From: Actinotalea subterranea | GTDB taxonomy: Bacteria; Actinomycetota; Actinomycetes; Actinomycetales; Cellulomonadaceae | NCBI RefSeq assembly: GCF_008364845.1 | Contig: NZ_VTTP01000011.1 | Location: 62,001 to 126,000, forward strand | Direction: 5' to 3' | DNA: 64,000 nt | In this document: positions 1-64,000 of the stretch, piece by piece | Numbering within the stretch: the stretch's first letter is position 1 | Layout of the letters: every line of letters starts with the position of its first letter | Notes under the pieces: model-generated | Told to the model about the DNA's origin: nothing | The model's database searches: none | Seen by the model: only the letters and a program-made list of their open reading frames with translations | Made by a program: the position numbers and the translations under genes

Positions 1-576
1 GAGACCCTCGTGGGTGAGGGTCAGGTTGCCGTTCTCGTCCGCGACGGTGCCGCGGATGAGGGCCACCTGGATGGGGAACGAGGGGTAGAAGAGCCACTCC
101 TGGCCGGCGAGCTCGATGACGTGGACGATGTCGTCGATGCTCGAGGGCGACATGCGCGCGCCCTCGACCCGCGGGTCGACGAACGTGCCGAGGCCGACCT
201 TCGTGATGACGCCGGGGCGCTTCGCCGCGATCTCCCGGTACATCTGCGTGATGACGCCCTGGGGGAGGTTGTAGGCCTCGCACTTGTCCGCCTCGATGAG
301 CTTGGCGAGGGCGGGTGAGGCGATCGCGATCCCGCCGATCCACCGCTTGATGAGTCCCTCGTGGCCCCAGTGGCTCATGCCCTTGTCGCGGCGGTTGCCG
401 ACGGCGCTGGCGTGCATGACGGTGAGGTCGTGCGGACCGGCGCCGTCGAGGAAGCGGCGCTCGACAGCGGCGAGGGTCTCCTCGTTGACGCACGCGAGGC
501 CGAAGCCGCTGAGCGCGACGGTGTCCCCGTCGTTGATGAGTTCGGCGGCCTGGGCGGCCGTGATGACGTGTGCCAC
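1..576 (-). CDS. Acetate/propionate CoA-transferase, YdiF-like, N-terminal part
   Basis: Family I CoA-transferases move CoA between a carboxylate and an acyl-CoA donor in the cytoplasm. Only the first 192 codons lie in the window; the 3' end is cut off. The start is GTG 576, with AAGGAG eight bases upstream. The visible part contains a GDTVALSGFG-like glycine-rich loop, NLPQGVITQMYRE and a VGLGTFVDPR segment, which match my memory of the E. coli YdiF/propionate CoA-transferase N-terminus. The catalytic glutamate lies beyond the window. It is transcribed away from the acyl-CoA dehydrogenase and fixABCX genes across a 290-base spacer, echoing the E. coli ydiFO-ydiQRST arrangement. It probably supplies or recycles the acyl-CoA used by those genes. 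The natural substrate cannot be told from this part. Confidence 0.85.
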   Translation of the reverse strand, partial: MAHVITAAQAAELINDGDTVALSGFGLACVNEETLAAVERRFLDGAGPHDLTVMHASAVGNRRDKGMSHWGHEGLIKRWIGGIAIASPALAKLIEADKCEAYNLPQGVITQMYREIAAKRPGVITKVGLGTFVDPRVEGARMSPSSIDDIVHVIELAGQEWLFYPSFPIQVALIRGTVADENGNLTLTHEGL

Positions 577-743
577 GCTCACTGCTCCTTCGTCGGAGTT
601 CCGAGCCCGGGCTCGGCAGGTTCGGTACGGCTACCGGAGCCCCGGACCGCATCCGGCCTGCGTCCTTGCCAGGCCTCGTCACGCGGTCCTCGGTCCGTCT
701 TGTGCATCGCTTCACAAGTTTGCGGACGAATCCCGTCTGTATT

Positions 744-759
744 CAGGACCATCGTCCTG
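744..759. promoter_or_regulatory. Inverted repeat in the CoA-transferase/acyl-CoA dehydrogenase spacer
   Basis: CAGGAC and GTCCTG are separated by four bases in the 290-base divergent spacer (577-866). The position suits an operator shared by both directions, and the only local regulator is the TetR gene at 5395-6165. That link is inference. No clear -35/-10 pair was found in the spacer. Confidence 0.3.
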
Positions 760-866
760 CGCCTGGCACGAGTGCGTCCCCCGACCATGGATCAGGCGCC
801 GCGACGACGCGCCGCAGGGCCTCCCGACGACGGGAGCGGCCCCTCCCCATCGAAAGGTGCACGACC

Positions 867-2009
867 ATGGACTTCGGTCTGACGGACGAGCAGCAGCTGC
901 TGCTCGAGAGCCTCGACGAGCTGCTCGAGCGGGAGTGCCCGGAGTCCTACATCGCGGAGCTGGACCTCAACCACCAGCCGCCCACGACCTTCCGCCGCGC
1001 GATGAACGACGCCGGCTTCGGCTCGCTCGGCTTCCCCGAGGAGTACGGCGGCACGCCCAGCGACGCCCTCACCCTCGTGATGCTCGCCGAGCGTGTGGCG
1101 CGCCAGGGCCTCAACAACGGCTACGGCCTCGAGCTCCTCCAGGCCATGGACATCCTCGAGTTCGGGTCCGAGGAGCAGAAGACCGAGATCCTCGGCCTCC
1201 TCGCGAACGGCGACGTGCCCTTCGCGCTCGGCTTCACGGAGCCCGGCGCGGGCTCGGACAACTCGGCGATGGCGACGACGGCCGTCCACCACGACGGCAT
1301 GGTCACCTTCAACGGGACCAAGACCCTCATCACCAACGCGCTCCAGTCGCGCTACCTGCTCCTCATGGCCAAGGACCCCCAGGTCGAGGACCCGCGCAAG
1401 TCGATCTCGATGTACCTCGTGCCGATGGACGCGCCGGGCGTCACGACCAACCGCCTCGACAAGATCGTGTGGCACATCTCCGACTCGTGCGAGATCTTCC
1501 TCGACGACGTGACGCTGCCCGAGAGCTCGCTCGTCGGCGTCAAGGGCAACGGGTTCAAGCAGCTCATGCGCAACTTCGAGCTCGAGCGCCTCGTGATCGC
1601 CGCGAACTGCCTCGGCCTCGCCCAGTGCGCGTTCGACGACGCCGCGACGTACGCCGCGCAGCGCGTCCAGTTCGGCAAGCCGATCGGCTCGTTCCAGCTC
1701 ATCCAGCTCAAGCTGACCGACATGGCGATCAAGCTCGAGAACATCCGCAACTTCGTCTACAAGACGGCGTGGATGGTCGACCAGGAGCTCCCGCTCAAGA
1801 GCCAGGGCGCGCTGTGCAAGCGCTACTCGGCGATGGCGGCCTTCGAGGTCGCGGACGAGGCCATGCAGATCTTCGGCGGCGTCGGCGTGACCGTCGGCAC
1901 CCGCGTCTCGCGCCTGTGGCGTGACCTGCGCGGCCACCGCTTCGGTGGCGGCACCGACGAGATCATGGTGCACATCGCCGGGCGGCAGATCGTCAAGGAC
2001 CACAGCTGA
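867..2009 (+). CDS. Acyl-CoA dehydrogenase, CaiA/YdiO-like
   Basis: FAD-dependent acyl-CoA dehydrogenase or enoyl-CoA reductase of 380 aa, a normal length for the family. ATG 867 has AAAGG upstream. FAD/substrate motifs are EPGAGSD (125-131) and QRVQFGKPIGSFQLIQ (265-280). At the place of the usual catalytic glutamate near the C-terminus the sequence reads GGGTDE (360-365), so that Glu is absent, as I recall for E. coli CaiA. A glutamate in LERLVIA (E240) sits where isovaleryl-CoA and long-chain acyl-CoA dehydrogenases carry their base. The gene heads a same-strand run with fixABCX, 49 bases before fixA, so its electron partner is almost certainly FixAB rather than a generic ETF. It may work as a dehydrogenase or, like CaiA, as an enoyl-CoA reductase. 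The acyl substrate is unknown. Confidence 0.9.
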   Translation: MDFGLTDEQQLLLESLDELLERECPESYIAELDLNHQPPTTFRRAMNDAGFGSLGFPEEYGGTPSDALTLVMLAERVARQGLNNGYGLELLQAMDILEFGSEEQKTEILGLLANGDVPFALGFTEPGAGSDNSAMATTAVHHDGMVTFNGTKTLITNALQSRYLLLMAKDPQVEDPRKSISMYLVPMDAPGVTTNRLDKIVWHISDSCEIFLDDVTLPESSLVGVKGNGFKQLMRNFELERLVIAANCLGLAQCAFDDAATYAAQRVQFGKPIGSFQLIQLKLTDMAIKLENIRNFVYKTAWMVDQELPLKSQGALCKRYSAMAAFEVADEAMQIFGGVGVTVGTRVSRLWRDLRGHRFGGGTDEIMVHIAGRQIVKDHS

Positions 2010-2058
2010 GGCCGCGCACCGCGCCGACCCAGCACACCCCCAGCGAAGGAGCAGCTCG

Positions 2059-2832
2059 ATGAAGATCGTCGTCGCCTACAAGTGGGCGCCCAACCCGCAG
2101 GACGCCGAGGTGGCCCCGGACGGGTCCGTGGACTGGAGCCGTGCCAAGGGCGCGGTCAGCGAGTACGACCCGGTCGCGTTCGAGGCGGCCCGCCAGCTCG
2201 CCGACGCGACCGGCGGGGAGGTCGTCGGCCTGACCGTCGGCGCCGCGTCGGTCGACAGCCCGCTCGCCCGCAAGGCGGCCCTGTCCCGCGGCCTCGACCG
2301 GCTCGTCGTCGTCGCCGACGACAGGCTCGCCGACGCGGACGGCACCCGCCTCGCGGCGGTGCTCGCCGCCGCCGTGCGCTCGATCGGTGACGTCGACCTC
2401 GTCCTCGCGGGCGACTCCTCGGTGGACGTCGCCGAGGGACAGGTGCCCATGACGCTGGCCGGCCAGCTCGGCTGGCTCGGCATGGCAGCCGTCTCGGGCG
2501 TGACGCCGTCCGCCGACGGCGTGGTCGTCGAGCGCGACCTGCCCGGCGGCATCACGACCCTCGCCCTGACGGGTCCGGCCGTGCTGGCCGTCACCACCGA
2601 TGCCGTGGTCCCGCGGGTGCCCGGCATGAAGGACATCCTCGGGGCGGCCAAGAAGCCCGTCGAGGTCGTCCCGCTCGACGCCCTCGAGGTGCCCGACGTG
2701 GTTGCGGCCACGACGCTCTCCGGGTCGCGACCGGAGACCGGCAACCGACGCGGCGTGATCATCGACGGCGCCGACGCGTCGTCGGCTGCGGCGGAGCTCG
2801 TCGCCGCGCTGCGCACCGCGCGGGCCCTGTAG
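2059..2832 (+). CDS. fixA: Electron transfer flavoprotein FixA (ETF beta-type)
   Basis: Beta-type subunit (257 aa) of the FixAB electron transfer flavoprotein, a cytoplasmic heterodimer passing electrons between an acyl-CoA dehydrogenase and FixCX. ATG 2059 follows GAAGGAG. The N-terminus MKIVVAYKW and the ISEF-like segment VSEYDPVAFEAA (about 35-46) are FixA-like. The segment VPRVPGMKDILGAAKK near residue 190-205 is the ETF-beta signature. It lies between the dehydrogenase and fixB in one run. In bifurcating Fix/Etf complexes this subunit helps bind the flavin that splits electrons. Whether this complex bifurcates cannot be read from sequence alone, but the presence of fixC and fixX beside it points that way. 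Confidence 0.93.
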   Translation: MKIVVAYKWAPNPQDAEVAPDGSVDWSRAKGAVSEYDPVAFEAARQLADATGGEVVGLTVGAASVDSPLARKAALSRGLDRLVVVADDRLADADGTRLAAVLAAAVRSIGDVDLVLAGDSSVDVAEGQVPMTLAGQLGWLGMAAVSGVTPSADGVVVERDLPGGITTLALTGPAVLAVTTDAVVPRVPGMKDILGAAKKPVEVVPLDALEVPDVVAATTLSGSRPETGNRRGVIIDGADASSAAAELVAALRTARAL

Positions 2833-2863
2833 TCCACGACGTCCGGAAGAAGAGAGAAGCATC

Positions 2864-3802
2864 ATGAACGTTTCGACCCAGACGTGGATCGTCGTGGCGG
2901 ACGACCCGGCCGTGAGCGGCCTGGTCACGACCGCCCGAGGGCTCGGCGGTGCGGTGTCGGCAGTCGTCGTCGGCCGCAAGTCGGTCGCCGACTCGGTCGC
3001 ACGAGCGGGCGTGGACGAGGTCCTGTGGCTCGGTGAGCCGGGGGACGGCGCACCGGTCGAGGCCTACGCGGGTGAGGTCGCACGTGTCCTCGCCGAGGCC
3101 GGGGCCGCACCCCTCGCGGTCGTGGGTGCCACGACGCCGGCGGGCCGGGCGCTCCTCGGTGCGGTCGCCGCCCGGTTCCAGGTGCCGGTGCTCGCGGGCC
3201 TGCGCGGCGCGACGCTCGAGGGCGACGCGGTCGTCGTCGAGCGCTCTGTGCTCGGCGGGATCGCGGAGCGCCGCGTGCAGGTCGTCGGAGGCCCGAGCGT
3301 CCTCGCCGTCGCCGCCGGCGGCGTCACCGACGAGGGGACCGCTGCGGCCGTGCGCGAGGTGCCGGCGCAGCCGCTCGGGGCGGCCCGCGTCACGGACGTG
3401 CGCGTCAAGGAGCAGACCGGCGTCGACCTCGGCGCGGCGCGCGCGGTCGTGGCCGTCGGCCGTGGGCTCAAGGCCCAGGCCGACCTCGACCTCATCACGG
3501 ACCTCGCCGCCGCGGCCGGCGCCGAGCTCGCGTGCTCGCGCCCGCTGGCCGAGGGCGTCGACTGGGTAGCCAAGGAGCGCTACATCGGCATCTCGGGCCA
3601 GCACATCGCCCCGGAGCTGTACGTGGCGGTCGGAATCTCGGGCCAGCTCCAGCACATGGTGGGCGTCCGGGACGCGAAGGTCGTCGTCGCGATCAACTCC
3701 GACAAGGCCGCGCCCGTCTTCGCGCAGTGCGACTACGGCATCGTCGGTGACCTCTACGAGGTCGTCCCGGCGCTGGCAGCCGCGCTGCGGGCCGGATCGT
3801 GA
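2864..3802 (+). CDS. fixB: Electron transfer flavoprotein FixB (ETF alpha-type)
   Basis: Alpha-type subunit (312 aa) of the FixAB flavoprotein. ATG 2864 follows AAGAGAGAAG. The C-terminal FAD domain starts near VGRGLK (198-203) and carries ELYVAVGISGQLQHMVG (251-267) and INSDKAAPVFAQCDYGIVGD (277-296), the ETF-alpha signature that binds FAD. The N-terminal half is a Rossmann-like domain. Its stop codon overlaps the fixC start as GTGA, so the two are likely translationally coupled. Confidence 0.93.
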   Translation: MNVSTQTWIVVADDPAVSGLVTTARGLGGAVSAVVVGRKSVADSVARAGVDEVLWLGEPGDGAPVEAYAGEVARVLAEAGAAPLAVVGATTPAGRALLGAVAARFQVPVLAGLRGATLEGDAVVVERSVLGGIAERRVQVVGGPSVLAVAAGGVTDEGTAAAVREVPAQPLGAARVTDVRVKEQTGVDLGAARAVVAVGRGLKAQADLDLITDLAAAAGAELACSRPLAEGVDWVAKERYIGISGQHIAPELYVAVGISGQLQHMVGVRDAKVVVAINSDKAAPVFAQCDYGIVGDLYEVVPALAAALRAGS

Positions 3803-5133
3803 CCGCGTCGACGCAGGACGCGGGCGAGCCGGAGGTCGACTTCGACGTCGTCGTGGTCGGCTCCGGCCCGGCCGGCTCCGTCGCGGCCTACCGCCTCGCG
3901 CAGGCGGGGCTCTCGGTCGTCCTCATCGAACGTGGTGAAGCACCGGGCTCGAAGAACCTCTCCGGCGGCGTGCTCTACGGCCGCGTCCTCGACGAGGTGT
4001 TCCCGGGCTTCGCGGACGAGGCGCCCGTGGAGCGCCGCATCACGCGCCACGTGACGACGTTCCTCACCCCCGACTCGTCCGTCGGCATCGACTACGCCGG
4101 CCGTGCGCTGGCCGAGCCGGTCAACGCGGTGACGGTCCTGCGGGCGCGGTTCGACCCCTGGCTCGCGGGCAAGGCGGAGGAGGCAGGCGTCTTCCTCATG
4201 CCGGGTGTCCGGGTGGACAGCCTGCTGACCGAGACGGGGCCCGACGGCGCCACCCGGGTCGTGGGCGTGCAGGCGGGCGACGACCAGCTCCGCGCACGCG
4301 TCGTGGTGGCCGCGGACGGCGTGAACTCGTTCCTCGCCCGGTCCATCGGCCTGCGGCGCAAGGAGCCCACCAACCACATGGCCGTCGGCGTCAAGGCCGT
4401 CGTGAAGCTGCCGCGCGGTGTCATCGAGGACCGCTTCGGCGTGACCGGTGACGAGGGGGCCGCCCACGCGATCGTCGGCGACTGCACGCTGGGCATCGGT
4501 GGCGGCGGGTTCCTCTACACCAACACCGAGTCCCTCTCCCTGGGCGTCGTGCTGCGGCTCGACGACCTGGTGCGCTCGGGACGGACCGCGATCGAGGTCT
4601 TCGAGCACTACTCGCAGCACCCCGGGCTCGCGCACTACCTGCGCGACGGGGAGATCGTCGAGTACGGCTCGCACCTCGTCGCCGAGGGTGGTCTGGCCAT
4701 GGTCGGCGAGGTCGCCACGGGCGGGCTCGTCGTCGTCGGCGAGGCGGCCGGGCTCACCATCAACTCGGGCCTCACCGTGCGGGGCATGGACCTGGCCATC
4801 GGCTCGGCGATCGCGGCGTCCGACGCCGTGGCCGAGGCGGTCGCCGCGGGCGACGTGTCGGCTGCGGGGCTCGCGGGCTACCGCCGGCGCCTCGACGCGA
4901 GCTTCGTCATGCAGGACATGCGCACCTACGCGAAGGCACCGGCGTTCCTCGAGCGCACCGGCATGTACGGCGCGTACGGGGAGCTCGCGGCGAGCATCTT
5001 CGAGGGCGTGTTCACGCTGGACGGGACCCCGCGCAAGCACCTCACGAAGGTCGCGTGGGAGGCGTTCCGGCGCTCGCCGGTGCGGGCACGACAGCTGGTC
5101 AGTGACGGATGGGCGGGGGTGAAGGCGCTGTGA
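3799..5133 (+). CDS. fixC: FixC, ETF-quinone oxidoreductase-like flavoprotein
   Basis: FAD-dependent oxidoreductase (444 aa) that connects FixAB to the quinone pool or, with FixX, to a low-potential acceptor at the membrane surface. The N-terminal dinucleotide fold is plain: DVVVVGSGPAGSVAAYRL with the GSGPAG loop at 21-26 and an acidic residue ending strand two (LIERG). A second FAD-contact segment, VVVGEAAGLTINSGLTVRGM, lies near residues 312-331. GTG 3799 overlaps the fixB stop, and the 3' end overlaps fixX in the same way. Length and ending (TKVAWEAFR) fit FixC proteins. It lacks the ferredoxin domain of eukaryotic ETF-QO; FixX supplies that function. Confidence 0.92.
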   Translation: MTASTQDAGEPEVDFDVVVVGSGPAGSVAAYRLAQAGLSVVLIERGEAPGSKNLSGGVLYGRVLDEVFPGFADEAPVERRITRHVTTFLTPDSSVGIDYAGRALAEPVNAVTVLRARFDPWLAGKAEEAGVFLMPGVRVDSLLTETGPDGATRVVGVQAGDDQLRARVVVAADGVNSFLARSIGLRRKEPTNHMAVGVKAVVKLPRGVIEDRFGVTGDEGAAHAIVGDCTLGIGGGGFLYTNTESLSLGVVLRLDDLVRSGRTAIEVFEHYSQHPGLAHYLRDGEIVEYGSHLVAEGGLAMVGEVATGGLVVVGEAAGLTINSGLTVRGMDLAIGSAIAASDAVAEAVAAGDVSAAGLAGYRRRLDASFVMQDMRTYAKAPAFLERTGMYGAYGELAASIFEGVFTLDGTPRKHLTKVAWEAFRRSPVRARQLVSDGWAGVKAL

Positions 5134-5414
5134 AGACCACGACGGTTCCCGAGCGGCTGGCGGCGAACAGGTTCGAGATCGACGAGGACGAGTCGCACAT
5201 CGAGGTCGACCAGGAGCTGTGCCGCACGACGGGCACGGGCAAGGCGATCATCGCCGTGTGCCCGGCCGGCGTGTACAGCGAGCAGGACGGCGAGATCCTC
5301 GTCGACTACGCGGCGTGCCTCGAGTGCGGCACGTGCCTCGCGGTCGCGGCGCCCGGTGCCCTGAAGTGGCGCTACCCGCGCGGCGGGTTCGGCGTCAGCT
5401 TCCGGGAAGGCTGA
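5130..5414 (+). CDS. fixX: Ferredoxin-like protein FixX
   Basis: Small iron-sulphur partner of FixC (94 aa from GTG 5130, close to the usual 95). The cysteines are C31, C44 (VCPAG) and the cluster CLECGTC (63-69), followed by ALKWRYPRGGFGV, the typical FixX tail. GTG 5130 overlaps the fixC stop as GTGA, the same junction as fixB/fixC, so I prefer it to an in-frame ATG at 5109 that would lie wholly inside fixC. FixX should carry one 4Fe-4S cluster and pass electrons to or from FixC. The last 20 bases overlap the 3' end of the convergent tetR gene. Confidence 0.9.
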   Translation: MKTTTVPERLAANRFEIDEDESHIEVDQELCRTTGTGKAIIAVCPAGVYSEQDGEILVDYAACLECGTCLAVAAPGALKWRYPRGGFGVSFREG

Positions 5415-6165
5415 GGGGTACCGCACCGGCGGCCCGGAGCTGGGCGTCGACCATCTGGTCGATGTACTCGGGCAGGTTGGTGCGGACCCGGTCGAGCAGG
5501 TGGGGCGGCGTCACGAGGATGTGCATGAGCACCGAGCCCTCGATGGCGTCGAGGATCTGGACGGGTGACGTGCCGGGCGGCAGCTCGCCCTGGGCGACAG
5601 CCTCCTCGACGCGCCGCCGCTCCTCGATCACGAAGTCGGTGATCGCCTCCCGGCGGATGTCCGTGAAGACCTCGGGGTGCGCACGCGCCTCGACGTACAG
5701 ACGGAGCATCGCGAGGCCCGTCGTCGCGAGGTAGAGCTCGGCCCGGCTCGTCGCGTGGGCCACGAGGTAGTCGCGCAGGGTGATCGGGCCGGCATCGGCC
5801 GGGGTCGGCTCGACGGCGGGCGCGTGGTCCGGCGCGGCGGGTGCGGAGGCCGGTGCGGCGCCGTCCGCCGGGGACGCACCGCCGTCGGTGACCGTGCCCG
5901 CACGGGCCACCGCCTGCTGCGTGTGCCGCAGCGCGGCCGCGAGCAGCGTCTCCTTGTCCTTCCACCGCAGGTAGATGGACGACTTGCCGACGTGCGCGCG
6001 CGCGGCGACCTCGTCGATCGTCAGACCCGCCCAGCCCTTCTCGCCGAACACCTCGGTCGTGGCCCGCAGGGCGCGCTCCTCGAGCATCGGGTCCCGGGGG
6101 CGCCCCCGCCCGCGGGGCGCGTCGCCGTCCGCCTCCTCGTCGAGAGGTGCAGGGCTCCTGGTCAC
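5395..6165 (-). CDS. TetR-family transcriptional regulator
   Basis: One-component repressor of 256 aa. The helix-turn-helix lies at about 33-80, with LTIDEVAARAHVGKSSIY typical of TetR. A proline/alanine-rich stretch of about 45 residues follows the DNA-binding domain, which is unusual and may be a linker. GTG 6165 lies six bases after TACCGT (plus-strand 6172-6177), so the mRNA may start at or next to the start codon (leaderless). It converges on fixX and overlaps its 3' end by 20 bases. The fix module is the obvious candidate target because no other uncharacterised promoter is adjacent, but this is inference. Confidence 0.88.
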   Translation of the reverse strand: MTRSPAPLDEEADGDAPRGRGRPRDPMLEERALRATTEVFGEKGWAGLTIDEVAARAHVGKSSIYLRWKDKETLLAAALRHTQQAVARAGTVTDGGASPADGAAPASAPAAPDHAPAVEPTPADAGPITLRDYLVAHATSRAELYLATTGLAMLRLYVEARAHPEVFTDIRREAITDFVIEERRRVEEAVAQGELPPGTSPVQILDAIEGSVLMHILVTPPHLLDRVRTNLPEYIDQMVDAQLRAAGAVPLSLPGS

Positions 6166-6204
6166 GGGACCACGGTAGTCGCTGCGCGGGGGTCGTCCGG
6201 CGCG

Positions 6205-7851
6205 TCAGTCCTGGTCCGCGGTGCCGAACTCCCAGTGCCAGGGCTCCTGCGGGCCGCCACCACCCGGCTCCATCAGCGCAGGGTGCGACCAGCCGAAGTC
6301 TCCGGCGTTCGCCTTCATCCAGCGGTAGCTCGGGTTCGTGAAGGAGCCCAGCCGACCGAAGTCGCCGAGGTCGACCGCGACCGCGAACCCGTGGTTCGAC
6401 GTGCCGGGCGACGCCGCGAGCCACCCCCGCGACCGACGCGTGGCCACCTGGGCCGAGTACGAGCGGTAGGAGCTCACGACGTCGAGGTCGGTGCCGAACT
6501 CGGCCCGGTACGCCTCGTTGAGCCGCTCGAGGGCCTCGGCGGCGTCGCACCGCAGCAACGCGTCGGCCGCGAACGCCGGCGCGCACAGGACGTCGAGCGG
6601 GATCTCACCGTTCGGCGACTCCTGCGCGACGGCGACCTTCCGGGCCACCTCCGCGGCGGCCGCCTCCGCCGCAGCGCGCGCGGCCTCCTCCGCGAGCCGC
6701 GCGTCGGCCTCGGCCTTGACCTGCGCCGCGACCGTCCGCAGCTCAGCGGACAGGGTGCTCACCTCGGCTGCCTGCGCGAGGAGGGCGTCCGCGTCCTGCG
6801 CCGTCGCGGCCAGGGGCGCGCGCTGCCCGGTCGACGGTGCCGCTGAGGGCACCGCCGTCGACGAGCTCGTCGCCTCGCCGCCCGGCGCGTCGCTGCCTCC
6901 GGCCGTGCCTTCAGCGGCGCCGGCACCCTCGACCGGCTCCGCGGCCGGTGCGGGGAATGCCTGGTCCGGGAGGGCCTCCCGCACGACTCCGGTGCCCCGT
7001 CCGGTACGCGTGGACGCGACGTCCCGCAGGGTCGTCCCTGCGGAGGCATCCGCCGAGGGGGTGCCGGCGACGGGATCGGCCGTGAGGTCTGCCGAGGCGC
7101 TGACGCCCGCGACGTCCTCGAGACGGTCCACGGCGTCCTGCAGCGGCGCGAGGGTCGCGGCGTCGAGCACGGGTGTCGCCGTCGTCGCGACCGAGCCCGC
7201 TTGTGCCATGGCCGTGAGAGCCTCGTCGACCGCCCGGCCGTGCTCGGCGTGGGCCCAGGCGGCCGCCTGGCCGGTGAGCCGCGCGGACGCGGCGCGGTCC
7301 GCACGAGGGACCCCGTCAGCCGTGGCGCTCGCTGCGCCGGTGCCGTCCGACGCGCCGGTGGGACCGAGCCCGAAGCCGGTGACGAGGAGCCCGGCCGACA
7401 GCGCCACGGTCGTGGCCGCGCGTCCGGCGCGTCGGCCGCGGCGTCGTTCGAGGGGCTGCGCCGGCAGCGTGGGGTCGAGCAGGGCGAAGGGCGCGGGGCA
7501 CGCGGCTGCGGCGGCCTCGGACGGGGCAGGTGGCTCGTCGGCCAGGGCGCGCAGGGCAGCCTCGGCGAGCCGGAGCTCGCGGCGCGTCGGGTAGCGCGGC
7601 GCCGCGACACCGGACGCTGCCGTGGTGGAGGTCGGGAGGGCCGACGTCGGGAGGCCGGGCATCGGGAGACCGGGCGCCGGCGCCGCACCTGGAGTCTCGT
7701 CGGCGGCCTCGAGGGCCCGGCGTCGGGCCTCCTCAGCGAGGCGCAGCGACCGTCGCGTCGGGAGGGCTGGCACCGGAGCTGCGGCCTCGAGGGCCTCGGC
7801 GTCACCGCTCGGCGTGTGCCGGGCAGCGGCGTGGGGGAGCTCCTGCGTCAA
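6205..7851 (-). CDS. Membrane-anchored M15 (VanY-type) D,D-carboxypeptidase family protein
   Basis: Putative peptidoglycan D-Ala-D-Ala carboxypeptidase acting outside the membrane. From TTG 7851 (GAGG ten bases upstream) it is 548 aa; the start is uncertain because no ATG or GTG fits well. The N-terminal cytoplasmic part carries two copies of a TRRxLRxAE motif (PTRRSLRLAE near 31, PTRRELRLAE near 88) in a Pro/Ala-rich region. One membrane helix follows at about 147-163, then a long Ala/Thr/Glu-rich linker with helical, coiled-coil-like stretches. The C-terminal 110 residues form the VanY domain with SSYRSYSAQVA, zinc-site SNHGFAVAVD and EPWHWEFG. It is a paralogue of the protein at 11738-13486. 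Processing or regulation by the N-terminal motif is unknown. Confidence 0.85.
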   Translation of the reverse strand: MTQELPHAAARHTPSGDAEALEAAAPVPALPTRRSLRLAEEARRRALEAADETPGAAPAPGLPMPGLPTSALPTSTTAASGVAAPRYPTRRELRLAEAALRALADEPPAPSEAAAAACPAPFALLDPTLPAQPLERRRGRRAGRAATTVALSAGLLVTGFGLGPTGASDGTGAASATADGVPRADRAASARLTGQAAAWAHAEHGRAVDEALTAMAQAGSVATTATPVLDAATLAPLQDAVDRLEDVAGVSASADLTADPVAGTPSADASAGTTLRDVASTRTGRGTGVVREALPDQAFPAPAAEPVEGAGAAEGTAGGSDAPGGEATSSSTAVPSAAPSTGQRAPLAATAQDADALLAQAAEVSTLSAELRTVAAQVKAEADARLAEEAARAAAEAAAAEVARKVAVAQESPNGEIPLDVLCAPAFAADALLRCDAAEALERLNEAYRAEFGTDLDVVSSYRSYSAQVATRRSRGWLAASPGTSNHGFAVAVDLGDFGRLGSFTNPSYRWMKANAGDFGWSHPALMEPGGGGPQEPWHWEFGTADQD

Positions 7852-8054
7852 GACGTGTGGTCCTCGCTCATCGTGTGCGTCGGCGGTTCGGGGGACGTCC
7901 GGCCCAGGGGGAGGGGCGCGCGTCGGCGTCCATTGGCACATGCCCCGGCCCGTATCGACGAGTCGAGGAGGGCGAGTTCACACGATCCCCACACGATTCG
8001 CGTCAGGAGCGCGCCAATGACCTCCTTCAGGAGCGGTTCACCGTCCGCTGGCGC

Positions 8055-8068
8055 GTGACCTGGGTCAC
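8055..8068. promoter_or_regulatory. Perfect inverted repeat GTGACC-TG-GGTCAC upstream of the ABC operon
   Basis: A six-base perfect dyad with a two-base spacer lies in the 379-base divergent spacer between the VanY gene (7851) and the ABC ATPase (8231). It looks like an operator for a dimeric regulator. The rest of the spacer holds a direct repeat ATCGTGTG-GGG-ATCGTGTG (read on the minus strand near 7980-8000) but no gene I can support. Confidence 0.35.
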
Positions 8069-8230
8069 GTCCGTCACCCGTGGGCCCGGGCGAGCCGAGA
8101 GCACCGGGCCACCCGCCCCGGCGGGCGATCCTGGGTCGGCAATACCCCGACGGCCCGCGCCGTGCCGCCCTACCGTGGGAGGTGCGGGCTGTCGGACGAG
8201 GACGTCGAGCTGTGAACCGGGAGGTGCCCC

Positions 8231-9250
8231 GTGGGGGCTGCCGTGATCGTCGAGGGGCTGCGCAAGACCTACGGGGCGCTGACCGCGGTCGACGACCTCA
8301 GCTTCACCATCCAGGAGGGCGAGGTCTTCGCGCTCCTCGGCCCGAACGGCGCGGGCAAGACCACGACGGTCGAGATCCTCGAGGGGCACCGCGCCCGCAC
8401 CGCGGGGCGCGTCGAGGTGCTCGGCCAGGACCCTTGGCGCGCGGGCCCGCAGCTGCGTGAACGCGTCGGCATCGTGCTCCAGGAGGCCGGCTTCGACGAC
8501 GAGTTCACGGTCCGCGAGATCGTGACCCTCTACCGCGGGCTGTACCCGAGACGGCTGGACGCCTCCGCGGTGATCGACCGTGTCGGCCTGACGGACAAGG
8601 CGGACGCGCGCGTCAAGACGCTCTCGGGCGGGCAGAGGCGCCGCCTCGACCTCGCGCTCGGGCTCGTCGGCGACCCCGACCTCCTCTTCCTCGACGAGCC
8701 GACGACGGGCTTCGACCCGTCAGCCCGTCGGCGCGCGTGGGACCTCGTCGAGGACCTCCGCTCGCTCGGCACGACGGTGCTGCTCACGACCCACTACCTG
8801 GACGAGGCCGAGCACCTCGCGGACCGGGTCGGGGTGGTCGTGCGCGGACGGCTCGTCGCGGTCGGCACGCCCGCCGAGCTGGGAGCGGGCCACCGCGCGG
8901 CGGTCGTCACCTTCCGGCTGCCCGACGGCATCGACGGCGCCGAGCTGCCACCGCTGGTCGGGACAGCCGTGCGCGAGGGGCTCGAGTGGCGCCTCGAGAC
9001 AGCGGAGCCGACCGCCGCGCTGCACGCCCTCACCGGCTGGGCGCTCGAGCGAGGCGTGGACGTCCCGGCGCTGACGGTGCGCAGGCCGTCGCTCGAGGAC
9101 GTGTACCTCGGGCTCGTCGGCGACCACGATGATGCGCCCGACGCCCACGCCGATGCCGACGCCGGCGCGGCCACCAAGGCGCACGGGCCCGCCGGTGCGC
9201 ACCGGCGCGGCGCGTCCCGGGGGACCCGCGACGAGGGCCGGCGGCGATGA
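8231..9250 (+). CDS. ABC-2 type exporter ATP-binding protein
   Basis: Nucleotide-binding subunit (339 aa) of a drug or lipid exporter. GTG 8231 has GGGAGG upstream. Walker A GPNGAGKTTT, signature LSGGQRRRLDLA, Walker B LLFLDEPTTGFD and the H-loop TTHYLDEAEHLADR are intact. The last 110 residues form the C-terminal extension usual in DrrA/CcmA-like exporters and end in a His/Asp/Ala-rich tail. The stop overlaps the ATG of the permease gene (ATGA), so the two form one transporter. The substrate cannot be told; antibiotic efflux is a common role for this type. Confidence 0.92.
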   Translation: MGAAVIVEGLRKTYGALTAVDDLSFTIQEGEVFALLGPNGAGKTTTVEILEGHRARTAGRVEVLGQDPWRAGPQLRERVGIVLQEAGFDDEFTVREIVTLYRGLYPRRLDASAVIDRVGLTDKADARVKTLSGGQRRRLDLALGLVGDPDLLFLDEPTTGFDPSARRRAWDLVEDLRSLGTTVLLTTHYLDEAEHLADRVGVVVRGRLVAVGTPAELGAGHRAAVVTFRLPDGIDGAELPPLVGTAVREGLEWRLETAEPTAALHALTGWALERGVDVPALTVRRPSLEDVYLGLVGDHDDAPDAHADADAGAATKAHGPAGAHRRGASRGTRDEGRRR

Positions 9251-11010
9251 CCGTGCCCGGTGCGGCGTCCCGCGCAGCCGCTGTCGGGGACCGCACGGTG
9301 CGCGACTCAGGTCCGCGGGGTGGCGGGCCCGGCGTCGCAACGATGCTCGCCGCGCAGGTGCGGCACGCCGCCACCGACCTGTGGCGCCAACGCGTGGTCG
9401 CCATCTTCACGTTCGCCATCCCGATGATCTGGCTCGTCGTGATCGGCGTCGTCGCGGGCAACGAGGCGGTCGACGAGACGACAGGCGTCCGGGTGATGCA
9501 GTTCGTGACGCCCACGGCCGTGGCGATGGGTGTCATCTACGCCGCGTTCCCGACCGTCGCGATCTCGTTGGTCGACGCGCGCGAGAGCGGCGTGCTCAAG
9601 CGCGTCCGTGGCACACCGATGCCCCCGTGGGTCTACCTGGCCGGCCGGGTCGGCGGCGCAGCGGTCTTCGCCCTCGCGGCCGTCGCCGCGATGCTCGTCC
9701 TCGGCGTCGTGGCGTACGACGTGCAGCTCTTCGCGCGCACGCTCCCGGCGTTCGTCGCGACGATCACGCTCGGCATCGTCGCGTTCGCGTCGATCGGGAC
9801 GGCCGTCGCGGCGCTGGCTCCGACGACGGCCGTGGCCCAGGCCGCCTCGATCGGCAGCGCGGTCGTCCTGTCCTTCCTGTCGGAGATGTTCACGTTCGGC
9901 GGTACGTCGCCGGCGTGGATGGAGACGACCGGCGACGTCCTCCCGCTGAAGCCGTTCGCCCAGGCGCTGCAGTCACAGCTCGACCCCTACGCCACCGGTG
10001 CCGGCTGGGAGCCCCGACGCCTGGCCGTCGTCGCTGCGTGGGGCGCGGCCGCCGCCCTCGTCGCGGTGCTGCGCTTCCGGTGGCTACCGTTCGCCGGTCG
10101 CGCGGGCGGTTCGGCGCGACCGGCGGGGGCCGTCGAAGCCCCGGCGACGTCCGGGACCCATGGGCGGCCCGACGCTCGGGAGCCCTCGCGCGACGCACCC
10201 GAGCCGGCGGGGTCCCAGGCAGCGGCGGGTCTCGTCGCGGGCGAGACCGGGCGCCCGTCCGCCCTGTCACTCGTCGCGGCGCAGGCGCGTGCAGCGAACC
10301 GGTCGATCTGGCGCGACGCCGGAGCGGTGTTCTTCGGCATCGCGATGCCCGTCGGCGTGTACGTGTTCATGGTGGGCAGCCAGCCCGACGGCGTGGTCGA
10401 CGGCGTACCCCTCGCCGTGCTGGTCGCCGCTGGAATGATCACGTGGGGCGTCGCCGTGAGCGCGTTCATGAACGTGCCCGAGGCCGTCGCGGCCGCGCGG
10501 GACAAGGGCGCGCTGAAGCGGTTGAGGGGGACCCCGCTGCGCCCCTGGCAGTACATGGCCGGCCGCACGGGCGTCACCCTCTGGCTCTCCCTGGTGATCG
10601 CGGTCCTCGTCCTCGCCGCCGCCGTGACCCTGCACGGCGTGGAGCTCACGGCGCCCGGGGTCGCCGTCGGCGTGGCGGTCCTGCTGGTCGGGACCCTGAG
10701 CCTCGCCGCGTGCGGCTTCGCCCTTGCGTCGCTCGTCCCCGAGGCGCGCGCCGTCGGGCCGGTGGCCCTCGTGATCCTGCTCCCGCTCGCGTTCCTGTCC
10801 GACATCTTCTTCGTCGGGGGACCGGCGTGGATGGGGACCGTCGGCGGTCTCTTCCCGCTCAAGCACCTGCAGAACGCGCTCGTCGCCGCCTGGGACCCGG
10901 CGGGGGCGACCCTCGCGTGGGAGCACCTGGCGGTGCTTGCCCTCTGGCTCGTCGTCGCCGGTCTGGTCGCCGTGCGCCGGTTCCGCTGGACCGCGGCGGG
11001 CGATCGCTGA
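9247..11010 (+). CDS. ABC-2 type permease with two fused transmembrane modules
   Basis: Membrane subunit (587 aa), about twice the usual ABC-2 permease length. It is an internal duplication. LKRVRGTPMPPWVYLAGR in the first half is matched by LKRLRGTPLRPWQYMAGR in the second. LSFLSEMFTFGG...LPLKPF is matched by LAFLSDIFFVGG...FPLKHL. Each half has about six hydrophobic segments, joined by a Pro/Ala/Arg-rich linker near residues 285-340. The fusion would give a complete transporter of one permease chain with two ATPase subunits. The gene is coupled to the ATPase gene by an ATGA overlap. Confidence 0.9.
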   Translation: MTVPGAASRAAAVGDRTVRDSGPRGGGPGVATMLAAQVRHAATDLWRQRVVAIFTFAIPMIWLVVIGVVAGNEAVDETTGVRVMQFVTPTAVAMGVIYAAFPTVAISLVDARESGVLKRVRGTPMPPWVYLAGRVGGAAVFALAAVAAMLVLGVVAYDVQLFARTLPAFVATITLGIVAFASIGTAVAALAPTTAVAQAASIGSAVVLSFLSEMFTFGGTSPAWMETTGDVLPLKPFAQALQSQLDPYATGAGWEPRRLAVVAAWGAAAALVAVLRFRWLPFAGRAGGSARPAGAVEAPATSGTHGRPDAREPSRDAPEPAGSQAAAGLVAGETGRPSALSLVAAQARAANRSIWRDAGAVFFGIAMPVGVYVFMVGSQPDGVVDGVPLAVLVAAGMITWGVAVSAFMNVPEAVAAARDKGALKRLRGTPLRPWQYMAGRTGVTLWLSLVIAVLVLAAAVTLHGVELTAPGVAVGVAVLLVGTLSLAACGFALASLVPEARAVGPVALVILLPLAFLSDIFFVGGPAWMGTVGGLFPLKHLQNALVAAWDPAGATLAWEHLAVLALWLVVAGLVAVRRFRWTAAGDR

Positions 11011-11048
11011 GACGTCGGCCGGGTGATCGGCGAGACGTCGGCCGGGGC
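11003..11048. repeat. 23-bp tandem duplication at the permease stop codon
   Basis: Two near-identical 23-bp units (11003-11025 and 11026-11048) share GAGACGTCGGCCGGG. The first contains the TGA stop of the permease gene. It looks like a replication-slippage duplication in the gene's tail. The remaining bases to 11098 carry no gene. Confidence 0.7.
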
Positions 11049-11098
11049 GGCGCGGGCCGCCTCCGCGTCCCCACGCCCCGGAGCCCTAGAGCCCACCC

Positions 11099-11518
11099 TC
11101 AGGTGCGCGCGTCCCGCGTCCTGCGGTCGTTCGCCCGCTGGATGGCGTCCACGAGCTGCTCCTTGGTCATCGTCGACCGCCCGCGGACCTCGAGCCGCCG
11201 AGCGACCTCGTAGAGGTGCGCCTTGGACGCTCGGGCGTCCACCCCGCCGGCGGTCGGCCGACGGCTGCCGCGACCCTCACGTGAGTGCTCGTCGGAGGGG
11301 CCCGGCGAGTCCTTGGGCTCCCAGTGGTCACCGATCTTCTCGTACGAGTGCTTGAGCGCCGCGTAAGCCACCCGGTGCGCGCGCTCGGCGTCGTCGTACT
11401 CGTCCGCCGCCGCGTCGTGGGCCTTGGCGAACGTCCGTTGCGCCTTGGCGTCGGAGCGCTTGAGGGTGTCCGGGAGCTCGGACTGCTTGGGCTGCCCGCC
11501 TCGTGTCGTCTTCGGCAT
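11099..11518 (-). CDS. ChaB-domain protein with C-terminal Rho-N/SAP-like helices
   Basis: Small soluble protein (139 aa). ATG 11518 has AGGGAGG upstream. The N-terminal half contains LPDTLKRSDAKAQRTFAKAH and AYAALKHSYEKIGDHW, the ChaB fold. E. coli ChaB was linked to cation transport regulation, but the role in actinomycetes is not established. The last 40 residues (SKAHLYEVARRLEVRGRSTM, then TKEQLVDAIQ) resemble the Rho N-terminal or SAP helix pair that binds nucleic acid or protein. A Ser/Gly/Arg-rich linker joins the two parts. It stands alone between the convergent ABC operon and the second VanY gene. Confidence 0.85.
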   Translation of the reverse strand: MPKTTRGGQPKQSELPDTLKRSDAKAQRTFAKAHDAAADEYDDAERAHRVAYAALKHSYEKIGDHWEPKDSPGPSDEHSREGRGSRRPTAGGVDARASKAHLYEVARRLEVRGRSTMTKEQLVDAIQRANDRRTRDART

Positions 11519-11737
11519 CTCACGCCTCCCTGGTCGCTGCGGTGAGCCGCGGCCGTGACTGCGACCGCGGCGTGCGGCGGCCTCGGGTGGGCGCCGCTCC
11601 TCCACCATCGGTCGCCGCGGTCGTGCCCGCCACCGGTCGCGCCCACGACCCGTTCCCGCCCACGACGGCCACCGGCTGTGCCCGCCGGTGCGGTGGGTGC
11701 GACCAGACGCCGGACGCCGGGCGGCCCGGCGCGCTGG

Positions 11738-13486
11738 TCAGTCCTCGGTGCCGTACTCCCAGTGCCACGGCTCGGCGGGCCCCGCACCGCCGGGCTGCAT
11801 GTAGCTCGGGTGGTGCCAGCCGAAGCGACCTGCGTTCTCGCGCATCCACCGGTACGTCGGCAGGTCGAACTGCCCGAGGGACCCGAACCCGTCGAGGTCG
11901 ACGGCGAGCCCGAGGCCGTGGTTCGACGTCCCGGGCGCGCTCGCGAGGCCCCCTCGGGCCCGCTTGGTCGCGACCTGGGCCGCGTAGTCGCGGTAGGAGC
12001 TCGTGACGTCGAGGTCACGGTCGAAGCGCTCCGCGAAAGCGACGTTGAGCTCCTCGAGCGCCGCTGCCGCGTCGCACCGCAGGAGCACGTCGGCCTCGAA
12101 CGCCACGCCGCACAGCACGTCGACGGGGATCGCGCCGTTCTCGGCGGCAGCGGCCTCCTCGACGCGGGAGGCACGCTCGGCCGCGGCGCGTGCCGCCGCC
12201 TCGGCCTCGGCAGCGGCACGGGCGGCGGCCTCGGCCTCGGCGCGGGCGACCGCAGCCGTCGTGCCCACCTCCTGCGACATGACGAGCACCTGCTCGGCGG
12301 CCGCGACCATCTGCGCCGTCGCCACCAGGTCGACGGAGGCGTCGGGCAGCACGGCCTCGGAGAGCGGGGCACGGGCCGCCGACCTGGACGCCGTCGCGGA
12401 CCGCAGGGACATCGGGTCGGCCGGGACGTCGATGCCGATGGCGTTCGTGGCGTCCTCGGGCGCGACCGCGGGCTCGGGGGCGGAGGCGGCGGGGTGTCCG
12501 GCGTCGGTCGTCGTGACAGGCGCGGTCGTGCTCGACGTCGGCGAGACTCGCTCGGTCGCGGGTGTGTCCGACGTCGGGCTGCCCTCGGGCGCATCCGTCA
12601 TCGCCTCGAGCCCGGCCGTGGTGACAGTCGTCGCGAGCGCGTGCCCTGTCGCAGCGATGAGGTCCGCGAGCTCGGCCCGAGCCGAGGTGAGCGGCGAGAT
12701 GGTCTCGGCGGTCAGCACCGGCGTCGCCGTCCCGACGGCGGCGTCGGCGGCCGCGACGGCCGCGTGGGCGAGCTCGAGCGCCTCGGTGCGGCGCACCGTC
12801 GCGAACGCCGTCGCCTGGAGGGTCATGCGGTTGGCGGCGGCGACGTCGACACGGGCCTGGTGCGCGAGCTCCAGGTCCTGGGCGACGAGCACGGCTGACC
12901 TGTGGGCGTCGCGCGCGGCCTGGTCGAGGCAGACCTGGGTGATCCCGCCGGCGAGGAAGGCCGTGGAGAGGAGCGCGACGGCGCCAGGGCGCACCACGAG
13001 CGTCCCGAGCGGTCCACGGAGCCAGGTCGGCACGGCTGCGGCGCCCGCCGTCGTCGGGCCGCTCGGTCGACCCGCCCGTGGCACCCCGCCGAGCCTGGCC
13101 TCGCGAGCTGCCGACGCCGCGTGCGCCCGCCGGGCGCCGCCGGATCCTGCGACTGCCGGGCGCGCCCGCGGTGCGCGCGGCCTGAGCGTCTCGGCCAGAC
13201 GCGCCAGTGGAGCGGTGGCCTCGGCCTTCGGAGCGCGTCGCCGTCCGTGCACGGGCGCGGCGGGCGCTGGTGCGGTGGGCACGAGGGACGTGGGCGCGGG
13301 TGTCGCGGGCACGAGGGACGCGGGCGCGGTGGGCACGAGGGACGTGGGTGCGGGTGCGGGGCTGGTCAGGGTTCGCGCGCTGTGCTGCCCGCCGCTGCGG
13401 AGCGGGGGACGCGCGCTCTCGGCCTCGCGCCGACGCTCAGCCTCGCGCAGGGCACGGCGCGTCGTCCCACCGTGCTCCGGCTCCAT
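11738..13486 (-). CDS. Second membrane-anchored M15 (VanY-type) peptidase
   Basis: Paralogue of the protein at 6205-7851, 582 aa from ATG 13486 (GGAGG about 12 bases upstream). It has the same layout. The N-terminus has one TRRALREAE copy (residues 9-17), a Pro/Ala/Thr low-complexity region made of TSLVPTAPA-like repeats, and a membrane helix containing AVALLSTAFLAGG. An alanine/glutamate-rich helical stalk follows. The C-terminal VanY domain has SSYRDYAAQVA, SNHGLGLAVD and EPWHWEYG, so the zinc ligands are present. The substrate is expected to be peptidoglycan stem peptides. The start is fairly secure because upstream codons look non-coding. No regulatory site is evident. Confidence 0.86.
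   Translation of the reverse strand: MEPEHGGTTRRALREAERRREAESARPPLRSGGQHSARTLTSPAPAPTSLVPTAPASLVPATPAPTSLVPTAPAPAAPVHGRRRAPKAEATAPLARLAETLRPRAPRARPAVAGSGGARRAHAASAAREARLGGVPRAGRPSGPTTAGAAAVPTWLRGPLGTLVVRPGAVALLSTAFLAGGITQVCLDQAARDAHRSAVLVAQDLELAHQARVDVAAANRMTLQATAFATVRRTEALELAHAAVAAADAAVGTATPVLTAETISPLTSARAELADLIAATGHALATTVTTAGLEAMTDAPEGSPTSDTPATERVSPTSSTTAPVTTTDAGHPAASAPEPAVAPEDATNAIGIDVPADPMSLRSATASRSAARAPLSEAVLPDASVDLVATAQMVAAAEQVLVMSQEVGTTAAVARAEAEAAARAAAEAEAAARAAAERASRVEEAAAAENGAIPVDVLCGVAFEADVLLRCDAAAALEELNVAFAERFDRDLDVTSSYRDYAAQVATKRARGGLASAPGTSNHGLGLAVDLDGFGSLGQFDLPTYRWMRENAGRFGWHHPSYMQPGGAGPAEPWHWEYGTED
13272..13356 (-). repeat. Imperfect repeats coding a Pro/Ala/Thr spacer in the VanY paralogue
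   Basis: Three copies of a GGGCACGAGGGACG core (plus-strand reading) lie in 13272-13356; the outer 31-base copies (13272-13302 and 13326-13356) differ by one base. They encode the TSLVPTAPA-like repeats of the cytoplasmic spacer. Such repeats can vary in number between strains. Confidence 0.6.
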
Positions 13487-13741
13487 GCGCCTGGTGTCCC
13501 CTCCGTCGTCGTGCGTGCTCCTGTCCTGTCGGCTCGTGGGGCCCGGACCTGAAGGGTCCGACCGGGTGGTTCCTGGCGTGTCGGACCGGAACCGCGCCCC
13601 GGGTTGTTCATCGCCGCCGCGGAGCCGGGGCAGCGGTGTGTGCGCGCCCGCGGGAGCGGCCCCGCGCGCGGGACGGGGCGCGCCGCCGCGCCGGCCTGCC
13701 GCGACGCCTGGGGCGGCGATCGGGTCCGTAGGATCTCGTCC

Positions 13742-15286
13742 ATGCGCCATCCCAGGGACGTCCGGCGCCTCGTGCGTCGCGTCCTGTCGGGACCGCCCAC
13801 GCTCGAGGTGGGTCGCCGCTCGCAGGACGCCGGGCTCGACGAGACAGTCGTGCGGGGCGCCATGGAGCTCGCGCTCCGCGTGGGCGAGGCGATGCTCTCC
13901 CTGGGCGCGGCCGCCGCCGACGTCGCTGCCGCGATCCTCGCCATCACCCGCGCGTTCGGGCTCCTCGGCTGCCAGGTGGATGTCACGTTCACCGCCATCA
14001 CGCTGTCCTACGACCGCGGTCGGTCCGTCGCGCCGGTCACGCTCATGCGCGTCGTCACGGGTCGTGTGGACGACTACGGGCGGCTCAGCGGCGTGCTCAG
14101 GGTCGCGAAGGAGGTCGCTGCTCGGCCGGTGCGGCCGGTGGACGCGCTGGCGACGCTGGACGCGGCCGACGCGCGGCTCGACGAGGTGGTGTCTGCGCCG
14201 CACCCGTACCCGCGGTGGCTCGTGACCGTGCTGCTCGCGGTCATGGCGGCGGCGGTCGCGATCCTCCTCGGGGGCGGGTTCGCGGTCGCGGCGGTGGCGG
14301 GCCTGACGACGGTGGGCATCGACCGGGCCGTGTGGCGGCTCGCGCGGTGGGGCCTGCCGCCGTTCTTCCGTCAGGCCGCGGGCGCGGCGATCGCCACGGC
14401 CGTCGCCGTGGGCATCCTCGTGGCCGCGCCGCACCTGCCGTTCGAGCTCGTCCACCTGCCGCCGTCCCTCGTGGTGGCGTCAGGCATCGTGGTGCTCCTC
14501 GCCGGTCTCTCCCTCGTGGGATCCGCCGAGGACGCGATCAGCGGCTTCCCAGTCACCGCGAGCGGGCGTGCCTTCGAGGTGGTCGTGCTGACGCTGGGGA
14601 TCGTCGCGGGCATCGGCGGCGTGCTGGACATGGCGCGTCGGGCCGGTGTGCCCCTCGAGGTCATCGCCGTGCCGACGAACAGCTCCCCGCTCGTCGTGCA
14701 GGCGCTGGCCGCGGCTCTCGTGGCCGCGGCCTGGGGGTTGGCGAGCTATGCGCGGCTGCGGGCCGCGGCTGCATCGGCCGCGGCCGGTGGTGTCGCGTGG
14801 GTGATCTTCACCGTCGCGACCGGGTGGGGTCTGGGCGCGGCGGTCGCGAGCGCCGTCGCCGCGCTGGTGATCGGCTTCCTCGCCGAGTCGGTGGGCCCTC
14901 ACCTGCGGGTTCCGCCACTCGTGATCTCCGTGTGCGGAATCGTCCCGCTGCTCCCGGGTCTGGCGATCTACCGCGCGTTGTTCCAGCTTGTCAGTGAGCC
15001 CGCGTCGAACGGGGGCATGGGGCCCGGCGCGACGGGTCTCGTCGCCGCGGCGACGGTCGGGCTGGGTCTGGCAGCCGGCGTCACGCTCGGCGAGTTCGTC
15101 GCGGCCGCGTGGCGCCGGGGACGCGAGGCGCGTCGGGACCGGGCGCTCGCGCCGGCCGGCACCGGGGCGAGCGCCCGGCCCCAGGACGTCGCTGCAGGGG
15201 ATGGACAGACGCTCTCGGCCTCGTCCGCGACCCTTGAGGCACCCGACGTCGACGCGCTGCCGGCCGCGGACGCGTCCACGCCGTAG
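13742..15286 (+). CDS. Threonine/serine exporter, ThrE family
   Basis: Integral membrane amino acid exporter (514 aa). The N-terminal cytosolic domain (about 30-160; LALRVGEAMLSLGAAAADVA, then FGLLGCQVDVTFTAI) and ten or so hydrophobic segments after residue 155 are characteristic of ThrE, which combines the halves that other bacteria encode separately. A proline- and alanine-rich hydrophilic tail ends the protein. ATG 13742 lies seven bases after TAGGAT (13729-13734), which suggests a leaderless transcript. The upstream 255 bases shared with the VanY gene hold no other gene. Substrate assignment to Thr/Ser rests on family membership only. Confidence 0.87.
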   Translation: MRHPRDVRRLVRRVLSGPPTLEVGRRSQDAGLDETVVRGAMELALRVGEAMLSLGAAAADVAAAILAITRAFGLLGCQVDVTFTAITLSYDRGRSVAPVTLMRVVTGRVDDYGRLSGVLRVAKEVAARPVRPVDALATLDAADARLDEVVSAPHPYPRWLVTVLLAVMAAAVAILLGGGFAVAAVAGLTTVGIDRAVWRLARWGLPPFFRQAAGAAIATAVAVGILVAAPHLPFELVHLPPSLVVASGIVVLLAGLSLVGSAEDAISGFPVTASGRAFEVVVLTLGIVAGIGGVLDMARRAGVPLEVIAVPTNSSPLVVQALAAALVAAAWGLASYARLRAAAASAAAGGVAWVIFTVATGWGLGAAVASAVAALVIGFLAESVGPHLRVPPLVISVCGIVPLLPGLAIYRALFQLVSEPASNGGMGPGATGLVAAATVGLGLAAGVTLGEFVAAAWRRGREARRDRALAPAGTGASARPQDVAAGDGQTLSASSATLEAPDVDALPAADASTP

Positions 15287-15376
15287 CCACGGCCGCCGCG
15301 TAGGCACGGGCGCGCCGGCCCGGTCGGCTCCGGCTCCGCGAGGACGGCCCCGCACGCGCGGTGGCGGCGTCGAGCG

Positions 15377-15691
15377 TCAGTCGCCGAGCGCCCTGGTGTG
15401 CGGGGCGCTCGGCGCGGCCTCCGGCGACTCGGGGATGGGCGGGTCCGCGGGGCCGGGCAGCGGAATGCCGGGGCTCGCGGCACGGGCCAGCCCGTCAGCG
15501 ATGGTCCCGACGAGCTCGCCGGCCGCCACAGGGTCGAGCCGGACGCTGGCCACGCACCTGCCGAACCGCCAGGTGCTGACCACGAAGACACGGTCCTGGG
15601 CGTGCCACGTCACCTGGAGGGCGCGGTGCTGACCGCGGACGTCGGGCAGTGCGGCCGAGCCCGCCAGGGGTAGTGCGATCACCTCTCCCAT
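15377..15691 (-). CDS. Small conserved actinobacterial protein of unknown function
   Basis: Protein of 104 aa starting at ATG 15691. The first 70 residues have a beta-rich pattern with VIALPLAGS, ALQVTWH, VFVVSTWRFGRCVASVRLDP and an amphipathic helix. The last 25 are Pro-rich. I recognise it only as a type of small protein widespread in actinomycetes, with no assigned function. It stands alone between the convergent ThrE gene and nrdJ. Confidence 0.65.
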   Translation of the reverse strand: MGEVIALPLAGSAALPDVRGQHRALQVTWHAQDRVFVVSTWRFGRCVASVRLDPVAAGELVGTIADGLARAASPGIPLPGPADPPIPESPEAAPSAPHTRALGD

Positions 15692-15769
15692 AGATGCACG
15701 ATGCTCCGGTCCGGGCCTCCTGTCGAGGGGCCGTGAGGGCGCCGTGCGGGTGATGTGCGGGGTCCGGGT

Positions 15770-15812
15770 ACCGAAGGACCCCGCCGAGCGGTGCTCGACG
15801 GGGTCCTTCGGT
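15770..15812 (-). terminator. Strong hairpin downstream of nrdJ
   Basis: Arms 15770-15789 and 15793-15812 pair over 20 bases with one mismatch around a three-base loop. There is no clear T-run, as is common in high-GC actinomycetes. It sits 42 bases beyond the nrdJ stop and should end that transcript. Confidence 0.8.
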
Positions 15813-15853
15813 TCTGTGACCGGTCGGTCTAGGTCACCCGGTGCGGCGTGCGG

Positions 15854-18739
15854 TCAGCTGCAACCGCTCGTGCTGCCGCAGCCCTCGCAGACGTGGCAGG
15901 AGCCTGCAGGCCGCATCTTGATCCCGCAGTTCATGCAGAGCGGCGCATCGGCCTCGCGGCCCTGCTTGAGGTCCATGAGCTCGGCCGAGGAGTGAACGGT
16001 GAGCGGCACCGCCGTGGCACCGAGGCGCTCCACCGGCGTGGTCGGTGCAGCCTGTGCGGCCGGTGCCGCAGCGGGCGCCGGTGCCGGGATGGAGTCCGCC
16101 GGAGCCGTGAGGTCGTCGTCCTCGTCCGCCGCCACGGGCTCGTAGGAGCCCGTCTCGAGCTGCCGCGTGCGCTCCTGCGTGGTGTAGATCCCGAGCGAGG
16201 CGCGGGTCTCGAACGGCAGGTAGTCGAGCGCGAGGCGCCGGAAGATGTAGTCCATGATCGACTGCGCCATCCGCACGTCGGGGTCGTCCGTCATCCCGGC
16301 GGGCTCGAAGCGCATGTTCGTGAACTTCTGGACGTACGTCTCGAGCGGCACGCCGTACTGCAGCGCCACCGAGATGGCGATGGAGAACGCGTCCATCACG
16401 CCGGCGAGGGTCGACCCCTGCTTGCCGAGCTTGAGGAACAGCTCGCCGAGCCCGTCACCGGGGTAGGAGCCCGCAGTGATGTAGCCGTCCGCGCCGCCCA
16501 CCGTGAAGGACGTCGTCAGCGACGTGCGCTGGCGAGGCAGGCGCTTGCGCGTCGCCCGGGCCGGTGCCGCCTCGCTCGCGGCCGCGACCGGCTCGACGGC
16601 GACGGAGGCGCCCTTCGCCTTGGCGTCGGAGAGCGGCTGACCGACCTTGCAGTTGTCGCGGTAGATCGCCAGTGCCTTGATGCCCATCTTCCAGGACTCG
16701 AAGTAGATCTCCTCGATCTCCTCGACCGTGGCCGACTCGGGCATGTTGACGGTCTTCGAGATGGCGCCGGAGATGAACGGCTGCACCGCGGCCATCATGC
16801 GCACGTGCCCCATCGGGGAGATCGCGCGCTCACCCATCGCGCAGTCGAAGACCTCGTAGTGCTCCGTCTTCAGGCCGGGCGCATCGACGACGTGGCCGTG
16901 CTCGGCGATGTACTCGACGATCGCCTCGATGGTCTCCTCGGCGTACCCCATGCGACGCAGTGCGCGCGGGATCGTCTGGTTGACGATCTGCATCGAGCCG
17001 CCGCCGACGAGCTTCTTGAACTTGACGAGCGAGAAGTCCGGCTCAACGCCGGTCGTGTCGCAGTCCATCATGAAGCCGATCGTGCCGGTCGGGGCGAGGA
17101 CGGAGGCCTGGGCGTTGCGCCAGCCGTTGCGCTCACCGATCTGGTTGCCCTCGGCCCACACCTTGGTCGCAGCCGCGTGGATGTCCGCGTCCATCGAGTG
17201 CAGGGTGCGGATGTCGTCGTTCGCGGCCGCGTGCTTGCGCATGACGCGCTGGTGGGCCGCGGAGTTGAGGGCGTAGCCCTCGTAGGGGCCCACGACACCG
17301 GCCAGCTCTGCGGAACGCTTGTACGCGGTGCCGGTCATCAGCGACGTGATCGAGGCGGCGAGCGCGCGGCCGCCGTCGGAGTCGTAGCCGTGGCCCGTCG
17401 CCATGAGCAGCGCGCCGAGGTTGGCGTAGCCGATGCCGAGCTGGCGGAACTTGCGCGTGGTGTCGCCGATCGCCTCGGTGGGGAAGTCGGCGAAGCAGAT
17501 CGAGATGTCCATCGCCGTGATGACCAGCTCGACGGCCTTCTCGAACTTCGGGACGTCGAAGGTGTCGTCCGCACGCAGGAACGTCAGGAGGTTGAGGGAC
17601 GCGAGGTTGCACGACGAGTTGTCGAGGTGCATGTACTCCGAGCAGGGGTTCGACGCAGTGATGCGGCCGGACTCGGGGCTCGTGTGCCAGTCGTTGATCG
17701 TGGAGTCGTACTGGAGGCCGGGGTCGGCGCACGCCCAGGCCGCCTCGGCGATCTTGCGGAAGAGCTGCTTGGCGTCGACGGTGTCGATCACGCTGCCGTC
17801 GGTGCGCGCGCGCAGACCGAACGAGCCGCCGTCGCGCACGGCCTCCATGAACTCGTCGCTCACGCGGACCGAGTTGTTGGCGTTCTGGTACTGGACGGAC
17901 ACGATGTCGCGCCCGCCGAGGTCCATGTCGAAGCCCGCGTCACGCAGCGCGCGGATCTTGTCCTCCTCGCGGGCCTTGGTCTCGACGAACTCCTCGATGT
18001 CGGGGTGGTCCACGTCGAGGACGACCATCTTCGCCGCACGGCGCGTGGCGCCGCCCGACTTGATGGTCCCGGCGGAGGCGTCCGCGCCACGCATGAAGGA
18101 GATCGGGCCGCTCGCGGTCCCGCCCGAGGAGAGCAGCTCGCGCGAGGAGCGGATCCGGGAGAGGTTCAGGCCGGCGCCCGAGCCGCCCTTGAAGATCATC
18201 CCCTCCTCGCGGTACCAGTTGAGGATCGAGTCCATCGTGTCGTCGACGGCGAGGATGAAGCACGCGCTGACCTGCTGCGGCGACGGCGTACCCACGTTGA
18301 ACCACACGGGGGAGTTGAACGAGAACACCTGGTGGAGCAGCATCCACGTGAGCTCGTGCTCGAAGAGGGTCGCGTCCTCCTCGGTGGTGAAGTACCCGTT
18401 GTCGCGGCCGGCCTTGGTGTAGGTCAGGACGACCCGGTCGATGAGCTGCTTGAGGCTCCACTCGCGCACGGGCGTGCCGACCGCTCCGCGGAAGTACTTG
18501 GTCGTCACGATCGTGGTGGCGTTGAGCGACCACGTGGACGGGAACTCGACGCCCTTCTGCTCGAAGATCGTCTCGCCCGACTTCCAGTTCGTCTGGACGA
18601 CGTCCCGGCGCTCCCAGGTCACCTCGTCGTAGGGGTGCACTCCGGGCGTCGTGAAGACACGCTCGATGCTCAGGCCGCGCTTGCGGGCCTTCGGTGTGCG
18701 GGAGCCCGTCTTGCCGGTGCTCTCCGACGTCTCTGTCAT
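15854..18739 (-). CDS. nrdJ: Adenosylcobalamin-dependent (class II) ribonucleotide reductase
   Basis: Makes deoxyribonucleotides from ribonucleotides using an adenosylcobalamin radical, without oxygen. The product is 961 aa; ATG 18739 has AAGGAG five bases upstream. Key segments are FNSPVWFNVG, GGSGAGLNLSRIRSSRELLS, the active-site stretch NPCSEYMHLDNSSCN, and PTGTIGFMMDCDTTGVEPDF. The C-terminus ends in a cysteine-rich tail (CMNCGIK, CHVCEGCGSTSGC) that should serve thiol exchange, perhaps zinc-bound. The frame stays open for about 100 codons upstream, but those codons look non-coding. Two NrdR-like boxes lie about 270-315 bases upstream of the start. A B12 uptake system and an adenosyltransferase lie within 6 kb, which suits its cofactor. 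Confidence 0.96.
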   Translation of the reverse strand: MTETSESTGKTGSRTPKARKRGLSIERVFTTPGVHPYDEVTWERRDVVQTNWKSGETIFEQKGVEFPSTWSLNATTIVTTKYFRGAVGTPVREWSLKQLIDRVVLTYTKAGRDNGYFTTEEDATLFEHELTWMLLHQVFSFNSPVWFNVGTPSPQQVSACFILAVDDTMDSILNWYREEGMIFKGGSGAGLNLSRIRSSRELLSSGGTASGPISFMRGADASAGTIKSGGATRRAAKMVVLDVDHPDIEEFVETKAREEDKIRALRDAGFDMDLGGRDIVSVQYQNANNSVRVSDEFMEAVRDGGSFGLRARTDGSVIDTVDAKQLFRKIAEAAWACADPGLQYDSTINDWHTSPESGRITASNPCSEYMHLDNSSCNLASLNLLTFLRADDTFDVPKFEKAVELVITAMDISICFADFPTEAIGDTTRKFRQLGIGYANLGALLMATGHGYDSDGGRALAASITSLMTGTAYKRSAELAGVVGPYEGYALNSAAHQRVMRKHAAANDDIRTLHSMDADIHAAATKVWAEGNQIGERNGWRNAQASVLAPTGTIGFMMDCDTTGVEPDFSLVKFKKLVGGGSMQIVNQTIPRALRRMGYAEETIEAIVEYIAEHGHVVDAPGLKTEHYEVFDCAMGERAISPMGHVRMMAAVQPFISGAISKTVNMPESATVEEIEEIYFESWKMGIKALAIYRDNCKVGQPLSDAKAKGASVAVEPVAAASEAAPARATRKRLPRQRTSLTTSFTVGGADGYITAGSYPGDGLGELFLKLGKQGSTLAGVMDAFSIAISVALQYGVPLETYVQKFTNMRFEPAGMTDDPDVRMAQSIMDYIFRRLALDYLPFETRASLGIYTTQERTRQLETGSYEPVAADEDDDLTAPADSIPAPAPAAAPAAQAAPTTPVERLGATAVPLTVHSSAELMDLKQGREADAPLCMNCGIKMRPAGSCHVCEGCGSTSGCS

Positions 18740-19008
18740 GACTACTCCTTCAGCCGTGTCGCGCCGGCCGTGGGGCCTGGACGTGGTGCGGACTTCGTGG
18801 TTCTCGGTTCGGTGTGGTCCGGCTGGGCCGGACGTCAGTTCTCGGTGCAGCAGCTCCGGTCGGTGCGTCAGCGTGCGACGAGCCCGGACCTCCTGCGGCC
18901 GGACCGGGCCTTCGTCAGCCGTCCACGACAGCTCAGACACTAGGCCCGACCACTGACACGAGGGCCTGGCCGGCCTTCGGGTCGCACGCGGTGCGGTCTC
19001 CGTCTCAC

Positions 19009-19054
19009 CACTACGTGTGCCCAACTTACAAGCGTGCAACCACTATATGTAGTG
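19009..19054 (-). promoter_or_regulatory. Paired NrdR boxes upstream of nrdJ
   Basis: A near-perfect box CACTATATGTAGTG (19041-19054) and a weaker one CACTACGTGTGCCC (19009-19022) have centres 32 bp apart, about three helical turns. This is the known layout of NrdR sites (consensus near ACACTATATATAGTGT). The ATP/dATP-sensing repressor NrdR would bind here; no nrdR gene is in the window. The 269 bases from the boxes to the nrdJ start form a long leader. It holds a GTCCGGC-TGG-GCCGGAC hairpin (near 18815-18835) and no visible B12 box. Confidence 0.75.
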
Positions 19055-19158
19055 CCCAGGGCGAGATCGGATCGGGTGATCTTGAGGGGCCCGCACCGCT
19101 CCCGACGAAGCCGCAGGTGGGGGCACATGTCGATCGTCGAGCCGGATCCGCGGACGGA

Positions 19159-20040
19159 TCAGGCGGGCGGCGTGTCGCGCTCTTCGGCGTGTCCGAGCGT
19201 CACGGACGAATCGCCACCAATCGGGCGCGGGGCCGGCCCGAACGCGGCTCGCCCCGACGTCCGACGCAGCGCGACGAGGGCGGGTCGCCCGATCGCCGCG
19301 AGGCCCACCGCCGTCGTGACCGCCCTGCCCACGTCCCACCCGAGCGACGTGCCGAGGCTGTACAGCCAGAACCGACGCAGGTTGGCGCCCACGGGGTCGC
19401 CCGCCACGAAGGACAGCCCGGTGCCCGTCCCGAGCTGGAAGGGCCAGAAGGAGAGGTTCATCACGAGCCCGAACCCGAACGCGGCCAGCGCCCCGTACAC
19501 CGCGAGCAGCACGATCTCCGGGCGGCCGCGCACCCGCCGGGGGAGGAGCCCAGCGCCCAGCCCGACCCACGAGGCCGCGAGCATCTGGAACGGCATCCAG
19601 GGACCGACACCACCCGTGAGCAGGGCGGACGCGAAGATGGTCGTGGAGCCCAGCGCGAACCCGAAGCCCGGCCCGAGCACCCGCCCGCCGAGCACGATCA
19701 CGAGGAAGACGAGCTCGACCCCCGCGGTGCCGGCCGAGATGGGCCGCAGCACCGACCCCACCGCCGACAGGAGGCCGAGCACCGCGACGGCCTTGACGTC
19801 CATCCCGCCGTCGCCGAGCGCCACGAGGACGACCGCGACGACGGCGACGAGCACCCCAGCGAGCACGAGGGGGGCGTCCGTGGCGTGCTCCAGCTCGCTG
19901 CCCGGGCTCACGATCAGCGGCCATCCGAAGGCGAGGAGCCCGGCGACGGACGCCGCCGCGAGGGCGAGGACCGTCCGGGGGCCGAGCGGCACGGCGGCGG
20001 CGTCGAACCGGTGCCCGACGTCCGCCGGCGTCTGCCTCAT
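19159..20040 (-). CDS. ECF transporter substrate-binding (S) component
   Basis: Integral membrane protein of 293 aa with about six hydrophobic segments. Segments FLVIVLGGRVLGPGFGFALG and TGGVGPWMPFQMLAASWVGL resemble vitamin-type S components of energy-coupling factor importers. ATG 20040 overlaps the stop of the ATPase gene (ATGA). It is the last gene of the operon S-component/ATPase/T-component/secreted protein that starts behind a cobalamin riboswitch. The likely ligand is therefore cobalamin or a corrinoid precursor. The ligand rests on riboswitch and neighbours, not on binding residues. Confidence 0.82.
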   Translation of the reverse strand: MRQTPADVGHRFDAAAVPLGPRTVLALAAASVAGLLAFGWPLIVSPGSELEHATDAPLVLAGVLVAVVAVVLVALGDGGMDVKAVAVLGLLSAVGSVLRPISAGTAGVELVFLVIVLGGRVLGPGFGFALGSTTIFASALLTGGVGPWMPFQMLAASWVGLGAGLLPRRVRGRPEIVLLAVYGALAAFGFGLVMNLSFWPFQLGTGTGLSFVAGDPVGANLRRFWLYSLGTSLGWDVGRAVTTAVGLAAIGRPALVALRRTSGRAAFGPAPRPIGGDSSVTLGHAEERDTPPA

Positions 20041-21695
20041 GCCGTGAGGGCCGCGCGGACCTCCGCGACCGTGAGGATCTCGAGCGGGTGGAGGATCTTG
20101 GCCACCTGGGGTGCGAAGGTCGGCGACGCCACCAGGATCTCGGCGGCCGTGCCGTCCGCGACGACCTCGCCCTCGGCCAGGACCACCACCCGCGACGCGC
20201 TCTCGGCGACGAACTCCACGTCGTGGCTCGACAGGAGAACGGCCCCGCCCGCTGCCGCGTGCGCCCGCAGGGCGTGGGCCAGGTGGGCCTTCGCCGCGTA
20301 GTCGAGACCCCGGGTCGGCTCGTCGAGGACGAGCACGGCCGGCCGTGCCGCGAGCTGGATGGCCAGGACGAGCGCGAGCCGCTGCCCCTCGGACAGGTCG
20401 CGGGGGTGCGCAGCCGGCGCCACGTCGCCGGTCAGTCCCTCGAGGAGCCCTCGCGTGGTGCCCGGCGCCGCACCCGCCTGCTGGTCGCCTGCCGAGCACT
20501 CGGCCGCGACGCTCTCCAGGTAGAGCAGGTCGGCCGGGTTCTGCGGGACGAGCGCGACGTGACGGCGCACGGCGGACGGCCGCAGGGCTGCCGGGTCGGC
20601 GCCGTCCGCGAGCGGGAGCGCGACGCGACCGGCGGTGCGCGGGCCCGACCCCTGGAGCGCCCACAGCAGCGACGACTTGCCGGCGCCGTTCCGGCCCATC
20701 ACGGCCGTCACCTCTCCGGCACGCACGTCGAGGTCCACGCCGCGCACGGCACGGGTCCGCCCGTAGCGCACGTGCAGCCCGCGGGCGGTCAGGAGCGTGC
20801 CGCCCGACGCTGCGAGGTGCGGGGCGGTGGGCGCGCTGCCTGTCGGCGCCGGCACTGCGCCGTGCGCACCCCGGCCGGCCACCTCGGCGAGCCGTTCACG
20901 CAGGGGCACGACCTTGCGACGGGCGTCCCGCACCGAGAGCGCGACCGGGTCCCAGCCCGCGAGCCGACCCAGCTCGACGATCGGCGGGGCGACCTGCGAG
21001 GTGGCCAGCACCTGCGCGGGTGGGCCGCTGACGACCGTTCCGTCGGGTCCGACGAGCAGCACCCGGTCCGCGTACTGCACGACGCGCTCGAGGCGGTGCT
21101 CGGCGAGCAGCACGGTCATGCCGAGGTCCGACACCAGCCGGCTCAGCGCCGCCAGGACGTCCTCGGCCGCCGAGGGGTCCAGGGCCGAGGTCGGCTCGTC
21201 CAGCACGAGGACGCGCGGGTGGCTCGTCAGGACGGAGCCGATCGCGACGCGCTGCTGCTCGCCGCCGGACAGGTCCGCGAGCGGGCGGTCCCGCAACGCG
21301 GCGAGCCCGAGGAGGTCCATGACCTCCTCGACGCGCTTGCGCATGACCGCCGAGGACAGCCCGAGCTGCTCCATGACGTACGCGAGCTCCTCCTCGACGG
21401 TGTCCGTCACGAACCCCGTCGCGGGGTCCTGGACCACGACGCCGACCACGTCCGCCAGGTCCCGCGGCGCGTGGTCGCGCGTGTCCCGGCCGTCCACGAG
21501 GACGCGCCCCTCGAGAAGGCCGCCCGAGAAGTGCGGGACGAGGCCGCACGCGGCGCGCAGGAGCGTCGACTTGCCCGAGCCGGTCGGTCCGACGACGAGG
21601 CACAGCTCGCCCTCCGGCACGTGGAACGTCGCCTCGCGCAGCGCGGGGACGGCGTCGCCGGCGTAGGTCACGCTGACGCGGTCGAAGCGGATCAT
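20037..21695 (-). CDS. ECF transporter ATPase, two fused ATP-binding domains
   Basis: Energy-coupling ATPase (552 aa from ATG 21695) with two nucleotide-binding domains in one chain, equal to a fused EcfA/EcfA' pair. Domain 1 (about 1-230): GPTGSGKST, LSGGEQQRVAIG, VLVLDEPTSALD. Domain 2 (about 310-552): GRNGAGKSS, LSEGQRLALVLA, VLVLDEPTRGLD. The second signature has LSEGQ rather than LSGGQ, a mild divergence. The gene overlaps its neighbours on both sides with ATGA junctions, so stoichiometric translation is likely. Confidence 0.93.
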   Translation of the reverse strand: MIRFDRVSVTYAGDAVPALREATFHVPEGELCLVVGPTGSGKSTLLRAACGLVPHFSGGLLEGRVLVDGRDTRDHAPRDLADVVGVVVQDPATGFVTDTVEEELAYVMEQLGLSSAVMRKRVEEVMDLLGLAALRDRPLADLSGGEQQRVAIGSVLTSHPRVLVLDEPTSALDPSAAEDVLAALSRLVSDLGMTVLLAEHRLERVVQYADRVLLVGPDGTVVSGPPAQVLATSQVAPPIVELGRLAGWDPVALSVRDARRKVVPLRERLAEVAGRGAHGAVPAPTGSAPTAPHLAASGGTLLTARGLHVRYGRTRAVRGVDLDVRAGEVTAVMGRNGAGKSSLLWALQGSGPRTAGRVALPLADGADPAALRPSAVRRHVALVPQNPADLLYLESVAAECSAGDQQAGAAPGTTRGLLEGLTGDVAPAAHPRDLSEGQRLALVLAIQLAARPAVLVLDEPTRGLDYAAKAHLAHALRAHAAAGGAVLLSSHDVEFVAESASRVVVLAEGEVVADGTAAEILVASPTFAPQVAKILHPLEILTVAEVRAALTA

Positions 21696-22753
21696 GCGCT
21701 GCTCCCGGCTGCCCGCCCGAGCGGCTGCAGCCCGACGACCGCCGGCACGGCGGCCACGAGGGCGCAGACGAGCGCGACGGGCGGGACCTGCGGCCACGCG
21801 TCCACGGCGCCCGTGCCGAGGGCGCTCGGGTCGCCGACGGACACGAGCACCAGGATGGCGGCCGTCGCGAGGCCCGACGCCGCGACGACGGTCTCCTTCA
21901 GGGCCCAGCGGTCCGGGCGGTACCGCGTGCGGCGCACCTGCCGACCCGCGAGCGTGGACCCGACCGCTGCCGCTGTGAGCCCCACGAGCAGCACGGGCAC
22001 GCCCAGCCACGCGGGTGCGGTGCCGTCGAGCAGGCCGTACGTGCCCAGGGCGGCGGCCAGGAGCGAGCCGAGGAGGAGCGCCCCGACGCGGCGGTCGCTG
22101 CGGCCCGGGAGGGCACGCGCGTACCCCCGCGAGTCCATCGAGGCGGCGAGCGCCAGGGAGCGGTCGAGCGCGTCCGTCAGCACCGGGACAGCCGTCCTAC
22201 GGAGCAGCGCGAGCCCTCGGGGCTCCGAGCCGCGCAGCTGCTGCGCGCGCCGCACGGCACCCGCGGAGGCCACCAGCTGCGGCGTGACGCTCACGGCGAT
22301 GACGACTGCGGTCCCGAGCTGGTGCAGCGACGCGGGCAGCGACCGCAGCGCACGCCGTGGGTTCGCGAGCGCGTTGGCAGCCCCGAAGCACACCACGAGC
22401 GTCGCGAGCCTGAGCCCGCCGTAGACGGCGGTCAGCAGGCCGGTGAGCGTCACGGGGCCCAGGAGCTCGACCCCGACCGCCCACGCGGGCAGGGAGACCC
22501 GTGGGACGTCGATCAGGACCAGCCCCGGGGTCTTGATCCCGACGACGACGTAGAAGAGGACCCGCAGGACGACGATCCACAGCCCGAGCACCAGGTAGCC
22601 GCGGAACGCGCGCGCCCAGGGCACGTCCTCGCGGCGGGCGACGACGACGAGCACCACCGCCGCGAGGACGAGCCCGACGACCACCGGGTTCGTGGTGCGC
22701 GTGGTCGCGACCGCGAGTCCCAGGGCCCAGGCCCACCAGGCGAGGGGGTGCAT
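21692..22753 (-). CDS. ECF transporter transmembrane (T) component
   Basis: Scaffold membrane protein EcfT (353 aa from ATG 22753) with two blocks of hydrophobic helices, the second block lying in the C-terminal third. The helical coupling region contains ALAASMDSRGYAR, the AxxxRG-type motif that docks on the ATPase. Its stop overlaps the ATPase start. The start lacks a good ribosome-binding site and is 31 bases after the upstream stop, so translation may depend on that gene. No other function fits. Confidence 0.9.
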   Translation of the reverse strand: MHPLAWWAWALGLAVATTRTTNPVVVGLVLAAVVLVVVARREDVPWARAFRGYLVLGLWIVVLRVLFYVVVGIKTPGLVLIDVPRVSLPAWAVGVELLGPVTLTGLLTAVYGGLRLATLVVCFGAANALANPRRALRSLPASLHQLGTAVVIAVSVTPQLVASAGAVRRAQQLRGSEPRGLALLRRTAVPVLTDALDRSLALAASMDSRGYARALPGRSDRRVGALLLGSLLAAALGTYGLLDGTAPAWLGVPVLLVGLTAAAVGSTLAGRQVRRTRYRPDRWALKETVVAASGLATAAILVLVSVGDPSALGTGAVDAWPQVPPVALVCALVAAVPAVVGLQPLGRAAGSSA

Positions 22754-22784
22754 CGTCGTCGTCAGCGTCGTCCTTGCCCCCCGC

Positions 22785-23585
22785 TCAGTCCTGGCCGGCG
22801 GGCCCGTGCGGTCCCGCCCCGTTGCGGCGGCGCGCGAGGAGCAGCGCCGCCACGGCGAGGACCGCGACGAGGCCGACACCGGCGAGCAGCACCGGCGAGG
22901 GGCCCTCGTCGGTGGCGGGCTCGGTGTCGGTCGCGGTGAGCTCGGTGCCGTCAGCCGCGCCGCCGGCCTCGTCGTCGCCGGTGGTGTCGTCCTCACCAGA
23001 GGTGGTCGCCTCGCCGTCCTCGGCCGGGTCGGGAGCGGTCGCGAGCGCGACCGCCGGGGTCACGGTCGGGCCCGCGGTCCCGTCGCTGTAGCGCCAGCCC
23101 TCGAGGTTGCCCGGCTGCGGCACCGCGGTGTCGGAGCCCTCCATGTACGGCTGCCACTCGCCGTCGGGCGTCGCGTACCAGTACGACCAGTACGAGCCCT
23201 CGAAGGTCGCGGGGCACGGGTCGGGCAGGCCGTCGATCGCGCAGATCATCCCGGCGCCGTCGCGCGTGTCGACGAAGCCGACGGCCTGGAGCGCCTCGGT
23301 GCCCGTCGCTGCGTCCGTCGCGCAGGCGACCTCGACCTCGCCGCCGAGGTCGGTGAGGTCGACGACCACGGTCACTCCCGTGTCGTCGGTGCACGCCCCG
23401 GTGGGCACGGCAGCCACGGGCCCGGCCGCCGCGGCGGTCGCCGGGAGCGCCGCACCGGCGAGGGCGACGAGCAGCCCGGGGGCCAGGAGGCGGAGCGCGG
23501 TGGTCCCGCCGCGTCGGCCGGGGCGCCCGCGCGGGATGCGCGGCTGCGACGGGAGGGTGGGAAGGGTCGGGAGGAGGTTCGGCAC
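22785..23585 (-). CDS. Secreted membrane-anchored partner of the ECF importer (SCO2322-like)
   Basis: Exported protein of 266 aa from GTG 23585 (AAAGAGG upstream). A long twin-Arg-containing leader (RGRPGRRGG, then a hydrophobic run ending ALPATAAAA) precedes an extracellular domain with four cysteines and the aromatic motif YWSYWYATPDGEWQPY. A Thr/Glu/Asp-rich stalk and a C-terminal membrane helix followed by ARRRNG anchor it. It resembles the SCO2322-type proteins next to ECF transporter genes in Streptomyces. Position as first gene behind a cobalamin riboswitch suggests it captures a corrinoid and hands it to the S component. That role is inferred. Confidence 0.72.
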   Translation of the reverse strand: MPNLLPTLPTLPSQPRIPRGRPGRRGGTTALRLLAPGLLVALAGAALPATAAAAGPVAAVPTGACTDDTGVTVVVDLTDLGGEVEVACATDAATGTEALQAVGFVDTRDGAGMICAIDGLPDPCPATFEGSYWSYWYATPDGEWQPYMEGSDTAVPQPGNLEGWRYSDGTAGPTVTPAVALATAPDPAEDGEATTSGEDDTTGDDEAGGAADGTELTATDTEPATDEGPSPVLLAGVGLVAVLAVAALLLARRRNGAGPHGPAGQD

Positions 23586-23679
23586 TGGTGCCTCTTTCTG
23601 AGTGGTCCGTGACCGGACCCGGCACCCGTGACCAGAGGCGGGGGGACCCCGCGGTGCGGCTCGGCGACCGGGCCCCGTC

Positions 23680-23830
23680 CCGCGTTCCTCGACGGTAGGA
23701 GCCTCTCGACCTGCGCCAGGTGCTCCGGCTCGCCGGACGGGGTCCGGCCTACGGTTGCGGGTCAGCGCCGGACTCGGACCGGCTTCCCCTGGCTGCAGGG
23801 CGTACGTGCAGAGGTGCCATCCGTGGGATG
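23680..23830 (-). ncRNA. Cobalamin riboswitch
   Basis: Read on the minus strand the leader of the ECF operon has the conserved cobalamin aptamer pieces in order: GGGGAAGCC (23782-23790), GAGTCCGGCGCTGACC with GCAACCGTAGGC (about 23747-23777), and AGCCGGAGCACCTGGC (23715-23730). These match the AdoCbl-class consensus I know from actinomycetes. Two hairpins follow before the gene start, a GC-rich one at 23638-23652 and GGTCCG/CGGACC at 23604-23619 next to the ribosome-binding site. They are the likely expression platform. Cobalamin binding should switch the importer off. The ends given are approximate. Confidence 0.88.
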
Positions 23831-23894
23831 GCAGGATCACCGTACCGTGCGCCGCGGCCGCGCCGGTGCGGGCGTCCGACGACCTGGGGTGACG

Positions 23895-24443
23895 ATGCGG
23901 ATCTACACGAAGACCGGCGACGACGGCACGACGGGGCTCTTCCTGGGGCAACGCGTGTCGAAGGCCGACGTCCTCGTCGACGCCTACGGGGACGTCGACG
24001 AGGCGGTGTCGCTCCTCGGTGTGGCCAGGGCTGCGTGCCCGCCGGGGCGCATCGCCGACCTGCTCTTCGACCGGCAGCGCGAGCTGTTCGTGGCCGCCGC
24101 CGACCTCGCGACCAACCCGGCGCACCGGGACCGCCTCGAGCCCGGCGTCTCGCTGGTCACCCCGGAGATGGTCGAGCGGCTCGAGGGCCTCATCGACGTG
24201 CTGGTGCGTGAGCGGCCGCTGCGGCCCGTGTTCGTCGTCCCCGGCAGCAACGCGGCGTCGGCGGCGATCGACCACGCGCGCACCGTGGTCCGGCGCGCCG
24301 AGCGGCACGTCGTCCAGTCGCAGGCGCAGGGCCACGACGTCGCGGACCCCGTCCTGCGCTACCTCAACCGCCTCTCGGACCTCCTGTTCGTGGTCGCCCG
24401 GCACGCAGCGGGTGACGCCGAGGAGCCCGCGAGCCACGACTGA
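23895..24443 (+). CDS. Cob(I)alamin adenosyltransferase, PduO type
   Basis: Transfers the adenosyl group of ATP to cob(I)alamin to make adenosylcobalamin. The product is 182 aa, a usual length. The N-terminal ATP loop TKTGDDGTTGLF and the C-terminal YLNRLSDLLFVVAR with its R/D pair are intact. ATG 23895 is taken; an in-frame GTG six bases earlier is possible. It is transcribed divergently from the riboswitch-controlled ECF operon. Its product is the cofactor of NrdJ encoded 5 kb away, so uptake, activation and use of B12 lie together. Confidence 0.94.
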   Translation: MRIYTKTGDDGTTGLFLGQRVSKADVLVDAYGDVDEAVSLLGVARAACPPGRIADLLFDRQRELFVAAADLATNPAHRDRLEPGVSLVTPEMVERLEGLIDVLVRERPLRPVFVVPGSNAASAAIDHARTVVRRAERHVVQSQAQGHDVADPVLRYLNRLSDLLFVVARHAAGDAEEPASHD

Positions 24444-24633
24444 CGGGCCGGCGCCGAGACGGTGCCCCCGGACTGCTCGGCGCGTGCGGGTGATGCGCCG
24501 GGTGAGACACGCAGCAGACGGGTGACGGGGTGCGTCCCGGGGCGGCCGCGGGTCGTATAGTCGCGCTCACCGTCGATGGCGCCGCAGCGCGCCCAGGGGA
24601 CTGCGGCGGACTCATCTGCGGGAGGCAGGCGTC

Positions 24634-25260
24634 GTGGTGTTCGAGCTCGATCCGTGCCGTGTGCATGCACCGACCGGGGAGCTCCTAGCCCGCGGGTTCG
24701 TCCGGGAGCACGGCGCGCACTCGCTGCTCGTGGAGGCGGAGCACTTCTCCGGGGGCTGGCTCGCGGAGGGCGACGACGCGGTCGTCGAGGTGCTGAGCGA
24801 CCACCGGGGCACGTGCACCTACGACGCCGTGGTCGCGTTCAGCGCGGCCGGTCGTATCGAGCTCCGGGACCTGAGGCTGCGCGAGGTGGTGCAGCAGCGC
24901 ACCGCCGTCCGCGTGCCCGTCGCGGTGCCGATCCACGTGACGCAGCGACTGGAGGGGACGGAGCTCGTCCCGCTCGACGAGCCGCTCGACATCCACGTGC
25001 TCGACGTGAGCGCGCACGGCATGCGGATCCGCTGCGCCCGCCAGATCGAGGCGGGGACGCGCCTGGCCGTGCGCTTCACGCAGTCCCGCGCCCCGCTGGA
25101 CCTCGTGGTGGAGGTGCTGCGGGCGCAGGAGCTGCGCGGGGAGTTCGCGCACGGCTGCCGCATCGTCGGAGCCTCGGAGCGTGTGACGGACGAGCTGTTC
25201 CGCTTCGTGCTCGACGAGCAGCGCCGCCAGCTCGCCCAGCGCTCCGAGCAGCGGGCCTAG
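24634..25260 (+). CDS. PilZ-domain protein
   Basis: Predicted c-di-GMP receptor of 208 aa. The first 85 residues form a YcgR-N-like beta domain. The PilZ domain starts with QQRTAVRVPV (RxxxR) and has DVSAHGMR ([D/N]xSxxG), so both ligand motifs are present. GTG 24634 has GGGAGG upstream. A TATAGT element at 24556-24561 is a fair -10, giving a leader of about 65 bases. No flagellar or pilus gene is near, so the output is unknown. It stands alone between the adenosyltransferase and the convergent helicase gene. Confidence 0.88.
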   Translation: MVFELDPCRVHAPTGELLARGFVREHGAHSLLVEAEHFSGGWLAEGDDAVVEVLSDHRGTCTYDAVVAFSAAGRIELRDLRLREVVQQRTAVRVPVAVPIHVTQRLEGTELVPLDEPLDIHVLDVSAHGMRIRCARQIEAGTRLAVRFTQSRAPLDLVVEVLRAQELRGEFAHGCRIVGASERVTDELFRFVLDEQRRQLAQRSEQRA

Positions 25261-25356
25261 GTACTCCTCAGCCCCTCGCCGCCCGTGCGGGAGGAGGCAG
25301 TCCCTGCCGCGGACCCGGTGCGCGGGAGGTGCGGGGCACCGGGTCCGGAGCGGGCG

Positions 25357-27180
25357 TCAGGCGTGCGCGGTGTCCGGCGTGGGACGCGGCGCACGGCGGG
25401 GCCGGCTGGACGGCGGCCGGTGCTGCGTCCCGGGGTGCGCCGTCGCGCGTGCGGCCGAGTGCCCGCGGGGGCCTTCGTCCACGCTGATGCGCAGGGGGCG
25501 GCCGGCGACCCGGGCGCCACCGATGCGACGGAACGCCTCGGGCGACAGCTCGCTGGTGATCTCCACGAGGCTGAAGCTCGCGAAGATGTCGATCTTGCCG
25601 AGGTCCTTGCCGGTCAGGCCGCCCTCGCCCGTGATGGCGCCGACGATCGCCTCGGGACGTGCGCCGTGCGTGTGACCGACGGCGACGCGGTACCGGGTTC
25701 CCGTGGTCGGGCGCCGGGCGGCCGTGCGGGCGCGCTCCTCGCTCGTGAAGGAGATCCGGCCGTCGTCCGTGCGCCCCGCGCCGCGGGCGTGCTGCAGCGG
25801 GCTCTGCTCGAGCTCCTCGGCGGCCTGCGCCAACGGGCCGGCGTCACCGACGGCGAGGGCGGCCAGGACGGCGGCGAGCTCGGTCGCGGCCATCCCGCTC
25901 TCCGCGATGAAGGTCGCGACGGCGGACCGGTACATGTCGAGGCGACCGGCCTCGCGGCGGTCCGTCGCGCGGGCCAGGAGGGCCGTGACGCGGTGCGCGG
26001 ACACGTCGGCGGGGGACGGGACGGCGACCTCCTCGAGCTTCTGGCGGATCGTGCGCTCGATCGCCCGCAGACGACCCTGCTCGTTGGGGGTGACGAACGT
26101 CAGGGCCCGTCCGGTGCGTCCGGCGCGGCCGGTACGCCCGATGCGGTGGACGTACGCCTCGGGCTCGGTCGGGACGTCGAAGTTGACGACGAGGCCCACC
26201 CGGTCGACGTCGAGCCCGCGGGCTGCGACGTCGGTCGCGACGAGGATGTCGAGCGACCCGGCGCGCAGGCGCTCGACGATCTTCTCGCGGTCCTTCTGCG
26301 CGACGTCACCCGAGATGGTCGCGGCGGACATGCCCTTGTCGATCAGCGCCGTGCCGACCTCCTCGGCCGCCCCGCGGGTGCGGGTGAAGACGATCGCCGC
26401 GTCGGCGTCGGACGTGGCGAGCACGCGGGCGAGCGCCCCGATCTTGTGACGGAACGGCACCACCGCGTACGTCTGCTGGACGTTGGTCACCGTGGACGAC
26501 TGCCGCGAGACGGCGATCTGGACGGGGTTCCGCAGGTGCTGCGCGGCGACGCGGACGATGGGCGGCGGCATGGTCGCGGAGAACAGGGCGACCTGACGCT
26601 CGGCGGGCGCGTAGCCGAAGACCTTGTCGACGTCCTCTGCGAAGCCCATGCGGAGCATCTCGTCGGCCTCGTCCAGGACGAGCATCCGCACGTTGTCCAG
26701 GCGCATCGAGCGACGCTCGAGGTGGTCGATGACGCGGCCGGGGGTGCCGACGACGATCTGGGCGCCACGTGCCAGGGCGCGCTGCTGGGGCAGGAAGGGC
26801 GCGCCACCGTAGACGGCGACGATCTCGAGCCCGCCGACGTGCTTGGCGAACGTGTCGAGGGCCTCGGCGACCTGCATCGCGAGCTCGCGCGTCGGGGTCA
26901 GGACGAGCCCCTGCACCTTGCCCATCGTCGGGTCGACCGCAGCGAGCATGGGCAGGCCGAACGCCGCCGTCTTGCCCGTGCCCGTCTGGGCGACACCGGT
27001 GATGTCGCGCCCGCCCAGGAGCGCCGGGATCGCGGCGGACTGGATGGGGGTGGGCCGCGTGAAGCCGAGGTCGAGCACCGCGCGCAGGAGCGGCTCGGGC
27101 AGGCCCAGGTCGATGAGGTCGAGCTCGGGCGCACCGTCCGGGCTCGTGCGGGCAGCGTCGGGCGTGGGGGCAGCAGACAT
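25357..27180 (-). CDS. DEAD-box RNA helicase, DeaD/CsdA-like
   Basis: ATP-dependent RNA helicase (607 aa) acting in ribosome assembly and mRNA turnover, often cold-induced. Motifs run in order: TPIQ (Q), AQTGTGKTA (I), PTRELA (Ia), DEAD (II), SAT (III) and HRIGRTGR (VI). A DbpA-type RNA-binding domain follows (KIDIFASFSLVEI, then RRIGGARVAGRPLRI), then a basic Arg/Pro/His-rich tail. ATG 27180 is taken. The spacer upstream (27181-27474) has TAGACT on the minus strand at 27354-27359, which would give a leader of about 165 bases. Long leaders are common for such helicase genes. No gene is seen in that spacer. Confidence 0.94.
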   Translation of the reverse strand: MSAAPTPDAARTSPDGAPELDLIDLGLPEPLLRAVLDLGFTRPTPIQSAAIPALLGGRDITGVAQTGTGKTAAFGLPMLAAVDPTMGKVQGLVLTPTRELAMQVAEALDTFAKHVGGLEIVAVYGGAPFLPQQRALARGAQIVVGTPGRVIDHLERRSMRLDNVRMLVLDEADEMLRMGFAEDVDKVFGYAPAERQVALFSATMPPPIVRVAAQHLRNPVQIAVSRQSSTVTNVQQTYAVVPFRHKIGALARVLATSDADAAIVFTRTRGAAEEVGTALIDKGMSAATISGDVAQKDREKIVERLRAGSLDILVATDVAARGLDVDRVGLVVNFDVPTEPEAYVHRIGRTGRAGRTGRALTFVTPNEQGRLRAIERTIRQKLEEVAVPSPADVSAHRVTALLARATDRREAGRLDMYRSAVATFIAESGMAATELAAVLAALAVGDAGPLAQAAEELEQSPLQHARGAGRTDDGRISFTSEERARTAARRPTTGTRYRVAVGHTHGARPEAIVGAITGEGGLTGKDLGKIDIFASFSLVEITSELSPEAFRRIGGARVAGRPLRISVDEGPRGHSAARATAHPGTQHRPPSSRPRRAPRPTPDTAHA

Positions 27181-27474
27181 GGGGGATCCCGTCGGTCGTC
27201 GAGGTGGGAGCGAGGACGGCGGTGCCGTCGACCGTCGCAGTCCCGAACTCTCGATCGGCCGGCACGGGGCCGGCTGCACACAGCCGCCGCGGCGATCAGG
27301 CCCGGCGGTCACACACAGGGAGGAGCGACGTACTCCAAGGGGTTTGCACGGGAAGTCTACGCGACGGAGCGTCCGTCGCCCTCGGGCGCCGCGCGTGACG
27401 CCCGACACAGGCGGTCGGTGACGACGCCCAGGGGGCCCGCGGACAGCGTCCGGGCAGCACCCTTGTGGGGCCGC

Positions 27475-29031
27475 CTACCAGCCTGCGACCTTGTAGTCCT
27501 TGAGGAATACTCCGTGCACGTCCTCACCGTTCTCGCCGCGCACGATCGGGTCGTACACACGCGCAGCGCCGTCGACGAGGTCGAGCGGGGCGTGGAAGCC
27601 CTCCTCGGCGAGGCGCACCTTCGTCGGGTGCGGCCGCTCGTCCGTGATCCACCCGGTGTCGACGCTCGTCATGAGGATCCCGTCGGCGAGGAGCTCGGCG
27701 GCGCTCGTGCGCGTGAGCATGTTGACGGCTGCCTTCGCCATGTTGGTGTGCGGGTGTCCTGGACCCTTGTAGCCGCGGGAGAACACGCCCTCCATCGCGG
27801 AGACGTTGACGACGTAGGTGCGGCGGGCCGGGGACGCGGCGAGCGCCGGGCGCAGCCGGCTGACCAGGATGAACGGTGCCGTCTCGTTGCAGAGCTGCAC
27901 CTCGAGCATCTCGAGCGGGTCGACCTGGTCGACCGTCGCGACCCAGCTGTTGCTGTCGTGGAGGTCGGGGAGCAGGCCGCCGGCGTCGATCGCGTCGCCC
28001 CTGGCCATGCGCGCGAGCGACGACGACCCGCCGGCGAGAGCCTGGGCCGTCAGGTGGTCCGCGTGCGCCACGGCGAGCGCCCGGGCACTGCCGGGCGCCG
28101 CGTCGTCGTCGTGGTGCGCGACCGCGCCCGAGCCGATCGACCTGACGAGCGCCGCAGGGTGCGCGTCGCTCGCGTGCTCGAAGGTGACGAGGTGCGGCAG
28201 CGGGCCCTCGGGCAGGGGCGCGCGCTCGGCCTCGACGAGCGGGGCGTAGGCGCCTGCGGACCGCCGCACGGTCTGCGCCGCGTTGTTGATGAGGATGTCC
28301 AGCGGTCCGGCGGCAGCCACCTCGTCGGCCAGCGCGACGACCTGGGCCGGGTCACGCAGGTCCAGGCCGACCACGGTCAGGCGGTGCAGCCACTCGGCGC
28401 TGTCGGGCATGGCCGTGAACCGGCGCACGGCGTCCCGGGGGAACCGCGTCGTCACGGTGGTGTGCGCGCCGTCGCGCAGGAGCCGCAGCGCGATGTACAT
28501 GCCGATCTTCGCCCGGCCGCCGGTCAGCAACGCGCGCCGTCCCGTGAGGTCGGTCCGTGCGTCCCGCTTGGCGTGGTTGAGGGCGGCGCACGCAGGGCAC
28601 AGCTGGTGGTAGAAGGCGTCGACGGCCGTGTAGAGCTCCTTGCAGACGTAGCACGCGCGCGGACGACGCAGGGTCCCGGCACTCGCGCCGCGCGTCTGGG
28701 AGATCAGGGGCAGACCCGCCGTCTCGTCGTCGATGCGCTGCGGCGAGCCGGTCGCGGTCGCGGCCACGACGGCGGCGTCCGCGGCGCTGATGGCGGCGCG
28801 CCGGTCGAGGCGGCGCTGCTTCTTGACCGCCTTGAACAGGCGCGCGGTGGCGCGGCGCAGCGCGAGGGCGTCGGGGTGGTCGGCGGGCAGCAGGGACGCC
28901 TCGGCGAGCACGGCGAGCGCGCGCTCGAGCTCTGCGGGGTCGATGCGCGGCGTCGCTCCGTCCGTCGGGTCATCGACGTGGTGGTCGCCGTCCATCGGCG
29001 GGGAGGCGGGGGGCTGCACGGTCGTCGTCAT
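27475..29031 (-). CDS. Short-chain dehydrogenase-like protein with N-terminal zinc ribbon
   Basis: Protein of 518 aa, far longer than a 250-aa SDR. Residues 1-125 are a helical, charged region. A CYVC...CPAC pair (about 128-150) looks like a zinc ribbon. The Rossmann domain follows with LLTGGRAKIGMYIALRLL (a TGGxxxIG loop) and ILINNAAQT (NNAG-like). The catalytic serine segment NVSAMEG is present, but the YxxxK position reads TNMAK, so the usual tyrosine is replaced. An insertion of about 120 residues separates NNAAQ from the serine strand. ATG 29031 has GAGG just upstream. It is divergent from a DUF6421 gene over 128 bases. The substrate is unknown. Confidence 0.82.
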   Translation of the reverse strand: MTTTVQPPASPPMDGDHHVDDPTDGATPRIDPAELERALAVLAEASLLPADHPDALALRRATARLFKAVKKQRRLDRRAAISAADAAVVAATATGSPQRIDDETAGLPLISQTRGASAGTLRRPRACYVCKELYTAVDAFYHQLCPACAALNHAKRDARTDLTGRRALLTGGRAKIGMYIALRLLRDGAHTTVTTRFPRDAVRRFTAMPDSAEWLHRLTVVGLDLRDPAQVVALADEVAAAGPLDILINNAAQTVRRSAGAYAPLVEAERAPLPEGPLPHLVTFEHASDAHPAALVRSIGSGAVAHHDDDAAPGSARALAVAHADHLTAQALAGGSSSLARMARGDAIDAGGLLPDLHDSNSWVATVDQVDPLEMLEVQLCNETAPFILVSRLRPALAASPARRTYVVNVSAMEGVFSRGYKGPGHPHTNMAKAAVNMLTRTSAAELLADGILMTSVDTGWITDERPHPTKVRLAEEGFHAPLDLVDGAARVYDPIVRGENGEDVHGVFLKDYKVAGW

Positions 29032-29070
29032 GTCCTCGGTCCGGGTTCTGCGGGCGGTGGCGCCCGGAGC

Positions 29071-29119
29071 ACTCTACGCAGCGCACCCGTTGACCGGCCC
29101 GGAGGAGCGACCGTACCGT
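29071..29119. promoter_or_regulatory. Back-to-back promoters of the SDR and DUF6421 genes
   Basis: Rightward: TTGACC (29090-29095), 18 bases, TACCGT (29114-29119), which would start RNA about 35 bases before the DUF6421 ATG. Leftward: TAGAGT on the minus strand (29071-29076) is a fair -10 for the SDR gene; its -35 is weak. The two promoters face away from each other within 50 bases, so one regulator could control both. Confidence 0.5.
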
Positions 29120-29159
29120 GCAGTAGCTTTCGGCCGTCGCGAGAGGGTGGGGCACGATC

Positions 29160-31052
29160 ATGGGTCGGTTTCCGCAGGTCAGGTGGGCGGCTTCGGCCCT
29201 GACACGCACCGAGGGCGCCGCGCCCCTCACGCTCGAGGAGCCGCCGGACGTGCTCGTGCTGAGCCCCGGCGCCTCGCTCGGACCGCAGGAGGCGGACGCC
29301 CTCGCCGGGGGAGCGGGCCTCGTCGTCGTCGGAGCCGGGCCATGGGCTCCGGAGATCGTCGACCTCGTCGCCCGCTACGGCGTCCTCGTGCGCCCGGGCG
29401 CCTCGGAGCCCACGGCGATCGTGCCCGACCGGGCGTCCTGCACCGGCGTGACGCGGGAGGACCTCGTGGCGCGCGTCGTCGACCTCGAGGGCACCGTCGA
29501 CGCCCACCTCGAGGCGGGGGCCACCGGGGCCGCGCCCTTCCTGCGCACGCCCGCCGGGACGGTCGTGGGTGTCGTCGGCGCCCGCGCCGGCGACGGGGCC
29601 CGCGCGGCCGTCGTCGCCGCCGACCTGCGCGAGGGCGGGTCCGCCCGGCACCTGCTGCACAACCTGACGACGTGGTGCGCACCGGCCGCGCAGGGCCCCA
29701 CCGGCGACGACGCCGTCGGACCCAGGCCCACCTCGGCCCCCGCCGTCGAGCACCCCGCGTGGCACGACCTCAAGGCGGCGGTGGCCGAGCTCCAGCCACT
29801 GCAGGCGCAGGACGGGTCCGTGCCCGTCGAGGGGGACCGGGCGCGCGCCGCCGACCTCGTGCGGCGGGTCGCCGACGACGTCGCGGCCCTGAGCCCCCTG
29901 TTCCCGCACGACGGGACCTACCTCGCGGCCCTGGGGACCGATCTGCGGCGATGGGCCGACGAGGGCATGGGGGTGCCGGACTTCCTCGACTCGCTCGTGG
30001 CGTTCCAGCCCCAGGAGCAGCGCGTCGACGGCCTCCAGCACCTCGTCGTGTTCCCGATGTACACGCAGAACGGGAGCCGCGACCGCCACCTCGAGGCGGT
30101 GGTCGTCGAGGTCATCTGGCCCCGGTTCGTCGCGGACCTCGAGGCCGGCGACTACTCGAACCGCCTCTTCGTGCCCATCCGGTTCGTGGACTTCACCGCG
30201 GGCTACGACACCAACTCGGCGGTGCTGTTCCCGGAGACCGTCGCTATGCGGTCCGTGCCCACGTTCACGTGGGGCGCGATCTTCGCCGACCGGGAGGCGG
30301 CGCGCTTCCGACGGGTCGTCCGTGCGGCCGCGGACACGACGGGGCTGAGCCTGCCGCCCGACGCCGCCCGGCTGCTCGCGGACCAGCAGCTCGCGGAAGA
30401 GACGTTCGTCATGTGGGACCTGATCCACGACCGGACGCACATGCGCGGCGACCTCCCCTTCGACCCCTTCATGATCAAGCAGCGCATGCCCTTCTTCCTG
30501 TACGCGCTCGAGGAGCTGCGGTGCGACCTCACGGCGTTCCGCGAGGCGGTCGCGCTCGAGAAGGCCGGGGTCGAGCACGCCCGCCTCGTCCAGTACGCGG
30601 TGATCTTCGACCGCATCTTCCGCTTCGCCATCACCGGCTCACGCGTGCGCAACTACGACGGGCTCGGCGGCCAGCTGCTCTTCGCCTGGCTGCACCAGCA
30701 CCACGTCCTGCACTGGACCGACAACCGGTTGAGCATCGACTGGGCGGAGGTGCCCGAGGTCGTGCTGGCCCTCGGCCGCCAGATCGAGGACCTGTACTGG
30801 CGCTCGATCGACCGGCCGAAGATCGCCCACTGGCTCGCCGCCTACGAGCTCGTCGCGACGACCGTCACGCCGCACCCCGCGTCGACCTGGGCGAAGGGCC
30901 CCGACGCCCTGCCCCTGACGGGACCGCTCAAGGAGATGACCGACGCCGTGCTCCCGGACGAGTTCCCCCTGTCGATGTTCTTCGAGGCGTTGACCCGCAG
31001 GATCGGGGACGTGGTGGACTCGACGGCGGGCATCACCGGGACCACAGCCTGA
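29160..31052 (+). CDS. DUF6421 family protein
   Basis: Soluble protein of 630 aa of the DUF6421 type, which has no established function as far as I know. ATG 29160 is preceded by AGAGGG. The N-terminal 190 residues vary and contain Rossmann-like strands (LVVVGAGPW). The C-terminal 400 residues look like the conserved core: VFPMYTQNGSRDRHLEAV, FTAGYDTNSAVLFPETVAM, MWDLIHDRTHMRGDLPFDPF and an ALEELRCDL helix. The HDRTHMRGD segment with nearby Glu/Asp could bind a metal (HxxxH), but this is only suggestive. It shares a promoter region with the zinc-ribbon SDR gene, and the pair may act on one pathway. Confidence 0.75.
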   Translation: MGRFPQVRWAASALTRTEGAAPLTLEEPPDVLVLSPGASLGPQEADALAGGAGLVVVGAGPWAPEIVDLVARYGVLVRPGASEPTAIVPDRASCTGVTREDLVARVVDLEGTVDAHLEAGATGAAPFLRTPAGTVVGVVGARAGDGARAAVVAADLREGGSARHLLHNLTTWCAPAAQGPTGDDAVGPRPTSAPAVEHPAWHDLKAAVAELQPLQAQDGSVPVEGDRARAADLVRRVADDVAALSPLFPHDGTYLAALGTDLRRWADEGMGVPDFLDSLVAFQPQEQRVDGLQHLVVFPMYTQNGSRDRHLEAVVVEVIWPRFVADLEAGDYSNRLFVPIRFVDFTAGYDTNSAVLFPETVAMRSVPTFTWGAIFADREAARFRRVVRAAADTTGLSLPPDAARLLADQQLAEETFVMWDLIHDRTHMRGDLPFDPFMIKQRMPFFLYALEELRCDLTAFREAVALEKAGVEHARLVQYAVIFDRIFRFAITGSRVRNYDGLGGQLLFAWLHQHHVLHWTDNRLSIDWAEVPEVVLALGRQIEDLYWRSIDRPKIAHWLAAYELVATTVTPHPASTWAKGPDALPLTGPLKEMTDAVLPDEFPLSMFFEALTRRIGDVVDSTAGITGTTA

Positions 31053-31140
31053 GCGGGGACGACCAGGGCACGGCGCCGGGCCCACGCCCGACGGACGGGC
31101 CCGCACCGGCGCGACCGCTCGCGATGGCAGGATGCTCGAC

Positions 31141-32187
31141 GTGACGATCCACGACACCGCCACGCGCGGCTTCGCCTCCGACAACTACGCCGGCGTCCAC
31201 CCCGAGGTCCTCGCGGCCCTCGCGGCGGCCAACGGCGGCCACCAGATCGCGTACGGCGAGGACGTCTACACGGCGCGCCTGCACGAGGTGATGGCCGAGC
31301 ACATGGGCCGCCCGGTCGAGGTCTTCCCGGTCTTCAACGGCACGGGCGCGAACGTCCTGTCGCTCCAGTCGATGCTCCCGCCGTGGGGCGCCGCGATCTG
31401 CGCGGAGACCGCGCACATCAACACCGACGAGAACGCCGCGCCGGAGCGCGTCGCGGGCATCAAGCTCCTCACGGTCCCGACGCCCGACGGCAAGCTCACG
31501 CCCGAGCTCGTCGACCGGCAGGCGTGGGGGTGGGGCGACGAGCACCGCGCTCAGCCCCTCGTCGTCTCCGTCACCCAGACCACCGAGCTCGGGACGTGCT
31601 ACACGCCGCAGGAGATCGCGGCCCTGTGCGAGCACGCCCACGCCGCGGGCATGCGGGTGCACCTGGACGGCGCCCGGATCGCCAACGCGGCCGCCTCGCT
31701 CGGCCTGCCGATCCGGGCCTTCACGGCCGACGTGGGCGTCGACGTCGTGTCCTTCGGCGGCACCAAGAACGGCCTGCTCGGGGCCGAGGCCGTCGTCGTG
31801 CTCGACCCCGAGGCGTCCACCGGCCTGCCGTACCTGCGCAAGATGAACATGCAGCTCGCGTCCAAGATGCGCTTCATCTCCGCCCAGCTCGTCACGCTCC
31901 TCGAGGGCGACCTGTGGCTCCGCTCAGCCCAGCACGCGAACGCCATGGCGCTCCGGCTGCGCGACGCCGTGCAGGGCCTGCCGGGCGTCGAGGTCGTGCG
32001 GCCCGTGCAGGCCAACGCGGTGTTCGCGGTGCTGCCGCGCGCCGCCGCCGACCGCCTCCGCGAACGCTTCCGCTTCTACGACTGGGACGTCGCGACCGGC
32101 GAGGTGCGCTGGATGTGCGCGTTCGACACGACGGAGGCGGACGTGGACGCGTTCGCGGCGGCCCTCGCCCAGGAGCTCGCGCGCTGA
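31141..32187 (+). CDS. Low-specificity L-threonine aldolase
   Basis: PLP enzyme (348 aa) that splits threonine and allo-threonine to glycine and acetaldehyde. The fold-type I features are present: FASDNYAGVHPEVL at the N-terminus, HLDGARIANAA with the aspartate for the pyridine nitrogen, and SFGGTKNGLLGAEA with the PLP lysine. I choose GTG 31141 over the in-frame ATG 31132 because CAGGAT (31128-31133) lies seven bases before it as a -10 for a leaderless mRNA, and family members begin at this point. It converges on the App1 gene; a GGAACCCGGGTTCC palindrome lies between the two ends. Confidence 0.9.
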   Translation: MTIHDTATRGFASDNYAGVHPEVLAALAAANGGHQIAYGEDVYTARLHEVMAEHMGRPVEVFPVFNGTGANVLSLQSMLPPWGAAICAETAHINTDENAAPERVAGIKLLTVPTPDGKLTPELVDRQAWGWGDEHRAQPLVVSVTQTTELGTCYTPQEIAALCEHAHAAGMRVHLDGARIANAAASLGLPIRAFTADVGVDVVSFGGTKNGLLGAEAVVVLDPEASTGLPYLRKMNMQLASKMRFISAQLVTLLEGDLWLRSAQHANAMALRLRDAVQGLPGVEVVRPVQANAVFAVLPRAAADRLRERFRFYDWDVATGEVRWMCAFDTTEADVDAFAAALAQELAR

Positions 32188-32215
32188 CCCGTCCCGACCC
32201 CGGGAACCCGGGTTC

Positions 32216-33304
32216 CTACAGGATCCCGGCGTCGATGAGGCGCAGCGCGATCTCGTGGCCGTCGGCGCCGTGCACGACCACGGGCCCTGCCGCGCGTCGG
32301 GCGACGTCCTCGTCCTCCGCGGGCGCCGGCGTGCCGTGCGCGAGGAGCTGCTCCGCGGGCGTGAGCTCACGGATCGCGACCAGCGCGACCCGGCCGGGGT
32401 GCTCGGACGCGATGTCGCCGTAGATCTGCGGGTCGTGCTGGCCGTCGTCGCCCACCAGGACCCAGCGCACCTGCGGGAGCTCGCGCATGAGGCGGCGCAG
32501 GCTCTCGCGCTTGTGGTCCTGCCCGCTGCGGAACCACCCGGTGTTCGTGGGACCCCAGTCCGTGAGCAGCAGCGGCCCGCCCGGGTAGCCGTTGCGCTCC
32601 AGGAACCGGCGTAGCGCGGGCGCGACGTTCCACGCGCCGGTGGAGAGGTAGAACGTGGGAGCGCCCGGGTTCGCGGCACCCCAGCGTCGGTAGAGCTCGG
32701 CCATCCCGGGGACCACGCGGCGCGCGCTCTCGTGCAGCACCATGCTGTTCCAGGCCGCGAGCAGCGGCCGTGGGAGGGCGGTCACCATGACCGTGTCGTC
32801 GATGTCGCTCACCAGGGCCGTGCGCTGCTCCGGCCCGACGACGAGGACCCGCGCCGTGCTCGTCTGCCCGCCGAGGCCGACGTGGACGTCGTGCCAGCCG
32901 GGCTCGAGACTGCTCTCGAGGACCGTGTCGACGTACCCGCCGCGGTCGGCCACGACCTCGTGCGTCACCCCGCCGACCGTGACCTCCACGCGGGCGCCCG
33001 GGACCTGCGCCGTGAGGAAGCTGCGCCATCCCCGGACGGCACGGCGCGACGACGCCGGGTCGCGCTCGGCAACCTCCGACGCCCGCGTGCCCGGGGGAGC
33101 CAGGAGGGCGCGCGCCATGATCCGTACCCAGCCGGGAGCGCCGTAGCCCGTGTACGGCTCGACGCGCGGCGCCCAGTCACGTCGCCGGAGGAAGCCGGCC
33201 ACGGCGGCGTTGACGGCGTCCTCGAGCCGGGCCGCCCGGTGGGGGCGGCTCGAGCTCGAGGTGCGGGTCTGCGACGGTGTGCTCACGCGGCCACAGTGTG
33301 GCAC
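32216..33304 (-). CDS. App1-type phosphatase (DUF2183, HAD-like)
   Basis: Putative phosphatidate-type phosphatase of 362 aa. The HAD motif I is SDIDDTVMVT (D167xD169xT171). Motif II-like YLSTGAWNV and LTDWGPTNTGWF, and the later VGDDGQHDPQIY, are those of App1/DUF2183 proteins. An N-terminal beta-rich domain (about 95-160) precedes the catalytic half. GTG 33304 has GGGAGG five bases upstream and is better placed than GTG 33286. No signal peptide is seen, so it should act in the cytoplasm. Yeast App1 is a phosphatidate phosphatase; the bacterial substrate is not established. Confidence 0.85.
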   Translation of the reverse strand: MPHCGRVSTPSQTRTSSSSRPHRAARLEDAVNAAVAGFLRRRDWAPRVEPYTGYGAPGWVRIMARALLAPPGTRASEVAERDPASSRRAVRGWRSFLTAQVPGARVEVTVGGVTHEVVADRGGYVDTVLESSLEPGWHDVHVGLGGQTSTARVLVVGPEQRTALVSDIDDTVMVTALPRPLLAAWNSMVLHESARRVVPGMAELYRRWGAANPGAPTFYLSTGAWNVAPALRRFLERNGYPGGPLLLTDWGPTNTGWFRSGQDHKRESLRRLMRELPQVRWVLVGDDGQHDPQIYGDIASEHPGRVALVAIRELTPAEQLLAHGTPAPAEDEDVARRAAGPVVVHGADGHEIALRLIDAGIL

Positions 33305-33347
33305 CGGGCCTCCCGGCCCGCAGCCCGAGTGCGTCGCGAGCGGGCGC

Positions 33348-33680
33348 TCAGCCGATCTTCGCGACCGTCATGAGGACGGCGCTGTCCTCGAGCGCGCGCA
33401 TCGAGCTGCGCGTCCGCGGCACGATGAGCAGGTCACCAGCCGATCCCTCCCAGGAGATCGTGCCCGTCGAGAGGCGGATGCGGCCGGTCAGCACGTGGAC
33501 GGTCGCCTCGCCGGGGTTCTCGTAGTCGTCCGTGGCGCGGTCCGCGCACAGGGCGATGACGGTCTGCCGGAGCACCTTCTCGTGACCGCCGTGCACGGTC
33601 TTGGCGCTGCGCCCGCTGGACGCGCGGCGGGCGGCCTCGAGCTGTGTGCGGGCGAGAGCGGTCAGCGACGACTTCTCCAT
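33348..33680 (-). CDS. Cupin-fold protein
   Basis: Small beta-barrel protein of 110 aa from ATG 33680 (GAAGGG upstream). It contains EATVHVLTGRIRLS and GDLLIVPRTRSSMRALEDSAVLMTV, the two cupin motif regions. Metal-ligand histidines are sparse: the first motif has one His and the second none, so it may not bind a metal. It lies alone on the minus strand between App1 and the divergent LLM oxidoreductase. The function cannot be named beyond the fold. Confidence 0.75.
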   Translation of the reverse strand: MEKSSLTALARTQLEAARRASSGRSAKTVHGGHEKVLRQTVIALCADRATDDYENPGEATVHVLTGRIRLSTGTISWEGSAGDLLIVPRTRSSMRALEDSAVLMTVAKIG

Positions 33681-33786
33681 GACGGGGCCCTTCATCGGTG
33701 CGGCGTGGTCGTCAGCATAGGCGTGCGCACGGCGGCCCGTCCGGCCCCGCCGCGCGGGCCGCCGTGCCCGTTGGTAGACAGGGCCG

Positions 33787-34755
33787 GTGACTCTCATCGG
33801 CTTCCATGCGTCCCACGAGCAGATCCACCCCGCCGAGCTCCTGCGTGCCGTGCAGCGGGCCGAGGAGGCGGGCTTCGGCGCGGCCATGTGCTCGGACCAC
33901 CTCGCCCCCTGGAGCGCCCGGCAGGGGCACTCCGGCTTCGCGTGGGCCTGGCTCGGGGCGGCTCTCGCGACGACCCAGCTGCGCCTCGGCGTCGTGAACG
34001 CCCCCGGCCAGCGGTATCACCCGGCGATCGTCGCGCAGGCGGTCGCGACGCTCGCCGCGATGTTCCCGGGCAGGTTCTGGGCCGCGCTCGGCTCGGGGGA
34101 GAACTCGAACGAGCACGTCACCGGCGACCCCTGGCCCACGAAGGACGTCCGCGACGAGCGTCTCGTCGAGGTCGTCGGGATCATCCGGCGGCTCCTGGCG
34201 GGCGAGGAGGTGACCCACCACGGCCTCGTCACCGTGGACCGGGCACGGGTGTGGACGCTGCCCGACGTCGCGCCCGCGCTCGTCGGCCCCGCGGTCACCG
34301 TGCCGACCGCGCGCAGGGCGGCCGGGTGGGCCGACGGCCTCATCACCATCAACCAGGACCCCGAGGTGCTCCGGGAGATCGTGGACACCTACCGCGACGC
34401 GGGCGGGCGCGGGCCGCTCGCCCTCCAGGTGCACCTCTCATGGGCGCCCGACGAGGCCGAGGCCGAGCGGATCGCGTTCGACCAGTGGCGCTCCAACGTC
34501 TTCCCGCCACCCGTGTGCTGGGACCTCGCGACGCCCGAGCACTTCGACGTCGCGTCCTCCCACGTCCGGCCCGACGACGTCCGCGCCGCCGTGCTCGTCT
34601 CGTCCGACCTCGGTGAGCTCACGGGGCGCATCGCGGACCTGGCGGCGATCGGCTTCGACGAGGTCTACCTGCACCACGTGGGCCAGCAGCAGGACGCCTT
34701 CATCGACGCCTTCGGCGCGCGGGTCCTGCCCCAGCTCACGGGAGGTGCCGCGTGA
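33787..34755 (+). CDS. LLM-class flavin-dependent oxidoreductase (TIGR03885-like)
   Basis: Luciferase-like (beta/alpha)8 monooxygenase/reductase of 322 aa. Segments GFGAAMCSDHLAPW, RLGVVNAPGQRYHPAI and AALGSGENSNEHVTG are those of the family close to F420-dependent glucose-6-phosphate dehydrogenases but assigned to species without F420. GTG 33787 lies six bases after TAGACA (33775-33780), so the message may be leaderless. Its stop overlaps the start of the GH13 gene (GTGA). That coupling suggests the two act on one sugar-linked substrate. The cofactor may be FMN or F420; the sequence does not decide. Confidence 0.85.
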   Translation: MTLIGFHASHEQIHPAELLRAVQRAEEAGFGAAMCSDHLAPWSARQGHSGFAWAWLGAALATTQLRLGVVNAPGQRYHPAIVAQAVATLAAMFPGRFWAALGSGENSNEHVTGDPWPTKDVRDERLVEVVGIIRRLLAGEEVTHHGLVTVDRARVWTLPDVAPALVGPAVTVPTARRAAGWADGLITINQDPEVLREIVDTYRDAGGRGPLALQVHLSWAPDEAEAERIAFDQWRSNVFPPPVCWDLATPEHFDVASSHVRPDDVRAAVLVSSDLGELTGRIADLAAIGFDEVYLHHVGQQQDAFIDAFGARVLPQLTGGAA

Positions 34756-36431
34756 GGATCACCGAGACGGGCGACCTGTGGTGGAAGAACGCGGTGATCT
34801 ACTGCCTGGACGTCGAGACGTTCATGGACTGGGACGGCGACGGGACGGGTGACTTCCAGGGCCTCGCCCAGCGCCTGGACCACCTCGCGGAGCTCGGCGT
34901 CACGTGCCTGTGGCTCATGCCGTTCTACCCGACGACCGACCGGGACGACGGCTACGACGTGACGGACATGTACGGCGTGGACCCGCGGCTCGGTACGCCC
35001 GGCGACGTCGTCGAGCTCATCCGCACGGCCAAGGACCGGGGCATGCGTGTGATCGCCGACCTGGTGGTCAACCACACGTCGGACAGGCACCCGTGGTTCC
35101 AGCGGGCGCGCTCCTCGCTGGACAACCCGTACCGCGACTTCTACGTGTGGCGCTCCGACCCGCCGCCCGACACGTCAGCGCAGGTCGTGTTCCCGGACCA
35201 GGAGGACGGCATCTGGGAGCTCGACCAGAAGACCGGGGAGTACTACCTGCACCGGTTCTACGCGCACCAGCCCGACCTCAACGTCGCCAACCCCAAGGTG
35301 CGGGACGAGATCGCGAAGGTCATCGGGTACTGGCTCGAGCTCGGGCTGGACGGGTTCCGGGTCGATGCCGTGCCGTTCTTCCTCGAGACGATCGGCAACG
35401 GGGACGACGAGGTGGACCGCCTGGGCGACCCGCACGACTACCTGCGCTCCCTGCGGTCGTTCCTCGGCCGCCGGGCGGGCAGCGCCGTGCTCCTGGGCGA
35501 GGTCAACCTGCCTCACCCGGAGCAGCGGCGGTTCTTCGGCGAGGGCGACGGCGACGAGCTCACGATGATGTTCGACTTCATCGCGATGCAGAACATGTAC
35601 CTCTCGCTCGCCCGTCAGGACGCCGGCCCGCTCGCGAAGGCCCTGCAGGACCGTCCGCCCATCCCGCCCGACTGCCAGTGGGCGACCTTCGTGCGCAACC
35701 ACGACGAGCTCACGCTCGACAAGCTCAGCGAGGACGAGCGCCAGGAGGTCTTCGCGGCCTTCGGGCCCGACCCGGACATGCAGCTCTACGGCCGGGGGCT
35801 CCGCCGTCGGCTCCCCCCGATGCTCGACGGCGACCCGCGTCGGGTACGGATGGTGTACTCGCTGCTCTTCTCGCTGCCCGGTACGCCGACCCTGTTCTAC
35901 GGTGAGGAGATCGGCATGGGTGAGAACCTCGCCGTCCCGGGCAGGCTCGCGGTGCGCACACCGATGCAGTGGTCACCCGAGGCGAACGGCGGCTTCTCCC
36001 GGGCCCGGGCGTCCAGGCTCCCGGCCCCGGTGACCGACGGGGGGTTCGGACCCGAGTTCGTCAACGTGCGCCAGCAGAGACGGGACCCCGACTCGCTGCT
36101 GGCGTTCGTGAGCCTGCTCGTCCGCCGCTACCGCGAGTGCCCCGAGCTCGGCTGGGGCCCGGTCGACGTGCTCGACCAGCCGGTCACGCAGGTGCTCGCG
36201 CTGCGCAGCGCCGTCGACGACGCCGTCGTCGTCACGCTGCACAACCTCTCGCCGGACCCGGTCACCGTCCCGGTGGACCTGGGGGCGGCCCACGGCGGGC
36301 ACGAGCTCGTCGACCTCCTCCAGGAGGCCGGCTGCTCGCTCGACGACCGGGGGCGCACAGGCGTCGCGCTCGAGGGCTACGGGCACCGGTGGCTGCGGGT
36401 CATGCACCCCGGGAGCCGCCACCTCGTGTGA
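34752..36431 (+). CDS. GH13 alpha-amylase family protein, trehalose synthase-like
   Basis: Glycoside hydrolase/transglycosylase of 559 aa. The four GH13 motifs are complete: DLVVNHTSD (103-111), GFRVDAVPF with nucleophile D205, LGEVNL with acid/base E250, and FVRNHDE (313-319). The N-terminus (DLWWKNAVIYCLDVETFMD) and PTLFYGEEIGMGENL resemble trehalose synthase and related maltose-acting enzymes. The C-terminal beta domain ends near GYGHRWLRVM. No signal peptide is present, so it acts in the cytoplasm on small alpha-glucans, trehalose or maltose. GTG 34752 overlaps the upstream oxidoreductase gene. No maltokinase follows, so it is not the usual TreS-Pep2 arrangement. Confidence 0.9.
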   Translation: MRITETGDLWWKNAVIYCLDVETFMDWDGDGTGDFQGLAQRLDHLAELGVTCLWLMPFYPTTDRDDGYDVTDMYGVDPRLGTPGDVVELIRTAKDRGMRVIADLVVNHTSDRHPWFQRARSSLDNPYRDFYVWRSDPPPDTSAQVVFPDQEDGIWELDQKTGEYYLHRFYAHQPDLNVANPKVRDEIAKVIGYWLELGLDGFRVDAVPFFLETIGNGDDEVDRLGDPHDYLRSLRSFLGRRAGSAVLLGEVNLPHPEQRRFFGEGDGDELTMMFDFIAMQNMYLSLARQDAGPLAKALQDRPPIPPDCQWATFVRNHDELTLDKLSEDERQEVFAAFGPDPDMQLYGRGLRRRLPPMLDGDPRRVRMVYSLLFSLPGTPTLFYGEEIGMGENLAVPGRLAVRTPMQWSPEANGGFSRARASRLPAPVTDGGFGPEFVNVRQQRRDPDSLLAFVSLLVRRYRECPELGWGPVDVLDQPVTQVLALRSAVDDAVVVTLHNLSPDPVTVPVDLGAAHGGHELVDLLQEAGCSLDDRGRTGVALEGYGHRWLRVMHPGSRHLV

Positions 36432-36453
36432 CGCGGGTGACGAGCCGGTGGCC

Positions 36454-36490
36454 CGGCGTCGGGCCATGAACCGCCACGGGCCCGACGCCG
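36454..36490. terminator. Bidirectional terminator hairpin
   Basis: Perfect 12-base arms CGGCGTCGGGCC (36454-36465) and GGCCCGACGCCG (36479-36490) with a 13-base loop lie between the convergent GH13 gene and the LLM oxidoreductase gene. The hairpin can serve both strands. Confidence 0.75.
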
Positions 36491-36500
36491 TGCCTGCGCC

Positions 36501-37529
36501 TCAGCCCAGCAGGTCGGCGACCGCGCGGAGCGCAGTGGCGTCGCCCTGGACGAGCATCGAGGTCACGACCGTGTCCTCCCAGGCGGCGAGCCTGTCCTTG
36601 ACCGCGGCGGCCGGTCCGACGAGTGCGATGTCCTGGACGAGGGCTGTGGGCACCGCGGCGCTCGCCTCGGCACGCCGCCCCTGCGCGTAGAGCTCGGCGA
36701 CGGTCTCGCACTCACGCACGTAGCCGAGCCGCTCGATCATCTCCCGGTGGAAGTTCGCCGTCGTCGCGCCCATGCCGCCCACGTACAGGGCGACGAACGG
36801 GCGCACGACGTCCGCGGCCCGCTCCACGTCGTCGTCGATCACGACGGGCACGGTCGCGCTGACCTCGAACGCCGCCGGGGCCGACAGGTCGGGAGCGCGC
36901 AGCGCGAAACCCTCGGCGAGGGCCTGGCGGTAGAAGGCGTCGACGCTCGGCGCGAAGAACAACGGGAGCCACCCGTCCGCGATCTCGGCCGCGAGCGCGA
37001 CGTTGCGCGGGCCCTCGGCGGCCAGGTGGATCGGCAGGTCAGGCCGCAGCGGGTGGACCGTCGACCGCAGAGGCCGACCGAGGCCCGTCCCACCGGCGTG
37101 CGGCAGCCGGTAGAAGTCACCGTCTGCCGTCACGGGCGCCTCCCGGCGCAGGACCTTGCGGACGACGTCGACGTACTCGCGGGTGCGGGCGAGCGGGCGG
37201 GGGTACGGGGCGCCGTACCACCCCTCGACCACCTGCGGACCGGACGCCCCGAGCCCGAGCACGAAGCGCCCGCCGGACAGGTGGTCCATCGTCAGCGCGG
37301 CCATGGCAGCCGCCGTCGGCGTGCGCGCGGAGATCTGCGCGATCGCGGTCCCGAGCCGGATGCGCTCCGTGCGGCTTCCCCACCAGGCGAGCGGCGTGAG
37401 GGCGTCGGAGCCGTACGCCTCGGCCGTCCACACGGAGTCGAAGCCGAGCCGGTCGGCGGCCAGGACCGCCTCGAGGGCCGAGGGCGGAGGTCCCGCCGAC
37501 CAGTAGCCCAGGTGGTAGCCGAAGCGCAT
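36501..37529 (-). CDS. LLM-class F420-dependent oxidoreductase
   Basis: Luciferase-like oxidoreductase of 342 aa with the F420-type features MRFGYHLGYW, DSVWTAEAYGSDAL, GTAIAQISARTP, RFVLGLGASGPQVVEGWYG and IHLAAEGPRNVALAAEIADGW. It resembles the mycobacterial Rv3520c-type family. The hydride acceptor is unknown. ATG 37529 overlaps the stop of the DUF4126 gene upstream (TGATG), so the two are co-translated. No F420 synthesis gene is in the window. Confidence 0.86.
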   Translation of the reverse strand: MRFGYHLGYWSAGPPPSALEAVLAADRLGFDSVWTAEAYGSDALTPLAWWGSRTERIRLGTAIAQISARTPTAAAMAALTMDHLSGGRFVLGLGASGPQVVEGWYGAPYPRPLARTREYVDVVRKVLRREAPVTADGDFYRLPHAGGTGLGRPLRSTVHPLRPDLPIHLAAEGPRNVALAAEIADGWLPLFFAPSVDAFYRQALAEGFALRAPDLSAPAAFEVSATVPVVIDDDVERAADVVRPFVALYVGGMGATTANFHREMIERLGYVRECETVAELYAQGRRAEASAAVPTALVQDIALVGPAAAVKDRLAAWEDTVVTSMLVQGDATALRAVADLLG

Positions 37530-38155
37530 CAGGTCCCCGTTCCTTCGCTCGGGGCGGACCGCACGTCGCGGCCGCCGGTCCTCGCGGCGCGCCGGCGCCG
37601 GAACGCGCGGGCCACGAACCAGACCATCAGGCCGAGGACCGCGACGACGAGGACCGGGACGATGATCGCAGCAACCGACAGCACGAGGCTCGTCACGTCC
37701 TCGGCCGCGCTGAGCACCGGACCGCCGACCCCGAGGGTCGCCGCGTTGACGACGGCGCGCGTCGTCGCCTTCGACACGTGCACCCCCAGGGCGAGCAGGA
37801 CGCCGATGGCGACGGGGACCCACGCGTCCGTCGTGAAGAAGCTCGCGGGGTCGGTGACGGCGGCCGTCCGCGAGCCTGCCCCCGCGCCGAACGCGAGCCC
37901 CCCGGCCGTCGGGCGCACGAGCGTCTGGAGCACGTCGTTGACGTGGTCCGCACCGGGGACCTTGTCGGCGACGACCTCCACCAGCAGCAGCACGCCCAGG
38001 ATCGCCAGAACCCACGGGTCGGAGAGCCACGACCAGGCGTCCGGCAGGTCGACGAGGCCCGTCCACCGGTCGAGGGCGCCCAGGACGAGCAGCGGGAGGG
38101 CCGCGTTCAGGCCGGCGGCCGTGGACAGGCCGGCACCGGCGAGCAGCTCGAGCAT
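37529..38155 (-). CDS. DUF4126 membrane protein
   Basis: Integral membrane protein of 208 aa with four or five hydrophobic segments. LLAGAGLSTAAGLNAALPLL at the N-terminus, VEVVADKVPGADHVND and the long hydrophobic C-terminal helix followed by an Arg-rich tail are characteristic of DUF4126. ATG 38155 is taken. It is the first gene of a two-gene unit with the F420-type oxidoreductase, and divergent from the RNB nuclease gene. The function is unknown. Confidence 0.82.
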   Translation of the reverse strand: MLELLAGAGLSTAAGLNAALPLLVLGALDRWTGLVDLPDAWSWLSDPWVLAILGVLLLVEVVADKVPGADHVNDVLQTLVRPTAGGLAFGAGAGSRTAAVTDPASFFTTDAWVPVAIGVLLALGVHVSKATTRAVVNAATLGVGGPVLSAAEDVTSLVLSVAAIIVPVLVVAVLGLMVWFVARAFRRRRAARTGGRDVRSAPSEGTGT

Positions 38156-38196
38156 GCGCTCAGCATCGCACCCGGAGCCCCGCCTAGGGTGGGGTG

Positions 38197-39639
38197 ATGC
38201 GATCCCCACGACGTCGCCTGCGCTCCTCGCGGGAGGTCCTGACCGCCGGGTTCGCCGCCGTGCGCACCGAGCACCAGCTGCCCGTCGAGTTCTCACCCGA
38301 GGTCCTCGCGGAGGCGGAGCGCGCCGCGGACGGGAGCGGGGGAGCCCTGACCCCCGGCGCCGTCGCGGCCGGGCGGCGCGACATGCGGGACGTGCCGTTC
38401 GTGACCCTCGACCCGGTCGGGTCGACGGACCTCGACCAGGCGATGCACCTCGCACGGGCCGGCACGGGGTACCGGGTGACCTACGCGATCGCGGACACCG
38501 CCGCGTTCGTCGCGCCCGGCGGGCCCCTCGACACCGCCACGCGTGAGCGAGCCACCACCGTCTACTGCCCCGACACCCGCGTGCCCCTGCACCCCGTCGC
38601 GCTCAGCGAGGCCGCGGCCTCGCTGCTTCCCGGGCAGGAGCGCCCGGCCGTCGTGTGGAGCTTCGGCCTCGAGGAGGACGGTGCGGTGCGCGACGTCCAC
38701 GTCGAGCGCGCCCTGGTCCGGAGCACCGCGCAGCTCGACTACCCGACGACGCAGCGTCGTCTTGACGCGGGCGCCGGGCCGGACGACGTCGTGACCCTGC
38801 TCGCCGAGATCGGGACCCGGCGCGCGGCCCTCGAGAGGGCCCGCGGCGGGGTCTCGTTGGCCCGGCCCGAGCAGGAGGTGGTCGACGCGCCGGACGGCGG
38901 CTGGTCGCTCGCCTTCCGCGCGTCCCTGCCCGTGGAGGACCACAACGCGCAGGTCTCGCTCCTGACGGGGATGGCAGCGGCGGAGCTCATGGTCGGGGCC
39001 GGCGTGGGGATCCTGCGCACGATGCCCGCCGCCTCGCCCGACGCTGTCGCGACGCTGCGCAGGCAGGCCCGGGCGCTCGACGTGCCGTGGCCCGCGGACC
39101 AGGGCTACGGGGACATGCTCGCCGGCCTGGACAGGGGACGGCCCGGCGCCGCCGCCTTCCTCGCCGCGGCCACCGGGCTGTTCCGCGGTGCCGCGTGGAC
39201 GGCGTTCGAGGGCGCTCCGCCCGCGGACCACGTGCACGGGGCGATCGCCGCCCCCTACGCGCACGTCACCGCACCGCTGCGTCGCCTCGTCGACCGGTTC
39301 GGCCTCGAGATCTGTCTCGCGGCCCAGGCCGGCCGCCCGGTGCCCGACTGGGTCCGCTCCGCGCTGCCGACGCTCGGGTCGCGCATGGCGGCGGGTGCGG
39401 CGCGCGCCGCCTCCGTCGACCGTGCGTGCACCGACCTCGTGGAGGCCGCCGTGCTCGCACCGCGGGTCGGGCAGGTGTTCGACGGCGTCGCGCTCGACGA
39501 GCGGACCGTCCAGCTCCACGAGCCGGCCGTGATCGCTCGCCTCGAGGAGAAGGGGTTGCCCGAGGGCGAGCCGGTGCGCGTGCGGCTCCTGTCCGCGGAC
39601 GTGGCAAAGCGGTCGGTCCAGTTCCGGGTCGAGCACTAG
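38197..39639 (+). CDS. RNB-domain ribonuclease (RNase II/R family)
   Basis: 3'-5' exoribonuclease of 480 aa. The catalytic segment TLDPVGSTDLDQAMHL carries the magnesium-binding aspartates of RNB. VTYAIADTAAFV, PLHPVALSEAAASLLPGQ and YAHVTAPLRRLVDRF follow in the family order. It lacks long cold-shock and S1 extensions, so it is a short actinobacterial form. ATG 38197 lies six bases after TAGGGT (38185-38190), consistent with a leaderless mRNA; the overlapping GTG 38194 is less likely. The RNA target is unknown. Confidence 0.9.
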   Translation: MRSPRRRLRSSREVLTAGFAAVRTEHQLPVEFSPEVLAEAERAADGSGGALTPGAVAAGRRDMRDVPFVTLDPVGSTDLDQAMHLARAGTGYRVTYAIADTAAFVAPGGPLDTATRERATTVYCPDTRVPLHPVALSEAAASLLPGQERPAVVWSFGLEEDGAVRDVHVERALVRSTAQLDYPTTQRRLDAGAGPDDVVTLLAEIGTRRAALERARGGVSLARPEQEVVDAPDGGWSLAFRASLPVEDHNAQVSLLTGMAAAELMVGAGVGILRTMPAASPDAVATLRRQARALDVPWPADQGYGDMLAGLDRGRPGAAAFLAAATGLFRGAAWTAFEGAPPADHVHGAIAAPYAHVTAPLRRLVDRFGLEICLAAQAGRPVPDWVRSALPTLGSRMAAGAARAASVDRACTDLVEAAVLAPRVGQVFDGVALDERTVQLHEPAVIARLEEKGLPEGEPVRVRLLSADVAKRSVQFRVEH

Positions 39640-39703
39640 GATCGCGGCTGGAGCAGGCGGATGGCTGCCGGCGCGATGCCGTGCGGCCGGGGAGCGGGGG
39701 AGT

Positions 39704-40357
39704 GTGACGGACCTCAGCCGGACCGGAGTCGGGCCCGGGCAGGGTTCGACGCCCGGCGCGCCCCGGCGCCGTCACGAGGTGCTCACCTACCCGAACCTCA
39801 TCAGCGCCCTGCGCCTGCTGCTCGTCCCCGTCTTCGCGATCCTCCTCATCCAGGGCCAGGACACGTGGGCGCTCGGCGTCCTCGCCGTGAGCGGCGCGAG
39901 CGACTGGCTCGACGGGAAGCTCGCCCGTGCGCTCGACCAGGGCTCCCGTCTCGGCGAGCTCCTGGACCCGGCCGCGGACCGGTTGTTCATCCTCGTGACG
40001 CTCGTCGTGCTCGCCGTCCGGGACGTCGTGCCGTTGTGGCTCGTCGCCGTGATCGTGGGCCGGGACCTGCTCCTGACGGTCGTCCTCGCCGTGCTCGTCA
40101 AGACGCAGATCGGCCCGCTTCCCGTGCACTTCGTGGGCAAGGCCGGGACGTTCGCCCTGCTCTACGCGTTCCCGCTGCTCCTCCTGGCCCAGTGGCCGGG
40201 CACCGTCGGGCTCGTCGCCGGAATCGTCGGCTGGGCGTTCGCATGGTGGGGCGTGGCCCTGTACTGGCTGGCGGCCGCGGTCTACCTGTTCCAGGCGGTC
40301 CGGGAGCTGCGGCGTCGGCGTGACGCAGCGGCGACGGCCGGCGGCGGGACCTCGTGA
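39704..40357 (+). CDS. CDP-alcohol phosphatidyltransferase, PgsA2-like
   Basis: Membrane enzyme of 217 aa that joins a CDP-diacylglycerol lipid to an alcohol. The full CDP-alcohol motif is present: D67xxD70G71xxA74R75 then G84xxxD88xxxD92. Five or six hydrophobic segments follow the usual pattern. GTG 39704 has a GGGGGA run just upstream. Synteny with mycobacterial Rv1822 makes PgsA2 the best match; the acceptor could be glycerol-3-phosphate or another alcohol. It starts a tightly packed operon, its stop overlapping the DUF881 gene (GTGA). Confidence 0.88.
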   Translation: MTDLSRTGVGPGQGSTPGAPRRRHEVLTYPNLISALRLLLVPVFAILLIQGQDTWALGVLAVSGASDWLDGKLARALDQGSRLGELLDPAADRLFILVTLVVLAVRDVVPLWLVAVIVGRDLLLTVVLAVLVKTQIGPLPVHFVGKAGTFALLYAFPLLLLAQWPGTVGLVAGIVGWAFAWWGVALYWLAAAVYLFQAVRELRRRRDAAATAGGGTS

Positions 40358-41271
40358 CGCCCAGGGACACGTCGGGGACCGGCACCTCGGCGGCCCACGG
40401 CACGCGGGCCGTCCCGCCCGTGGACGCGTCGATGAGCCTCCTCAACGAGGTGATCTTCAGGCCGGTCGACGCCGGGTACGCCGAGGCTGCGGCCCGGCCC
40501 GCCGTGGCCCGCAGCGTCGGCCAGCGCCGCCTGCGGGCCACCGTGAACCTCGTGGTCGCGGTCCTGCTGGGCGTCGTGACCATGAGCGCCGTGCTGGCCC
40601 TGCGCGCGCCGCGCCCCTCCGTGGTCGAGTCGCGGACGCTCCTCGAGGAGCAGATCACGGAGCGTTCGGCCGACGCCGACACGCTCCAGCAGAGCAACGA
40701 GGAGCTGTCCGCGGAGATCGCGCGGCGCCAGGAGGAGGCGCTCGTCGGCAAGGACCCGGCGCTGTTCGACGAGCTGCGCCAGCTCGAGCTGCTCTCCGGC
40801 TCCGTCGCCGTGGAGGGACCCGGGCTCGTGATCGAGCTCGACGACGCCGAGCCCTCCGACCCGGACGAGATCGATCCCCGGACCCTCGTCCAGGACATCG
40901 ACCTGCAGATCATCACGAACGGCCTCTGGGCGGCCGGGGCCGAGGCGATCGCGGTCAACGGGCAGCGGCTCACCGCGCTGAGCGCGATCCGGCGCCAGGG
41001 CCCGGCCATCCTGGTCGACCTCGCCCCGCTCGTGGCGCCGTACACCGTCGAGGCCGTGGGCGACGTGCAGGCGATGCAGACGGCCTTCGCGCGGAGCGTC
41101 GCGGCCAACCACCTCACGACCCTCACCGCCAACTACCGGATCCCGACGTCGCTCCGGAGCGCGACGTCGCTCACGCTGCAGGGCTCCGGCACCACCACGC
41201 TGCGCTACGCCTCAGTGCCCGACGACGATGTGGCATCGTCTGGGGCCACGGACGACGAAGGGACATCATGA
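40354..41271 (+). CDS. DUF881 membrane-anchored protein (first copy)
   Basis: Protein of 305 aa with one membrane helix (LVVAVLLGVVTMSAVLAL, about 67-84) and an extracytoplasmic coiled-coil followed by the DUF881 domain (GPGLVIELDDA, LWAAGAEAIAVNGQRL, YTVEAVGDVQAMQTAF). It matches Rv1823 in the mycobacterial order. The function is not firmly known; DUF881 proteins sit with cell-division and lipid genes. GTG 40354 overlaps pgsA, and the stop overlaps the sbp gene. Confidence 0.88.
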   Translation: MTPRDTSGTGTSAAHGTRAVPPVDASMSLLNEVIFRPVDAGYAEAAARPAVARSVGQRRLRATVNLVVAVLLGVVTMSAVLALRAPRPSVVESRTLLEEQITERSADADTLQQSNEELSAEIARRQEEALVGKDPALFDELRQLELLSGSVAVEGPGLVIELDDAEPSDPDEIDPRTLVQDIDLQIITNGLWAAGAEAIAVNGQRLTALSAIRRQGPAILVDLAPLVAPYTVEAVGDVQAMQTAFARSVAANHLTTLTANYRIPTSLRSATSLTLQGSGTTTLRYASVPDDDVASSGATDDEGTS

Positions 41272-41600
41272 TCGCGGTTCTCGGGCTCCTCATCGGGGCC
41301 CTGGTCGGGATCTTCCTCGACCCCACCGTCCCCGCAGGGCTCCAGCCCTACCTCCCCATCGCGGTGGTCGCCGCGCTCGACGCGCTCTTCGGCGGCCTGC
41401 GGGCGCTGCTCGACGGGACCTTCAACGACCGCGTGTTCCTCGTCTCGTTCCTGTCCAACGTGGTCGTCGCGGCGCTCATCGTCTTCCTGGGCGACCAGCT
41501 CGGCGTGGGCACCCAGCTGTCGACCGCGGTCGTCGTCGTCCTGGGCATCCGGATCTTCTCGAACGCTGCCGCGATCCGTCGCCACCTGTTCAAGGCCTGA
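41268..41600 (+). CDS. sbp: Small basic membrane protein (Sbp, DUF1290)
   Basis: Small integral membrane protein of 110 aa with three helices. PYLPIAVVAALDALFGGLRA and NDRVFLVSFLSNVVVAALIV are the family signatures. It lies between two DUF881 genes as in mycobacteria (Rv1824) and many Gram-positive bacteria. Its role is unproven. GAAGGG precedes ATG 41268, and the gene overlaps the DUF881 stop (ATGA). Confidence 0.92.
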   Translation: MIAVLGLLIGALVGIFLDPTVPAGLQPYLPIAVVAALDALFGGLRALLDGTFNDRVFLVSFLSNVVVAALIVFLGDQLGVGTQLSTAVVVVLGIRIFSNAAAIRRHLFKA

Positions 41601-41601
41601 C

Positions 41602-42600
41602 ATGACCCCCGAGCACAGGATGTCGGCCGAGCCCGACCAACCGGCGGAGCCCCACGACCGCGAGGCGGAGGACATCTCCGAGGGCCAGCACCGCGCTGAT
41701 GCGGACCCCGGCGCCGGCGACCTCGGGCAGCCGGAGCCCGGTCCGCCTGACCACGCACAGGACGACGCCGCGAGCCCGGCCGGTGACCGCCGGACCGGTC
41801 GCGAGCGGCGTGCCGGCGCGGTGCACCGGAGCCCCGCTCCCGTCGACGACGAGCCGCAGGCGGCGGCTCCCCTCGGACGCTCGTGGCGCACCGTCGGGCG
41901 CGCTCTCGCGCCACGCCTCACCCGTGCCCAGCTCATGGCGGGCTTCCTCTCCGCCCTGGTCGGGTTCGCGCTCGTCGTGCAGGTGCAGCAGAACCAGGCC
42001 GGTGGCCTGTCGACGCTGCGCCAGGAGGAGCTCGTCCGCATCCTGGACGACGTGACGCAGCGCTCGGAGGAGCTCGAGGACCAGGCGGCCGAGCTGCGCG
42101 CGCAGCGTGCCGAGCTCGTGACCGGCACCGACACGCAGCGGGCCGCCCGCGAGGCCGCGGCCGCCCGGGCCGAGAGCCAGGGCATCCTCGCCGGCCGTCT
42201 CCCGGCCGAGGGCCCGGGCGTCGAGCTCGTGATCCGCGAGCCGGAGGACCGGATCTCGGCCCTGAACCTGTTCAACGTGCTCGAGGAGCTGCGCAACGCG
42301 GGGGCCGAGGCGATCCAGCTGGGTGACCTGCGGATGACCGCGTCGACGTACTTCATCGACACCCCGGGCGGCGTCGAGGTCGACGGGACGGTGCTCCGGG
42401 CTCCCTACCGATGGGTCGCGATCGGTGACCCGGAGACGATCGCGACAGCCCTGCGGATGCCCGGCGGCGCCCTTGCGCAGGTGCGTGGCGAGGGCGGGAC
42501 GAGCGACCTGGAGACACGGGACCTGGTGGAGGTCACCGCCGTCCGTGAGGTCGTGCCGCCCACGTTCGCGACGCCCGTTCCGGCTGCCGAGGATGAGTGA
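41602..42600 (+). CDS. DUF881 membrane-anchored protein (second copy)
   Basis: Protein of 332 aa with a charged, disordered N-terminal region of about 100 residues, one membrane helix (MAGFLSALVGFALVVQV), a coiled-coil (about 130-175) and the DUF881 domain (GPGVELVIREPEDR, LRNAGAEAIQLGDLRM, YRWVAIGDPETIATAL). It corresponds to Rv1825. ATG 41602 lies one base after the sbp stop; ATG 41620 is an alternative. The next 81 bases hold a TAGGCT (42628-42633) that may be an internal promoter for garA. Confidence 0.87.
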   Translation: MTPEHRMSAEPDQPAEPHDREAEDISEGQHRADADPGAGDLGQPEPGPPDHAQDDAASPAGDRRTGRERRAGAVHRSPAPVDDEPQAAAPLGRSWRTVGRALAPRLTRAQLMAGFLSALVGFALVVQVQQNQAGGLSTLRQEELVRILDDVTQRSEELEDQAAELRAQRAELVTGTDTQRAAREAAAARAESQGILAGRLPAEGPGVELVIREPEDRISALNLFNVLEELRNAGAEAIQLGDLRMTASTYFIDTPGGVEVDGTVLRAPYRWVAIGDPETIATALRMPGGALAQVRGEGGTSDLETRDLVEVTAVREVVPPTFATPVPAAEDE

Positions 42601-42681
42601 GGGCTGCCGAGGGGTGCCGGGTCCGCATAGGCTGTCCCTGCACGTGGACGTGACCCTGCCTGCTGGCGCCGAGGAGGAACG

Positions 42682-43155
42682 ATGACCGAACGCGAAGCGT
42701 CAGAGCAGCGGTGGGCGGCGGCCGACACCACGATCAGCTTCGGTGAGGGCCTGCTCGCCGCCGTCGAGCACGACGTCCCGACGGTCGGACTCAGCGCCGA
42801 GGAGCACGCCGCGGTTGCGGCGCTGCCGCCCACGTCAGCACTCCTGATCATGCAGCGGGGGCCGAGCGCGGGAGCGCGCTTCCTCCTCGACGCCGATCGC
42901 ACGGTGGCGGGTCGCAGCCCTGACGCCGACATCTTCCTCGACGACGTGACCGTCTCGCGCAAGCACGTCGAGTTCGTACGTGAGCACGACGGGTTCCTCG
43001 TGCGTGACGTCGGCTCGCTCAACGGCACGTACGTGAACCGGTCGCGCATCGAGCAGGCCGTGCTCAGCTCGGGTGACGAGGTCCAGATCGGCAAGTTCCG
43101 GATGACCTTCCACCCGAGCCCGGTGCGGGGTGCCGCCCCGGACCAGGACCGGTGA
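42682..43155 (+). CDS. garA: FHA-domain regulator GarA/OdhI-like
   Basis: Small phospho-switch protein of 157 aa that controls 2-oxoglutarate metabolism. The FHA domain (about 60-145) has VAGRSPDADIFLDDVTVSRK and GSLNGTYVNRSRIE. The N-terminal DTTISF places adjacent threonines T16 and T17 where GarA and OdhI are phosphorylated by Ser/Thr kinases and then fold back on the FHA domain. GAGGAGG precedes ATG 42682. In mycobacteria gcvH lies between the second DUF881 gene and garA; here it is missing. The stop overlaps the ftsR-like gene. Confidence 0.92.
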   Translation: MTEREASEQRWAAADTTISFGEGLLAAVEHDVPTVGLSAEEHAAVAALPPTSALLIMQRGPSAGARFLLDADRTVAGRSPDADIFLDDVTVSRKHVEFVREHDGFLVRDVGSLNGTYVNRSRIEQAVLSSGDEVQIGKFRMTFHPSPVRGAAPDQDR

Positions 43156-43940
43156 CGCCCGCACCACGCACGGGTTCGGCCCGCGACTCGCGCGCGGTCG
43201 ACGAGGTCCCGCCCGGCCCTCGGCCCCAGCTCGTGGAACGGTGGCCCCACGGGGTCTCGCGCGAGCCGAGCATGCGGATCTCCGACGTGCTCGCGGACCT
43301 CGGGGCGGACTTCCCGACGCTCACGCCGTCCAAGCTGCGGTTCCTCGAGGAGCAGGGCCTGGTCGAGCCGCGCCGCACCGCGGGTGGTTACCGGCAGTAC
43401 AGCCCGGCCGACGTCGAGCGGCTGCGCTACGTGCTGCGTCAGCAGCGCGACCGCTACCTGCCGCTCCGGGTGATCGGTGAGCAGCTCGCCGCGCTCGACG
43501 CCGGGCAGGCGGACGAGGCGCTGACGCCCCGGCTCGCGGCACGTGACGGCGAACGGACCGCACCCGCACCGGTGGGCCGGTACACGGTGGCCTCGCTCGC
43601 GCAGGAGACCGGCGTCGCTGTCGAGCTCGTGACGGAGCTGGTCGAGGCAGGCGTCCTGGCACCGAACCGGAGTGGGCACCTGGACCCCTGGGCGGCTGAC
43701 GTGGTCGTGCTCGCGGCCGCCCTGGCGGAGCACGGCGTCGAGCCGCGCCACCTGAGGTCCTTCCGGGCCGCGGCCGAACGACAGGTGTCCGTCGTCGACC
43801 AGATCGTGGCCCCGCTGCGCGGGCAGCGTGCCGTCGCGGCGCAGGCGCTCGCTGCGAGCGTCGCGGCCGAGGTGGGCGAGCTCTGCGGCCAGCTCCACAC
43901 GACGTTCGTGCGCGCCGGCGTCGCCGACCTCACGCGTTGA
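43152..43940 (+). CDS. ftsR: MerR-family regulator, FtsR-like (Rv1828-type)
   Basis: MerR-type regulator of 262 aa. The winged helix lies at about 41-110 (MRISDVLADLGADFPTLTPS, then GGYRQYSPADVERLRYV). The C-terminal half is a second helical domain seen in Rv1828/FtsR proteins, which activate ftsZ in corynebacteria. GTG 43152 overlaps the garA stop; the family's core starts near residue 41, so the first 40 residues may be a lineage extension or the real start may be ATG 43272. Confidence 0.85.
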   Translation: MTPAPRTGSARDSRAVDEVPPGPRPQLVERWPHGVSREPSMRISDVLADLGADFPTLTPSKLRFLEEQGLVEPRRTAGGYRQYSPADVERLRYVLRQQRDRYLPLRVIGEQLAALDAGQADEALTPRLAARDGERTAPAPVGRYTVASLAQETGVAVELVTELVEAGVLAPNRSGHLDPWAADVVVLAAALAEHGVEPRHLRSFRAAAERQVSVVDQIVAPLRGQRAVAAQALAASVAAEVGELCGQLHTTFVRAGVADLTR

Positions 43941-44057
43941 ACGGTGCCCGCCGCGCGGGACGGGCGGAGCGGCGGACGGCCCGGCCGGCCGGACGTCACG
44001 GCCCGTGGTGCCGCCGAGCGGGTGCCGACCCCCGGTCGGGCGACGTAGCGTGGCGGC

Positions 44058-44573
44058 ATGGGTGACGACCTGGTCGAGATGGAGGTCCTCGGGGTGCGCA
44101 GGCAGGCGCCCCTCGACCAGGTCGTCGTGCTCCTGCTCGACCTCGTGGGTCGCCGGCTCCTGCCGATCGTCGTCGGCCTCGCCGAGGGGTCGGCGATCGC
44201 GACCGCCCAGTCCGGCGTCGTGCCCCCGCGACCGATGGCGCACGACCTGCTCGTCGCGGTGGCCCGTGCACGGGGCGGGGACGTCGCGCACGTGGAGATC
44301 GTCGGTCTCGTGGACGGTGTCTTCCACGCGGCGCTCGTGCTCGACACGGGGGAGCGGGTCGACTCGCGCGCGTCCGACGCAGTCGCCGTCGCCGTCCGCG
44401 TGGGGTGCCCGGTGCTGTGCGCCCGCGAGGTCCTCGACGAGTCCGCGCTCGAGGTCGAGGAGCACTCTGCGGACGACGAGGTCGAGGAGTTCCGGGCGTT
44501 CCTCGACACGGTGAGCGCGGACGACTTCGTCGTGGGGGACGAGGGCGGCGAGGCGCCGGAGCAGCCGTCGTGA
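44058..44573 (+). CDS. Bifunctional nuclease family protein (DUF151)
   Basis: Cytoplasmic protein of 171 aa. LLPIVVGLAEGSAIATAQSG, RPMAHDLL and DSRASDAVAVAVRVGCPVLC are the DUF151 hallmarks. Members have been reported with DNase and RNase activity, but the physiological role is unclear. ATG 44058 lies six bases after TAGCGT (44046-44051), so it may be translated from a leaderless mRNA. The order ftsR-DUF151-merR matches Rv1828-Rv1830. The C-terminal 25 residues are acidic. Confidence 0.9.
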   Translation: MGDDLVEMEVLGVRRQAPLDQVVVLLLDLVGRRLLPIVVGLAEGSAIATAQSGVVPPRPMAHDLLVAVARARGGDVAHVEIVGLVDGVFHAALVLDTGERVDSRASDAVAVAVRVGCPVLCAREVLDESALEVEEHSADDEVEEFRAFLDTVSADDFVVGDEGGEAPEQPS

Positions 44574-44761
44574 GGCAGCGCCGGGCGCCATCCTGAGGTT
44601 CAGGTAGAGATTGAGACACGCGGACGCGACACGCCGAGGGCTCTCCCGCGTGGCGTCGTTGACGCCCCCCACCCACGGGCCTAGCGTGACCAGTGAACAT
44701 CCCGTGCCCTCCGGACCACCCGGAACGGATCCGCAGGTGGATGGACCCGAGGGGAGTGACC

Positions 44762-45346
44762 GTGAGCGGAAGCGGCGAGACGATGGAGGAGTCCGTCGGC
44801 GTACCGCAGCGTGCCCAGGGCCTCCTCTTCGGGGACGAGCTCCCCGACCTCGACACGACGACGGGCTACCGCGGGCCGACGGCCTGCCGTGCCGCGGGCA
44901 TCACCTACCGCCAGCTCGACTACTGGGCCCGCACGGGTCTCGTCGAGCCGACGATCCGGCCCGCGAGCGGCTCCGGTACCCAGCGCCTCTACAGCTTCCG
45001 CGACATCCTCGTGCTCAAGGTGGTCAAGCGCCTGCTCGACACGGGTGTCTCGCTCCAGCAGATCCGCACGGCGGTGGCGCACCTGCGCGAGCGCGGCGTC
45101 GAGGACCTTGCCCAGATCACGCTCATGAGCGACGGGGCGAGCGTCTACGAGTGCACCTCAGCCGACGAGGTCATCGACCTCGTCCAGGGCGGCCAGGGCG
45201 TCTTCGGCATCGCCGTCGGCCGTGTCTGGCGTGAGGTCGAGGGGACGCTCGCAGCGCTACCCACCGAACGCGCGGACGACGACACGCCTCCGATGACCGC
45301 GGACGACGAGCTCGCCCGCCGCCGCCAGGCACGTACCGCCGGCTGA
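44762..45346 (+). CDS. MerR-family regulator, Rv1830-like
   Basis: MerR-type regulator of 194 aa. ACRAAGITYRQLDYWARTGL and GTQRLYSFRDILVLKVVKRL form the winged helix (about 38-90), and LQQIRTAVAHLRERG the coiled-coil start. GTG 44762 has GGGGAG five bases upstream, so I choose it over the open frame reaching 44693. It corresponds to Rv1830. The upstream stretch 44592-44616 has repeated GAGGTT/GGTAGAG/TTGAGA words that could be its own binding site. Confidence 0.88.
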   Translation: MSGSGETMEESVGVPQRAQGLLFGDELPDLDTTTGYRGPTACRAAGITYRQLDYWARTGLVEPTIRPASGSGTQRLYSFRDILVLKVVKRLLDTGVSLQQIRTAVAHLRERGVEDLAQITLMSDGASVYECTSADEVIDLVQGGQGVFGIAVGRVWREVEGTLAALPTERADDDTPPMTADDELARRRQARTAG

Positions 45347-45528
45347 GACCGCAGGGACCGCAGGGGCCGCGGGCGACGCGGCGCTGAGACGGCACAAGAC
45401 GGCGCACCATCTGGGCCCATCGGCCCTTGTCCTCGCGCGTCATGACCGCGTCCGCCCCCCGGACGACAGGCCCGACCCGGCCCGGAGCCGCTACGGTGCT
45501 GCTGCCCCCGTCCGTGATGAGGTGAGTC

Positions 45529-48500
45529 GTGTTCTCGAAGGTTCTCGTCGCCAACCGCGCTGAGATCGCCGTCCGTGGTTTCCGCGCTGCCTACGAGCTG
45601 GGGGCGCGGACCGTCGCGGTGTTCCCGCACGAGGACCGCAACTCCGAGCACCGGCTGAAGGCCGACGAGGCGTACCCCATCGGGGAGCCCGGCCACCCGG
45701 TGCGCGCGTACCTCGACATCGACGAGATCATCCGCGTCGCCCGCGAGTCCGGGGCCGACGCGGTGTACCCCGGGTACGGGTTCCTCTCCGAGAACCCCCA
45801 GCTCGCCCGCGCGTGCGCCGAGGCCGGCATCGCGTTCGTCGGCCCCCCCGCGGAGGTCCTCGAGCTCGCCGGCAACAAGGTCAGCGCGCTGCGTGCGGCC
45901 CGCGCCGCGGGCATCCCCGTGCTCGCGTCGTCCGACCCGTCCGACGACGTCGCGACCCTGCTCCAGGCAGCCGACGAGATCGGCTTCCCCCTGTTCGTCA
46001 AGGCAGTGGCCGGCGGTGGCGGGCGCGGGATGCGTCGTGTCGACGCCCGTGACGACCTCGAGGGCGCCCTGTCCGCCGCGATGCGCGAGGCCGACAGCGC
46101 GTTCGGCGACCCGACCGTGTTCCTCGAGCAGGCCGTGCTCCGGCCGAGGCACATCGAGGTGCAGATCCTCGCCGACGCCAGCGGCGACGTCGTGCACCTC
46201 TACGAGCGGGACTGCTCCGTGCAGCGGCGGCACCAGAAGGTCATCGAGATCGCGCCCGCGCCGAACCTCGACCCCGCGCTGCGGGAGGCGCTGTGCCGCG
46301 ACGCCGTCACCTTCGCGCGCAGCATCGGCTACGTGAACGCCGGGACCGTGGAGTTCCTCGTCGACACGATGGGCGAGCGGGCCGGGACGCACGTCTTCAT
46401 CGAGATGAACCCGCGCATCCAGGTCGAGCACACCGTGACCGAGGAGGTCACGGACATCGACCTCGTGTCCTCGCAGATGCGGATCGCCGCGGGGGAGAGC
46501 CTGGCCGACCTCGGCATCACCCAGGACTCCGTGCGCGTCAACGGCGCGGCGCTGCAGACCCGCATCACGACCGAGGACCCGGCGAACGGGTTCCGGCCCG
46601 ACACGGGCCGCATCGTCGCCTACCGCTCGCCCGGCGGCGCGGGCGTCCGCCTCGACGGCGCCACGGCGAGCGCGGGTGCCGAGGTCAGCGGGCACTTCGA
46701 CTCGATGCTCGTCAAGCTCACCTGCCGCGGCCGCGACTACCCGACGGCGGTCCGACGCGCCCGCCGCGCGCTGGCTGAGTTCCGGATCCGTGGCATCCGG
46801 ACCAACATCGGGTTCCTCCAGGCCGTGCTCGCCGACCCGCAGTTCGTCGCCGGCGACCTGTCGACGTCGTTCATCGACGAGCGTCCCGAGCTGCTCGCAG
46901 CCAAGGAGAGCGCCGACCGCGGCACCAAGCTCCTGTCCTACCTCGGCGACGTGACGGTCAACCGACCCCACGGGGGCCCGGCCGGCATCCTCGAGCCGCA
47001 GCGCAAGCTCCCCGCGGTCGACCTCACGCTGCCGGCACCTGCCGGGAGCCGGCAGCGGCTGCTCGAGCTCGGGCCCGAGGGCTTCGCCCAGGCGCTGCGC
47101 CAGCAGACCGCCGTCGCGGTCACCGACACGACCTTCCGTGACGCCCACCAGTCGCTGCTCGCGACGCGCGTGCGCACCTTCGACCTCGTGTCGGTCGCCC
47201 CGCACGTCGCACGGGCGACCCCCCAGCTCCTGAGCGTCGAGGCGTGGGGAGGGGCGACGTACGACGTCGCGCTGCGGTTCCTCGGCGAAGACCCGTGGGA
47301 GCGGCTCGCCGCCATGCGGGACGCGTTGCCGAACGTCGCGATCCAGATGCTCCTGCGTGGGCGCAACACGGTCGGCTACACGCCGTACCCGACCGAGGTC
47401 ACGCGCGCGTTCGTCCGTGAGGCCACCGCCACGGGGATCGACGTGTTCCGGATCTTCGACGCGCTCAACGACGTCGAGCAGATGCGGCCCGCGATCGACG
47501 CCGTCCGCGAGGTGGGCACGTCCGTCGCCGAGGTGGCGCTCTGCTACACGGGCAACCTGACGGACCCGCGCGAGGACCTCTACACGCTGGACTACTACCT
47601 GCGCCTCGCCGAGCGCATCGTCGAGTCCGGCGCGCACGTCCTGGCCATCAAGGACATGGCCGGGCTCCTGCGACCAGCCGCAGCCCGCACCCTGGTGAGT
47701 GCGCTGCGCGAGCGCTTCGACCTGCCGGTTCACCTGCACACCCACGACACCGCCGGAGGGCAGCTCGCGACGCTGCTCGCCGCGGCGGACGCGGGAGTCG
47801 ACGCCGTCGACGTCGCGAGCGCGGCCATGGCCGGCACCACGAGCCAGCCACCCATGTCGGCGCTCGTCGCAGCGCTCGAGCACACCGAGCGCGACACGGG
47901 TCTGGACCTGCAGGCCGTGTGCGACCTCGAGCCGTACTGGGAGGCCGTGCGACGTATCTACGCACCGTTCGAGTCCGGCCTGCCCGGACCGACGGGACGC
48001 GTCTACGACCACGAGATCCCCGGCGGGCAGCTGTCCAACCTGCGCCAGCAGGCCATCGCGCTGGGCCTGGGCGACCGGTTCGAGCAGATCGAGGCCATGT
48101 ACGCGGCCGCCGACCGGCTGCTCGGTCGCCTCGTGAAGGTCACGCCGTCGAGCAAGGTCGTGGGTGACCTCGCCCTGCACCTCGTGGCTCGCGGCGCCGA
48201 CCCCGAGCACTTCGCGGCCGAGCCGCAGGAGTACGACATCCCCGACTCCGTCATCGGGTTCCTCGGCGGCGAGCTCGGCGACCCGCCGGGCGGGTGGCCG
48301 GAGCCGTTCCGGACCAAGGCGCTCCAGGGCCGCAGCGCGCGCCGCGAGGTGGCCGCCCTCACCGAGCAGGACCGCGCGGAGCTCGACGCGGACTCAGAGA
48401 CGCGACGGAACCGCCTCAACCACCTGCTCTTCCCCGGGCCGACGAAGGAGCTCGAGCAGGTCCGCGCGACGTACGGCGACACGAGCGTCCTCGACACCAG

Positions 48501-48927
48501 CCGCTACCTCTACGGCATGCGCCCGGGCACCGAGGTGGAGGTGCAGCTCAAGCGCGGCGTGCGGCTGCTCGTCGGCATGGAGGCCGTCGGCGAGCCCGAC
48601 GAGCGCGGCATGCGCACCGTCATGTTCACCCTCAACGGGCAGCTGCGGCCGCTCCAGGTCCGTGACCGCACGGTCGAGGTCGACGAGTCCACGGTCGAGA
48701 AGGCCGACCCCGGTGCGCCCGGTCAGATCGCGGCGCCCTTCGCCGGTGCCGTGACCCCGCTGGTGCAGGAGGGGCAGCGCGTCGAGGCCGGGCAGGCGGT
48801 CGCCACGATCGAGGCGATGAAGATGGAGGCGGCGATCACCACGCCGGTCGCGGGCAAGGTGCAGCGGCTCGCGATCGGTGCCGTCCAGCAGCTCCAGGGC
48901 GGCGACCTGGTGCTCGTCGTCATCTGA
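45529..48927 (+). CDS. pyc: Pyruvate carboxylase
   Basis: Biotin enzyme (1132 aa) that makes oxaloacetate from pyruvate, bicarbonate and ATP to refill the TCA cycle. Domains in order are biotin carboxylase (about 1-450; KAVAGGGGRGMR, EMNPRIQVEHTVTEE), carboxyltransferase (about 535-830; DTTFRDAHQSLLATRVRT, HTHDTAGGQ) and biotinyl domain with EAMKME and biotin lysine K1098. Length is normal. GTG 45529 has a GATGAGG site upstream, and TACGGT (45492-45497) is a plausible -10. It is transcribed alone. Anaplerotic pyc close to garA, which tunes the 2-oxoglutarate branch, is functionally sensible. Confidence 0.97.
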   Translation: MFSKVLVANRAEIAVRGFRAAYELGARTVAVFPHEDRNSEHRLKADEAYPIGEPGHPVRAYLDIDEIIRVARESGADAVYPGYGFLSENPQLARACAEAGIAFVGPPAEVLELAGNKVSALRAARAAGIPVLASSDPSDDVATLLQAADEIGFPLFVKAVAGGGGRGMRRVDARDDLEGALSAAMREADSAFGDPTVFLEQAVLRPRHIEVQILADASGDVVHLYERDCSVQRRHQKVIEIAPAPNLDPALREALCRDAVTFARSIGYVNAGTVEFLVDTMGERAGTHVFIEMNPRIQVEHTVTEEVTDIDLVSSQMRIAAGESLADLGITQDSVRVNGAALQTRITTEDPANGFRPDTGRIVAYRSPGGAGVRLDGATASAGAEVSGHFDSMLVKLTCRGRDYPTAVRRARRALAEFRIRGIRTNIGFLQAVLADPQFVAGDLSTSFIDERPELLAAKESADRGTKLLSYLGDVTVNRPHGGPAGILEPQRKLPAVDLTLPAPAGSRQRLLELGPEGFAQALRQQTAVAVTDTTFRDAHQSLLATRVRTFDLVSVAPHVARATPQLLSVEAWGGATYDVALRFLGEDPWERLAAMRDALPNVAIQMLLRGRNTVGYTPYPTEVTRAFVREATATGIDVFRIFDALNDVEQMRPAIDAVREVGTSVAEVALCYTGNLTDPREDLYTLDYYLRLAERIVESGAHVLAIKDMAGLLRPAAARTLVSALRERFDLPVHLHTHDTAGGQLATLLAAADAGVDAVDVASAAMAGTTSQPPMSALVAALEHTERDTGLDLQAVCDLEPYWEAVRRIYAPFESGLPGPTGRVYDHEIPGGQLSNLRQQAIALGLGDRFEQIEAMYAAADRLLGRLVKVTPSSKVVGDLALHLVARGADPEHFAAEPQEYDIPDSVIGFLGGELGDPPGGWPEPFRTKALQGRSARREVAALTEQDRAELDADSETRRNRLNHLLFPGPTKELEQVRATYGDTSVLDTSRYLYGMRPGTEVEVQLKRGVRLLVGMEAVGEPDERGMRTVMFTLNGQLRPLQVRDRTVEVDESTVEKADPGAPGQIAAPFAGAVTPLVQEGQRVEAGQAVATIEAMKMEAAITTPVAGKVQRLAIGAVQQLQGGDLVLVVI

Positions 48928-48967
48928 CGGCCCGCGGCACCGGCAGACGACGCACGAGGAGACGACG

Positions 48968-49372
48968 ATGCGACCGGGCGAGGGACGGCTCCTGCTGGCC
49001 CTCGGGGCCATACCGGTCGTGGCTGCCGCGTACGTCGTGGCCTTCCCGACGCGTCCCGACTACCCGGGGCACCTGCTGGGCGGCGCAGGGGCGACCCTCC
49101 TCCTGGGCGTGCTCGTCGTCCTCGTGCGCCGCCCGCACCCGCTGGTCGTCGTCGGCGTGGTCCTGGTGGCCGTGGGCCTGGGGGCGATGACCGAGCAGAC
49201 CGTCTTCCGGCTCGCGGAGTTCGACCCCGTCGACCTGGCGAACCAGAGCGTCGGTGCCGGCCTCGCCGGGTTCGCGATCCTCGAGTGCGCCCGGCACCCG
49301 CGGTCGTTGGTCGTCGCGTCCGTCGTGGGACTGCTGCTCGTCGTAGCGGGGTTCCGGTATGCGTTCGCCTGA
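48968..49372 (+). CDS. Small membrane protein, unknown
   Basis: Protein of 134 aa with four hydrophobic segments (starting LLLALGAIPVVAAAYVVA) and short loops. GAGGAG precedes ATG 48968. YPGHLLGGAGATLLLGVLV and NQSVGAGLAGFAILE suggest a VanZ- or DUF2238-like compact bundle, but I do not recognise the family with confidence. The 3' end overlaps the next gene by 14 bases, so the two are coupled. Confidence 0.7.
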   Translation: MRPGEGRLLLALGAIPVVAAAYVVAFPTRPDYPGHLLGGAGATLLLGVLVVLVRRPHPLVVVGVVLVAVGLGAMTEQTVFRLAEFDPVDLANQSVGAGLAGFAILECARHPRSLVVASVVGLLLVVAGFRYAFA

Positions 49373-49865
49373 GCCCTCCGACTGGTCCCAGCAGTCGGAC
49401 GGCTCCCAGCGGTCGCGCGGGTCCCAGCAGTCCGGCTCGTCCCAGCGCCCCCGGTCGTCCCACGGCTCGGTGCGGCTGGCCCTGGCGCTCGTCGCGGCGA
49501 CGGTCGTCGTGTTCGCCGGCGTCGGTGCCTGGAGCGCCTGGGCGCGGTCGTCGATCCCCATGGCGATCGACGCGGAGGTGACCTCGCTCGAGGTGCGCAC
49601 CGAGAAGCACCCGGGCGTGGACGACGTCTGGCTCGTGGGCCTCGACGGCGAGACCCATCACCTGGACGCCGCGGTGGCCCGTCGGCTGCCGGTCGGTGCC
49701 CGCGTGTCCAAGGACCGGTTCGCACGCGCGATGACCGTCGACGGGGACCGGGTCGAGCTCGCGCCGTCGGACGACGCCGGCGCGATGACCTGGATCAGCG
49801 CGGGCACGGCCGCCGTCGCCCTCGGCCTGGCCGGCGCGCTCGGCATCCGCCGCCCGGCGCGCTGA
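49359..49865 (+). CDS. Membrane protein with N-terminal Ser/Gln repeats
   Basis: Protein of 168 aa from ATG 49359, overlapping the upstream gene. The N-terminal 40 residues are hexapeptide repeats (SDGSQR, SRGSQQ and variants) from an 18-base tandem repeat. One membrane helix (LALALVAATVVVFAGVGAW) follows, then an extracytoplasmic beta-rich segment (SLEVRTEKHPG, DDVWLVGLDGETHHLDAAVA) and a second C-terminal helix. I do not recognise the family. Confidence 0.7.
   Translation: MRSPEPSDWSQQSDGSQRSRGSQQSGSSQRPRSSHGSVRLALALVAATVVVFAGVGAWSAWARSSIPMAIDAEVTSLEVRTEKHPGVDDVWLVGLDGETHHLDAAVARRLPVGARVSKDRFARAMTVDGDRVELAPSDDAGAMTWISAGTAAVALGLAGALGIRRPAR
49383..49472 (+). repeat. 18-bp tandem repeat, five copies
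   Basis: Five imperfect copies of an 18-base unit sharing TCCCA encode the Ser/Gln-rich N-terminus of the membrane protein at 49359. Slippage here would change length in steps of six residues without a frameshift. Confidence 0.75.
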
Positions 49866-49912
49866 GCGGTGGGGGACGCAGGTACGGTGGTGCCCACCGC
49901 GTTGGAGGCCCC

Positions 49913-50071
49913 ATGAGCACCACACCGCCCGCACCTGTCGCAGGACCGGACCCGCACGGCCACCTCGGTGCCGACGTCGAGGTCCCGCACATCGAGCTCG
50001 ACGAGACGGTGCCCCCGCGCCCCGAGGAGGAGATCGCGGACGCGACGCGCGCGACGGAGCCCGCGTCCTGA
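49913..50071 (+). CDS. Small acidic protein of 52 aa
   Basis: Short frame with GGAGG six bases before ATG 49913. The product begins MSTTPPAPVAGPDPHGHLG, has ADVEVPHIELDETVPPRPEE in the middle and is clearly acidic. It has no membrane segment or cysteine. Site and codon use support a real gene. I do not recognise it. Confidence 0.5.
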   Translation: MSTTPPAPVAGPDPHGHLGADVEVPHIELDETVPPRPEEEIADATRATEPAS

Positions 50072-50156
50072 GCCGCAGCGTGGCGGACGACCGGGTGCGG
50101 GCCCGGAGGTCGACGGGAGCGACCTCGGGCTGAGGGTCGGCGCGTGCGGTCAGCTG

Positions 50157-50492
50157 TCAGGCGTCGCCCGACGGCGGCAGGTCGGTCCCAGCGGCCAGGT
50201 GACGGCGTCGTGCTCGGACCATGGACACGACGCCCGCGCCAACGACCACCACGCCCACGGCGATCATCACGCCGTTGAGCCAGATGCCGCCCTCGCCGAG
50301 GTAGGCGCTCATCTGGTAGCCGATGACGACGATGCCGACCACGACCATGAGGGACGGCGACCACCACCAACGGCTGTCGAGCGGCCGGTTGCCCGCCCAG
50401 GTCACCCGTTCCTCCGCGCCGGGTGTCGCACCCGCGGGGGAGCCGGCTGCCTCGGTCGGGTCGGGGGAGTCGTGGGGTTCGCGAGCGGCCAT
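50157..50492 (-). CDS. Small membrane protein with two helices
   Basis: Protein of 111 aa from ATG 50492. A Pro/Asp-rich N-terminus and RVTWAGNRPLDSRWWWSPS precede helices MVVVGIVVIGYQMSAYL and GVMIAVGVVVVGAGVVSMV, then an Arg-rich turn. GGGAGG lies about 12 bases upstream. The family is not recognised. Confidence 0.65.
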   Translation of the reverse strand: MAAREPHDSPDPTEAAGSPAGATPGAEERVTWAGNRPLDSRWWWSPSLMVVVGIVVIGYQMSAYLGEGGIWLNGVMIAVGVVVVGAGVVSMVRARRRHLAAGTDLPPSGDA

Positions 50493-50653
50493 GGTGCACA
50501 GCCTCCCATGAGGAGCAGCCCGGGACGGCGCCACGAGGCTGGAGCGGGACGTCGCGGGCGCCCGAGCCCACGTGTCGACGACATCCGGCCCGGGGGCCGG
50601 AGGTGCCGGGGTGGCGCGCCGACACGCGGCGAGGCGTCGGGCACCATGGTCGG

Positions 50654-51142
50654 ATGCGCGTCGTACGCCTCACCGAGGACGAATGGATCACCCTGCGTGA
50701 CCTCCGGCTCCGTGCCCTGACGCAGGACCCCGACGCGTTCGGGTCGCAGCTCGGGCGGGAGCAGGGCTTCCGGGAGACGCACTGGCGGATGCGGCTGCGG
50801 TCGAGCGCGTGGTTCGCCGGCTACGCCGACGCCGACGAGACCCCGTCGGGCCTGGTCGACGTCATCGAGGAACCGGGAGCCGGGCCGGACGACCGCCACG
50901 TGGTCGCGCTGTGGGTGGCTCCAGAGCGACGTCGGCAGGGCCTCGGCGCAACGCTCCTCGACCACGCGTGCCGATGGGCCCAGGCGGACGGCGGCACGAC
51001 CGTCTCGCTCTGGGTCGCGCAGGACGCCACGACGGCGATCGCGTTCTACAGGGCAGCGGGATTCGTGCCCACGGGCACGGTGATGCCGCACCCGCGGGAC
51101 GCCTCGCGGCTCGACGAGCGCTGGAGCCGCTCGCTCGGCTGA
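50654..51142 (+). CDS. GNAT-family N-acetyltransferase
   Basis: Acyl-CoA-dependent acetyltransferase of 162 aa. The acetyl-CoA loop is ERRRQGLGATLLDHA, and TAIAFYRAAGF follows as motif B. The N-terminal RLTEDEWITLRDLRLRAL is typical of the family. ATG 50654 lies six bases after CACCAT (50642-50647), a possible leaderless start. The substrate cannot be told. Confidence 0.88.
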   Translation: MRVVRLTEDEWITLRDLRLRALTQDPDAFGSQLGREQGFRETHWRMRLRSSAWFAGYADADETPSGLVDVIEEPGAGPDDRHVVALWVAPERRRQGLGATLLDHACRWAQADGGTTVSLWVAQDATTAIAFYRAAGFVPTGTVMPHPRDASRLDERWSRSLG

Positions 51143-51174
51143 CGCGCGGACGGTCCGCGCCCGTGCACCTCCGG

Positions 51175-51834
51175 CTAGGTCCGTGCCGCCCGGGCGCCGG
51201 TGATCGCGGTGACCAGCCTCGGGACGCCGTCGCCGACGAGGCGCTCCGCGGCGGTCGTGCGGCCCGCGATGGCGAGGACGAGATCGAGCGTGGTCCCTTC
51301 GACCACGGCTCCGTCTCCGGAACGGAACGGGCTGTCGGTCGCGACGAGCCTCAGGCCCTTCGACGCCGTCCGGGAGTTCACGGTGAAGTCCTTGCGCGCG
51401 AACCCCTCCGCGACGGCCAGGACCGCATCGGCGTCCGGCGCGGTGGTGATCCCGAGTGGCTCGCGGATGTCCGTGGCGTGCACGACGACCTCACCCAGCC
51501 ATGCCCACAGGTCGCCGGTGGCAGCGACCCGCGAGGTGACGACCGCCCGGAAGCCCGCCAGCGTGTCCGCGGGGGTGGGGCCGCGGTGCTCGGCGAGCCG
51601 GCGTTCGTTGTGCACGGCGGCGTCGAACCGGGCGGCGATGATGCTGCGCAGCCACGCCCACCTGCCGACGCTCGCGCCGGCCGTGAGGTGCGCGACGACG
51701 TCCTCGACGGTCCAGCGCGTGCAGAGGGTCGGCGCCGCCCACTGGTCGGGCGTCAGTGCCTCGAGATCGGCGACGAGGCGTGCCCGCTCGTCACGGATGG
51801 CCTCCCAGTACCGTCCTGGCGTCCATGGCTCCAT
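51175..51834 (-). CDS. DinB/maleylpyruvate isomerase-fold, mycothiol-dependent-type enzyme
   Basis: Helical-bundle enzyme of 219 aa. ATG 51834 has GAGGAGA upstream. LTPDQWAAPTLCTRWTVEDV, VVAHLTAG and LGEVVVHATDIREPLG contain the three histidine-region motifs of the MDMPI/DinB fold, which bind a metal and use mycothiol. The reaction is unknown. The gene is divergent from an HxlR regulator over a spacer with a perfect palindrome, so HxlR probably controls it. Confidence 0.82.
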   Translation of the reverse strand: MEPWTPGRYWEAIRDERARLVADLEALTPDQWAAPTLCTRWTVEDVVAHLTAGASVGRWAWLRSIIAARFDAAVHNERRLAEHRGPTPADTLAGFRAVVTSRVAATGDLWAWLGEVVVHATDIREPLGITTAPDADAVLAVAEGFARKDFTVNSRTASKGLRLVATDSPFRSGDGAVVEGTTLDLVLAIAGRTTAAERLVGDGVPRLVTAITGARAART

Positions 51835-51955
51835 CGCGCTCTCCTCGTGGTCGTGATCGGGGTGGGCTGGTGATCGGGCGGTCCCGGTGGGGGACGGCTC
51901 GGCCTGGTCACGGCGACCGCAGGGGAGTCGCCCGCTGACAGGATGCTACAGATAC

Positions 51956-51971
51956 AGTAGCGCGCGCTACT
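51956..51971. promoter_or_regulatory. Perfect 16-bp palindrome between the MDMPI and HxlR genes
   Basis: AGTAGCGCGCGCTACT reads the same on both strands. It is placed 20 bases before TAGCGT (51992-51997), the putative -10 of hxlR, so a bound dimer would cover the -35 region. It is a likely HxlR operator controlling both divergent genes. Confidence 0.6.
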
Positions 51972-52003
51972 CCGTGGCGAGTGCGCCGCGGTAGCGTAGG
52001 GGC

Positions 52004-52690
52004 GTGGCGACACGACGGACCTACGCCTCCTACAACGACGGGTGCGCGGCAGCGCACGCGCTCGACCTGATCGGCGACCGGTGGACGATGATCGTCGTGC
52101 GGGAGCTCCTGCTCGGGCCGAAGCGCTTCGCACAGCTCCAGCGTGACGTCCTCGGCATCGGCCCGACCGTGCTGACCCAGCGCCTCCAGCACCTCGAGCG
52201 CCACGGGATCGCGGTGCGCCACCCGCTGCCGGCACCCGCCGGGGTCGACGTGTACGAGCTCACCGAGCGCGGCCTCGGGCTCGAGTCCGTGAACACCGCC
52301 CTCGCGCTGTGGGCGACGTCGTCGCCCGAGCTCCCGCGCGACGCTGACATGAGCCCGGACACGCTCGTCCTGGCGATGCGCGCGCACGCACGGCCCGTGG
52401 CCGACCTCGCAGAGCCCGTCGTGGTCGACCTCGGCCTCGTCGACTCGCGCCGGGCGGGAGCGGAGCCCGTCGCGTACCGGGCGACGATCGGGGCGGGGGG
52501 CACGAGCGTCACGCGCACCGACGCCCGGACGCCGGCCTCGCGCGCGACCGCCGAGCTCACGGCGCCGACGCGCGCCCTGACCGAGGTGCTGATCGGTGGT
52601 CGGCCCTGGACGCAGGCCGACGACGTCGAGGTCACCGGAGACAGCGCCGCCGTCGACGCACTCGTCCTCGCGACGTCCCTGCACGCCTGA
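52004..52690 (+). CDS. HxlR-family transcriptional regulator
   Basis: Winged-helix regulator of 228 aa. The HxlR domain (about 10-95) has ALDLIGDRWTMIVVRELLLG, FAQLQRDVLGIGPTVLTQRL and YELTERGLGL. The C-terminal 120 residues form an extra SCP2-like domain. GTG 52004 lies six bases after TAGCGT, so it is likely leaderless. The early cysteine (NDGC) is common in HxlR proteins that sense electrophiles or thiol stress, which would suit a mycothiol-linked target gene. Confidence 0.88.
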   Translation: MATRRTYASYNDGCAAAHALDLIGDRWTMIVVRELLLGPKRFAQLQRDVLGIGPTVLTQRLQHLERHGIAVRHPLPAPAGVDVYELTERGLGLESVNTALALWATSSPELPRDADMSPDTLVLAMRAHARPVADLAEPVVVDLGLVDSRRAGAEPVAYRATIGAGGTSVTRTDARTPASRATAELTAPTRALTEVLIGGRPWTQADDVEVTGDSAAVDALVLATSLHA

Positions 52691-52712
52691 GGCGGCCCCG
52701 CGCACCCGAGCC

Positions 52713-52774
52713 GCCGCGCGGCGCGCGGTGCTCACGCCGCGCGGCGCGCGGTCCTCACGCCGCGCGCCGCGCGG
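52713..52774. repeat. 23-bp tandem GC repeat at the yidC 3' end
   Basis: Two copies (52713-52735 and 52736-52758), one mismatch apart, and a partial third lie between the convergent hxlR and yidC genes. The yidC stop lies in the second copy. Each copy is rich in CCGCGCGG/CGCGCGG words that can fold, so the array could act as a terminator for both genes. Confidence 0.6.
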
Positions 52775-53564
52775 GATGGACCGCGTCGCCGAACGGGAAC
52801 AGCCGACGCAGGAGGACGCGCTGGCCGAACGTCCACCAGACGGTCACGAGCAGGTAGAGGCCGGCGGCCAGGGGAACGACGCACGCGATCGCCGCGGACA
52901 TGAACTGCAGCACACCCATCACGCCCTGCATCCCGGGCGCGGCGAGCGGGTTGGGGGGAGTGGCGGCCCCGGTCCCACCGGACCCGGTCGCGGGCGGAGC
53001 GAGCAGGCCACCGGGTGCCACGGCCCGCCTCGTGAGCTCTCCGACGACCGCGATCGCAGCGACCAGCACCGCGAACACCGCCAGGGTCGGGACGGAGGCG
53101 CCTGCGCCGATCGCCTGGGCCAGGCTGGTGCCGAGGGGGACACCCGCGAGCGTCTGCCCGAGGAGGTCGTTGCCGTGCCCGGCGATCTGCTGGTGGATGA
53201 ACACCGCGTAGATCACGCTGACGACTGGCGCCTGCGCCAGGACGGGCAGGCAGCCCGCGAAGGGCGACGTGCCCTCGTCGGCGTACAGCTGCATCGTCGC
53301 TCGCTGCAGCGCCTCCGGGTCCTTCCGGTGCCTGCGTTGCAGCTCCGCGAGACGGGGGGCCAGGCGCGCCCTGGTGCGCTCGGCGCGGGCCTGCGCGATG
53401 CCCACGGGGATGAGCACCGTGCGCACCAGGAGCGTCACGAGGATCACGGCGGCAGCAGCGGCGGCGGCGCCCGCCACGGGTTCGAGCAGGTCGGTCAGGG
53501 CCATCAGGCCGCGGTAGGTGAGGTCGAGCGCGGCAGCGACGGGGGGCAGGGTGAACGGGTCCAT
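52755..53564 (-). CDS. YidC/Oxa1-family membrane insertase (paralogue)
   Basis: Insertase of 269 aa with about five membrane helices and no large extracytoplasmic domain, as in Gram-positive YidC. The first core helix has the conserved arginine (VTLLVRTVLIPV, R48), followed by LAELQRRHRKDPEALQRATM and GCLPVLAQAPVVSVIYAVF. It is not in the rpmH-rnpA setting of the housekeeping yidC, so it is a second copy. ATG 53564 is taken. A DUF6412 gene lies upstream on the same strand. Confidence 0.87.
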   Translation of the reverse strand: MDPFTLPPVAAALDLTYRGLMALTDLLEPVAGAAAAAAAVILVTLLVRTVLIPVGIAQARAERTRARLAPRLAELQRRHRKDPEALQRATMQLYADEGTSPFAGCLPVLAQAPVVSVIYAVFIHQQIAGHGNDLLGQTLAGVPLGTSLAQAIGAGASVPTLAVFAVLVAAIAVVGELTRRAVAPGGLLAPPATGSGGTGAATPPNPLAAPGMQGVMGVLQFMSAAIACVVPLAAGLYLLVTVWWTFGQRVLLRRLFPFGDAVHPARRAA

Positions 53565-53690
53565 GGGAAGAGTCCTCGGTCGAACGGCTGGGGGTCAGCG
53601 TTCGCCGATCGACCCGGGTCGCCGGGGCAGCACGTCACGTCGAGAGCGCTCGACGCGCGCAGCATGAAGGGGGCCTCGGGACCTGGGTGA

Positions 53691-53978
53691 TCAGCCGAGG
53701 AGCAGGCCGGGCGCACGCGGCCGGGCACGCCCGGGAGCGTCAGGGTCGCTCTGCGTCGCGAACGGCACGACGCCACAGGCGTCCCGGGAGCGGCTCACGA
53801 GCGACGGCGTCGCGCCGAGCACGGCCATGCCTGCGCTGCGCGAGAGCAGCGAGAGGGTCAGGACGACGAGCGTGGTGACACCGACGAGGACCAGCGCCGA
53901 GCCGAGGGTGTCGACGCCGAGCGCGACGGCGATCAGTGCCGGGACATCGCGCACGAGCGCGAGAAGGGCGTCGGGCAC
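53691..53978 (-). CDS. DUF6412-like small membrane protein
   Basis: Protein of 95 aa with two helices (VPALIAVALGVDTLGSALVL, then a run ending VVLTLSLLSRS). GTG 53978 has GGAAGGA upstream. The pattern and position before a YidC paralogue fit the DUF6412 type, which has no known function. It lies 126 bases upstream of yidC on the same strand and may share a transcript. Confidence 0.6.
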   Translation of the reverse strand: MPDALLALVRDVPALIAVALGVDTLGSALVLVGVTTLVVLTLSLLSRSAGMAVLGATPSLVSRSRDACGVVPFATQSDPDAPGRARPRAPGLLLG

Positions 53979-54102
53979 GTGCGTCCTTCCGTCGGTCCGG
54001 CCTGCGATCGGTGCGTGACGCTCAGGCTACGCCGGAACCTGAGCCCCGTGCGCCTGCGAAGCCGCCAGGGGACGGGTCTCAGTGTCGCCACCCGTCCCGA
54101 AT

Positions 54103-54119
54103 GACATAATGTCCATTAT
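54103..54119. promoter_or_regulatory. AT-rich palindromes at the left edge of the accessory island
   Basis: Two overlapping dyads: GACAT-A-ATGTC (54103-54113) and ATAATG-TC-CATTAT (54106-54119). They stand out in GC-rich DNA. They could be an operator for the genes to the right or a relic of a recombination site. The rest of 53979-54236 holds no gene I can support. Confidence 0.4.
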
Positions 54120-54236
54120 CGGCAGTCAAGCCCTGGGGCGATCTTTTCGCGTCTGAGGTCGGCGGGATGGGTTCCGCCTCGTCCGCTCGCGGACTTCATC
54201 GGGACCGTTGACCTGTGGTGCGAACTGTCGGCCACG

Positions 54237-54476
54237 GTGCGTGTGCACGTCGCGCACCAGGTGCACTCGCACGCGCTCCCGCTGTACGCGCTGTGGCTGA
54301 CGGTCACCGCACCTGACGGTGAGGCGCTCGCGCTGCGCGTGTGCTCGGGCTGCGGCGACATGCTCGCGGGCCTCGCGGCTCAGTGGGCGCACGAGCACGA
54401 GGGCGCTGCGTGGCGTCGGTACATGACGCGCGGCGATGACGTTCCGCTGGGGTTCGAGTCGGCGGCGGTGGTCTGA
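54237..54476 (+). CDS. Small accessory protein with a CxxC motif
   Basis: Frame of 79 aa from GTG 54237; no ribosome-binding site is clear and the frame is open further upstream, so the start is uncertain. LYALWLTVTAPDGEALALRV precedes CSGCGDM and AAQWAHEHEGAAWRRYM. I do not recognise it. Its stop overlaps the next ATG (TGATG). A fragment resembling its PDGEALALR region recurs at 56279-56308. Confidence 0.5.
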   Translation: MRVHVAHQVHSHALPLYALWLTVTAPDGEALALRVCSGCGDMLAGLAAQWAHEHEGAAWRRYMTRGDDVPLGFESAAVV

Positions 54477-54637
54477 TGTGGGACGCCGTCGTTCGTGACC
54501 CGGCGGTCGACCGGTGGACCACCAACCGGGCCGCAATGGTCCCGCTACCGCCGTTCGCGCCTGCGGTCGGGTTGACCAACCGGGTCCGCCTGGGCGGGGC
54601 CGTGCAGAGGATCAAGCATCCCGGCCTCGCGACCTGA
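54476..54637 (+). CDS. Small accessory protein, 53 aa
   Basis: Frame starting at ATG 54476, overlapping the previous stop as TGATG. The product begins MWDAVVRDPAVDRWTTNRAA and ends RIKHPGLAT. No known family is recognised. Coupling to the upstream frame is the main support; it could be an element remnant. Confidence 0.4.
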   Translation: MWDAVVRDPAVDRWTTNRAAMVPLPPFAPAVGLTNRVRLGGAVQRIKHPGLAT

Positions 54638-54678
54638 TACGTCTCTCCCAGCGATGCCCCGAGTGCAACGCTGCGTGG

Positions 54679-55497
54679 ATGGAGACGGCAGACCGTGATA
54701 ATGCCTCGGACGAGTTCACCACTGGCGTCCTCGACAGCTTCAGGCAGATCTTCTGGGAACCGGAGATCGCGCGCCGGGGCGGTGAAGAAGTGACCGGCCC
54801 GCTACGCCGAGCGGTCGCGATCCTGCGGCCCGGTGCGGGCGTCGCTGAGGTACGGCTCAACGACGAGGCGGACCTCGTTGCTCGCGTACGCGTCACTCGC
54901 GCAGTTCAGGCCGGCGAACCGATCACCGTCGCGGATGTCGAGGCTCTTGAGGATCTCTGTCCGGCGAACCTCGATCCGGACGCGGGTTGGGCGGCGATGG
55001 TCACGTTGCCGAACGGGCACGTGGTCGCTGCCTTCGACTTCCGACGCAACCGCGCCAGGGCGACGGCTCTACTCGACCTTGCGGACCAATACGAGGCGGC
55101 GGCGACAGGCGCCCTCGAACGCAGGCATCTGGGCCCAGCCCTCGACGCCGCCTTCACCTGCGCTGAGCTGGCCGTGACGGCGATGATGTTCTTGCAGGAC
55201 GACGACCCCTTGGGTCCGTCACGGTCACGCCATAGTCGAAGGGTCGGCTGGCTGAGGAACTTCACTCGGCTCGATAACGCACCGCGTGCCTATCACGGGT
55301 CATTGGCCCGCCTGGCCGATCTACGGCCGGCTGCCCGTTACGGTAGTCCACCCCTCACGATCACCGAGGAGGATGCCGCCGAACACCTCTCGAACGTTCA
55401 GGGTCTACTTGAGCACGCCCGGTTGCGGGTCGGCGAGTTACGCGTGCCTGTTGAGCTGGACGGTGTTCCTCGCCTCGCGGCCACGCCAGAGCCCTGA
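54679..55497 (+). CDS. Accessory protein with HEPN-like helical C-terminus (tentative)
   Basis: Protein of 272 aa from ATG 54679; the frame is open further upstream, with a CPEC pair just before the ATG, so a longer form is possible. Residues 40-125 alternate strands and helices (VAAFDFRRNRARA). Residues 125-250 are helical, with ALDAAFTCAELAVTAMMF, RVGWLRNFTRLDN, LARLADLRPAARYG and HLSNVQGLLEHAR. This pattern resembles HEPN domains found in toxins and defence proteins, but the usual Rx4-6H motif is not intact. Base composition is less GC-rich than its neighbours. A HEPN toxin or a phage or element gene are both possible. Confidence 0.5.
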   Translation: METADRDNASDEFTTGVLDSFRQIFWEPEIARRGGEEVTGPLRRAVAILRPGAGVAEVRLNDEADLVARVRVTRAVQAGEPITVADVEALEDLCPANLDPDAGWAAMVTLPNGHVVAAFDFRRNRARATALLDLADQYEAAATGALERRHLGPALDAAFTCAELAVTAMMFLQDDDPLGPSRSRHSRRVGWLRNFTRLDNAPRAYHGSLARLADLRPAARYGSPPLTITEEDAAEHLSNVQGLLEHARLRVGELRVPVELDGVPRLAATPEP

Positions 55498-55575
55498 GCC
55501 TCCCCAACCCCCGGGGGTCCCATTTGCCTGACGCTCGCCCGGCCCGGTGTCAGCCCTCTGCGCCAGGATGGGGTC

Positions 55576-56058
55576 ATGAACGATGACGCGGGTGGGTGGA
55601 CCGACGAAGACGATGCGAGCGTCGAGTACGAGGCGTTGCCAGCCTGGCACCCTTCACTCTTCGTTGACGTCTTCCGCACCGCCCTTGCTACGGAACCAAG
55701 CGAGTTGCGGAACGCGTTCCTTGCGCAGGCGTTCGTGACCCCCGAGTCGGTCGAGGCGTGGGGAGACTTCTCGCGTGCCGAAGCGCTGTTCGCCTCGGGG
55801 TTGAGGATCAGCATGACCGCGTTCTTCCCATCCGACGATGTCCGCGACGTCGCGTACGTGCGTCTGGTAGAGACCACCGAGCACCGCAGCCCAAGCCTCG
55901 CCGACGTGCCCGCGACTGCTCACGCCACGCTCGTCTGGCGCCCCGAGCTCGTGGGAATGCCCGAGAGCAGCTGGCGGATCCACCACCTGGGGTTCCCCGT
56001 CGCGCCGGACCTTCTTCCCCGCACCGCCCCCGGCGTAGACCCGAGCAAGCCGGCCTGA
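55576..56058 (+). CDS. Accessory hypothetical protein, 160 aa
   Basis: ATG 55576 has AGGATGGGG upstream. The acidic start MNDDAGGWTDEDDASVEYEA leads to a mixed alpha/beta domain with FVDVFRTALATEPSELRNAF and AHATLVWRPELVGMPESSWR. No family is recognised. It follows the HEPN-like gene by 78 bases on the same strand and the two probably form a unit, perhaps an effector with a partner. Confidence 0.55.
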   Translation: MNDDAGGWTDEDDASVEYEALPAWHPSLFVDVFRTALATEPSELRNAFLAQAFVTPESVEAWGDFSRAEALFASGLRISMTAFFPSDDVRDVAYVRLVETTEHRSPSLADVPATAHATLVWRPELVGMPESSWRIHHLGFPVAPDLLPRTAPGVDPSKPA

Positions 56059-56248
56059 CCCCGCTCGACTTCACTAGACCAGCGGCTCGGCCACGAGCAC
56101 CGGCAAGTCGAGGCGGCCGAGTCTCACGCCTAGGAGGAGTGCCGACTTGGGGCCGATGACGATCAGCCCTCGACGAGAGCGTGTCCGGCTCGGACATCCG
56201 CGCCGGATGCGGCATCGGAACGCCGCGAGAGGCTAATCGTCTCAACGC

Positions 56249-56340
56249 GATACGTCTCTGTACCAGTCGATCCGAGGGCCGGACGGCGAGGCGTTCGCGC
56301 TGCGCGCGAGTGGCGGCTCGCTCCACACCCCGTGGATCGT
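56249..56340 (+). pseudogene. Remnant resembling the 54237 gene
   Basis: In 56059-56395 there is no intact gene. At 56279-56308, 26 of 30 bases match 54312-54341, and the reading LYQSIRGPDGEAFALRASGG parallels LYALWLTVTAPDGEALALRV upstream. A stop (TAA, 56234-56236) ends the frame to the left. It looks like a decayed copy of the small gene at the left edge of the island. Confidence 0.45.
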
Positions 56341-56395
56341 CACCGGTAGGTCCGTCAGGTCACCCTTGGCACCTCACCAGTCGGTCACGGCGCGC

Positions 56396-56875
56396 TCAGA
56401 GCTCGCGCAGCATCGTGTCGGAGCCACCGTTGCGGCCGACCCTGACGAATCCGTGCCGCGCGTAGAGCGCGCGGGCGGCGCCGTTCCCGTCCTCGACGCT
56501 CAGGCTCAAGGCCCGCCACCCGAGGCCGCGAGCCTGATCGAGGACGCCAGCGAGCAGCGCCGACCCCACACCCCGGCCGTGATGAGGACGGGCCACCGCC
56601 ATGCCGAGCTCCGGGACGTCGTCCGCGACGTAGCCGTAGCCCGGCGCGGCGGCGGGCAGGGCCCGCGCCCAGACGGCGCCGAGCGGGCCACCGTCGTCGT
56701 CGGTCGCGACGAGCCCGCAGTCGTCCGGGCGCTTCCACCCGCCGAGGTAGCGCTCGGTGTGGGCGTCCGCGAGCATCTCCGCTCGGGTGAACCGCGGCGT
56801 CCCGTCCCAGTTGAACGCCTCGAGGAGCAGGTCGTAGAGCAGCTCGAGGTCGTCGTCTGTCGCGTCGCGGAGCAT
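56396..56875 (-). CDS. GNAT-family N-acetyltransferase
   Basis: Acetyltransferase of 159 aa from ATG 56875 (an earlier in-frame start at 56902 is possible; neither has a clear ribosome-binding site). ARPHHGRGVGSALLAGVLDQ is the acetyl-CoA loop, and GAARALYARHGFVRVGR is motif B. The N-terminal half has MLRDATDDDLELLYDLLLEA. The substrate is unknown. It lies downstream of the peptidase E operon on the same strand. Confidence 0.87.
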   Translation of the reverse strand: MLRDATDDDLELLYDLLLEAFNWDGTPRFTRAEMLADAHTERYLGGWKRPDDCGLVATDDDGGPLGAVWARALPAAAPGYGYVADDVPELGMAVARPHHGRGVGSALLAGVLDQARGLGWRALSLSVEDGNGAARALYARHGFVRVGRNGGSDTMLREL

Positions 56876-56946
56876 CACGGCCGCGATCGTCGCACGATGC
56901 AACCGCCGTGCGCCTGTCGTTTGGAGCGCTGCATGTCAGCCGGGGG

Positions 56947-57654
56947 TCACGCCAGAAGGCGGACCGGCACCGCGAGCTCGACCGCGCGGTGCGACCGATC
57001 GCGCTCGACACGATAGACGGGTCGGTCGGTCTGCTCCGCCACCGCCTCCACGAGCAGGCCGTCCCGGAAGAGGACGGCGGCGTGGTCGTCGACCGCGTAG
57101 CCGGCCCCGAGCGACCCGTCGCCGACCCATCCCAGGTATTTCTCGCGGCGCCCCGGCTCCCCCAGGTAGTGCGGGCACGCGGACGCACCGATGAACCCGA
57201 GCCCGTCAGCCAGCGGCGCGAGCGTGCCGAACGAGTCCGTCGAGGACCCGTCGAACCAGCAGTTCATCCCCGCGCTGATGCCGGCCAGGACGACGCCCCG
57301 CGCGGCGGCCTCCGCGAGGACGTCCGGCAGGCCGTGCAGCCGCCAGACCGCGAGCAGGTTCGCGGTCGAGCCGCCGCCTACGTACACCACGTCCTGCTCC
57401 AGCAGGACGCTCGGGTCCGTGTAGCCCCACGGGGCGTGACAGAAGAGCGACAGCACAGACGTCTCGGCACGGCCGGCGAACGCCGCCTCGAACCTCTCGC
57501 TGTAGCCGTCGGCGTCACCGCTGGCCGTCGGGACGAAGCAGACGCGCGGATGGTCCTTGCCGGTCAACCCCAGCAGGTAGTCGTCGATCGCGGACGTGCC
57601 GTCATCGGACATCGAGAAGCCGCCACCACCGAGCGTGAGGACCGTGCCGATCAT
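56947..57654 (-). CDS. Peptidase E-like (S51) type 1 glutamine amidotransferase-fold protein
   Basis: Serine peptidase-like protein of 235 aa. The nucleophile elbow is GISAGMNCWF, and VYVGGGSTANLL and CFVPTASGDADGY are typical of the PepE/cyanophycinase group, which cleaves Asp-X dipeptides. ATG 57654 overlaps the tetR stop. It is the third gene of the operon ADH-TetR-PepE-like. Whether it acts on a dipeptide or another amide is unknown. Confidence 0.85.
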   Translation of the reverse strand: MIGTVLTLGGGGFSMSDDGTSAIDDYLLGLTGKDHPRVCFVPTASGDADGYSERFEAAFAGRAETSVLSLFCHAPWGYTDPSVLLEQDVVYVGGGSTANLLAVWRLHGLPDVLAEAAARGVVLAGISAGMNCWFDGSSTDSFGTLAPLADGLGFIGASACPHYLGEPGRREKYLGWVGDGSLGAGYAVDDHAAVLFRDGLLVEAVAEQTDRPVYRVERDRSHRAVELAVPVRLLA

Positions 57655-58289
57655 CCGCGGAGGCTAGCAGCGGCCTGGAAGCCCCGGACGATCTGCGCGA
57701 CCTGCGCGTGCAGCTCGGCGCTCGGGTCGTCGCCGGTGTGCAGGTCGTTCAGGGGCTCGACCAGCAGGAGGTTGAGGACCGCGAAGACGCTGCGGGCGGC
57801 CCGGGCGGCCTCCCGCAGCGTGTCCGGGTCCGGTGACGGCCGGTCGGCCAGCAGCAGCCCGGCGATCCGTGCCTGCAGGTCCGCGACGACGGCCAGCCCC
57901 TCGTCGCGGTACCGCTCCCCCGGCGGCCCGAACAGGAGCTCGCGCTGGTAGTCGGCAGACCCCCCAAGGCTGCGGGACCACGTCAGGACGGGCTCGACGA
58001 GGGCGTGGACGGCGTCGACGACGTCGGTGTGCCTCCGGGCGGCGAGCGCTCCCCCGTCCACAGCGGCCGTGAACCGTGCGTTGTAGACCATGAGGAACAG
58101 CTCCCCCTTGGTCGTCGCGTACCGGAAGAGCGTGCCCGTCCCCACGTCGGCGCGGTCCGCGATCTGCTGGGTCGTGACCCGCTCGAAGCCGTGCTCGGCG
58201 AACAACGCCTGCGCAGCGGAGAAGATCCGCTCGTGCTTGTCCTGCTTGGCACGCTCGCGCCGCCCACCCTCGATCGCGGCGGCGTTCAT
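57651..58289 (-). CDS. TetR-family transcriptional regulator
   Basis: Repressor of 212 aa. The HTH (about 18-65) has RVTTQQIADRADVGTGTLFR. It sits between the alcohol dehydrogenase and peptidase E genes with ATGA overlaps on both sides, so it is very likely an autoregulator of this operon. The ligand may be the substrate of the dehydrogenase. A small palindrome at 59377-59390 upstream of the first gene is the best operator candidate. Confidence 0.9.
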   Translation of the reverse strand: MNAAAIEGGRRERAKQDKHERIFSAAQALFAEHGFERVTTQQIADRADVGTGTLFRYATTKGELFLMVYNARFTAAVDGGALAARRHTDVVDAVHALVEPVLTWSRSLGGSADYQRELLFGPPGERYRDEGLAVVADLQARIAGLLLADRPSPDPDTLREAARAARSVFAVLNLLLVEPLNDLHTGDDPSAELHAQVAQIVRGFQAAASLRG

Positions 58290-59329
58290 GGCTGCACGAG
58301 GACGCGGATCGGGTTGCCCGTCTTGTTCGCAAGGATGTTGATCCCGTCCTGCACCTGCTCGAGCGGGATGATCTGGGAGATCGACTCGGACAGGTCCAGG
58401 CGGCCGTAGCTGAGCATCTCGGCGAGCATCGCGATGTCCTGGCTCTTGTAGCCCAGGTGGCCCCGGAGCTGCTTGCGCTTGACGTTGAAGTCGAGAAACG
58501 GCCCCGCGTCGATGTTTTGCTCGGACAGGCCGACGCTGACGGCGACGCCACCGACGTCGAGGTGCTCGATGGACTGACGGACGGTCTGCGGGATCCCGAC
58601 GGCGTCGAACGCGACGTCGATCATCCGACCGCCCGTCGCGTCGTGGATCTTCGCGTGCAGGTCGGGGTCGTCGGCACGGAAGGTGTGGTCAGCACCCAGG
58701 CGTGCCGCTCGCTCCAGCGCGGCGTCGTTCAGGTCGACGGCGATGATCGGCACGCCGCCCGCGAGCTTGGCGAGCTGCACCAGGTGGGTGCCGACGCCGC
58801 CGACGCCCCACACGCCGACCGCGTTGCCGACGTGCACCTGCGCGGTGCGCACGACGGCGGCGAAGGGCGTGGACACGGCATCCGCGAGGAGCGCGGCCTG
58901 CGCCATGTCGACGTTGTCAGGGACCCGCGTCAGGCCCGCGGCCTGCGCCAGGTGGTACTCCGCCCACGCCCCGTCGTAGGCGAATGCCATGAGCTGAAGG
59001 TCGTAGCAGTCCGTGAACGCGCCGCGCCGGCACGCCCGGCAGCGTCCGCAGGGACGGCCCGCGGACGGGATCACCCGGTCGCCCTCCGCCCAGCCGTAGA
59101 CACCGGGGCCGAGCGCGGCGATGGTGCCCGACGCCTCGTGCCCCTGGGTGACCACGGGCAGGGACGACGGGAGGTGACCCTGGATGAGGCTCAGGTCGCT
59201 CTGGCAGATGCCGCAGAACGCGACCTTGATCAGCACCTCTCCCGGGCCGGGTACGGGCACCGGGAGCTCCTCGAGGGTGACCTTCCGCGTCCGGCTGTCG
59301 AACCGCTCCGCAAGCATGGTGGTTCCCAT
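58286..59329 (-). CDS. Zinc-dependent alcohol dehydrogenase
   Basis: MDR-type NAD(P)-dependent alcohol dehydrogenase of 347 aa. ATG 59329 has AAGGAG upstream. Catalytic zinc ligands are in CGICQSD and GHEASG, the structural zinc site is CGRCRACRRGAFTDC, and the nucleotide fold is GVWGVGGVGTHLVQ. The substrate is not determined. It heads the operon and its stop overlaps the tetR start. Confidence 0.92.
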   Translation of the reverse strand: MGTTMLAERFDSRTRKVTLEELPVPVPGPGEVLIKVAFCGICQSDLSLIQGHLPSSLPVVTQGHEASGTIAALGPGVYGWAEGDRVIPSAGRPCGRCRACRRGAFTDCYDLQLMAFAYDGAWAEYHLAQAAGLTRVPDNVDMAQAALLADAVSTPFAAVVRTAQVHVGNAVGVWGVGGVGTHLVQLAKLAGGVPIIAVDLNDAALERAARLGADHTFRADDPDLHAKIHDATGGRMIDVAFDAVGIPQTVRQSIEHLDVGGVAVSVGLSEQNIDAGPFLDFNVKRKQLRGHLGYKSQDIAMLAEMLSYGRLDLSESISQIIPLEQVQDGINILANKTGNPIRVLVQP

Positions 59330-59376
59330 GCGCCGCTCCTTCGCTGGGGCAGCCCGCCATTGGACTGCGCTCAACT

Positions 59377-59390
59377 CGGAGCGTACTCCG
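59377..59390. promoter_or_regulatory. Candidate TetR operator upstream of the alcohol dehydrogenase gene
   Basis: CGGAG-CGTA-CTCCG lies 48 bases upstream of the dehydrogenase ATG. Arms of five with a four-base centre suit a TetR dimer, though the dyad is short. It is the only dyad seen in the 148-base spacer to the histidine kinase gene. Confidence 0.35.
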
Positions 59391-59477
59391 CTTCTCCGAC
59401 CACCCCGATGCCCGCGACGGAACCGCGCCGGCCGGGGTCGGCAGCCACCCGCGTCTCGACCGACACCAGCGACAGCG

Positions 59478-60428
59478 TCACACGGCCGGGAGGCGCAGCC
59501 GGGCGCTCGTCCCCTGACCGGGCCGCGACCGCAGCGTGACCGTCCCCCCGTGCCGCTGTGCCACCACGCGCACGAGCGCCAGGCCGAGGCCCGACCCGGG
59601 GATGCCGCGCGCCTGCTCACCACGGACGAGCTCGTCGAACACGGCCGCCTGCTCGTGCTCGGGGATGCCGGCCCCGGAGTCGGCCACCTCGACGACCACC
59701 ACGCCGTCGTCGTCCGAGCCGCGGACCTCGACCGGCGAGTCGGCGGGCGAGAACTTCAGTGCGTTGGCCACGAGGTTGTGGACCGCCAGGTACAGCAGGT
59801 CGGCGTCGCCGCGCACGTGCGGCAGCGGCCACGGGGCGCGTGGCAGGGTCACCGTGATCGTCCTCGCGACGCCCGACGCCGCCGCCTGGTCGCCGAGGTC
59901 GGCGACTGCGTCCTGCACGACCTGCGCGAGGTCGACGTCCTCCTGGTCGAGCGGGCGGGTCTCGAGCTCGGCGAGCTTCCGCAGCTCCGCGACGAGACCC
60001 GAGAGACGCACGGCCTGCTGCTCGAGGGTGTCGTAGGCGCGCGCCTGGCCGGCGTCGAGCAGCGTGCGGTCGGGCGCCACACCGGGCAGTGCGGCACGCA
60101 TGGCCGTCACCGGGTTCTTCATCTCGTGGTCGAGCCGGAGCAGGAACCGCCGGTGCGCGGCGCGCTCGTCCTCCCGTCCGGCACGCTCGGCGGCGGAGGC
60201 CGCGACCGCGACGGCCCGACGTCGACCCCGGGCGAGCGCCGCGCCGGCGAGCGCGGCGGCCGTCACCAGCAGCCCCACCGTCGCGACAGCCACGGGCAGC
60301 GGGGCACCGACCACCACCCGCAGGCTGCGACCGGATCCGAGCAACGCGCCGGCGGCGAGCAGCCCCAGGAGCCCGGGCAGGAGGGCGGCGAGCAGCGGGC
60401 CCACCCGACGACCACGCGCGTCGCTCAC
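59478..60428 (-). CDS. Sensor histidine kinase
   Basis: Membrane sensor kinase of 316 aa. Two helices (about 11-31 and 43-66) enclose a very short extracytoplasmic loop, so it may sense within the membrane. The H-box is RLDHEMKNPVTAM (H101), N-box LVANALKF, G1 DSGAGIPEHEQ and G2 GSGLGLALVR. GTG 60428 overlaps the response regulator stop (GTGA). Confidence 0.92.
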   Translation of the reverse strand: MSDARGRRVGPLLAALLPGLLGLLAAGALLGSGRSLRVVVGAPLPVAVATVGLLVTAAALAGAALARGRRRAVAVAASAAERAGREDERAAHRRFLLRLDHEMKNPVTAMRAALPGVAPDRTLLDAGQARAYDTLEQQAVRLSGLVAELRKLAELETRPLDQEDVDLAQVVQDAVADLGDQAAASGVARTITVTLPRAPWPLPHVRGDADLLYLAVHNLVANALKFSPADSPVEVRGSDDDGVVVVEVADSGAGIPEHEQAAVFDELVRGEQARGIPGSGLGLALVRVVAQRHGGTVTLRSRPGQGTSARLRLPAV

Positions 60429-61144
60429 GGCCGCACCCCGCGCTGCACGGCGCCGCAGAACCGGTACCCGAGCGACTGCACGGTCTCGACGTACCGCGGC
60501 GCCGCCGCGTCGTCGCCCAGCACGCGGCGGATCTCGGCGACCCGGTGGTCGACGGCGCGGCTGCTCACCGCGAGCTCGAACCCCCACAGCGCCTCGAGGA
60601 GCCGCTCACGGGTGTGCAGCTCGTCGGGATGGGTCATGAGGTAGTCGAGCAGAAGCGAGGCCTTCGGGGTGAGCATCACCTCGCGTCCCGCGACCCACAC
60701 CCGCCGCGCCGTCCGGTCCAGGACCAGGTCACCGCTCACGAGGCGCTCCGCGGACACGAGCGGCGGCTCGCCGGGCACGGCCCGCCGCAGGACCGCCCGG
60801 ACCCGGGCGTGGAGCTCCTGCGGGTCGAACGGCTTGTTGAGGTAGTCGTCGGCCCCCTCCTCGAGCGCCGCAGACCGCTCCGAGGACTCCCCCACCTGGG
60901 TGAGCAGGACCACGGGCGTCCAGTCCCCCGCTGCGCGCAGCCGCCGGACGACCGACCTGCCGTCGAGGCGCGGCATCAGCACATCGCACACGAGGATGTC
61001 CGGACGCCACCGTGCGTGCAGGGCCAGCGCGGCCTCCCCGTCGCCGGCGGTCTCGACCTCCATGCCGCTGCGCGTGAGGAACGAGGCGAGCCCGTCGCGG
61101 ATCGCCTCCTCGTCGTCGACGAGGAGCACGCGTGGGGCAGTCAC
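60425..61144 (-). CDS. OmpR-type response regulator
   Basis: Response regulator of 239 aa with receiver domain (VDDEE at 9-13, phosphoacceptor D54, DDYLNKPFD lysine) and a C-terminal winged helix (LTPKASLLLDYLMTHPDELH, then VETVQSLGYRF). GTG 61144 overlaps the DUF4190 stop and its own stop overlaps the kinase start, so all three are co-translated. Targets are unknown; the lipoprotein genes just upstream are candidates. Confidence 0.93.
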   Translation of the reverse strand: MTAPRVLLVDDEEAIRDGLASFLTRSGMEVETAGDGEAALALHARWRPDILVCDVLMPRLDGRSVVRRLRAAGDWTPVVLLTQVGESSERSAALEEGADDYLNKPFDPQELHARVRAVLRRAVPGEPPLVSAERLVSGDLVLDRTARRVWVAGREVMLTPKASLLLDYLMTHPDELHTRERLLEALWGFELAVSSRAVDHRVAEIRRVLGDDAAAPRYVETVQSLGYRFCGAVQRGVRP

Positions 61145-61428
61145 TGGCTGCCGCCCCAGACCACCAGCCCGGTGAGCGCGAGCAGGACGACCACGTACGC
61201 GGCGAGGCTCAGGTACCCCAGGACGAGCCCGACGACAGCCGCTGCCGACCCGCCGTCGCCCCGCTCCCGGATCTGCCGGAGGGCCACGTGGCCGGTGATG
61301 ATCGGGATCACCGCGAGCCCGCAGAGCCCGAGGACGAGCGTCACGACGGCCAGGGCGTTCGTCGGGCGGGGCGCCGCGTACACGGGCTGGGCCTGCGGGT
61401 AGGCGGCGTTCGGGTGGTGCGCGCTCAT
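61141..61428 (-). CDS. DUF4190 membrane protein
   Basis: Protein of 95 aa from ATG 61428 (AGGAGG upstream). A Pro/Ala/Tyr-rich N-terminus precedes NALAVVTLVLGLCGLAVIP, GHVALRQIRERGDGG and VVGLVLGYLSLAAYVVVLLA, the two helices and polar loop of DUF4190. The function is unknown. It is coupled to the response regulator gene by GTGA, so it may be part of that signalling unit. Confidence 0.88.
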   Translation of the reverse strand: MSAHHPNAAYPQAQPVYAAPRPTNALAVVTLVLGLCGLAVIPIITGHVALRQIRERGDGGSAAAVVGLVLGYLSLAAYVVVLLALTGLVVWGGSQ

Positions 61429-61489
61429 CGGAGCCTCCTGCTGTGGTCGTGACGGGGTTCGTGGTCCGGCCCGTGGTGCGGGCGCCACC

Positions 61490-62029
61490 TCACGGCGCGC
61501 CCACCACGCCGTAGCTGCTGCCTGCTGCGTCGTCGGTCACCGCGGGGGTGCCGTCCTCCCACGTGACGGTGACGCCCGCGGCGTCGATCGTCACGCTCGT
61601 GGCGCTGCGGACCGCGACCTGCGAGCCGGCACCCGTCACGACGAGGTGGGACACGTCGGTGGCGACGACGACGGAGTCCGCCCCGGCGACCGTGAGGGTC
61701 GAGCAGCCGTCGGTGATCTCGACGGCCGTCCCCGCGCGGTCGAGGTTCACGTCCCCGTCCTGGCAGGCCGTCTGCCCTGCGACGAGAGCGCGCAGGTCGT
61801 CGCGGGACGGCAGGCCCGGGGTACCGTCCGCCATCTCTCCCGCCGCGTCCGCACCGGCCTCCTGCGGCGGCTCGTGCGTGGCCGGGCCCGCAGGCGTCGA
61901 CCCCCGGCCCGGCTCCTTCTCGCGCGTCGGGGCCGGTGTCGGCGCGTCGTCGTCGACCACCTCGACCGTGCACCCGGCCAGCGTCAGCACGAGCGCACCG
62001 GAGACAGCGACGGCCCGCCACCGGGTCAC
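61490..62029 (-). CDS. DUF3060 lipoprotein
   Basis: Exported lipoprotein of 179 aa. The lipobox is LTLAGC, followed by an acidic Pro/Glu-rich linker. The C-terminal 85 residues (VEITDGCSTLTVAGADSVVV, then GAGSQVAVRSATSVTIDAAG) show the short repeating strands of DUF3060, probably a beta-solenoid. GTG 62029 overlaps the OmpA-like gene's stop. It probably acts at the cell surface together with that protein. Function unknown. Confidence 0.85.
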   Translation of the reverse strand: MTRWRAVAVSGALVLTLAGCTVEVVDDDAPTPAPTREKEPGRGSTPAGPATHEPPQEAGADAAGEMADGTPGLPSRDDLRALVAGQTACQDGDVNLDRAGTAVEITDGCSTLTVAGADSVVVATDVSHLVVTGAGSQVAVRSATSVTIDAAGVTVTWEDGTPAVTDDAAGSSYGVVGAP

Positions 62030-63240
62030 GACGTCACCCCGGGCAGGAGGATCTCGACCCGGCGGTTGAGCTGACGGCCCGCCGGGTTGTCCTCGCCGTC
62101 GAGCTCGTTCGGCGCGACCGGCCGGTCCTCGCCGTGGCCGACGACGCTGAAGGCGGTACCGACTCCGCGAGCCGCGAGGTCGTCGGCGACGGCCTGCGCA
62201 CGGTCCTGCGAGAGCTTCTGGTTGAACTCCGCCGACGACACCGAGTCGGTGTGGCCCTCGACCGAGCCCGCCGGGGCCGCGAGGCCGACCAGCGCCGTGG
62301 CGAGGGCGTCGAGGGCGGCGTCCGCGTCCGGTCGGATCTCGGCGGAGCCGAAGTCGAAGAGCACACCGGTGTCGAGCGTGAGCGTCGCACCGCACGACGG
62401 CACGGGCGCGATCGTCCCCATCGCAGGGAACGCGCCGAGGCGGGGCACGGGCGGGAGCGGGTCGGCCGGCACGGGGATGCCGTTGACCGTCGCTGTCCCG
62501 GTCCCGTCGTTGATCACCGTCAGCCGGCCGTCCGAGTACAGGCCCGTCCCGTCCCCGTAGTTGACGACCTGGGTCTCACCGACGGTGTAGACGCCCGAGC
62601 CGTCCCCGTAGTTGACGATCGAGGCGTCGCCGCGGGACCAGCCGCCGGCGCCGTCGGTGTGCACGTACACCTGCGTCGTGCCGTCGTCGTACACGCCCGA
62701 GCCGTCGCCGTAGCTGACCACGGAGACGTCGCCCGCCGTGTAGGTCCCGGACCCGTCGCCGTACACCGTGACCGCGACGCCGTTCAGCTCGTAGGTGCCC
62801 GAGCCGTCGCCGTAGTTGACGACCGTGCCGTCGGGAGCCGTGAGCACACCTGACCCGTCGCCGTAGGCGAGCAGAGCTCCCCGGTCGATCTCGACCGCGC
62901 CTGTCGCGTCGCACCGCGTGGGGGTGACGGTCACGCCGGGGATGTCACCGACGGCCGCGTCGACGTCGAGCGCGAAGCCCGCGAGGGACGCGTCGAGCAT
63001 CGACAGGTCCGGCATGACGATCAGCGGGACGGGCGGGATCTCCCCCGGCTCGTACCCCGCGACGGCGGGGGCCGTCGGGGTCGCAGGAGCCTCGGGCTCC
63101 TCGGCGGTCGCTCGTGCGGTCGGCGACGACGCCGTCTTCTTCGGCTGCGGCGCGTCGTCGGCCGAGGCCGTGCCGCACGCGGTGAGAGCGATCAGGGACA
63201 CCACGGCCAGGAGGCCTCGACTGCGCTTCGGGGCTGACAT
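62026..63240 (-). CDS. OmpA-family lipoprotein with YGDGSG repeats
   Basis: Lipoprotein of 404 aa from ATG 63240 (an in-frame GTG at 63249 is possible). The lipobox is ALTAC. After a Pro/Thr/Ala linker comes a domain built of about seven repeats of roughly 17 residues, each starting YGDGSG or a close variant, likely a beta-solenoid. The C-terminal OmpA/MotB peptidoglycan-binding domain has LFDFGSAEIRPDADAALDAL, VEGHTDSV and LSQDRAQAVADDL, with the usual D and R for diaminopimelate binding. It may tether the repeat domain to the cell wall. It is coupled to the DUF3060 gene. Confidence 0.87.
   Translation of the reverse strand: MSAPKRSRGLLAVVSLIALTACGTASADDAPQPKKTASSPTARATAEEPEAPATPTAPAVAGYEPGEIPPVPLIVMPDLSMLDASLAGFALDVDAAVGDIPGVTVTPTRCDATGAVEIDRGALLAYGDGSGVLTAPDGTVVNYGDGSGTYELNGVAVTVYGDGSGTYTAGDVSVVSYGDGSGVYDDGTTQVYVHTDGAGGWSRGDASIVNYGDGSGVYTVGETQVVNYGDGTGLYSDGRLTVINDGTGTATVNGIPVPADPLPPVPRLGAFPAMGTIAPVPSCGATLTLDTGVLFDFGSAEIRPDADAALDALATALVGLAAPAGSVEGHTDSVSSAEFNQKLSQDRAQAVADDLAARGVGTAFSVVGHGEDRPVAPNELDGEDNPAGRQLNRRVEILLPGVTS
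62485..62875 (-). repeat. Coding repeats of the YGDGSG domain
   Basis: About seven imperfect units of 48-100 bases, recognisable on the plus strand by CCGTCGCCGTAG or close variants. They encode the repeat domain of the OmpA-like lipoprotein. One unit, around 62620-62690, is longer and carries an insert with VYVHTDGAGGW. Confidence 0.75.
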
Positions 63241-63340
63241 GGCAGTCACCGTAGGCGACCGATGATCACGGGAGGTAGCGCCGGTGTCGCAGGGACGTCG
63301 CAGTCCTGCGACATGCGGCCCGGTCCTGGTCCCGGCCCGG

Positions 63341-64000
63341 TCAGGCGCCCCTGACGCGGAAGTACGGCAGGTGGGCGGTCGGCCGGAACCCGACCCGCTC
63401 CGCCAGGCGGTACGAGCCCACGTTCTCCGCGCGACAGGACCAGACGGGCGTCAGCCCGGCGTCCAGGACCGCCTCGACCATGCCGGCCGCCGCGGCCGCG
63501 GCGAGCCCTCGGCGCCGGAAGGCCGGCAGGGTCTCGATGCCGATCTCGACGTGGTCGTCCCACCGGTAGGAGGCGAACGCGATCGCCCCGACCTGGCCGT
63601 CCTTCTCGACCACGACGCCGCCCCCGTGCTGGAGGAACGCGGTCGCGTCGGGCCAGAACGCGGACGGCACGACCGACCCGGGGACAGGGAAGTCCCCGGC
63701 GGTCGCGCGACGGCTGCTCCAGCCGGCGTCGCGCGGCTCGTGAGCCGGGCGGGCGCCGCTGCCGTCGGCGTCGAACGCGAAGTTCACGCGCACGTGCCGC
63801 ACGGTGACGCACGACGAACCCTGCTCGACGGCGTCCAGCGGGACGGCCTCGAGCGCCCGGTCCCAGTCGAGGTCCTGCCATCGAGGCTCGACCTGGATCC
63901 ACTGGTCGGCCCCGCGCTCCCTGAGCGCGTGGACCCGCGCGACGATCCGCCCGAACGCGTCGCCGACGCCGTCACCCCACACGAGCGACATGCCATAGGG
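63341..64000 (-). CDS. GNAT-family acetyltransferase, 5' end at or beyond the window edge
   Basis: Acetyltransferase of at least 216 aa. An ATG at 63991 is possible, but the frame is open to the edge and the preceding residues (PYG) read as protein, so the gene may start outside. LPAFRRRGLAAAAAAGMVEA is the acetyl-CoA loop and ENVGSYRLAERVGF motif B. The N-terminal part (SLVWGDGVGDAFGRI) is a separate domain. It lies upstream of and on the same strand as the OmpA-like gene, 100 bases away. Confidence 0.8.
   Translation of the reverse strand, partial: PYGMSLVWGDGVGDAFGRIVARVHALRERGADQWIQVEPRWQDLDWDRALEAVPLDAVEQGSSCVTVRHVRVNFAFDADGSGARPAHEPRDAGWSSRRATAGDFPVPGSVVPSAFWPDATAFLQHGGGVVVEKDGQVGAIAFASYRWDDHVEIGIETLPAFRRRGLAAAAAAGMVEAVLDAGLTPVWSCRAENVGSYRLAERVGFRPTAHLPYFRVRGA

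Follow-up and report, generated by a model that had tools for sequence, protein, structure and literature searches.

A predicted PolE-type oxidase gene (DUF6421) of Actinotalea subterranea precedes an aldolase-like gene and faces a non-canonical SDR gene

The 64,000-nucleotide stretch of Actinotalea subterranea DNA analysed here (the window) contains a gene for a large SDR and a gene for a DUF6421 protein, which are divergent and separated by a gap of 128 bases (29032-29159), and a gene for a PLP enzyme downstream of the latter. The open reading frames agree with the initial annotation, which had described an oversized SDR facing a 630-residue DUF6421 protein over 128 bases. The features of the locus are as follows:

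27475-29031, minus strand: large non-canonical SDR, 518 amino acids, with a distribution of its own (open reading frame list, adh_short)
27733-27747, minus strand: TNMAK (T429...K433) replacing YxxxK, in 62 of 62 aligned sequences
28588-28653, minus strand: CxxC...CxxC ribbon (C127, C130, C145, C148), in 62 of 62 aligned sequences
29071-29080, minus strand: separate conserved SDR-side element, ACTCTACGCA in the window and ACTGTACGCA in relatives
29090-29119, plus strand: predicted promoter-like element of DUF6421, TTGACC-N18-TACCGT, a conserved block
29160-31052, plus strand: DUF6421 protein, 630 amino acids (open reading frame list, PF19985), with a PolE-like catalytic domain at about residues 194-630 and an N-terminal domain at about residues 1-190, beyond the Pfam model (Pfam and PolE matches)
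30426-30440, plus strand: HDRTH (H423, D424, H427), first part of the putative Fe site, aligning with HExxH of SnPolE
30510-30515, plus strand: E451-E452, one of which would be the third metal ligand, aligning with LEELR of PolE
31132-32187, plus strand: L-threonine-aldolase-like PLP enzyme, 351 amino acids, 79 bases downstream of DUF6421

The Pfam adh_short model matched the large SDR in two stretches (2.6e-15), with the SDR halves lying at residues 167-255 and 417-466. In an alignment of the window protein with sequences from the loci of 61 chosen relatives, all of them matching, residues C127, C130, C145, C148, S411 and K433 were kept in 62 of 62 sequences, as were T170, G171, G172, I176 and G177, indicating that the glycine-rich cofactor loop and the Lys are present, and the position of the catalytic Tyr of YxxxK, absent from all 62, was occupied by Thr (T429). 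Because they occur in every aligned sequence, the Cys ribbon and the Thr-for-Tyr replacement are features of the family and not sequencing errors; the Spt4 zinc-finger match on the ribbon was weak (0.0038, under the curated cut-off). N249 and T429 are 180 residues apart, compared with roughly 62 residues for the corresponding Asn-to-Tyr distance in classical SDRs, so that the large SDR has about 118 extra residues. The CxxC ribbon, the insertion of about 120 residues and the missing catalytic Tyr noted previously are confirmed.

The PF19985 (DUF6421) model matched residues 198-628 of the neighbouring protein at 1.6e-238, with 792 bits against a curated cut-off of 25 and coverage of profile positions 1-437 of 437, and solved PolE chains matched it by sequence at about 1e-12. 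PolE, an enzyme of the polyoxin pathway, is described as a DUF6421 amino-acid oxidase that depends on Fe and a tetrahydropterin; its desaturation of L-Ile requires Fe, O2 and BH4 and is boosted 2-3 fold by dihydropteridine reductase, and it is the member that its authors characterised among homologues that they number at about 10,000 (PMC12614342). DUF6421 thus has a biochemically described member, contrary to the earlier view that neither gene has a known job and that the pair could be an undescribed system. A literature search on DUF6421 operons and zinc-ribbon SDRs, with subscription papers mostly outside its scope, returned nothing relevant beyond that paper. The HDRTHMRGD motif remarked on before is present at residues 423-431, and H423, D424, H427, E451 and E452 were invariant in both alignments (13 and 34 sequences). 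H427 is followed by E451 at a spacing of x23 and by E452 at x24; the PolE paper gives x21-23 for the Fe site, which E451 fits, and proposes Glu230 as a PolE metal ligand (PMC12614342). The suggestion that DUF6421 is metal-dependent was right at the level of the family, HDxxH being its metal motif. With respect to L-Ile specificity, the solved PolE chains include mutants at three positions (F140, Y157 and Y280 of SnPolE); in an alignment read by hand, two of these are kept in the window protein (F357 for F140, Y499 for Y280) and one differs (I374 for Y157).

The DUF6421 model (mean pLDDT 71.9, below 50 at residues 429-441, directly after HDRTH) aligned through its residues 194-619 with PolE at Z 28.2-29.0 and rmsd 3.4-3.6, spanning 358-365 of about 370 residues with 18-21% identity, and its next-best fold match was DPP III (Z 17.5). 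A DPP III-like zinc peptidase, for which this second match would speak, is scarcely credible, given that the PolE match is much stronger and that HDRTH stands in place of HExxGH, the zinc motif that PMC12614342 reports for DPP III. Profile, motif and modelled fold place the window protein in the family of PolE-type, putatively Fe/pterin-dependent oxidases.

The gene downstream of DUF6421 matched the Pfam model Beta_elim_lyase (1.1e-50), and the solved structures closest to its profile in the PDB are L-threonine aldolases (5vye at 5.9e-107); K212 of its GGTKNG motif, which we take to be the PLP lysine, was invariant in nine of nine sequences. When genes on the same strand and within 5 kb downstream of DUF6421 were counted, an aldolase-like gene was found in 48 of 67 loci (in one case only as a 93-bit piece), a gene for a second, small SDR in 56, and either partner in 63. 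The figures for the 80 named loci, which are the top 80 from a set of at least 570 confirmed stretches and overlap with the former set, were 62, 68 and 73, respectively; an aldolase gene was thus not within 5 kb in 19 of the 67 and 18 of the 80. The large SDR occurred anywhere in the fetched DUF6421 locus in 2 of 67 loci and 4 of 80 named loci. In the family of the window organism the aldolase gene adjoins DUF6421 in 15 of the 18 DUF6421 genomes, and the small SDR is absent at all 18 loci. As partners of DUF6421 the aldolase and the small SDR are hence more widely conserved than the SDR to which that role had been given. All four named Cellulomonas loci had neither an aldolase gene within 5 kb nor a small SDR, which is at odds with the explanation that we favour below.

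The large SDR is a different, more widespread protein. The small SDR of the other DUF6421 loci carries a GGWR motif (alignment A4, comprising 37 of the 68 members from the named loci; L243, one of those not included, has GGWV). A regular expression too narrow to carry information detected GGW in six of six fetched SDRs, and in a small control list only the human QDPR entry had it. The small-SDR profile scored human dihydropteridine reductase at 38.9 bits and ordinary SDRs of the window organism's own genome at up to 80.8 bits, while fold searches put the protein among generic SDRs. QDPR was not among the matches listed by these searches (the best 50 from Foldseek and the best 50 from VIA-align) or by a further one (the best 60 of 314), although listings capped in this way carry no weight as to its absence. 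The own genome gave 18 matches to this profile, the best with 79.6 bits, where the 56 accepted members reach 204-347 bits. A search of 150 genomes of the family at 1e-30, covering the best 18 candidates per genome and run with no positive control, found no small SDR. Pterin recycling in this family would therefore need another enzyme. Because the own genome also yielded no match to PF01242 (6-pyruvoyl-tetrahydropterin synthase), BH4 is probably not the natural pterin of the window organism. Pterin-4a-carbinolamine dehydratase is present in that genome; across the order it was found in 31 of 49 DUF6421 genomes, being missing in the other 18, versus 95 of 199 genomes without DUF6421 (p 0.057), and it was associated with the large SDR at p 0.031, making it a weak candidate for a co-occurring partner of DUF6421.

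Among the genomes of the order, 40 carried both the large SDR and DUF6421, 9 only DUF6421, 42 only the SDR and 157 neither, so that the SDR was present in 40 of 49 DUF6421 genomes versus 42 of 199 others (Fisher p 4e-15, phylogeny not corrected for); the lists and coordinates behind the order-set Fisher tests and distances were compiled by hand, and distances run from start to start. The genes were at most 10 kb apart in 2 of the 40 genomes, on one contig but 54 kb or more apart in 15, and on different contigs in 23, among them G529, where a contig break may split them. Thus, for the co-occurrence and pairing that the initial annotation proposed to check, the correlation in presence is strong but close pairing is rare, and the divergent arrangement, which recurs in 5 of the 10 DUF6421 genomes of the genus (part of the genus-level distances being read from the coordinates of five loci), is not a rule across the order, so that its wide conservation as a unit was rejected.

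An element TTGACC-N17/18-TAnnGT lies 5' of DUF6421 in 10 of the 13 additional loci examined from the family, and six of these ten have no divergent SDR, whereas the SDR-side element (at most two mismatches) was detected in four of the 13, precisely the four with an SDR divergent to DUF6421; in L304 the two elements are 962 bases apart. With two separate conserved elements, of which that of DUF6421 persists at loci with the SDR elsewhere, the shared control that had been proposed is contradicted, and one promoter serving both genes was rejected. The large SDR would be found in the window mainly through local synteny, with a promoter-like element of its own and mostly independent of DUF6421, but the strong co-occurrence leaves room for a link looser than adjacency.

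We lean, with somewhat more confidence than doubt, towards a short operon of DUF6421 as first gene and the L-threonine-aldolase-type PLP enzyme as second, acting on a free amino acid. DUF6421 would be a non-haem Fe(II), tetrahydropterin-dependent oxidase that hydroxylates or desaturates this amino acid; in the favoured mechanism it would add a hydroxyl at the beta carbon, and the aldolase would then cleave the beta-hydroxy amino acid to glycine and an aldehyde. At most other loci the small SDR, encoded next to DUF6421, probably recycles the tetrahydropterin or acts on the product. An operon that instead builds an unusual amino acid, by the aldolase working in the synthetic direction or by PolE-like desaturation, is conceivable but on balance unlikely. 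L-threonine aldolases are reversible, which counts for such a role. The PolE paper describes a desaturase encoded within a biosynthetic cluster and anticipates pathways to unusual amino acids (PMC12614342); a Pfam scan of ten recurring neighbours or members of the operon found no peptide synthetase, which speaks weakly against biosynthesis. As a tentative extension of the favoured breakdown reading, one may picture a chromosomally encoded route across actinobacteria in which oxidation of a free amino acid at the beta carbon with Fe and a non-BH4 tetrahydropterin is followed by cleavage by the aldolase, with the pterin recycled by a dedicated QDPR-like SDR and the large SDR as a usually unlinked accessory, the last of which would explain the strong co-occurrence.

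A single pathway for DUF6421 and the large SDR, as initially modelled, is doubtful; in it the SDR would carry out a redox step on the product or recycle the pterin. Besides the order-wide co-occurrence, uncorrected for phylogeny, such a pathway would fit the SDR copy found in 10 of 10 DUF6421 genomes of the genus versus 3 of 7 others, the adjoining SDR in 9 of the 18 DUF6421 genomes of the family (five divergent, four convergent), the large SDR located 3.2-5.6 kb from DUF6421 in three of the four named Cellulomonas loci, those with neither aldolase nor small SDR, and the succession of DUF6421, small SDR, aldolase and large SDR on one strand in Curtobacterium (L280). These points are opposed, however, by the scarcity of close pairs in the order and by the separate elements of the two genes, as well as by the neighbourhoods themselves: in 15 family regions APP1 (10) and a DEAD-box helicase (9) lay near DUF6421 more often than the SDR (7), the helicase and not the SDR being the divergent neighbour in L308-L310, and no SDR neighbour recurred beyond a genus among 26 SDR loci, with crude open reading frame picking and clustering. 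A replacement of the small SDR by the large one within the family of the window organism might be suggested by the absence of the former from 18 of 18 loci and the position of the latter beside DUF6421 in 9 of 18. It is very unlikely, and the large SDR was rejected as a stand-in: three of the nine order genomes with no small SDR at their DUF6421 locus (G453, G524 and G563) are without the large one too, 34 of the 40 with the small SDR also have the large one, and both the GGW motif and the catalytic Tyr are absent from the large SDR.

The initial description of this locus is consequently confirmed and its interpretation only partly supported, attention moving from the divergent SDR to the downstream gene, while the strong SDR co-occurrence stays unexplained. 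If the extended reading were true, it would imply pterin-dependent amino-acid breakdown outside the aromatic amino-acid hydroxylases. The recurring order DUF6421, small SDR, threonine aldolase offers a testable guess for the common members outside polyoxin clusters, and it hints at which partner may recycle the pterin of DUF6421 members.

Compared with known systems, the large SDR shares the glycine-rich loop, NNA, Ser and Lys with classical SDRs and differs from them by Thr for Tyr, the four-Cys ribbon and the extra residues. The small SDR, whose gene is not at the window locus, has in common with quinonoid dihydropteridine reductase (PDB 1hdr, 3orf) its size, YxxxK and GGWx(G)G in the corresponding alignment position, although its whole-profile score against that enzyme is no higher than for ordinary SDRs. 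The published PolE reaction is a desaturation, which speaks against beta-hydroxylation. PolE (PDB 9j2e, 9j3g and mutants) and the window DUF6421 protein have the same Pfam family, fold and H-D/E-x-x-H plus Glu motif, but the latter has an extra N-terminal domain, and PolE sits in a nucleoside-antibiotic cluster whereas the window gene adjoins an aldolase gene. The product of that gene (31132-32187) belongs by profile with the L-threonine aldolases (PDB 5vye, 7yvr, 1v72), from which it is set apart by being the gene neighbour of a DUF6421 oxidase.

The sizes and strands of the divergent large SDR and DUF6421 genes, as well as the 128-base gap between them, were given by the initial annotation and confirmed on the sequence. 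The features considered here are:

27475-29031, minus strand, large SDR, a 518-aa Tyr-less protein with a CxxC...CxxC ribbon
29032-29159, intergenic region
29160-31052, plus strand, DUF6421 protein, 630 aa
31132-32187, plus strand, L-threonine-aldolase-like gene, same strand as DUF6421 and 79 bases downstream of it

The DUF6421 protein of the window belongs to an enzyme family described only recently, and its gene has a recurring operon partner left out of the initial annotation. DUF6421 was also said there to have no known job, a statement that does not stand, given that PolE of polyoxin biosynthesis is a characterised DUF6421 member (PMC12614342). PolE desaturates L-Ile using Fe(II), O2 and tetrahydrobiopterin (BH4), and mutants of its HExxH...E motif have no activity, save E203A, which is insoluble (PMC12614342). 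The window protein matches the Pfam profile PF19985 (DUF6421) at 1.6e-238 over the full profile and the solved PolE chains at about 1e-12, with HDRTH aligned on the HExxH of PolE and LEELR on LEELR. Residues H423, D424, H427, E451 and E452 are invariant in two alignments of 13 and 34 sequences; either E451 or E452 would be the metal-binding Glu of the motif. The structure predicted for the protein has a mean pLDDT of 71.9, with weak stretches at 429-441 and across much of the N-terminal domain; it superimposes on PolE with Z 28-29 over 358-365 residues, the next-best fold being dipeptidyl peptidase III (Z 17.5).

Residues ~1-190 (29160-29729) form an N-terminal domain outside PF19985, which is also matched in loci of the window's family, Cellulomonadaceae, and partly or mostly in Humibacillus and Terrabacter loci. 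Within this low-confidence part of the model, residues 9-176 weakly match the human OST-B complex (6s7t chain G, Z 6.1).

Genes downstream of DUF6421 in 67 loci from 64 genomes were counted if they shared its strand and lay no more than 5 kb away. A different, small SDR of ~230 residues was present in 56 of these loci and an aldolase-like gene in 48 (in L160 only as a 93-bit piece), both in 41 and either in 63; anywhere in the locus, the large SDR was found in two. Eighty named loci, a set overlapping the first, gave 68 with the small SDR, 62 with the aldolase-like gene, 57 with both, 73 with either and four with the large SDR; contig ends truncate some loci of these sets. The aldolase is kept in 15 of the 18 DUF6421 genomes of the window's family, and the small SDR is absent at all 18 DUF6421 loci; a search of 150 family genomes at 1e-30, run without a positive control, detected none. 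The four named Cellulomonas loci have neither partner. Behind the operon, several genomes (L103-L108) carry recurring genes which, from a scan of one representative per gene, encode DUF3000, an RNase D-like exonuclease, a thiolase and a 3-hydroxyacyl-CoA dehydrogenase; a SelR (MsrB-like) gene lies upstream in L103 and L107. A second, distantly related DUF6421 (48-50 bits) occurs in genome G171 (L173, G171:C1:6562000-6576000); neither aldolase nor small SDR was found in that 14 kb locus.

The large SDR and DUF6421 are genuinely linked in the window's family, in varying orientation, and seldom elsewhere. When 396 genomes were drawn evenly from the phylum Actinomycetota, 22 had DUF6421 and 37 the large SDR; among 248 genomes of the order Actinomycetales 49 had DUF6421, 82 the large SDR and 40 both. 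In the order the two genes lie within 10 kb of each other in 2 of the 40 genomes, that of the window and, in convergent orientation, G447; in 15 they are at least 54 kb apart on the same contig and in 23 on different contigs. In G529 each gene is near a contig end, and they may be neighbours. Within the family (150 genomes, DUF6421 in 18, large SDR in 80), the pair is divergent in 5 of the 18, all of the window's genus, and convergent in four of other genera; three (G655, G703, G727) have no SDR beside DUF6421, in four (G529, G648, G744, G757) the two genes fall on separate contigs, one of them close to a contig end, and in two the large SDR is absent. In three of the four named Cellulomonas loci the large SDR is 3.2-5.6 kb from DUF6421.

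Three loci of the window's genus (L308-L310, three genomes) carry a DEAD-box helicase gene at the SDR's position in the window. In this genus the large SDR is 84-89% identical in four genomes with the divergent arrangement, and 70-71% identical in G655, G703, G727, G744 and G757, where it was not found beside DUF6421, as if two gene lineages had been exchanged.

The intergenic regions of four divergent pairs contain two conserved blocks. The block on the DUF6421 side, TTGACC-N17/18-TAnnGT, precedes DUF6421 in 10 of another 13 loci of the family, including six without a divergent SDR. When 146 loci were scanned allowing at most one mismatch, this element was detected in six, all from the Cellulomonas family (L240 and L312 of the 13-locus set probably come from one genome), and was not seen outside it. 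The block ACTGTACGCA occurs in 4 of the 13 loci, precisely those with the divergent SDR, and in L304 the two blocks are separated by 962 bases. The separateness of the blocks, their spacing in L304 and the persistence of the DUF6421 block without the SDR speak against the shared control proposed earlier; we read 29032-29159 as two putative promoters side by side.

The idea that both genes serve one pathway gains from their strong co-occurrence in the order (odds ratio 16.6, p 4e-15, descent ignored). The two may be functionally linked even where they are not neighbours. In the window's genus the large SDR is present in 10 of 10 DUF6421 genomes vs 3 of 7 others, again ignoring descent. In Curtobacterium pusillum (L280) DUF6421, small SDR, aldolase and large SDR stand in a row on one strand. 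The large SDR itself is an odd, widespread protein with two adh_short stretches (Pfam), in which four Cys, the Lys and a Thr at the place of the catalytic Tyr are conserved in 62 of 62 aligned sequences (the window's and 61 relatives). Distant relatives, 45-48% identical, from four other genomes of the phylum (L134-L137) keep the ribbon and TNMAK.

Regarding the cofactor, the window's own genome (GCF_008364845.1) encodes a pterin carbinolamine dehydratase and gave no PTPS match; BH4 is therefore unlikely to be the natural cofactor of this DUF6421 protein. The dehydratase is present in 31 of the 49 DUF6421 genomes of the order vs 95 of 199 others (p 0.057), and is thus not obligatory for DUF6421. 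Because quinonoid dihydropteridine reductase (QDPR) increased PolE activity 2-3 fold (PMC12614342), pterin recycling would be an attractive role for the small SDR beside a pterin enzyme. Fold searches place the small SDR among generic SDRs, and with its profile QDPR reaches 38.9 bits, less than several ordinary SDRs encoded in the own genome (up to 80.8 bits). All 37 aligned small SDRs share YxxxK and LVGGWR, the latter followed by Gly in at least 90%; in human dihydropteridine reductase the place aligned to LVGGWR reads GGWAGG, and a C-terminal PE..F..T stretch resembles that of the small SDR.
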